Below are positions 1-26,266 of a stretch of DNA of 26,266 nt, piece by piece. This DNA is from a virus: the IMG/VR virus record IMGVR_UViG_3300025512_000027, positions 1 to 26,266 of that record; one strand, given 5' to 3'. Each line of letters opens with the position of its first letter. Positions within the stretch are counted from its first letter, which is position 1. The notes beneath the pieces were generated by a model. That model was given only the letters and a program-made list of their open reading frames with translations, was not told where the DNA came from and did not search any database. The position numbers and the translations under genes are program-made.

Positions 1-3000
1 GCGGTAATTCCCGCCGCGAAAACAGTCTTTGAACTTTGTTTTGGTTCCTGCCGTTCCGACCCGGGTGAACACGCCTTCGCTTCCGCCTCGTATCATGTCA
101 TCTTCCACCGATGCTCCAGTCATCCTCATTCCGGCCATGAAGCGGTTATTGCTCGCCATCAGACCACCTTGGGTAATCCTGACAACATCTGCAGCAGATT
201 GAACCCCGGTCCAAACATACCGCAAGCCGGCATCCTCGTAGGCCCTGATAAGTTCTTCTGATTCGTTGACGTATGTCGAATACCCGTTGAATACTTGTTT
301 CAGCTTCATGTTGTTGACCTGTGCGGCATTGATGCCTTCTTCTCTTAGTATTACATCTATTTTATCCATTTGTTGCGTTGCAGTCAACTTCTGCAGCTCC
401 ACCATGCGAGCGGGGGCATGTTGCCAGCCAAGCCTTATTTTTTTGAACAACAGTTCTTCCGCTGCCGTCGGGGTCTTGGTGAGCTCGCCCAGCCCGACCC
501 GCTCCAGTGTCTGTGCCATGTTTCTGGCGTCTACCTGTGTGCTAACGCCAGAACTTTGAACGCGCACCCTGAAGAATCCGCGCCAGCCACTATATTGCTT
601 TGTCTGCCCATCGATGTACATCTCAAATGAGCTTGTTGAATCTCGCAACACAATGCTACGAAGCGGGACAGATGCGTTTGTCTTGTTTCCAGCAGAAAAT
701 AGCTTCCGCGTGTCGTCCGCCGCTTCAAAAAATATTTCTTCGATAGTCCCCGTCGGTTTCAACCGGTTCCAGGTCGCAGACCAAGTCTCATATGTCAGTT
801 TGCCGGTAATTTCATAGTAGTCTGTACCGTCGATGTTCATGCGCCTGGCGGTTAGATTCATACCTTCAAGGAGCGGCCCATCGCTCCGCACAGATATTCC
901 GATGCGGCCCTCCGGCACCACAGCCAGATCCGAGAATATGTCCGTTGCGTTCGCTGTCGCTTTTTCTTTTGCCGAGTTTGCCGGCGCAGCTTTCCTTGCT
1001 GCTCTGGCCGCCGCCAGGCGGTCACGCACCTGGGCGCTTATCCCCGGCGCTTTTACCGGATCAGATATGCTGGTGATGAGCTGGCCTTTGTTCATGTTCA
1101 GATAATACGGTATCTGCTTCTGCTTCGCCAGCTGCTTGAGCTCGGCAATGCTCATCTTGCTGAGCATCTCGGGAGTGTGCAACACGCCCGCCAGCGGCTG
1201 CTTCATATGTGCCGCTGTTTCATCCGCCCAAGCGAACACCTGTTTCTTGCCGGTTTTTACTGTCAAAAGGTCGCAAAAGAATTCGCGGTATGCTTCACGC
1301 AGGCCCATTTTTCTGTCTACGATCTGGTCAAGGAGCGCCTCTGCAGCTTGTCCTTTGCCGTGTATCCCTTCGGCGTAGCCTCTGAATATCTCGCGATACG
1401 ACACATCCGGTATGGATTCTACGCGCTTAATATATGTCAATGTATCCTGTAGGTTGAGGTCAATGTCACCCTTGGCAAAACGTTTAAATATCGTGTTGTA
1501 GATCGGCTCCGTCTCGCCGTATACGGCATTCGGGTGATATGCATAGCTCATTTTTTTAGAGCCTGCCTGGGTGATATAGCGGAAGGCCTGGTCTTTGTCC
1601 AAGCCTAACAGCCGGCCTGCATCGTCGATAAGAAATTGGCCGCCATGCGCATCGAAGTTGCCGATCAGCCAATCTGTCACGTGCTCCCGCTGGAACTGCG
1701 CCGCCATCCCCGGAGGTAGCGGGTCTTGCGCATATTGCCACGACTTGAAGTTAATCTGGTCTTTGCCAAGCGGTATGCGCTTCTGCAACGTCCCGAATTT
1801 TCCGCCCACCGTCCCTACTGCCATCGGCATCGCTGTTTCAGGATTGACTATGCCCTGAATTTTGTATCCGGCTTCCTGCACGTAAGCTCTGAACGCCTCC
1901 GGGACACCGGCCTTGGTCTGTGCGGGCTTGAAAAGCCATTCTATGCCGGCAGCGTCTTCATACAAATGCATCTCACCGGTCCCGCCAAGGTTTGTCCGGC
2001 CCTTGTATTTCAGGTTTTGCGGCATCGCAACCGTATTCGGTATTGCCGGGAGCGGCGGTTCCGGTAACTGCGGCTGCCCTGGGCTCCACTCATCGAGCGT
2101 TTCCGGCTCTGATGTTGCGAGATATTGCGGCGGTTCAATTTCTTCATACGCCACGGCGCAACGGCAGCGCGGATGTGCCGGCGGGGTCTGCTTATGTCCT
2201 TCGTAGAGTGTTTTGCCCGGAAAGTCAAAGTCCGCATCCATTTCGAGTTGTACGCCGTCAAGCGGCCCACATGTCTGGCATACCCGCTCATCATCTGCCG
2301 TGCTCCAGACCTTGACCATCTTACCCATCAGATTCTGCTCCTGCGACTGCTTTATCCCTTCGTGAGCACCTTTGTTATAGGCAAACGACATCTCTGTTGT
2401 CGCAATCATGTATGCCCTCTGCCGGTGCTGCCTGGCCGCATAGCGCAGTGCCGCATCTCGTGCTTTCTTCTCGGCTGTCGCCTCCCTCATGCCGGGGTTG
2501 TTTTTAAGCAGGCTTGCTTTCACGTGTTTGTAGTAGTTGACATTCGCCTTGGCCTGGATATGATTTAGCCCGATGGCTGGCCTGATTGCCCGCGAAAGTT
2601 CATCAACCGTGAAGTCGCCGGCGAAGGTCTTGTCGAGCATGGCTGCAATCGCTTCGCGCTGCTCATCCGCTATTGCTGTTGCCCAGTGCGCCCCGCGCCC
2701 GGCTGTCCACTTTCTAACGCCCTCCGCCATCGGGTCAAAGAAATAATCCGGGTGCTGCGCCATGAGGTGAGCGTTTGCTGCTTCCATCGCCTGGTGCCAG
2801 ATGGGTTTTAGGTGCTCGTTTACAAAGTTAGCATAATCAAGCTGCCAGGCTTGCAGTGTTTTTTCATCCAGGAAGCCGTTTTGTATCGCTTCCCGCAGCT
2901 GCTTGTATGTGACGGCCTTCTGTTGATTATTCCAGAGCCGCGTCAGGAAGAATACCGGCTCTGGTTCTGCGGCGTTAAGATAGCTGTTTAGCCTTGTCAA

Positions 3001-3084
3001 TACAGCCCGGGCCTTCCCGCCCTTCGCCTTGCTTACGGCGCGGCGGCGATGCATAAAGTTCAAGTATTTCAGAGCCACCACCAT
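1..3084 (-). CDS. MuF-type minor head protein with kinase-like and further C-terminal domains (partial, runs off the left edge)
   Basis: The frame is open for 1028 codons and has no stop before base 1, so the C-terminus is missing. It starts at an ATG overlapping the portal stop (TGATG), with GGGGAGG 8 nt upstream. Residues ~1-315 are an SPP1 gp7/MuF head-morphogenesis domain ending in the usual cysteine pattern (C269xxC272, then HPRCRC with C307 and C309). A Pro-rich linker (~318-350) leads to a kinase-like region (~355-600): a strand with FKPAQ, the loop NFDAHGGQ (D478, H480) and GLDKDQAF (D496). Residues ~640-675 (MSIAELKQLAKQKQIPYY...) resemble a Rho-N/SAP-like helical domain. After an unassigned region, residues ~955 onward (YVWTGV...GGLMAS...GGSEGVFTRV) vaguely recall the core of ADP-ribosyltransferase folds. 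MuF proteins occupy the portal vertex inside the capsid and can carry C-terminal toxins. The MuF call is firm, the kinase call good, and the ART-like call tentative. Confidence 0.88.
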   Translation of the reverse strand, partial: MVVALKYLNFMHRRRAVSKAKGGKARAVLTRLNSYLNAAEPEPVFFLTRLWNNQQKAVTYKQLREAIQNGFLDEKTLQAWQLDYANFVNEHLKPIWHQAMEAANAHLMAQHPDYFFDPMAEGVRKWTAGRGAHWATAIADEQREAIAAMLDKTFAGDFTVDELSRAIRPAIGLNHIQAKANVNYYKHVKASLLKNNPGMREATAEKKARDAALRYAARQHRQRAYMIATTEMSFAYNKGAHEGIKQSQEQNLMGKMVKVWSTADDERVCQTCGPLDGVQLEMDADFDFPGKTLYEGHKQTPPAHPRCRCAVAYEEIEPPQYLATSEPETLDEWSPGQPQLPEPPLPAIPNTVAMPQNLKYKGRTNLGGTGEMHLYEDAAGIEWLFKPAQTKAGVPEAFRAYVQEAGYKIQGIVNPETAMPMAVGTVGGKFGTLQKRIPLGKDQINFKSWQYAQDPLPPGMAAQFQREHVTDWLIGNFDAHGGQFLIDDAGRLLGLDKDQAFRYITQAGSKKMSYAYHPNAVYGETEPIYNTIFKRFAKGDIDLNLQDTLTYIKRVESIPDVSYREIFRGYAEGIHGKGQAAEALLDQIVDRKMGLREAYREFFCDLLTVKTGKKQVFAWADETAAHMKQPLAGVLHTPEMLSKMSIAELKQLAKQKQIPYYLNMNKGQLITSISDPVKAPGISAQVRDRLAAARAARKAAPANSAKEKATANATDIFSDLAVVPEGRIGISVRSDGPLLEGMNLTARRMNIDGTDYYEITGKLTYETWSATWNRLKPTGTIEEIFFEAADDTRKLFSAGNKTNASVPLRSIVLRDSTSSFEMYIDGQTKQYSGWRGFFRVRVQSSGVSTQVDARNMAQTLERVGLGELTKTPTAAEELLFKKIRLGWQHAPARMVELQKLTATQQMDKIDVILREEGINAAQVNNMKLKQVFNGYSTYVNESEELIRAYEDAGLRYVWTGVQSAADVVRITQGGLMASNNRFMAGMRMTGASVEDDMIRGGSEGVFTRVGTAGTKTKFKDCFRGGNYR

Positions 3085-4418
3085 CAGTCCAACCTCCCCA
3101 GCCGCGCCATTGCCTTTTTGACTTCTTCCTCGTCTTCGTCTTTTGCCGCTGGGGGTTTGGGCTGTGCCTCACCGGCGTCAATTCGCTTCGGCAATCCGGC
3201 AGCCGCCCTTACGAAGTCCTCTATCCCTTCGTCGGGTATCAGGATGCCTGCACCGGTTACCTCCTTGAGATATACCGCCAACGCCTCCAGGTTGGCGCCT
3301 TCAACGTCACCGTGTTCCAGCGTCGGGTAACCGGTAATGCCATTGAAATATTCAGCATTCAGATTGATAAGCGCTGGTATCGCTTTGTTGTTGAACGCTT
3401 CACAGATAATGTCAAGATAAACGGCGATGGCCATGCTGAACAGCTTCGTTTTGTCGCTTGACAATGCAAAGCTGCCGACCTTCTGGTGGCCGAGCAGGAC
3501 AAAGTCCGCCAACACCGTCATCGCTATGCGCGTATCGTATCGCTCGATGATGGCGCATGTGTCGAACTGCCGGCGGCCTCCGGTGCTTAACAGCTCAAGT
3601 TTCCAGCCCGAGGGCATGGTTAGTCCCTCGAGGCTGTCGCGCCGGATACTCTGCACAATCATGTTTGCTGCTGCTCTGACTGCAGCCATGTCTGGGTTAT
3701 CCTCATCCCAAAGGTCTAGACCTTCCGGTGCTGTCAATACCGGAAAGCCTGCGAGGTCTCGTTCAACACCTATACCCTCAATCTCCTGGATACGGCGCTT
3801 AAAATACCAAGAGCGATAAGCCGACCGCAGTATACTTCTGCCCTCAGGGCTACCTTTCCGACTCTTCGTTCTAAACAGTAGCAGCTTGTCTATTGGTATT
3901 GTTATAATCTCATACCCAGGCGGGGGCATCTGTGCCATGCCAATCAGATTGTCATTGTCATCGTATATCCACTCCCAAAGCGTCTCTTGCGCCCGGATCG
4001 GTAGTTTGCGCCAGCCTATCAGCCCGTCATCATGTTTGCTGTTTAGTCTTTCGTCCGCGCTGCTACCTCCGCGCCGCTTGTAAACGATTTCAAGGGCACT
4101 CCACCCGAATACCAAATACGATAAAATTTCAGATACGGTATCCGTCCACGTGTCGCTCATATCATCCATGCAGCTTTGAACGAACTCTGCCGCCTCTTGA
4201 TCTTTTGCGGTGGCGCCGCCTGGCTGGACTGTCCACGGCGCCTGCCGGATAAGCATTTCGGTTGCATAAAGAATCGCACCGATCACATCATCGTTTTCGC
4301 TCATCTCTTTGTATACTGCCATTCCCCGCCGGCCGTGAAGCTCTTTTAGGAATTCTTCATATATCTGTCCGCCCCAGCGGTTTTGGCCTGTGCGGCCAAG
4401 CTCGTTTAATCTATCCAT
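3084..4418 (-). CDS. Phage portal protein (DUF935/Mu gp29-like)
   Basis: This 444-residue protein would form the dodecameric ring at one capsid vertex through which DNA is pumped in and ejected. I chose the ATG at 4418 (MDRLNELGRTGQ) because GAGGTG lies 8 nt upstream; an in-frame ATG at 4481 has no such site. Features seen that fit the DUF935 portal family are the N-terminal helical segment, a WTVQPGG strand turn, FGWSALEIVYK, the RKGSPEGRSILRSAYRSW segment typical of portal stems, and a strongly charged C-terminal tail (KDEDEEEVKKAM). It lies between the large terminase and the MuF head protein, the usual order, and its stop overlaps the MuF start by one base. Family membership is from recognisable motifs rather than alignment. 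Confidence 0.87.
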   Translation of the reverse strand: MDRLNELGRTGQNRWGGQIYEEFLKELHGRRGMAVYKEMSENDDVIGAILYATEMLIRQAPWTVQPGGATAKDQEAAEFVQSCMDDMSDTWTDTVSEILSYLVFGWSALEIVYKRRGGSSADERLNSKHDDGLIGWRKLPIRAQETLWEWIYDDNDNLIGMAQMPPPGYEIITIPIDKLLLFRTKSRKGSPEGRSILRSAYRSWYFKRRIQEIEGIGVERDLAGFPVLTAPEGLDLWDEDNPDMAAVRAAANMIVQSIRRDSLEGLTMPSGWKLELLSTGGRRQFDTCAIIERYDTRIAMTVLADFVLLGHQKVGSFALSSDKTKLFSMAIAVYLDIICEAFNNKAIPALINLNAEYFNGITGYPTLEHGDVEGANLEALAVYLKEVTGAGILIPDEGIEDFVRAAAGLPKRIDAGEAQPKPPAAKDEDEEEVKKAMARLGRLD

Positions 4419-4508
4419 TATTTTCTCACCTCGTTTTCCGGCTTGTCCTGGATATACAACCATTCTATATTTAATCCTCACCCTTCCGCACCATATCGGC
4501 GTAGACGG

Positions 4509-4550
4509 TAATAGGGTACCAGTAATAGGGTACCAGTAATAGGGTACCAG
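4509..4550. repeat. Three perfect tandem copies of a 14-bp unit containing GGTACC
   Basis: The unit TAATAGGGTACCAG is repeated three times head to tail at 4509-4522, 4523-4536 and 4537-4550 with no mismatch. It lies in the ~200-bp non-coding gap between terL and the portal gene. Two degenerate copies (GGGTACCAG and GGGTTCCAG) occur in the same orientation inside the replisome-organizer gene at 16751-16780. In both places the repeat block is followed by GGCTT and a row of 11-bp repeats. Confidence 0.95.
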
Positions 4551-4553
4551 CGT

Positions 4554-4613
4554 GGCTTCTTCTATGCTTCTTCTGTGCTTGTACTGTGCATGTCTGGTGC
4601 TTGCCTAGTGCTT
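4554..4613. repeat. Five 11-bp direct repeats (iteron-like) beside terL, candidate replication origin
   Basis: After a half unit (GGCTT, 4554-4558) come five consecutive 11-mers: CTTCTATGCTT, CTTCTGTGCTT, GTACTGTGCAT, GTCTGGTGCTT and GCCTAGTGCTT (4559-4613). They end four bases before the terL stop codon. The 11-bp period equals about one helical turn, as expected for an array of protein-binding iterons. The same arrangement with closely related units occurs at 16791-16839 inside the replisome-organizer gene. The repeats are read directly from the sequence. Origin function is inferred from phages such as SPP1, which has one origin inside its initiator gene and a second elsewhere with the same box types. 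A packaging-recognition role is the main alternative, given the adjacent terminase genes. Confidence 0.7.
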
Positions 4614-4617
4614 TAAG

Positions 4618-6132
4618 TTATTTCTTCCAGTAACTACTCTTTGCAAGGCTAAGACCGCTGTCTTTTGGAGGGCCCACAGTAGCTGGTTTATCCATTAAAT
4701 ACAGGATTCCTTGCACCAAGGCATCAACACAATCCTTGTATGTCCCCTTCGGGAATATTAAAAGGTCGTTAATCAGGTCGTGTACCCATGGGTGTGTCGC
4801 CGGGTCTGGGAGCCAGATGTTCCCCGCTTCAAAGTATGGGGTGACGCTGATTGCTCTCTCTTCCTTACTCCCCTTCGGGTTAAACTCTACCATCCCCGGG
4901 ATTTCTTTTTTTAACAGATCAACAATGGCCGGTCCGTTCGCCTTGTTTTCGACTACCTTCGCTCGTGCTTTTGGCCATTTGCCGGACATGGTTCGGACGG
5001 CTGCCACGCTCTCCGTAAAGGTCATTTTGTCGTTCACGAGGTCGTGAATGTAGATGTTGCTCCCGCTTCTCCCCATAACAAAGCCGGCCACTTTGGCGCT
5101 ACCTTCACTCTTGGTAAATGCCATATCCCAAGATTGTATCAAGCTTGCTTGGTGCGGAGCCGATGCTGGCTTATAGAAGTTGCCCAGCCATTCTCTCTGG
5201 AATATAACGCCTCCAGTCGGTGCCGGTGTCTGCTGAAACTGCCCAGCATATTGCGCACTGCCCATGCTTTTTTTTAATTCGTTAAGAATTGATCTATCGA
5301 ATCGATCAGGATTAAGGATATCGCCTTCATCCCGGATGATCTCCTTGCCGCTGACCGGAAAGCGGATAATGGTTCGCTGTTCCGCCTCCGCTGGTAGGCA
5401 TAAGTGCGTATAGCCGAGTTTTTCAGTCAGAATATAGCCGGTCAGGTCGTTCTCATGAAGCCTCTGCATGATGATTATAATCGCGCCCTTCTTTGGGTCG
5501 TTGAGCCTGGTTTGCAACGTGCTCCTAAAGAAGTTTATAGACGCTTGTCGCTCCGTCTCGCTGTTAGCCATAAGTGGATTCTGTGGATCGTCAACGATGA
5601 TCACATCGCCACCCTCACCAGTCAAGCTTCCTCCTGTACTTGTGCTGTACATCATGCCGTGCAAGTCGTTTTTAAACTCGTTCTGCCGATCCACGTCATC
5701 TTTAATCGTGAACCGGTCACCCCAGTTTGATTGATACCACTGACTTTTAATAATATCCCTACAAAGGATATTATGTTTACGACTCAGGTTGTCGCTATAG
5801 GACACCTTAACAAACCTCTTCCCCGGCCTTTTTATCCACGCCCATGCTGGGTAGCAGACGGTTGCCTGTATTGACTTCATGTGGCGAGGCGGGATGTTAA
5901 TTATAAGTCTCGATATTTCGCCGTTTTCTACCGCTTGAAGATACTCGCTGATTAAAGCGATGTGCCAGTTTTCTACATACATCGTGCCTGGTTCGATTAC
6001 CATCCACGCTTGTTTGATGAACTCCGAAAGGTTACGCTCCGCCTTTTCTTTTTGCAGCGCATCCTGCAGAGCCTCAATATCAAACGTCTGGTTCTGTATG
6101 TAGTTTTGCCAGTAGCTGTTCAAGCTCTGCAA
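4618..6132 (-). CDS. terL: Terminase large subunit (packaging ATPase and nuclease)
   Basis: This 504-residue TerL cuts concatemeric phage DNA and powers its translocation through the portal. Visible motifs in order are a Walker A variant PPRHMKS (81-87), Walker B VIIVDD (177-182), a coupling motif MQRLHENDLTG (222-232), and an RNase H-like nuclease domain with SWDMAF (D336), VVENKANG (~393-400) and YKDCVDALVQ (D467, D470) as probable metal ligands. The length is normal for the family. The start is uncertain: the longest form begins at TTG 6132, where GAGGAG is almost adjacent, while a second TTG three codons on (6123) has better spacing from the same GAGGAG. The gene overlaps the end of terS by about 50 bp, so translation is probably coupled. 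Confidence 0.93.
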   Translation of the reverse strand: MQSLNSYWQNYIQNQTFDIEALQDALQKEKAERNLSEFIKQAWMVIEPGTMYVENWHIALISEYLQAVENGEISRLIINIPPRHMKSIQATVCYPAWAWIKRPGKRFVKVSYSDNLSRKHNILCRDIIKSQWYQSNWGDRFTIKDDVDRQNEFKNDLHGMMYSTSTGGSLTGEGGDVIIVDDPQNPLMANSETERQASINFFRSTLQTRLNDPKKGAIIIIMQRLHENDLTGYILTEKLGYTHLCLPAEAEQRTIIRFPVSGKEIIRDEGDILNPDRFDRSILNELKKSMGSAQYAGQFQQTPAPTGGVIFQREWLGNFYKPASAPHQASLIQSWDMAFTKSEGSAKVAGFVMGRSGSNIYIHDLVNDKMTFTESVAAVRTMSGKWPKARAKVVENKANGPAIVDLLKKEIPGMVEFNPKGSKEERAISVTPYFEAGNIWLPDPATHPWVHDLINDLLIFPKGTYKDCVDALVQGILYLMDKPATVGPPKDSGLSLAKSSYWKK

Positions 6133-6676
6133 TCTCCTCGTCAGACAGGCAGGAAAGATTCAGGTCTCCTGGGCTTTTTTGATTCAGTTTAATTTCGCCC
6201 TGATGGGTTACTTTTGCCTCCCCGCTTATCTGTTTGTTCTCAGTGGATTCTCCACGGCTCAAGCGTTCTATCTTTACTCCGACATCAACCAGGCGCACAA
6301 TGTCGGACGCAGTGATATCATCCTCTGGCATGGTAAGCAACCTCTTTGTGGCTTTCCTGATCATCTGGGCGGCAAGAAGAGCATGGTTTTTTCGCATATC
6401 GATTATATCTTCTTCGCTTTTCTCTCTGATTTTGGTAGCTAAGTATGCATCATATGCCGCCGCCCTGCTCACCCAGTCATGCGTGGAGCTTAACCTTCGC
6501 AAGTAGTCATACGAGAATTCTATTTCTTTAGTCAGCTTTAAAAGGTTTCGCGTCCGGATCGGCTTTTCCGCCGTGTTCATTTCAAGGTATGCACAGAACA
6601 TTTGATATTGTCGTGGCGTTTCGCTTGGCTTTCTGTCCCAAGGGTTCTCTTGTACATGTTTTTTGCGGTTCCCCAT
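6080..6676 (-). CDS. terS: Terminase small subunit
   Basis: A 198-residue protein directly upstream of and overlapping terL. Small terminases bind the packaging site on phage DNA and hand it to TerL. The N-terminal half (~20-75) contains a helical segment compatible with a DNA-binding HTH (PIRTRNLLKLTKEIEFSYDY, then WVSRAAAYDAY, a phrase common in Bacillota TerS). The middle is helical and charged, and the C-terminus (LSDEEIAELEQLLAKL) is acidic, as often seen where TerS contacts TerL. GGAGG lies 9 nt before the ATG. Assignment rests on position, size and the N-terminal phrase; sequence conservation in this family is low. Confidence 0.82.
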   Translation of the reverse strand: MGNRKKHVQENPWDRKPSETPRQYQMFCAYLEMNTAEKPIRTRNLLKLTKEIEFSYDYLRRLSSTHDWVSRAAAYDAYLATKIREKSEEDIIDMRKNHALLAAQMIRKATKRLLTMPEDDITASDIVRLVDVGVKIERLSRGESTENKQISGEAKVTHQGEIKLNQKSPGDLNLSCLSDEEIAELEQLLAKLHTEPDV

Positions 6677-6692
6677 GCTTTCTGCCCTCCTC

Positions 6693-8264
6693 TCATATGC
6701 TGTATCCCCGCTCAGGAGTTATGCCGTTTAGTTTATCGTTCTCGGCTTTAAGCTGTATGTACTGTAGTTCTTGGCCGTTCCTCTGGCACGTCACACCGAT
6801 GTTTCCCGTAAACCGGACATATCGGTTGATGATTACGTCGCAGTACCTAGGGTCAAGTTCAACTATATTGCATCGCCTGCCAGTCATCTCGGCACCGATA
6901 AGAGTGCTTCCACTTCCTCCGAAGAAGTCAATCACAAGATCTCCCGGCTTGCTGCTGTTGTCTATCGCCCTGATTGCCAGCTCGACAGGCTTCTGCGTCG
7001 GGTGTTCTGTGCCGGTCTCTTTGGCCACCTCCCAGACGGTGCTTCTCTTGCTCTCTGAGTAGAGGCAGACGCTCTTACCGCCAGGCAGGCGTATATAGCG
7101 CATTTTCTTGCCCTTCGGCGGCTTGTCATTGAGGAAAACTTTTCCTCCCGCCCCATCTGTCAGAACAACGCCGCCGGTGAGGACGGTTGCGATCTGGTCG
7201 GCTCCCCGGAGTACTACCTTCCATGTGGTTCTCTGCGACCGGTCTCCGTAGAAGTGCGCGCTCTGTCCGGCCTTTTCTGTGTAGAAGCACGGCTCGTGCG
7301 CCCAATGGTAGTCTGCGTGTCCAAGTACCGGCGCGTTCTTTACCCAGACGATGTATTGCTTCTCTATCAGCCCCGTAGCTGTCATCGCGTCCTCAAAGTC
7401 CCGCCTGGTGCTGGATGCGTGCCAAATATAAAAGGCGGCGTCCGGGTCGCTGAACTCCACATAATTCTTGAACGCAGGAATGAGAAGCCCTGCCATCAGG
7501 TCGTCATGTGTGAGGTCATCGTTCTTTATCTCCTCGAACTTGCCGCTCTGGGTCTTGTAACTCACGCCGTATGGCGGGTCGGTGTTCACTATCTGCGCCT
7601 TTTCGCCGTTCATCAACTTGGCAATAGTCGCTCTGTCTGTCGCGCTGCCACATATCAGTCTGTGGCTGCCGAGGCTCCAAATGTCCCCCGGCTTGCTCAT
7701 CGGGATGTTCTGTGGCGCAGGTACTGCGTCTGCTTTGTCATCCACGGTGTCGTCTGCTCCATCTAATGCCGCGATGATTGCCGCCAAGTCTTCCTCGGTG
7801 TAACCTGTCAGCTCGACCGGCACCTCTCCGGTGTCCATTTCGTTAATTAAATCAACTAACATCGCCGTATCCATCGTCGCAAGCTCCGCAAGTCTGTTAT
7901 CCGCTATAAGATCTGCCCACTCCTCGGCGGCGCTTGCGTATTCTTGGTAATCAACTGGCAGGTAATTACTCCCGATGCTGATTGCGGCTAAGCGCCGGCC
8001 ATGTCCTTTGACTATGAAGCCGCTCCTTTTTGATATGGTAACCGCTGCTCGCCAGCCGTTGGCTCGGATGATGTTGCCCAATAACCGCACCTGCTCCGTA
8101 CTGTGCTGATTTGGGTTCTTCGGGTTCGGGATTGCCTTCTCCACTAGTACAATCTCGTCATGAACACAAAACACCGGAATGCCGTCTGGTGTGAGGTCTC
8201 TCGGTGTGGCTTCAGTGGCGTAGTCAATCTCTGTGAAGGTGTTTTTTGGCTTTCTTTTGCCCAT
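6693..8264 (-). CDS. ParB-like nuclease domain fused to a DNA N4/N6 amino-methyltransferase
   Basis: The protein transfers a methyl group from SAM to an adenine N6 or cytosine N4 in DNA. I start it at ATG 8264 (MGKRKPKN), which has GGAGG 8 nt upstream; an ATG five codons earlier (8279) overlaps that ribosome site. Numbered from 8264, a ParB/sulfiredoxin-like domain occupies ~30-125 with the box GHGRR (87-91). The catalytic motif DPPY is at 229-232, and the SAM-binding motif DFFGGSGST follows near 446-454, giving the DPPY-before-FxGxG order of beta-class enzymes. The segment EHPTQKPVEL before it is typical. It is the first gene of the late operon, just ahead of terS, with no restriction enzyme nearby, so it is an orphan methyltransferase that may mark DNA before packaging. 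Target base and site cannot be read from the sequence. Confidence 0.92.
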   Translation of the reverse strand: MGKRKPKNTFTEIDYATEATPRDLTPDGIPVFCVHDEIVLVEKAIPNPKNPNQHSTEQVRLLGNIIRANGWRAAVTISKRSGFIVKGHGRRLAAISIGSNYLPVDYQEYASAAEEWADLIADNRLAELATMDTAMLVDLINEMDTGEVPVELTGYTEEDLAAIIAALDGADDTVDDKADAVPAPQNIPMSKPGDIWSLGSHRLICGSATDRATIAKLMNGEKAQIVNTDPPYGVSYKTQSGKFEEIKNDDLTHDDLMAGLLIPAFKNYVEFSDPDAAFYIWHASSTRRDFEDAMTATGLIEKQYIVWVKNAPVLGHADYHWAHEPCFYTEKAGQSAHFYGDRSQRTTWKVVLRGADQIATVLTGGVVLTDGAGGKVFLNDKPPKGKKMRYIRLPGGKSVCLYSESKRSTVWEVAKETGTEHPTQKPVELAIRAIDNSSKPGDLVIDFFGGSGSTLIGAEMTGRRCNIVELDPRYCDVIINRYVRFTGNIGVTCQRNGQELQYIQLKAENDKLNGITPERGYSI

Positions 8265-8339
8265 CTCACATTCCTCCATGCTATAATTTTACAATATTGC
8301 TTATGCCTTGTAAGTGCCCATTTTGTGTCCTTGCCAAGC
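8265..8339 (-). promoter_or_regulatory. Gap between the late regulator and the late operon; candidate late promoter/operator with an inverted repeat
   Basis: This ~75-bp AT-rich gap is the only clear non-coding space in an otherwise tightly packed minus-strand run between 8264 and 13.7 kb. It contains an inverted repeat, TTACAA at 8289-8294 and TTGTAA at 8308-8313 (13-nt spacer), and a -10-like TAAAAT on the minus strand (8286-8291) but no good -35. A weak promoter needing an activator would fit the ArpU/RinA-like regulator encoded just upstream. This is inference; no transcription start can be proven from sequence. Confidence 0.4.
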
Positions 8340-8939
8340 TTAGTACACCTTTAGGCTATCAATGCCGAAAATCAAGGCAGAAAGGGTCTTTATCGCCATG
8401 TTGATATCCTTGTAAATTGTCCGCCTTTCGATATTTTCATCTGTCGCTATTTCCTCCGCGCTCTTTTTTTCGTCATTGATGTAGGTAGCCATAATCACCC
8501 GGTACCGGCGAAGCTCTTCTGCCTTACCGCTCTGCTCGCAGTTTATTCGGTAGTACCTCAGCATCTCCTCGATATGCCGCAGTATGATGAGTGTCCGCTG
8601 CCGGCTCTTTTTGATGCTCTCAACGTAGAGATCATCGTCAAAGCTGTAGTCATTCAACCCGTCCAGAATGTCCACCGCGTTTTCCTTGGCTTGTGTTGCA
8701 CTAAATACAGCATCCCGAGCGTGTGTTTTAAGCGATCGGTAATTCCTTAGCAGGAGACGTGTATTACGCAGGCGCTTGTCGTATCTACCCTTCCGAAGCA
8801 CCTTCTTTTCCTGGGCTATAAAATCCAGCGCTGTTTTTGTGCCGATTTCCACGCCTCTTTGTATGGCGATTTCCAGCGCCTTGGTGCTTAAATAAGCATA
8901 GTTAACGCCTACGATCCCCAGGCTCTCCTTGCTGTTCAT
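8340..8939 (-). CDS. ArpU/RinA-like phage late transcription regulator
   Basis: A 199-residue basic, helical protein. The C-terminal ~55 residues (SAEEIATDENIERRTIYKDI then AIKTLSALIFG) look like a sigma-region-4-type helix-turn-helix, the signature of the ArpU/RinA family that switches on packaging and structural genes. The N-terminal half is rich in Lys/Arg and probably helical. Position supports the role: it is the last gene before the terminase operon and is followed by the only notable gap. GAGGAGG precedes the ATG, and the start overlaps the stop of the previous gene (ATGA). The family call comes from the C-terminal pattern, size and position. Confidence 0.72.
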   Translation of the reverse strand: MNSKESLGIVGVNYAYLSTKALEIAIQRGVEIGTKTALDFIAQEKKVLRKGRYDKRLRNTRLLLRNYRSLKTHARDAVFSATQAKENAVDILDGLNDYSFDDDLYVESIKKSRQRTLIILRHIEEMLRYYRINCEQSGKAEELRRYRVIMATYINDEKKSAEEIATDENIERRTIYKDINMAIKTLSALIFGIDSLKVY

Positions 8940-9445
8940 GCTCTTTTCCTCCTCGCTTTACTCAGATAGCTGTCTACTATTTGTCTTACGGTTTCCTCCG
9001 GTATGTAAAGTATCGAGATATTTAAGCTCTGTGCAAACTCAATTTCCGCCCTCATCCCTTCACTGGGTTCCCCGAACACCCAGAGTTCGTCGCATCGTCT
9101 TAATGCGTGAAGTCCCATTGCCATTCCCTCGGCCCGTTCCTCTGGCTTCCGGTCATCGAGGAAGGCTGAAAAGTAGAGATGAGGGGCTATCGGCACCACT
9201 CCCGCCTCCGTCGCTGCCCGGCAATAAGCCGCGGCTTTGCGGAGATTGCCTTCAATGTCACCGCGTAGGGGGCTGGCAACGTAGACCATGCGTCCGTCCG
9301 CAGGTTTGTATCGTAGTAGTTCGTGGTTTGCACAATGCTTGTCCAGTGCTTTTCTGTAAAACGGGCATGCACCTGGGTATTCCTCGTGTGTATCCGCGCC
9401 AATTTGGCAGTTGCCACAGAACCCTATCATGGTTTTATTTTTCAC
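8936..9445 (-). CDS. Nucleoside 2-deoxyribosyltransferase-like protein (DUF4406-type) with an N-terminal cysteine cluster
   Basis: A 169-residue protein starting at GTG 9445 (AAGGAG 8 nt upstream). Residues ~52-150 match the deoxyribosyltransferase-like fold: strand YVASPLRGD (55-63), helix beginning NLRKAAAYCR, VVPIAPHLYF, LWVFGEPSEGMRAE with the family-type glutamate at 134, and a final strand ISILYIP. Such proteins swap bases on deoxyribonucleosides or hydrolyse nucleotides, so it may act in phage nucleotide salvage or base modification. Cysteines 10, 13, 27 and 38 form a possible zinc site not expected in the core fold. It starts two bases after the preceding DUF5131 gene ends. The substrate is unknown. 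Confidence 0.72.
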   Translation of the reverse strand: MKNKTMIGFCGNCQIGADTHEEYPGACPFYRKALDKHCANHELLRYKPADGRMVYVASPLRGDIEGNLRKAAAYCRAATEAGVVPIAPHLYFSAFLDDRKPEERAEGMAMGLHALRRCDELWVFGEPSEGMRAEIEFAQSLNISILYIPEETVRQIVDSYLSKARRKRA

Positions 9446-9447
9446 TA

Positions 9448-10419
9448 TTATATCTCCTTCCCCCTAAAAGGGCACCATAGCGGGCTGGTTCTGACGTATC
9501 TTCCCGGAATTACTCGCCTTCTCCCTGCGCAGAAGTGGTTCATAATGGTCTTGCCGTGCCGTTCGTTATAATGGCGCTCCGTCTCCTCGTGGTGCTCGCA
9601 TTCCAGGCAGTGGGGGATTGGTTTATCTTCTTCATGCGACATGTTCGCAGGATACTTCCGGATGAGTTCTTTTCCCCATGCGCCAGCCAGGTTGTCCTTC
9701 ATGAATAATGGAATTCCGGCCTTCTTGCAGGCTTTGGCGATGCTCTCTATCCAGCTGCGCTCGGGCACTGTCTTTCCTTTTTGGTTGCCGGTCTCCGCCC
9801 CTATGATAATCCACCTGGCCTTTTGCATGCCGTTTTCCGCTTTGTTCACGTCTGGAAATGGCGCCTTTATTGGTTCTATGCTTACAAATGTGTTTAAATG
9901 GTCGTGCCAGAAGAATTCCGACTCCGGCGTTGTTGCCGTGCTGCCGTACCAGAAATTATCCCCTGTGCGGATTATTCCTTTCTCGGCTAGCTCCATGTAC
10001 CGGCGCGGGTTCTTGGTTAAAAACAGGTAGGTGTGCCATGGCGCCGCGTCGCAGGCTCTAAATACCCCCTCTATCCAGCCGTCGGGCACCCAAGCTCCGA
10101 AAAGGTCGGCCATGCTGCAGACAAAAATGTTGGCCGGCTTCTTCTTTTGTGCCGGCATCTCCAACCTGTAGTAGTGCATCATCGGTTCAAATCCCACCGG
10201 GTCTGGTATCACTTTGCCGCTCTGGTTCCTGAATGGGTTGTCCAGGACATAAAGGCCGTTCTTGTCCTTTTGGAGCTGTCTTGATGCCTTGTTTAGCCTG
10301 ATGTCCCCGGAGAAGCGCTTTGTCTGCTTCGCTGCGTAGCAGTATGGGCAGCCGTGGCGGCATCCGGTCACTGGATTCCAGCTAAAGTCGCACCAGTCGA
10401 TGCGTGAGCGATTCATCAT
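9448..10419 (-). CDS. DUF5131 family protein (phage Gp37/Gp68-like, radical-SAM type)
   Basis: A 323-residue protein opening with IDWCDFSWNPVTGCRHGCPYCYA, which places a CX3CX2C cluster (C20, C24, C27) where radical-SAM enzymes bind their 4Fe-4S cluster. Other phrases of the family are FVCSMADLFG (99-108), HTYLFLTKNP (129-138), FWYGSTAT, SIEPIKAPFP and WIIIGAETGNQKG (203-215). A C-terminal set of cysteines (C271, C274, C297, C316) could bind zinc. DUF5131 proteins are common in phages and mobile islands, but their substrate is unknown to me; DNA or tRNA modification is a guess. The start overlaps the stop of a small RHH-like gene (ATGATGA), so the two are probably translated together. Confidence 0.85.
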   Translation of the reverse strand: MMNRSRIDWCDFSWNPVTGCRHGCPYCYAAKQTKRFSGDIRLNKASRQLQKDKNGLYVLDNPFRNQSGKVIPDPVGFEPMMHYYRLEMPAQKKKPANIFVCSMADLFGAWVPDGWIEGVFRACDAAPWHTYLFLTKNPRRYMELAEKGIIRTGDNFWYGSTATTPESEFFWHDHLNTFVSIEPIKAPFPDVNKAENGMQKARWIIIGAETGNQKGKTVPERSWIESIAKACKKAGIPLFMKDNLAGAWGKELIRKYPANMSHEEDKPIPHCLECEHHEETERHYNERHGKTIMNHFCAGRRRVIPGRYVRTSPLWCPFRGKEI

Positions 10420-10592
10420 CGTTTTTCTCCTCTCTGCAAGCTACCGTTTATTTGCATGATCCGGTCGCGTACCAGCTTGTCAACGACACGACCTTCGTTC
10501 CTCTGCCCGTCCATGTCTGCCAACTTCTTTAGGTTGAACGCGGTCTGTGCAGTCACAAGGACGCTGATTCGACGCATGTTCTTTTTGTTCAT
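10416..10592 (-). CDS. Small ribbon-helix-helix-like protein, 58 residues
   Basis: ATG 10592 follows GGGAGG and reads 58 codons to a TGA that overlaps the DUF5131 start. The protein begins MNKKNMRRISVLVTAQ, a short beta strand, followed by a helix (FNLKKLADMDG) and a second helix (GRVVDKLVRDRIMQ). This beta-alpha-alpha pattern, with a basic strand, is that of Arc/MetJ-type ribbon-helix-helix DNA-binding proteins. It may regulate the accessory gene block or act as an accessory factor. No domain alignment was possible, so the fold call is moderate, but the ribosome site and the exact overlap make the gene itself credible. Confidence 0.7.
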   Translation of the reverse strand: MNKKNMRRISVLVTAQTAFNLKKLADMDGQRNEGRVVDKLVRDRIMQINGSLQRGEKR

Positions 10593-10601
10593 CGTTCCTC
10601 C

Positions 10602-11219
10602 CTATTCTCTCCTGAGCCGCTTAAGCACGTTCAGGATCATCCACTTCTGGTGTTCTTCGGTCATGCTTTTGAATGTAGCGTCTTGCTTCCTGCGAAGGCT
10701 CCCGGCATTGTAAAGAATAACTCCGACACCTTCTGGAACATGATCCTTGATACTTTCGTAAATTTCTACTGGAACAACGTAATAATTCAGGTTTCCTACG
10801 AAATTGTGACCGTTCTTATTCTTAAAATCCGCCTTAGTTATCTTGATCTCAAAGCATTGAACTAGAACTTTTGGTACCCCTACCTCCCTCCATATGTTCC
10901 ACGGGCATTTGTTGTTGTCGCAAAGCTCCGGTGTTTTGTCGCTGTCGGCTAATCCTTTCGGGCAGTTGATTGGCATCTTGCGGAGGCCGTCGCGCTTCCA
11001 TGTATGACAGCGGCACACTCTGATTTTTTGCTTTTCTCCGAAATATTCATTAATCCTGACGCAGTCGACTATTCCTGCCGTGATGGTTCCGCACTCAACC
11101 GGGACCTCGAAGGCGGTTGATCTGCCCCTGATTGTGTTTATCGTTATTCCTCCGAGCTCTCGTGGTGCGTAATACCGCAGCGCCTTTTCTATGTCTCGTG
11201 TTTTGTCTGTTTTAGTCAT
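10602..11219 (-). CDS. PD-(D/E)XK nuclease-like protein (MmcB-like) with a cysteine-rich insertion
   Basis: A 205-residue protein. The arrangement IVDCVRIN (D52) and later CFEIKITKADF (E124, K126) fits the D...ExK core of restriction-type nucleases, and LNYYVVPVEIY followed by GVGVILYN is typical of the MmcB-like branch, in which EVK-type strands are followed by a YYVVP strand. Between the D and ExK segments sits a cysteine cluster (C69, C71, C86, C100, C105) that may bind zinc. It probably acts on DNA in recombination or repair, or on a foreign substrate. The specific role is unknown. It lies ten bases downstream of the preceding stop region in the accessory cluster. Confidence 0.65.
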   Translation of the reverse strand: MTKTDKTRDIEKALRYYAPRELGGITINTIRGRSTAFEVPVECGTITAGIVDCVRINEYFGEKQKIRVCRCHTWKRDGLRKMPINCPKGLADSDKTPELCDNNKCPWNIWREVGVPKVLVQCFEIKITKADFKNKNGHNFVGNLNYYVVPVEIYESIKDHVPEGVGVILYNAGSLRRKQDATFKSMTEEHQKWMILNVLKRLRRE

Positions 11220-11239
11220 CTGTTTCTCCTTCTCGGCGG

Positions 11240-11443
11240 TTACCAGGGCGACGCTGCAAGCTCCTTCTTGGTCGGTGGCTCGTGTCCTATTTCCCAGTAC
11301 CTTGCCTTATATTTCATCGAGTCCAGCATCAGGATTGTTCCGGTAATCTCGCAGATTGTGCTTGCGAAATTTCCACTGTATCCGATCTGTATTTGTTCGT
11401 ATCCTTCGACCTCTACCCAGTAGGGGATTCCAAGGTATTTCAT
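11240..11443 (-). CDS. Hypothetical protein, 67 residues
   Basis: I do not recognise this protein. From ATG 11443 it begins MKYLGIPYWVEVEGYEQIQI, then a strand-rich centre (ASTICEITGTILMLDS) and a Pro/Lys-rich tail ending AASPW. A longer reading from ATG 11482 adds 13 residues, but its only purine-rich site touches the start codon; at 11443 a weak AGGGA has normal spacing. It looks like a small beta-rich protein in a string of short early genes. No function is proposed. Confidence 0.6.
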   Translation of the reverse strand: MKYLGIPYWVEVEGYEQIQIGYSGNFASTICEITGTILMLDSMKYKARYWEIGHEPPTKKELAASPW

Positions 11444-11447
11444 GTCG

Positions 11448-11519
11448 CTATCCCTGATTGGTTTTCTCAAGGTTATCCACATCTTCCCATGCGCTCTGTA
11501 TCAGTTCATCGTTCCTCAT
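11448..11519 (-). CDS. Possible 23-residue peptide between the ASCH gene and the next gene
   Basis: ATG 11519 overlaps the last codons of the ASCH gene in another frame and reads MRNDELIQSAWEDVDNLEKT plus three residues to TAG at 11448, four bases before the next likely start (11443). The composition is protein-like (acidic, amphipathic helix), and the close fit between both neighbours suggests a translated leader peptide or small gene. There is no clear ribosome site of its own, so the call is weak. Confidence 0.3.
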   Translation of the reverse strand: MRNDELIQSAWEDVDNLEKTNQG

Positions 11520-12048
11520 TCCAATTGCTTGAACAGTGGTCCTTTTCGCCCTCGTCCCAGTTCCATAATCCTTGCGCCCCCTTCGCTCTTACTGGCTTGA
11601 TCAGGCGCTTCACGTTCGCGAGCTCCCATGCGTATCTTCCTGGGGTCCAGTCCCCGAGTAGCATTTCTCTTTCTGTTGGCACTATATAGCGTCCAAAGTC
11701 CAGGTGTTTCCGGGAGACGTCCAGCTCTGCTCCGACTGGGATGTGCTTTGCTATGTCTACGTTTGTGCCGGGGTGCCCCACGATGTGCCAGCAATTTACC
11801 AGCTCCGCTGTGGCGATTACGCTTCCGGTGTGGAGCAAGCACCATGCGAGTCCTGCTTTTTCTAGTTCATCCTTGACGGCTTTCTCAAATTCTTCAAGTC
11901 CTAAGAGTGGCACTTTGCAAGGATCCTTCTTGGCTGCGTGGATAGCTATCGGTCCTCTGTGTTCCGTCTTCCAGCCACGAGTTTCGTATTGCTTTGCGCC
12001 TATGGCTAGCAAGCTCGCCCACGGCTGCCAGATTGTTATCGCTTTCAT
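11506..12048 (-). CDS. ASCH-domain protein
   Basis: A 180-residue protein starting at ATG 12048 (MKAITIWQPWASLLAIGAK), where the start overlaps the previous stop as ATGA. The ASCH hallmark is clear: QPWASLLAIGAKQYETRGW (8-26), then GPIAIHAAKK, a GSVIATAELVNCW strand (~90) and LGDWTPGRYAWEL before the C-terminus. ASCH domains have a PUA-like beta-barrel and bind RNA or modified nucleosides; some, like YqfB, are amidohydrolases on acylated cytidine. In phages they occur next to nucleotide and DNA-modification genes, which fits the neighbouring genes here. Substrate not determinable. Confidence 0.85.
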   Translation of the reverse strand: MKAITIWQPWASLLAIGAKQYETRGWKTEHRGPIAIHAAKKDPCKVPLLGLEEFEKAVKDELEKAGLAWCLLHTGSVIATAELVNCWHIVGHPGTNVDIAKHIPVGAELDVSRKHLDFGRYIVPTEREMLLGDWTPGRYAWELANVKRLIKPVRAKGAQGLWNWDEGEKDHCSSNWNEER

Positions 12049-12227
12049 TGCGCCACATCCTGACAATCCGTGCAAAAGTCGCACCATTCTCCGTCTATCT
12101 TCCTGCTTTTCCATCCAGCCTTCTTCTTGGCTTCTACTGCATCGTAGAAGTCGTATTCCTCTTTTAACTCAGCTCCGCAAACGTCGCAGGTCGGCGTGTA
12201 TTTATTCTTGCTTTGCACTATGCTCAT
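12045..12227 (-). CDS. Small zinc-ribbon-like protein, 60 residues
   Basis: The protein has two CxxC knuckles, C14xxC17 in TPTCDVCGAEL and C49xxC52 (with C55) in EWCDFCTDC, separated by a charged helix (YDAVEAKKKAGW). This is the pattern of a small zinc-ribbon protein, which may bind nucleic acid or protein. AAAGGAGG precedes the ATG, and the stop overlaps the ASCH start (ATGA). The precise role is unknown. Confidence 0.75.
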   Translation of the reverse strand: MSIVQSKNKYTPTCDVCGAELKEEYDFYDAVEAKKKAGWKSRKIDGEWCDFCTDCQDVAQ

Positions 12228-12294
12228 GGCCTTCCTCCTTTTTCTTTGCCTCGTCCATCTTCTGTATGTGGTGTGCGCTTCCGCCGATTAACAT
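12202..12294 (-). CDS. Possible 30-residue small protein
   Basis: Between the 53-residue gene (stop at 12320) and the zinc-ribbon gene (start 12227) the minus strand has one credible short frame. ATG 12294, preceded by AAAGG, reads MLIGGSAHHIQKMDEAKKKE and continues to TAA at 12202, overlapping the zinc-ribbon start. An 11-codon frame (MSKRIVERFLC) overlapping the stop at 12320 lies just before it. Both may be translated, but support is thin. Confidence 0.25.
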   Translation of the reverse strand: MLIGGSAHHIQKMDEAKKKEEGHEHSAKQE

Positions 12295-12319
12295 AAAAAC
12301 CTTTCAACAATTCTTTTAC

Positions 12320-12481
12320 TCATCGTTCTACCTCTTCGGTGGTGATTTCTTCTGGCTGTATTCCGTACTCAAACGCGAGCAGTTCGGTGGTCGCCTTCTG
12401 CTCTCCTGCGAATGTTTCCGCCTGCGTGTAGGCTGCGAGCTCCTTGCCCTTGCCGTCATAGAAAACAGTCCATTTTTCCAT
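12320..12481 (-). CDS. Hypothetical small protein, 53 residues
   Basis: ATG 12481 follows GAGGAGG at good spacing and reads 53 codons: MEKWTVFYDGKGKELAAYTQ, then an acidic helical half ending EEITTEEVER. The first part suggests a beta hairpin and the second a helix. I do not recognise it. Its clear ribosome site and position in the small-gene string support it as real. Small acidic phage proteins of this kind include host-takeover and anti-defence factors, but nothing here shows which. Confidence 0.65.
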   Translation of the reverse strand: MEKWTVFYDGKGKELAAYTQAETFAGEQKATTELLAFEYGIQPEEITTEEVER

Positions 12482-12496
12482 TGCTCTGCCTCCTCT

Positions 12497-12667
12497 TTAT
12501 TTTCTGAACGCCTCCATGATTTTCTCTGTGGCGTCTATGTACTCGTCGACTTCTTCCTTCGTCTGAAAATCTGGCCAATGTCCCGGTACCACTCTGAAGC
12601 TGGCTTTCTCATATCTCTCGAAGAAGTAGGCCATGACCTCGTCGTGCTGCTTGTCATCTTTTTTCAT
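12497..12667 (-). CDS. Hypothetical small protein, 56 residues
   Basis: I start this at ATG 12667 (MKKDDKQHDEVMAYFFERYE), where GGAGG lies 8 nt upstream and the ATGA overlap with the preceding stop is exact. A longer frame from 12688 has no ribosome site. The protein is a charged, probably helical polypeptide with a conserved-looking centre, FRVVPGHWPDFQTKEEVDEY. Function not recognised. Confidence 0.65.
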   Translation of the reverse strand: MKKDDKQHDEVMAYFFERYEKASFRVVPGHWPDFQTKEEVDEYIDATEKIMEAFRK

Positions 12668-12924
12668 ATCCAAACCTCCACGATGCACGGGTCGTCTTTT
12701 GGGTGCCTGTCCATCCTCACCATGCTGCTGGGTATCTTATCTCGCAGCTCCTCCAGCGTGTCCGCTGTTGCCATGATGTGTGTTGGTACGTTGCAGTCCC
12801 ATAATCTTGCGATGAATTTATCCGGGTAGTCTGTCGGATGTTCATAAACGCAAATCAGGGGAATACGCGCCTGCCTCATCGACTTTTCAATATCGAAGCA
12901 GTTCACTTCTCTGTCTGTACTCAT
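12664..12924 (-). CDS. Hypothetical protein, 86 residues
   Basis: The ATG at 12924 follows AAAGGAG and overlaps the recU stop (ATGA). The protein contains IPLICVYEHPTDYPDKFIAR, then MATADTLEELRDKIPSSM and a final strand PCIVEVWI. Alternating strands and a single amphipathic helix suggest a small alpha/beta fold. I do not recognise a family. It is co-translated with recU on one side and the 56-residue gene on the other. Confidence 0.65.
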   Translation of the reverse strand: MSTDREVNCFDIEKSMRQARIPLICVYEHPTDYPDKFIARLWDCNVPTHIMATADTLEELRDKIPSSMVRMDRHPKDDPCIVEVWI

Positions 12925-13517
12925 GATCTTCTCCTTTCTATGCTCATGCGTTCTATGATATCAAGATAAGGGAGGCCGCTGGTTCCTCCGGCCTTGACCT
13001 CCCACTCCGGGTGGAGCTGTGCTGCGCTGGCGCTTGCCATGCCCGGTGTGTCCCAAAACCATCCATATGCTTTGACCGATATAGGTACATTGCCGCTTCC
13101 TGCTTGCCAAGCGTCCCGGGCCTCTTTCCAAAACTGCCACGGTACTGCAAAGAAACGCTGTAACTTGAAGCTCACCAGAATGATGCCGACCGCTTCTGGG
13201 TCTCTGCAAAAGTCGTTCAAGAACTCTGCTTGATGCGGTTCCACTCGGGAGAATAGCATTCTGTCGTTCTCCGTGTATTTTGCTTCAACCGCTACCGGGG
13301 CGTTTTTGTATCTCCCGAGGAAGTCTACGCAGCTCTTGTGCTCTACCTTGACGCTACTGACTTTGCCTGTCCCGTCTCTCAGCGGAATAAATTCTGTCGG
13401 TATTTTATGGACGCAGGCTGTTCCTGCTGCTTGGTATCTAGCGTGGACAAATTTTAATAGAACCTCTAACTGTTGTCCTTGATTGGCATGGCTCTGGCTT
13501 TTCCTATATCCCTTCAT
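12921..13517 (-). CDS. recU: RecU-like Holliday junction resolvase
   Basis: A 198-residue protein from ATG 13517 (MKGYRKSQSHANQGQQLE), preceded by GGGGAGGTG; an in-frame ATG six codons earlier is less well placed. RecU cuts four-way DNA junctions and is the Bacillota counterpart of RuvC. The core nuclease residues are visible: NQG..LE near the N-terminus (with E18), SCVDFLGRYKNAPVAVEAKY (D65, E78, K80) and VEPHQAEFLNDF (H95, Q96). The segment after RDPEAVGIILVSF fits the RecU C-terminal half. In a phage it would resolve recombination or replication intermediates before packaging, working with the RecT module upstream. Confidence 0.85.
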   Translation of the reverse strand: MKGYRKSQSHANQGQQLEVLLKFVHARYQAAGTACVHKIPTEFIPLRDGTGKVSSVKVEHKSCVDFLGRYKNAPVAVEAKYTENDRMLFSRVEPHQAEFLNDFCRDPEAVGIILVSFKLQRFFAVPWQFWKEARDAWQAGSGNVPISVKAYGWFWDTPGMASASAAQLHPEWEVKAGGTSGLPYLDIIERMSIERRRS

Positions 13518-13705
13518 CGACCCACCTCCCCGCAAAACAGCCCGTTTTTAATCGCCTTCTCCAGCTCTCGGTTCAGCTGCAGGATTGTACCGCATCCAAT
13601 GCGGTTGCCGCTTCCGGTGCGACCTTCAAGGTATTTAATAAATCGCTTTACTAGGTCTGCCGCATCTACAGGCTCCTGCTGCGCTTGTGTCAGCTTATCG
13701 CCCAT
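13514..13705 (-). CDS. Hypothetical protein, 63 residues
   Basis: ATG 13705 (MGDKLTQAQQ) has GGAGG six bases upstream, inside the end of the methyltransferase gene, and the stop overlaps the recU start. The protein is helical (ADLVKRFIKYLEG...GCGTILQLNRELEKAIKNGLF). I do not recognise it. The tight coupling to the methyltransferase and recU makes translation likely. Confidence 0.65.
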   Translation of the reverse strand: MGDKLTQAQQEPVDAADLVKRFIKYLEGRTGSGNRIGCGTILQLNRELEKAIKNGLFCGEVGR

Positions 13706-13706
13706 T

Positions 13707-15410
13707 TCAGTCCTCCTCACAAAATCTGTATTGGGTTACTGCGATACAGAAGGGTTCTATTTCGCTCGCCCATCGGGCGGTGCCTCGCCCATTTATCTGC
13801 TCCCAAATCAGCGGGAAACCTCCTATGCCGTCAAACAGCGAGCCGAGCGTTGCGTCCCTCTCGTAAAATGCCGCTATGCGCTTCAATATCCATTTCCACG
13901 GTGGGAGCGCTATCGAATTTCCCAGCGCCTTGTATCTGGCGGTGTCGGATGTCGGGTTCTTCATCCACCGGATGATGGTCGCTTCGCTTCTTCCTTTGAC
14001 CTCGCCGTGCTTCAGCGGGCGCATAATCTCGTCGTATCTCCTGAAAGCGTCCAGCCAGAAGGCCATTTCCTCTGCGGTCGGGTTCTTGATTCCCGGTACG
14101 TCCGTCCATTTGTCAGGAAAACCTTGCAGGCGCTCACATTCGAGTGGAGTAAGACGACGCACTCTGTATTGGTTTCTGACCGTATTGGAGTAGTTCAGCG
14201 ACCATTCGTTAAGATTTCGACAGCCTATCCCCAATACAATTGGCTGCTCGTGGTTGCAATTAATGGTTGAACACAGATCCTCTGTTATCTCTGCATTGGC
14301 CTGTCCGTGAGCCATAACCATCATCGCTGCTCCCGGGTGCCTTCCTGTGATCGTAAACGCTGTATCGGTTTCCGCATCTATTCCCATATCTCTGTTCGTG
14401 TTTGCCCCTGCGTTGTACGAAGCCTTATCAAGCGCTATCGCCGTATAATCCGTTATCCTGTTCTGATGCTCTCCCGTTAAAGTGGGGGCAATAAATCCAT
14501 CTCCGTTTCCTCGCGCATCATATATCGCTACGTCTATTGATGCCTGGCCGTTTCTCGGGTTTCCTCTTGACATACATGGTGTTTTTTCACTTTCGCTTAT
14601 CGGGTCTTGGAGCAAATGAAACGCGATGGCCAGAACTTGACCTGTTTCACCAAATCCAGCCGCCTGCATAATGATTTCTGGCCCTCGGTCAATGCATGGA
14701 CTCCCGTCGTTTCTTGCTGTCAAGCTCCTTGCGACTGCCGGATTAACGCTGTTTTTAAAGCTTCCGGCAGCCCCTTTCCTCGCCGTTCCGCTCTCCGAAG
14801 AATCCCAAGACATGCCGTCGCGGACAAAAAGTATTTCGGGTGCGGATTTTCCTCCAAAATCTGCGACAAGCGCGATTCTACGGCGGCGTTGGGGGACTCC
14901 CCAAAACTGTGCATCGAGAACTCTCCAAGCGACCGACCATCTTCCGTCCACGCCTTGGAAGCACCCGCTTGTCGGCCACCCCCCCTCAGGCACATGAATA
15001 TCGGGAGCCTCCGGCTCGACGATCCTGATCGTTTCTTTGAGGACGGCGCGAAAGTCTTCACCTCCGTTGCTGGAGAAGGCTCCGGGTACATTTTCCCAAA
15101 CCATATACCTTGGTCGAATAGCGACATCTGTTCTGCCTCTTGCCTCATCCGCTTTCCTCATCTCCTTTATGATTCTGACCTGCTCAATGAACAGCCCAGA
15201 CCTCGTTTTTGTAACTTTAGCTCCGCAGTCCGGGCAGGTGTCGATGTCTTTTTTTATGTCGAATTCCTTCCCGCACTGATCGCAGGTTTGCTTCATTCCG
15301 GCTCTTTTCCCAGCGACGCTTAAGTCCTGGCACGGGCTTCCGCCCGTTATAACATCCACCGGTTCGAGCTCATATCCTTTCAGTTGGCTAATATCTCCCA
15401 CATGCCTCAT
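13707..15410 (-). CDS. Circularly permuted DNA cytosine-C5 methyltransferase
   Basis: This 567-residue enzyme methylates carbon 5 of cytosine in DNA. The start at ATG 15410 (MRHVGDISQL) has GGAGG five bases upstream and overlaps the preceding stop (ATGA); a longer frame from 15452 has no better site. The motifs are rotated relative to the normal order. Motif IV, GGSPCQDLSVAG (catalytic C27), is at the N-terminus, followed by an unusual zinc-type insertion (C43xxC46, C59xxC62), motif VI WENVPG (E106), QRRRR (174-178), a long variable/target-recognition region, motif IX RRLTPLECERLQGFPD (418-433) and motif X YKALGNSIALPPW (493-505). Motif I, LFDGIGGFPL (525-534), and motif II, ASEIEP (548-553), come last. 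All essential motifs are present, so it is probably active. No restriction partner is visible. Confidence 0.93.
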   Translation of the reverse strand: MRHVGDISQLKGYELEPVDVITGGSPCQDLSVAGKRAGMKQTCDQCGKEFDIKKDIDTCPDCGAKVTKTRSGLFIEQVRIIKEMRKADEARGRTDVAIRPRYMVWENVPGAFSSNGGEDFRAVLKETIRIVEPEAPDIHVPEGGWPTSGCFQGVDGRWSVAWRVLDAQFWGVPQRRRRIALVADFGGKSAPEILFVRDGMSWDSSESGTARKGAAGSFKNSVNPAVARSLTARNDGSPCIDRGPEIIMQAAGFGETGQVLAIAFHLLQDPISESEKTPCMSRGNPRNGQASIDVAIYDARGNGDGFIAPTLTGEHQNRITDYTAIALDKASYNAGANTNRDMGIDAETDTAFTITGRHPGAAMMVMAHGQANAEITEDLCSTINCNHEQPIVLGIGCRNLNEWSLNYSNTVRNQYRVRRLTPLECERLQGFPDKWTDVPGIKNPTAEEMAFWLDAFRRYDEIMRPLKHGEVKGRSEATIIRWMKNPTSDTARYKALGNSIALPPWKWILKRIAAFYERDATLGSLFDGIGGFPLIWEQINGRGTARWASEIEPFCIAVTQYRFCEED

Positions 15411-16312
15411 CTCGACCTCCAGCTCGGGCCGGTCATTGGAATGCCTACGCACATCTCCCGGAGCCTGTCGACCGTGGCCTCCGCTGTCATTGGGTCCTTT
15501 GTCGTTGTTGGGGTCATCCGGTTTATCAGCACCGCGTCGTCGTAGTTAGTCGTCACGACGATTGGCAGGTATGCCTCGTATCGGCTGTTGATAATATTGT
15601 AAATAGTTGAAACCGCCCACTCTGTCGGCGGTTCTTTCCCCATGTCGTCGATGATCAGCAGGGGAACGCTCTTGTAAAGTGTCAGGACGCTGACTTCGTC
15701 GTCTTTTGCGCTGGCGTATGTCCTCTTTATCCGCTCCAAGAGGTCAATCATGGTCATGCAAATTACCGGTGTTCCTTGGTGCATGAGTTGGTTTGCGATT
15801 GCCGCCGCGAGGTGCGTCTTTCCGGTGCCTACGCCTCCGGATATAAATATTCCATTGCGTCCAGGTGCCGGGTTTCCTTTTTGCGGGGTCATGGCGGCGA
15901 AGTTGTCAGCGTATGCCCTGACAGCCTTGAAAGCCCTCTTGTTGTCATTCATGACCTCGAAGCTCTCAAAAGTGCGGCTCAGGAACCGGTCGCGCATGCC
16001 ACTCTCGCCGATGATTTTGCGGATACGGTTGCGCATTTTATGGTCTTCCTCTGCCTGTTTGCGCTCACATTCCAGTCGCTCTTGCTCTGCCTTCTCGGCT
16101 TGGTATGCCGCTTCGCCTACTGGGCAGGTGCAGTGTTCTGGGCCGTATGGTGCCCACATAATCCTGCTTCCGAGGTGGATTCCTCTGGTGTATCTCATGG
16201 CGCCGCAGTATTCGCAAGATACCGGCTCAGGCGGGTTGAATGCCGCCGCCTGTGGGTCGTCGCTTGTGATATTTCCAAACCCACTGCGCTCCTTCGGCTC
16301 CTCACTCCTCAT
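15407..16312 (-). CDS. dnaC: DnaC-like AAA+ helicase loader
   Basis: About 301 residues from ATG 16312 (MRSEEPKERSG). The start is uncertain because no strong ribosome site is present; ATGs at 16345 and 16429 would lengthen it inside the previous gene. A zinc-type N-terminal module (C33, C36, C61, C63) is followed by a charged coiled-coil-like helix and the AAA+ domain, with Walker A GGVGTGKTH (159-167) and Walker B LLIIDDMGKE (218-227), then a sensor-type segment VVTTNYDD. DnaC/DnaI-type loaders place the replicative DnaB helicase on the origin. It follows the replisome-organizer gene, as in many Bacillota phages. Confidence 0.9.
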   Translation of the reverse strand: MRSEEPKERSGFGNITSDDPQAAAFNPPEPVSCEYCGAMRYTRGIHLGSRIMWAPYGPEHCTCPVGEAAYQAEKAEQERLECERKQAEEDHKMRNRIRKIIGESGMRDRFLSRTFESFEVMNDNKRAFKAVRAYADNFAAMTPQKGNPAPGRNGIFISGGVGTGKTHLAAAIANQLMHQGTPVICMTMIDLLERIKRTYASAKDDEVSVLTLYKSVPLLIIDDMGKEPPTEWAVSTIYNIINSRYEAYLPIVVTTNYDDAVLINRMTPTTTKDPMTAEATVDRLREMCVGIPMTGPSWRSR

Positions 16313-17261
16313 TGTCGCTTTCGTACCACGCTCGCTTAAAGCCATTGAGCTTCGGCTCTCCGGCATTCTCGGGTGGTCGCTCATCGGTGACATTCCGCTC
16401 AAAACCTCTGCCATGCTTTGCAGTGCCATTTATTTCAACCTCCCCGTATTCATCTTCCCAGCGCCCCTGGTTGAGCCAAGTTGCCGGGTTTGGTATATAC
16501 CGTCCTCCTTCACGCTGCCATTGTTCGGTGACTCGTGCCCTCCCGATGGCTGTCATAATCCGGTCGTAAAGCTCCGCATCCGGCTTTATCTTCTTCCAGG
16601 ACGATTCCGCCGCTTTTTTCCCGACCTTCTTCGGGTAAGCCTTCCAGAACTCATCAAACCGTCTCTCCAGGATTGGCTTCTTTGGCTCCGGTGGCTTCAC
16701 CCCTGGCCCACCAGCCTCCTCGCTTTGCGGGTTACCCGTAGTGGGTGAAAGGGTACCAGTAGAAGGTAATAGGGTTCCAGTAATAGGCGCGGCTTGTTCT
16801 GTGTTTGCCTGGTGCATGTATGGTGCATGTATGGTGTTTTGCTCGTCCCCTGTGTCATCCGAGGTCGCGGAGTGGTGCACAGGCTTCCCGCTACCTGCTC
16901 CGTCGGCCATTTCAACCGTTAGGCTCTCGCCCGGTGAGGGGATTTCGCTCGCCTTTTCCTTGATGTGTGGATTTTGATGCTTGCTAAAATTCACCACCTG
17001 GATGTATTGCTCTCCATCTGTTGTGTATCTGTATATGAACCCAGCGTCGTGCAATGCCTGAAGCATTTTATCTGCGCCGTCGGCATCCACGTCGTCATAT
17101 CCCAATAACGCCTTTTTTATCCTTCTTGGCCTGTCCTGCAGGCGCCCTTCCCTGTCCGCTATGCACCATAACCCTATGAATAAAAGTCGGGTCAATGGTG
17201 GAAGGTCGCCGATGATGTCGTTGTCAAAAAATCCAGGCTTAATGCTCCGCGTTCGTGCCAT
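16302..17261 (-). CDS. Phage replisome organizer / replication initiator (DnaD-like type)
   Basis: A 319-residue protein. The N-terminal ~100 residues (SIKPGFFDNDIIGDLPPLTR, LWCIADREGRLQDRPRRIKK) match the winged-helix replication initiators of Bacillota phages. The middle (~105-195) is a low-complexity Pro/Thr/Ser linker, and the C-terminal domain contains FDEFWKAYPKKVGKKAAESSW (~202-222) and YIPNPATWLNQGRWEDEY, phrases typical of this family. Its usual role is to bind the phage origin and recruit the DnaC-like loader encoded next. The linker codons (residues ~141-171) coincide with the 11-bp and GGTACC repeats, so the origin probably lies inside the gene. GGGGTGAG precedes the ATG. The stop region overlaps the loader gene start. 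Confidence 0.87.
   Translation of the reverse strand: MARTRSIKPGFFDNDIIGDLPPLTRLLFIGLWCIADREGRLQDRPRRIKKALLGYDDVDADGADKMLQALHDAGFIYRYTTDGEQYIQVVNFSKHQNPHIKEKASEIPSPGESLTVEMADGAGSGKPVHHSATSDDTGDEQNTIHAPYMHQANTEQAAPITGTLLPSTGTLSPTTGNPQSEEAGGPGVKPPEPKKPILERRFDEFWKAYPKKVGKKAAESSWKKIKPDAELYDRIMTAIGRARVTEQWQREGGRYIPNPATWLNQGRWEDEYGEVEINGTAKHGRGFERNVTDERPPENAGEPKLNGFKRAWYESDNEE
16751..16839. repeat. Origin-like repeat cluster inside the replisome-organizer gene
   Basis: On the plus strand the block holds GGGTACCAG (16751-16759) and GGGTTCCAG (16772-16780), then GGCTT (16791-16795) and four consecutive 11-mers: GTTCTGTGTTT, GCCTGGTGCAT, GTATGGTGCAT and GTATGGTGTTT (16796-16839). Element types, order, orientation and the GGCTT junction are the same as at 4509-4613. 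In the protein this stretch encodes a flexible linker, so the DNA can be constrained by binding. Phage origins lying inside the initiator gene (lambda O, SPP1 gene 38) are well known. Origin function here is inference. Confidence 0.75.
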
Positions 17262-17293
17262 CTTATGTTACTCACCCCCCCTCGTATCGCCTT

Positions 17294-17995
17294 TCAGCAG
17301 ACGTACACTTCCGCCCCGGTGAGTTTCTGCACCTCTTCTTTGTAACGGTTCTCGTCGCTGTTGTTGTCGCTCAAATGCAAGAGGTATATTTGCCTCACTT
17401 TTCGAAGGTCATTTGCCCGGAGCAAGTCCAGAAAATGCTCCAAGCTCATGTGGCTCTTCATCAATCGCGGCACCAGTTCAAGCGGTATGTACCCTGCGTC
17501 CACGCTCCTCTGCAGGCTGTCCTTGTCGTAGTTGCACTCTCCCATGATGTGGGTCAGCCCCTGAAAGCGGTACTTGATGTAATAGGTATCCGTGAAATAT
17601 AAGAGCTTTTCTCCCGTCTCCGTGGAGGTGAAAAGGAATCCGAGCGGCTCCGGCACGTCATGCTCGACGTCGAACGGCAGGATTTGAAATGTTCCGACCG
17701 TTATCTCCTCCAGCGCCTTTACGGCGTGTATCCGGTGCCCTGTGAGCTTACAGGCGGCGATTGTGCCCTGTGAGGTATAAATGTCCACCCCAAGCCTTGC
17801 AAGCTCTTTGGCGGCTTTACTGTGGTCATTGTGCGCATGTGACACAAAGCAGCCCCTTATTTGCGTCACCTTAAACTGGCACCCGACCTGTATCGCCTTA
17901 AGCGGGATTCCCGCGTCCAGCAGCAGGCTGGTCTTGCCGTCGCTTATATGATAGGCATTTCCTTTGCTGCCGGACGCGAGTACCGTTATCTGCAT
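17294..17995 (-). CDS. MBL-fold metallo-hydrolase (YycJ/WalJ-like), probable phage nuclease
   Basis: A 233-residue metallo-beta-lactamase-fold protein. Metal ligands are visible: SHAHNDH (H53, H55, D57, H58), H112 in FDVEHDVPEP, D136 in YFTDTYY, and H207 in LLHLSDNNSDE, the last being characteristic of the YycJ/WalJ branch of DNA-processing enzymes. Its ATG overlaps the recT stop (TGATG), and it is followed by the replication initiator. A RecT annealing protein needs 3'- or 5'-ended single strands, and no RecE/lambda-exo gene is seen, so this enzyme and the Rad50-like ATPase may provide the resection. That role is inferred from context. Confidence 0.85.
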   Translation of the reverse strand: MQITVLASGSKGNAYHISDGKTSLLLDAGIPLKAIQVGCQFKVTQIRGCFVSHAHNDHSKAAKELARLGVDIYTSQGTIAACKLTGHRIHAVKALEEITVGTFQILPFDVEHDVPEPLGFLFTSTETGEKLLYFTDTYYIKYRFQGLTHIMGECNYDKDSLQRSVDAGYIPLELVPRLMKSHMSLEHFLDLLRANDLRKVRQIYLLHLSDNNSDENRYKEEVQKLTGAEVYVC

Positions 17996-19080
17996 CAGAA
18001 GCTCGGCCCAGCTGGGGTTGTCGCTGCCGGAGCCGCTTCGGCAGGTTTCCCTGAAGCAATAACCTCGCCGGTTTCGGCATCTACATTGGGTGGCGGTAGT
18101 GGTAGCTTTCTTTGCGGCTGCGGCGTTGTGTCAATGATGATTGCGTTGGCGTTGACCTCGATTTCCGCCTGAGCCTCCATCTCCGCATAGCGAGCCTCTC
18201 TCATGCGCATGTATTGGTAGTTGTCGTCGATTTTTTTCGGGTCGCGGGGTATGTGCTTTGCACTGTAAGTCTCGCGCTTTAATGTTTTGAGGCACATCTC
18301 TTCAAACCAGCCTTCTGATTCCTGCTCCACCTGTTTTCCGTTCTCCCAAACCTTAACCTTGCCGCCCCAGAACTCCGCAGCCGCATATTTTGGCTTGCGC
18401 TTCTCGATCTCCTTGATCGTCATGATGATAAGCTTGTTCTTAACCGGGTCTGTGTACTCGATGTATCCGAAGCCCCCGACGACCGCCCCTCTGTCAAAGG
18501 CGTTGTTAATCTCGAAATCGTACCCTTCGACCTTGTTGTCCTTGCTCTTTTTGATGGGGCGGAATGTATCCGTCGAGTAGACCAGCTCGATGGTAACCGC
18601 CAGTGGCTGCTCGACCGCGTACTTCTCAGCGATGTACTTGATGCCGTTGTATCCGGGCATCAGGGTGATGTCGTACTTGTTGGTCTTGTTATTTTTGTAA
18701 GGGATGGGCGAGAGGTGGTTGTCCTGCATCATGTCGAGCCCCATCCTCGCGTAGTGAACTACGTCGAGGGCTAAGTCGTTGAGGTTGACGTTCGCCCAGA
18801 CGACCGGCAGGGGGTTATCGTATTTGTGGTCTTTGTTGTTCTCGTTCTTGCGGATTCGCGCTTCCTCTGCCATCTTCAGAGCGCGGTCAATGCTGATGAA
18901 GTATCCCTGGATAAGCTGGCGCTGGTAGTCGGTGACCTGGAGCGCTCCGGCGACGTTGCTGCCGAACTCTCGGAGCACCTGGTTGGTGAAACGCTCGCTC
19001 ATTGCGAGGGTCTGGTTTTCTGCAGGCTGCAGGGCCGCATCGTTTTGGGTTGCCGCCTGTTTCTGTGTATTTGTTGCCAT
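17995..19080 (-). CDS. recT: RecT-family single-strand annealing protein
   Basis: A 361-residue RecT protein, which coats single-stranded DNA and anneals it to complementary strands during phage recombination. Family phrases include LNDLALDVVHYARMGLD (~101-117), HLSPIPYKNNKTNKYDITLM, GYNGIKYIAEKYAV, and the C-terminal half with KIDDNYQYMRMREARYAEME. The last ~50 residues are a Pro/Ala-rich tail. A textbook AAGGAGG site precedes the ATG. It sits between the DGR-type variable protein and the MBL hydrolase, so the classic ATPase-RecT-MBL order is interrupted only by the variable-protein gene. Confidence 0.93.
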   Translation of the reverse strand: MATNTQKQAATQNDAALQPAENQTLAMSERFTNQVLREFGSNVAGALQVTDYQRQLIQGYFISIDRALKMAEEARIRKNENNKDHKYDNPLPVVWANVNLNDLALDVVHYARMGLDMMQDNHLSPIPYKNNKTNKYDITLMPGYNGIKYIAEKYAVEQPLAVTIELVYSTDTFRPIKKSKDNKVEGYDFEINNAFDRGAVVGGFGYIEYTDPVKNKLIIMTIKEIEKRKPKYAAAEFWGGKVKVWENGKQVEQESEGWFEEMCLKTLKRETYSAKHIPRDPKKIDDNYQYMRMREARYAEMEAQAEIEVNANAIIIDTTPQPQRKLPLPPPNVDAETGEVIASGKPAEAAPAATTPAGPSF

Positions 19081-19127
19081 GGTCTCTTCCTCCTTAAATT
19101 TGTTTGATTTGGGACTTGTATTTTTCC

Positions 19128-19154
19128 ATCAGGGTGCCTGAAAAGCACCCTGAT
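19128..19154. other. Perfect 10-bp hairpin downstream of the variable region
   Basis: ATCAGGGTGC (19128-19137) pairs perfectly with GCACCCTGAT (19145-19154) around a 7-nt loop. It lies ~62 bp after the stop codon of the DGR-type variable protein and before recT. On the minus strand it is followed by GGAAAAAT, not a T run, so it is a poor intrinsic terminator for the operon. Hairpins or cruciforms just downstream of variable regions are known to help retrohoming in diversity-generating retroelements, although usually closer to the stop. An mRNA-processing or partial terminator role is possible. Confidence 0.6.
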
Positions 19155-19216
19155 TTGTTGAACCGTTTGCACGTTCCTTCTGCCGAGCATTTTCCAGATT
19201 ATCAGGATTCCAGATA

Positions 19217-20158
19217 TCAGATACCCGGAATGAAAGCGGAGCGGAAGCCGAAGTGCGCGAGCACATTCGACCGAAAGACGCCAGCCAAGGAAAACACACC
19301 CGCATCGACGCCGCCGTCCCAATTGCCGCCGCGGAAACCGAGGCGTTCACCTTCGGTATCCACCCAGAAGTAACCGTCCACCTTCTCGTCGTCCGCCTGG
19401 TAAAGCGCCAGGGCTTTCAAAAGGTCGGGAACCTCCAGCCCATCCGCTTGCAGGTCTCTGAAATAGCAGCCGTCCCAGCCGCATCTGGGCTTCTTGGTCG
19501 TGAGGACAATCCTGCCGGTGCTGACCTTGTACTTGATGGTCTTGTCGCCGATTCTGACCGGCTCCCATGCTGCGCTGTCTTTGCTCTGGTCGGCTCCTGC
19601 CGCCGCGTTGTTGTCGGGGATTATCTGGAGTTCACCGTCTACCCAGCGCACTCCGCCCACCCATTCGAACAGGTTTCCGTTAAGGTCGTGAATTCCGTCT
19701 GGGGTGTGGTCATGCGTCCATGTTGCGGGGCCGCTGCCCGTGAGCGTCCGGTACCCGTCGTATGTGATACCCTGCTCCTCCGGGTGCGCGTAGTCCCTGC
19801 CTCTGTTGTTGTTGCCGTGGGGCAGGGTGCCGTTCTTTTTCGCCCAGAGGGCTAATGCCGCCCATTCGGCGTTGGTCATCAGGTGCCAGCCCGGGCCTTT
19901 GGCCTCGCAGGCGGTGACCGCCTCGTCAAAGCTGATTGTGTCCTTCGGCTCCTGAAGTTGGGCGCTATATGCCCTGCCGTCAATGACGATGTTCTGGTAT
20001 TTGGAAATCCAGACTTCGTTTATCTCCTTGCCGCCCACCATGAAGGCGGGGTGCGGAGTGTCCGGTGCTCCGGCAATCACCTCTGAAAGGTTGAATTTCG
20101 GAACCGGCACCATTATGCTGGGTCTTCCAGCATTGTCGTAGATGAGCTCGTTTTCCAT
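19217..20158 (-). CDS. Variable protein with formylglycine-generating-enzyme/C-type-lectin fold (diversity-generating-retroelement target type)
   Basis: A 313-residue protein from ATG 20158 (AGGAGG seven bases upstream). The N-terminus (~1-40) is a short lead-in, then the FGE/CLec-fold domain: VWISKYQNI, DTISFDEAVTACEAKGPGWH, MTNAEWAALALWAKKNGTLP, GIHDLNGNLFEWVGG, and the C-terminal 40 residues from GFRGGNWDGG to HFGFRSAFIPGI. These phrases are those of targets of diversity-generating retroelements, in which the C-terminal lectin face is varied by a reverse transcriptase copying a template repeat. Catalytic cysteines of true sulfatase-activating FGEs are not apparent. It sits between the Rad50-like ATPase and recT, an odd place for a display or receptor-binding protein. 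Regulation is through the early operon. Confidence 0.85.
   Translation of the reverse strand: MENELIYDNAGRPSIMVPVPKFNLSEVIAGAPDTPHPAFMVGGKEINEVWISKYQNIVIDGRAYSAQLQEPKDTISFDEAVTACEAKGPGWHLMTNAEWAALALWAKKNGTLPHGNNNRGRDYAHPEEQGITYDGYRTLTGSGPATWTHDHTPDGIHDLNGNLFEWVGGVRWVDGELQIIPDNNAAAGADQSKDSAAWEPVRIGDKTIKYKVSTGRIVLTTKKPRCGWDGCYFRDLQADGLEVPDLLKALALYQADDEKVDGYFWVDTEGERLGFRGGNWDGGVDAGVFSLAGVFRSNVLAHFGFRSAFIPGI
19220..19339 (-). other. Candidate DGR variable region (VR)
   Basis: The last 40 codons encode GFRGGNW, then DGG-VD, AGV and VLAHF at the positions that vary in DGR lectin-fold proteins, closing with GFRSAF. Candidate variable codons are mostly NNC (GAC, GGC, GTC, GGC, GTC, CTC, CAC, TTC), which is what adenine mutagenesis of AAC template codons would leave. 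No second, adenine-rich copy (template repeat) and no reverse transcriptase are visible in the window. Confidence 0.65.
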
Positions 20159-20180
20159 TGCTTTGCCTCCTATCATTTTT

Positions 20181-22151
20181 TTATGCCACCTCCAGCCGCA
20201 GGGCTTTGTCCTGCCCGGAAACCACCAGACGTATTACCTGGGTGTCCATTTGTATGAGCCTGGTCACGCTCTCCGCGTTGTCAACAAAAACCGGCATTGT
20301 CAGGTTCCAGTGGTGGGAGAGAGTGTCGATAATCTCCAACCCCGCGTTAATCCTCGCGGCGTTATTGGCAAAGGTGAAGGGTACCATTCGACCGCCTTCG
20401 GTCGGTATCATGACTTCGCAGTCTTCTTTGATCCCGCCGTTCTGCTGCTCAATAAAAAGCCGGAACCGGACGCTCTGGAACTTGCTGTTAATGCGCTCTG
20501 TAAGGAGATTGACTTTTGCCTTGATGAAAAGCTCGCAGAGGTAAATTCCTTGCTCCAGCGCTTCGTACTGCCGCGAGAGGTCTTTTTCTCTCGCCTTCAG
20601 TTCGTTTATGCGCTCCTGCTGGCCGGCCGCTATCCTGAAGTTGGCCTTGATGTTCTCCTGTTTGCGTGTTTCGTCGTACAAGGCTTGGATTCTGCTCGTG
20701 AAGCCCGAGGCGATTGCCTCTGTCTTCTTGTCCGTGTCGCTCTCTTCGTCGCGGTATGCGGCAATCCGGGCGGCAATCTGGGCATATTCTGCGGTCGCCT
20801 CGAAAGGCGCCGGTGTTTGAAGCCGATTCTGCAGAGCGACTATCTGCTGATCGTAGTCCTCGGCAATCCGCTCGTTATCCTTGATTTGGTCTTTGAGCCC
20901 CTTTATCTTAGAGTTCTGCTCCTCGATCATCTCCTTGCTGGCTTCCTTCTTGCCCTGCTGGTTGATTTTTTCGAGTCTCCGGCTCTTCTGCAGGTTGAAA
21001 GCCTCGCGGAGCCTCTGAACTTCTTCTTCCGGTAGCGTCCGGTGGCAGGTCGGGCAGGTTTCGTTCCCTTCGTCCCATGTCTCCTTCAGGATTGCCATGT
21101 AATCACTAAGGAGGCTTTCCCGGTGGCTGTTCAGCCTTTCAACATGTCGCTGCGTCCTCTCTAAGTCGTTTTTTGCGTCCTGCAGGCGGTTCCTTGCGGT
21201 GATCTGCTCCTTTTTCAAGGCGTTTATTGCCGTGTACGTGCCTTCGTTCAGGCTACTGGCCTTGATGGCATGTGCCGCCCTGGCTTCCGCTAGCTCGGTG
21301 TTCGCCTCGGCTATCTGGTTCCTGATGGTCGCCGCAGCAAGGTTGCCGCTCAACGCCTGCGCCTTTTCGATCTCCAGCTCCTCTTTCTGCTTGGTGAGGT
21401 CTTTAATTTTGCGGTCGATGGCGCTCTGGTCTATCCCTGAAATGTCCGGCATGGCTCTCTGGGCCTCGTCGATTCTGCCGGGGATGTCCTGAAGCTGCTT
21501 GTTAATGTCGCCCTTCTTGGCTCCAGCTATCTTCTTGTACTCGTCCACCGTGTAGTGCTGGTTGGTGGTTCCGGGCATAAGAAGGTAGGTTGGAAGCTCT
21601 TTAAGCTCCGGGGTACTGCTGATTACATCACTGTCAGAAACATCGCCGCAAATCTCCAGGAGTATCTTCCTCCGGGTCTCCCAAGTCATTTCTTCCGGGA
21701 AGTAGCTTGGCATGGTGAGCATTTTCATCTTCTCGGCGCTACCGCAGAAGGCGAGCATGGTCGCCTGGTATTCCTTCTCGTTGCTTGGTACTCCGTCGAT
21801 GTAGTAATCCGTTGTGTGGCCGTCGAATTCGTCCACATTGGAGCCGCGCTTCTTTTTGTAGTTCTCGTGGAATACCTTCCGCAGTACCACTATGCGGCCA
21901 TTATCGAGGCTGAGTGTAGCTTCTGCGGCATGGTCTAGGTGGTGCAGATCTCCATCCGGGCCTTTGGTCTTCGGGGTGAAGTTTTTTGCTCCGGTGCTGG
22001 CCTTGTCGAACAAGAGCCAAGTCATGGCGTTGAATATCGTTGTCTTGCCTGTGGCATTGTCGCCGTAAATGCTGGCGCTCTTTCCGCCGAACTGAAACTC
22101 TTCCGCTTTCAATCCCTGAAAGTTTTCAAGCTTGAGTGTGAGTAGCTTCAT
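20181..22151 (-). CDS. Rad50/SbcC-like ATPase with zinc hook
   Basis: A 656-residue SMC-type ATPase. The N-terminal lobe begins MKLLTLKLENFQGLKAEEF and has Walker A GDNATGKTT (30-38). Long heptad-rich coiled coils flank a zinc hook, CPTC (C366, C369), near the middle. The C-terminal lobe has FANNAARINAGLEIID (signature-like, ~594-609) and Walker B VFVDNAE (621-627) followed by VIRLVVSGQD. Rad50/SbcC proteins tether DNA ends and control a partner nuclease. The classic SbcD/Mre11 is absent, so the MBL hydrolase of the same operon is the most likely partner. It is shorter than cellular Rad50/SbcC (~1000 residues), as usual for phage versions. Confidence 0.9.
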   Translation of the reverse strand: MKLLTLKLENFQGLKAEEFQFGGKSASIYGDNATGKTTIFNAMTWLLFDKASTGAKNFTPKTKGPDGDLHHLDHAAEATLSLDNGRIVVLRKVFHENYKKKRGSNVDEFDGHTTDYYIDGVPSNEKEYQATMLAFCGSAEKMKMLTMPSYFPEEMTWETRRKILLEICGDVSDSDVISSTPELKELPTYLLMPGTTNQHYTVDEYKKIAGAKKGDINKQLQDIPGRIDEAQRAMPDISGIDQSAIDRKIKDLTKQKEELEIEKAQALSGNLAAATIRNQIAEANTELAEARAAHAIKASSLNEGTYTAINALKKEQITARNRLQDAKNDLERTQRHVERLNSHRESLLSDYMAILKETWDEGNETCPTCHRTLPEEEVQRLREAFNLQKSRRLEKINQQGKKEASKEMIEEQNSKIKGLKDQIKDNERIAEDYDQQIVALQNRLQTPAPFEATAEYAQIAARIAAYRDEESDTDKKTEAIASGFTSRIQALYDETRKQENIKANFRIAAGQQERINELKAREKDLSRQYEALEQGIYLCELFIKAKVNLLTERINSKFQSVRFRLFIEQQNGGIKEDCEVMIPTEGGRMVPFTFANNAARINAGLEIIDTLSHHWNLTMPVFVDNAESVTRLIQMDTQVIRLVVSGQDKALRLEVA

Positions 22152-22154
22152 TTG

Positions 22155-22517
22155 TCATCCTCTCTTTACTGATTTTTTGGTGGATTGATAAATCGCATAT
22201 CCAGGGGATATAATTTTTGTGTGGTTGGGTCGCCAAATAGGGCGGCCTATTTTGTTATAGCTTTTCTTCGCCTCGCTTTCCCCCACGAGACTTGTCCATT
22301 CTTTCCTGGCTGTCCAACCGATGTAAACCAAAAGGATTATCATGGGTAAAATCAACACCTCGCCGCCGACTGTTCCGGTTCTGCTCTGGATGGTTTCCCA
22401 GCCGAGCTTGGCAACGGTAACGGTGCATGCTGCCGTCAAAATGAAAACTCCTACCTTAATTCCGGCTCTTATGCTCCTCTCTAATCGGAGGGGCTTTTTT
22501 AGTGTCTTGCCTATCAT
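22155..22517 (-). CDS. Small two-pass membrane protein
   Basis: A 120-residue protein with a basic N-terminus (MIGKTLKKPLRLERSIRAGI), two hydrophobic segments (~19-40 and ~52-70, LILPMIILLVYIGW) and a basic hydrophilic tail of ~50 residues. The charge pattern suggests N-in, C-in topology. The ATG overlaps the preceding stop (ATGA), and the stop is three bases from the Rad50-like start. Membrane proteins in phage early operons include superinfection-exclusion and host-takeover factors, but no family is recognised. Confidence 0.65.
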   Translation of the reverse strand: MIGKTLKKPLRLERSIRAGIKVGVFILTAACTVTVAKLGWETIQSRTGTVGGEVLILPMIILLVYIGWTARKEWTSLVGESEAKKSYNKIGRPIWRPNHTKIISPGYAIYQSTKKSVKRG

Positions 22518-22774
22518 TGCTGGTCGCCCTCCTCCTTGATTGGCGCCTTACCGATGATGGTCTTTGCGCGGTCTTTGAAGGGCGCGATTTCCGCCTCCGG
22601 TACATTGGCCTGGGTCACGATGCCTTTGGCGATTCCCTCTCTGGCTTCAAGCTCCACAATGTCTCCAACCGCCGCCTCGGTATTGGTGTAGTAGGTGTAC
22701 TCCCTGCCTGCCGGCTCTCCGCTTCTTAAGAAGCGGAGCTTGATGATGTTCGTCTTTACGCTGTTTTCTTGCAC
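22514..22774 (-). CDS. Small beta-rich protein, 86 residues
   Basis: I place the start at GTG 22774 (protein begins MQENSVKTNIIKLRFL), where GGAGGAAGA lies just upstream; a longer open frame to 22894 overlaps the previous gene and lacks a site. The core YTYYTNTEAAVGDIVELE, then GIAKGIVTQANVPEAEI and APFKDRAKTIIGKA, suggests a small beta barrel of the type used to bind nucleic acid or protein partners (it recalls the first strands of PriA-type barrels). Function unknown. Its stop overlaps the membrane-protein start. Confidence 0.65.
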   Translation of the reverse strand: MQENSVKTNIIKLRFLRSGEPAGREYTYYTNTEAAVGDIVELEAREGIAKGIVTQANVPEAEIAPFKDRAKTIIGKAPIKEEGDQQ

Positions 22775-22841
22775 TCTTCTTCCTCCTCTCTTTTTGTTTG
22801 TTTTGGTTCCTGCCTGCAGTCGCGGTGCTCGCCTTAGCCCC

Positions 22842-23078
22842 TCAATAAAGGCGCTCCTCAACGTAGCGGCGGGATATTCTGCCGGCAACGACAATCTTCC
22901 CCTTTTTCTTCAGTTCGTTATTTAGTTCGCGCATAACCTTGTAGGCATGGCTTTCAGAACATTGGAGCATTTCCGCCATATCTTCAACTCGGAGAAATCT
23001 TGACTGTTCTGTTTTAGCTACTGTCTTGCTCATCCTCGCTCCCTCTACCTCTATGTTCCACGTATCAGACGCCTTCAT
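22842..23078 (-). CDS. Excisionase-like helix-turn-helix protein
   Basis: About 78 residues from ATG 23078 (MKASDTWNIEVEG, with AAGGTGA upstream). Alternatives are ATG 23096, which overlaps the previous stop as ATGA, and ATG 23033 (MSKTVAKTEQ). The C-terminal 50 residues, FLRVEDMAEMLQCSESHAYK and then VVAGRISRRYVEERLY, form a MerR/Xis-type winged helix-turn-helix followed by a basic tail. Such proteins act as recombination directionality factors or early regulators in Bacillota phages and ICEs. Since an integrase lies 2 kb away, excisionase is the favoured role, but a DNA-binding regulator is equally compatible. Confidence 0.7.
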   Translation of the reverse strand: MKASDTWNIEVEGARMSKTVAKTEQSRFLRVEDMAEMLQCSESHAYKVMRELNNELKKKGKIVVAGRISRRYVEERLY

Positions 23079-23092
23079 CCTCTCACCTTCTC

Positions 23093-23587
23093 TCATTCAA
23101 AATGTCCTAGCTTCTCTGCCTTTTCTAAAACAGCTAGGTTCTCGTCCATTCGCTGCCGGGTCTTGATGAACTGGTTTTTAAGCTTTGGGATAAGTAGCAT
23201 CTCGTTATCCGAAATCAGGCCATCGTCCATTATTTCACTTAAGGTTTGCATTTCCTTATCCATTTCCCTGATGGAATTCCTGAGCCTTATAAAAGCTCGT
23301 TCTGATGGCATGTTCGGTATTTCCTGCATGTCTTTGCCGAGCGGACATTCATTAGCACAGTACCACACTCGGAGTTCTGGGCAGGCATAAGCATCCGCCA
23401 TCAAAGCAACTACAATATTCGGTGGTCTGTTGATGTCCAGTTCATACTTTTTGAGACTATCCTCTGTCACACCGGGAAGGTGTTTTACAGCCGTTGCTCT
23501 GGTTGATAGCTCGGAGTTGTATTTTGCTGCCTTTAACCGTGCCTGGCAATATCTGTTACCGGCGGCGGTGGTTACTTGCTTCGGCAT
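23093..23587 (-). CDS. Phage regulatory protein with N-terminal XRE-like HTH and coiled coil
   Basis: A 164-residue protein with a perfect AGGAGGTGA ribosome site. Residues ~25-70 (AVKHLPGVTEDSLKKYELDI) resemble a divergent XRE helix-turn-helix, followed by YACPELRVWYCANECPLGKD, a phrase often seen in phage early regulators. The rest (~95-160) is helical and charged, consistent with a coiled coil for oligomerisation. It is the second gene of the leftward operon and probably controls early or middle transcription. It could also act as an antirepressor. Confidence 0.65.
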   Translation of the reverse strand: MPKQVTTAAGNRYCQARLKAAKYNSELSTRATAVKHLPGVTEDSLKKYELDINRPPNIVVALMADAYACPELRVWYCANECPLGKDMQEIPNMPSERAFIRLRNSIREMDKEMQTLSEIMDDGLISDNEMLLIPKLKNQFIKTRQRMDENLAVLEKAEKLGHFE

Positions 23588-23657
23588 TTATCTCTTTCAC
23601 CTCCTAGGAATATAATGGAAGTGGATGCAGAGCTCCTCGGCATAGGGGGTTACACGG

Positions 23658-23882
23658 CTATAAATTCTCGTTTTTTGAGAACTCATTCGCAAAAAAAATT
23701 GCCGGACTGACCTCGTATCCGTTTACGCAAAGCTCCACGAACTCGTCGGCTGTCAACCGGATTCCGCCGGTTTCCAATGCGCTTATTCTCTGGGTCGGCT
23801 TTCCGGTCTTCTTGGCGATGTGTATTTGCGTTATGCCCTTGCTCTCTCGGTACTCGCGGAGCCGTTGGTAAACTGGCTTCAT
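23658..23882 (-). CDS. Cro-like XRE repressor
   Basis: A 74-residue protein from ATG 23882 (MKPVYQRLREYRE), with GGAGG eight bases upstream; an ATG two codons earlier is too close to that site. It is a single XRE helix-turn-helix domain: YRESKGITQIHIAKKTGKPT with recognition helix TQRISALETG. It is transcribed leftward from the divergent control region opposite the CI-like repressor, the position of cro. It probably represses the lysogeny promoter through the TCTCAA/TTGAGA operators. Confidence 0.82.
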   Translation of the reverse strand: MKPVYQRLREYRESKGITQIHIAKKTGKPTQRISALETGGIRLTADEFVELCVNGYEVSPAIFFANEFSKNENL

Positions 23883-23915
23883 TGGCATATCCTCCTTTCG
23901 TTTTTTCTCAAAATT

Positions 23916-23930
23916 TGAGATACTGTAAGC
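23916..23930. promoter_or_regulatory. Palindromic operator in the genetic switch
   Basis: TCTCAAAATTTGAGA is a perfect 15-bp palindrome between the -10 of the leftward promoter and the cro-like start, so a bound repressor would block early transcription. Related half sites occur at 23979-23997. Confidence 0.75.
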
Positions 23931-23932
23931 TT

Positions 23933-23961
23933 ATTATAATGCTCGCTTACTGAGAAATCAA
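23933..23961 (-). promoter_or_regulatory. Leftward early lytic promoter
   Basis: On the minus strand TTGATT (-35, 23956-23961) and a perfect TATAAT (-10, 23933-23938) are separated by 17 bp. It would start transcription near 23926, inside or next to the 15-bp palindrome, and drive the Cro-like gene and the whole early operon. Confidence 0.8.
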
Positions 23962-23978
23962 TATGTTTTTCTACTTTA

Positions 23979-23997
23979 TTGAGATATTTGTTCTCAA
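23979..23997. promoter_or_regulatory. Second operator-like inverted repeat
   Basis: TTGAGA and TCTCAA flank a 7-nt spacer (TTGAGATATTTGTTCTCAA). The half sites match those of the palindrome at 23916-23930 in inverted arrangement. It lies over the -35 region of the rightward repressor promoter. Confidence 0.6.
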
Positions 23998-24018
23998 ATA
24001 ATGCGATTTGGATATAAT
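23988..24018 (+). promoter_or_regulatory. Rightward repressor-maintenance promoter
   Basis: A perfect -10 TATAAT is at 24013-24018, but the -35 (TTGTTC, 23988-23993, 19-bp spacing) is poor, which fits a promoter that needs activation. The expected start (~24025) falls at the GGAGG site, so the repressor message has almost no leader. Confidence 0.6.
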
Positions 24019-24038
24019 TGTTAGTGGAGGTGCTTGCA

Positions 24039-24461
24039 TTGCTCACTTTTGGGGAACGGTTACGGTTGGCTCGGGAGAGAAAAGACATGTCCCAGATGGA
24101 CGTTTATAAGGCCATAAAATTAAATAATAAATCTCTGTCGCGGTACGAGAACAATGCCACAACACCCGACCCTGAGACAGTAAAGACTCTTATTCAGCTT
24201 TATGATGTGTCGGCTGATTTCATCATGGGTCTGTCAAACGAGATGGGACACGCATCTCCTCCGTCCGGCACCTCGAAATCAAAGCCAAAGATTGCGGACG
24301 TGCTCTCACCCAAAGATACCGAACTGCTTAAAAAGCTTGATAGCCTCTCTCCCGAAGCCAAGGAAAAAGCCATTGAATATATCGAGATGCTGAAAACGCT
24401 TCAGGATGTCAAAGAGAGTAAATCTAATGACAACATTGTTGATTTCAAAGAGAAAGCCTAA
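24039..24461 (+). CDS. CI-like XRE repressor without a cleavage domain
   Basis: A 140-residue protein starting at TTG 24039 (MLTFGERLRLARERKDMSQ), preceded by TGGAGGTG six bases upstream; an upstream TTG at 24018 falls in the -10 box. Residues ~1-62 are a standard XRE helix-turn-helix (KAIKLNNKSLSRYENNATTP), then a linker and a C-terminal helical region (LKKLDSLSPEAKEKAIEYIE). There is no S24 peptidase domain, so RecA-stimulated self-cleavage is not expected; in this it resembles ImmR of ICEBs1, which is cleaved by the ImmA metalloprotease. No ImmA-type HExxH protein is present next to it. It probably represses the leftward promoter and controls its own. Confidence 0.85.
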   Translation: MLTFGERLRLARERKDMSQMDVYKAIKLNNKSLSRYENNATTPDPETVKTLIQLYDVSADFIMGLSNEMGHASPPSGTSKSKPKIADVLSPKDTELLKKLDSLSPEAKEKAIEYIEMLKTLQDVKESKSNDNIVDFKEKA

Positions 24462-24521
24462 AGCGCGAGCTGCGCCAGTACTTTATTTTCTAGAGCTACA
24501 GAAATCGGAGGTGGAATTGTG

Positions 24522-25097
24522 ATGAGCGATTACTACAAAGTCTGGTCTTCCGGTCTTGATGGATGTTCCTGTTCCCTATGCGCCAAGTTGGAGGGTAAGG
24601 CTGTAAAACGTAACGAGCCGTTCGTGATTGCAGGACGCTCTGTAATGGAGCCGCCACTGCATGATGACTGCCGCTGTGCATTGCTATATGAGGAAAAGCC
24701 TAAGCCTCAGCTCCGTCGCGATTATGAAACATTTTTATCATATGCATCACTCGCCAATGATTCAGTAATCTTCAGTTCGGCAGTCAATGGCTATTTTGCA
24801 GCTCTCTATTTCCTGCAAAAACTGACAGACGCTTCACCTTATGAGTTAAAGACCGCTGGTCTCTCGGTAGGAAACGGAGCCTCTTTGAAAGCACAAATGG
24901 CCAATATCAAAAACCATCAGGATCAGATTTTTAATGCCGCGATAAAGCGGGCCTACGACCGCGAATGGCACGAAGTCCAATCTCTAAAAACCGAGCGCGG
25001 GCGCGAGGCCCGTATGGAGCGCTTTATTCAGGGGATTATTGCGACACAGGCTCTTTCTCCCGCAAATCATGAATTCTTGCGCGAACTGTCTAAATAA
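24522..25097 (+). CDS. Stand-alone MuF-type cysteine domain protein in the lysogeny module
   Basis: A 191-residue protein from ATG 24522 (GGAGGTG 8 nt upstream; a GTG one codon earlier is the alternative). Residues ~6-56 (KVWSSGLDGCSCSLCAKLEG, then PPLHDDCRCALLYEE) carry the CxxC...HxxCRC pattern that closes MuF head-morphogenesis domains: C15, C17, C20, H47, C50, C52. The phage's own MuF protein has KVWSTADDERVCQTC and PPAHPRCRCAVAYEE at the matching places. The remaining ~130 residues are mostly helical and match nothing I recognise. Transcribed with the repressor and integrase, it would be made in lysogens. It could interfere with head assembly of incoming phage, or have been co-opted as a regulator; both are inference. 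Confidence 0.7.
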   Translation: MSDYYKVWSSGLDGCSCSLCAKLEGKAVKRNEPFVIAGRSVMEPPLHDDCRCALLYEEKPKPQLRRDYETFLSYASLANDSVIFSSAVNGYFAALYFLQKLTDASPYELKTAGLSVGNGASLKAQMANIKNHQDQIFNAAIKRAYDREWHEVQSLKTERGREARMERFIQGIIATQALSPANHEFLRELSK

Positions 25098-25123
25098 CTG
25101 GCATATGAGGGGGAGGTGCGTTT

Positions 25124-26266
25124 TTGCCTGCGTATAAATATAAAACTAAAAGCGGCGCCACAAAATGGTATGCGGCCTTCTGGTATACTGACTGGACTGG
25201 AAAGAAACGAAAAAAGAAAAAGGAGGGCTTCGATAAAAAAGGGGGTGCGCAGGCGTTCGAGCGTGAGTTCCTGCTCAAAAATAGCCGTAGCTGTGATATG
25301 TCTTTTACATCCTTGGCCGAGCTCTACCGCACAGACGCGGAGCATCGTGTTCGTGAGGGGACACGCGAAACGCAGAACTCCATCATAGACAAGTGGTTAC
25401 TCCCTTGCTTCGGCGAGCTTCAGGTCAACGAAATTGACGCTGTGACAATCCGCACATGGCAGAATGAGGTCATGTCCGCTATCAACCTGCGCACCAGCAA
25501 AAAGTACTCCGATACCTATATTCGCACCATCAACAGCCGCCTCTCGGCGATCTTTAATTATGCAGTGATGTACTATGGCTTGAAGCAAAATCCATGCCGG
25601 CTAGCTGGCTTCATGGGAAAGAAAAAGGCAGGGAAGATGAAGTTCTGGACGCTGGATGAGTTCAATTTGACAATGGCGCAGGTGTCAAACTGGAGCTTTC
25701 GGGTCGCCTTTCAGATCATGTACTGGCTCGGTTTCCGGGAGGGAGAGTGCCTCGCCTTGCAGCCCGCCGATATCCTTCCGTCGAAAGTAGCCCGTGTTGA
25801 AAAGACTCATCACCGGCGTAAAGGCGAGGATACAAACGGTCCTCCCAAAACCGAAAACAGTTACCGCGATACTTCGATGCCTGATTTTCTATACGATGAA
25901 ATCCATCGGTACATTGATGCCCTGTATGATATTCAGGAGAATGACCGGATATTTTATTTCCAAAAGGGGACGCTGGGACGCGCACTCACCGAAGCGGCCA
26001 AGGCGGCAGGCGTGAAGCGTATCCGCGTCCATGATCTCCGGCATTCACATGCCGCTCTGCTGGTCGAGCTCGGTTATAGCATTGTCGCCGTGGCGGAGCG
26101 CTTGGGTGATACGGTAGAGGTTGCCATGTCCACCTATTCCCATCTGTACCCAAACAAAATGGAGGCGATCGCAACCGATTTGAACCGGCAGAGCGAGGTT
26201 AAAAACAAAGCCCCCGATTCTGTCGTTTTGGAGCTTGAAAAGATCGAAAAAGACCATAAAAATTGA
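25124..26266 (+). CDS. int: Tyrosine-type site-specific integrase
   Basis: A 380-residue integrase starting at TTG 25124, with GGGGGAGGTG seven bases upstream. An AP2-like arm-binding N-terminus (YKTKSGATKWYAAFWYTDWT) and a SAM-like core-binding domain (~59-165) precede the catalytic domain. Active-site residues seen are R205 (GFREGE), K242 (PPKTENSYRD), H303 and R306 (HDLRHSH), and nucleophile Y338 (STYSHLYP). At the usual H/W position the protein has LGD (D329) instead of LGH. It integrates and, with an excisionase, excises the phage. The stop codon is the last three bases of the window, so attP or attR, usually just beyond int, is not included. Confidence 0.95.
   Translation: MPAYKYKTKSGATKWYAAFWYTDWTGKKRKKKKEGFDKKGGAQAFEREFLLKNSRSCDMSFTSLAELYRTDAEHRVREGTRETQNSIIDKWLLPCFGELQVNEIDAVTIRTWQNEVMSAINLRTSKKYSDTYIRTINSRLSAIFNYAVMYYGLKQNPCRLAGFMGKKKAGKMKFWTLDEFNLTMAQVSNWSFRVAFQIMYWLGFREGECLALQPADILPSKVARVEKTHHRRKGEDTNGPPKTENSYRDTSMPDFLYDEIHRYIDALYDIQENDRIFYFQKGTLGRALTEAAKAAGVKRIRVHDLRHSHAALLVELGYSIVAVAERLGDTVEVAMSTYSHLYPNKMEAIATDLNRQSEVKNKAPDSVVLELEKIEKDHKN

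Follow-up and report, generated by a model that had tools for sequence, protein, structure and literature searches.

The window, by which we mean the whole 26,266-base stretch of viral DNA analysed (IMG/VR record IMGVR_UViG_3300025512_000027), carries on its minus strand a gene for a DGR variable protein (VP) of the early type at 19217..20158 (313 aa). The start is probably the ATG at 20158, which has an AGGAGG RBS ahead of it; the longest ORF runs from 20176. In sequence searches the product hits the T. aquaticus DGR variable protein 5vf4 (phmmer, E 8.6e-57) and PHROG_2889 (profile match, E 1e-115). PDB 5VF4 is TaqVP, the variable protein of a Thermus aquaticus prophage DGR (PMC6328139). An AlphaFold model of the window VP (pLDDT 95.6, pTM 0.94) was matched by Foldseek to 5vf4 with TM 0.94 and E 1.6e-38, which predicts the CLec/FGE fold of a DGR target and bears out an earlier note, made from the sequence, that had called the gene a DGR variable protein with a lectin fold. 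As in TaqVP, the fold takes in nearly the whole protein and the variable region (VR) is C-terminal. The assignment of VR residues to the binding face is carried over from the TaqVP paper (PMC6328139). However, the DGR genes of TaqVP are adjacent to it in one cassette, whereas the window VP is shorter, lies in an early operon and appears to be diversified from afar. No further domain is evident in the window VP.

Also as the earlier note had it, the gene lies between Rad50-like and RecT genes. It begins 22 bases beyond the end of an SbcC/Rad50-like ATPase gene (20181..22151, minus strand; PHROG_77, E 9e-69; Pfam AAA_23 and Rad50_zn_hook) and is followed by a RecT-family annealing protein gene (17995..19080, minus strand; Pfam RecT, E 3.4e-9; PHROG_148, E 7e-12) and, in the same operon, a gene for a metallo-beta-lactamase-fold (MBL) hydrolase (17294..17995, minus strand; PHROG_392, E 7e-76). 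A tyrosine integrase gene occupies the right end of the record (25124..26266, plus strand; Pfam Phage_integrase and Phage_int_SAM_3). At the left end, after portal and terminase genes, the record truncates a Mu-F-like head-morphogenesis gene (1..3084, minus strand; open-ended ORF; Pfam Phage_Mu_F, E 1.7e-11). Repeats based on GGGTACCAGTAATAGG were also observed at 4500-4543 and 16737-16787, two sites 12 kb apart.

Neither a reverse transcriptase (RT) nor a template repeat (TR) is found within the 26,266 bases, in agreement with the earlier note, and no tail genes were seen in this linear fragment. The reverse TRANSCRIPTASE and TR are absent because the fragment ends inside the head gene, without the tail module. 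Since the record has no tail genes, their absence is uninformative about the whole phage, and we expect the tail module and DGR cassette to lie beyond the head-morphogenesis gene, outside the record.

An exchangeable slot among early genes

Early VP genes, so labelled for their position away from a TR and their gene neighbourhood, occur in two kinds of surroundings. The first consists of early recombination genes (SbcC, RecT, DnaQ-type exonuclease, ERF, SSB). In the Faecalibacterium phage FP_Lagaffe, for example, the early VP gene and an exonuclease gene overlap, ahead of Gam, ERF and SSB; an 8-nt overlap between VP and exonuclease genes is shared by five phages (FP_Lagaffe, L007, L209, L210 and L213). 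The second is found in Mu-like genomes, where the VP gene lies between a GemA-containing early block and an amidase gene. None of the early-type relatives examined has its early VP gene in the tail module.

With the window RecT as query we collected 36 loci, and the SbcC-RecT interval was measurable in 29. Only one interval (L325, the L001 phage) contains a VP gene; the other 28 measure 30-794 bases, and small ORFs of other kinds occupy many of them. One contig (L320) has a tail DGR (L013), yet no VP in its SbcC-RecT slot. This presence or absence within a conserved operon is that of an accessory, moron-like gene and, together with the other small ORFs, indicates that the VP is an optional gene of an exchangeable slot.

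The neighbouring genes raise the possibility that the early VP is an accessory of the phage recombination machinery (Rad50-like, RecT), diversified to bind DNA-processing factors. SbcC and RecT flank it in the window and exonuclease and ERF genes accompany it elsewhere. However, 28 of the 29 SbcC-RecT-MBL operons do without a VP and the slot holds other small genes, while in Mu-like phages the VP is near GemA and amidase genes instead. We therefore rejected a functional tie to Rad50 and RecT, and this explanation is the least probable of those considered here.

One template and two variable regions

The window VR (110 nt, 19235..19344, minus strand) was delimited by alignment to the TR of a sister contig (L042), which has a tail VP, an Avd-like ORF, a TR and an RT. 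In a gapped alignment the VR differs from this TR at 12 positions, all of them TR adenines, with 0 other mismatches; for this single VR-TR pair the chance of 12/12 is 0.25^12, or ~6e-8. The gap is one 3-nt deletion in CAACAAC, which leaves the VR one codon shorter, and an ungapped search of relatives' records misses the pairing. The tail VR of L042 differs from the same TR at 19 adenine sites and 0 others. Codon changes in the window VR are AAC>GGC, AAT>GAT, AAT>GCT, AAC>GTC, AAC>CTC, ACG>GCG, AAC>CAC and ATC>TTC, with one AAC lost. The earlier description of the variable codons as nearly all NNC was thus roughly right, NNY being more exact.

The near-identical repeat differing at template adenines that the earlier note had proposed to look for is therefore present in the sister contig. 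The RT and avd gene were likewise found in relatives rather than in the window: no part of a complete cassette (RT, TR, usually Avd) is in the window fragment, and cassettes are present in L042 and in G001, the genome of the L001 phage. We also searched IMG/VR for a near-identical strain of the window gene with an exact 30-mer and found none. The comparison suggests that the window VR was written from a TR of the L042 type; this falls just short of proving in-trans action for the window, as the template comes from a sister contig. The suggestion that the gene is an orphan without an active DGR finds no support, since wherever the TR of L042 has a base other than adenine the VR agrees with it. 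As a separate observation, VRs one codon short at the tandem AAC stretch compared with related TRs occur both in the window (19235-19344) and in L015/L016, which suggests slippage in reverse transcription.

Relatives provide the step that the window does not. Across 11 other early VRs compared with a TR from the same phage or a sister, 141 mismatches are at adenine sites and 1 is not, although not all 11 are independent (sister pairs L003/L007, L183/L209 and L218/L219). In L007 the gene order is tail VP, Avd-like ORF, TR, RT, amidase, recombinase, repressor, early VP, exonuclease, and its single TR (2399-2515) differs from the tail VR at 15 adenine sites and 0 others and from the early VR at 13 and 1, the two VRs being unlike each other. 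In the isolated phage FP_Lagaffe the corresponding counts are 13/0 for the tail VR and 11/0 for the early VR, and in its relative L209 the early VR gives 18/0. Further comparisons of early VR and TR gave 14/0 (L113), 12/0 (L111 with the L136 TR, one contig), 10/0 (L217/L247), 9/0 (L218/L256), 10/0 (L219/L129), 20/0 (L112/L114, one MAG) and 16/0 (L004 with the L045/L048 TR). Both VPs and one TR are carried by L007, L113, L111/L136, L217/L247, L218/L256 and FP_Lagaffe, so in several relatives the early VP is diversified in trans by the TR of the same phage. Looser two-VP cases are Dulem virus 37 (16/4) and two Oscillospiraceae-family genomes (9/1 and 12/2).

Of the two possibilities that the earlier note had left, these genomes favour a retroelement elsewhere in the phage acting in trans, and the L042 TR extends this to the window. 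A retroelement encoded by the host or a helper is unneeded, as several relatives hold all parts in one phage or prophage. One comparison counts against this reading. In G001, the nearest relative with both VPs, the early VR (L001:3358-3468) fits the L177 TR in blocks only, with 12 adenine-site and 9 other mismatches, as if it were a mosaic derived in part from an older TR.

A separate lineage and its downstream repeats

In a tree of the non-VR bodies, a supported branch (99*) divides 16 early VPs from 90 TR-adjacent VPs (root unfixed; 60 unlabelled rows lie outside this count), which sets the early lineage apart. All aligned early VPs, that of the window included, are without the roughly 16-24 N-terminal residues of tail VPs, and the middle insert of tail VPs is also missing from all of them. 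The window VP thus has neither the N-terminal segment of a tail or receptor-binding VP nor its setting, a tail-module gene followed by TR and RT. Lagaffe-type early VPs run on for ~100 residues past the VR, an extension that the window VP does not have.

Two further groups of VP-like genes were observed. Those in L162 (8550-10984), L165, L168, L169, L170, L173 and L174, from Lachnospiraceae/Eubacterium, have no TR within reach and group near the early VPs on a long branch, with a tandem pair in L162; they are possibly another family of remote DGR targets. L262 and L263 (8711-10915) carry a tandem VP gene pair on large contigs (65 and 149 kb).

The early VP could also be an orphan or decaying duplicate, kept only because DGR homing overwrites its VR, and its accessory distribution and the missing codon in the window VR would fit such a history. 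However, pairwise dN/dS (NG86) of the VP body is ~0.04-0.4, and ~0.06-0.08 in the window/L001 and L004/L111 pairs, which largely refutes decay. In the VR, by comparison, dN is 0.17-0.37 and dS falls as low as 0 (L183/L209: dN 0.26, dS 0). The early VP therefore has a body under purifying selection and a hypervariable VR, as measured from substitutions in these pairs. The reading frames are open, without stops, and the distinct lineage is maintained across unrelated phages. We consider a decaying duplicate very unlikely.

Directly 3' of the window VR lies an (A)ATCTG repeat element (19195..19222, minus strand), a candidate cis-acting DGR target signal. ATCTG occurs within 70 bases 3' of the VR in 16 of 17 early and 71 of 89 TR-adjacent VPs, usually in at least 2 copies, against shuffle means of 1.2 (early) and 6.5 (TR-adjacent) motifs in all. 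AATCTG follows none of 87 TRs. In Bordetella phage BPP-1, whose DGR shows the same adenine-specific transfer from TR to VR, there into the trimeric tail-fibre protein Mtd, a signal 3' of the VR likewise marks the target, and this signal is a required hairpin close to the VR (PMC3240598). Our hairpin scan found a strong hairpin 3' of 68 of 93 TR-adjacent VRs and 6 of 16 early VRs; the other 10 early VRs are without one, and nearly all early VRs have ATCTG. The repeats therefore mark targets more consistently than hairpins do, and we rejected a GC-rich hairpin as a universal target signal. A role for the ATCTG repeats in homing can be inferred from this distribution. The window itself has a 10-bp hairpin ~80 nt 3' of the VR (19128..19154, minus strand), whose 7-nt loop does not match the GRNA consensus of PMC3240598; it may be terminator-like or a distant form of the DGR hairpin.

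A proposed second target of the tail DGR

We propose, with a probability of roughly 60%, that the phage's own tail DGR has the window VP as its second target and that this VP is an early, non-virion, diversifiable binder. The tail VP, Avd, TR and RT would lie in the tail module beyond this fragment, and the DGR would write TR cDNA with mutated adenines into VRs at the 3' ends of two genes, those of the tail receptor-binding VP and of a shorter early paralogue several to tens of kilobases off. Targets would be recognized by the invariant VR core and the downstream (A)ATCTG repeats, which are missing from the TR. The early VP, a distinct lineage without the tail-type N-terminus and an accessory gene of exchangeable early-operon slots, would serve as a fast-evolving binder in the infected cell, with ligands such as a host defence factor, a competing phage or the receptor bound by the tail VP.

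From the gene position, the missing tail-type N-terminus and the C-terminal extension of the Lagaffe group we infer that the gene is expressed early, that its product stays out of the virion and that it acts as a binder within the infected cell. An intracellular binding role is plausible. Early accessory slots of phages often carry anti-defence or exclusion genes, which makes such roles plausible for the early VP as well. More tentatively, one tail DGR could maintain two binder libraries, one for receptor binding by the virion and the other for an early, cytoplasmic effector that works like an antibody against fast-changing intracellular targets (host defence proteins, rival phage factors), with targets picked by the ATCTG repeats and not by the BPP-1 hairpin. 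Residues at AAY codons do not differ in spectrum between early and tail VRs (p 0.64). We thus rejected a distinct residue spectrum in early VRs, and there is no sign of a separate ligand class for the early VP.

The main rival is that the early VP is a second receptor-binding protein in the virion, so that the DGR doubles host-range adaptability. Both VPs have the same fold and TR, no other domain in the window VP points to another site, and this is how the second VR has been read in Lagaffe_CP, where both VRs are in MTD-like proteins, vary with adenine bias among 18 cognate genomes and have a suggested use in host range (PMC11792537). Against it, the early VP gene is never in the tail module among the early-type relatives examined and often overlaps early recombination genes; the protein has no tail-type N-terminal segment; and in Lagaffe-type early VPs ~100 residues follow the VR. 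We regard a second virion binder as possible but doubtful, and favour the early non-virion binder.

FP_Lagaffe resembles the present case in that a single TR and RT go with a tail VP and a further MTD-like VP. The available part of one report describes its DGR with a single target (PMC5883640), and the second VR has since been published; the words "early", "operon" and "exonuclease" are missing from the text of PMC11792537. In the available part of that paper, Roseburia phage Shimadzu and CP11/Lelie also have one DGR and two target genes, although the Lelie and CP11 targets are DUF6273, another family than the VP here. We found no description of the early-operon VP class, its lineage, the missing N-terminus or the repeat element in the open-licence literature, where the class and the repeat element are apparently undescribed.

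As FP_Lagaffe has been isolated and has the same layout, the question of what the early VP does is directly testable. Early targets that have ATCTG repeats and no hairpin likewise make in-trans DGR target choice testable, and a rule for that choice bears on DGR-based directed evolution. Phage DGRs have been interpreted almost exclusively as a means of switching cell-surface receptors. A conserved early-slot VP lineage with the same TR suggests that phages also diversify a protein of cell takeover.
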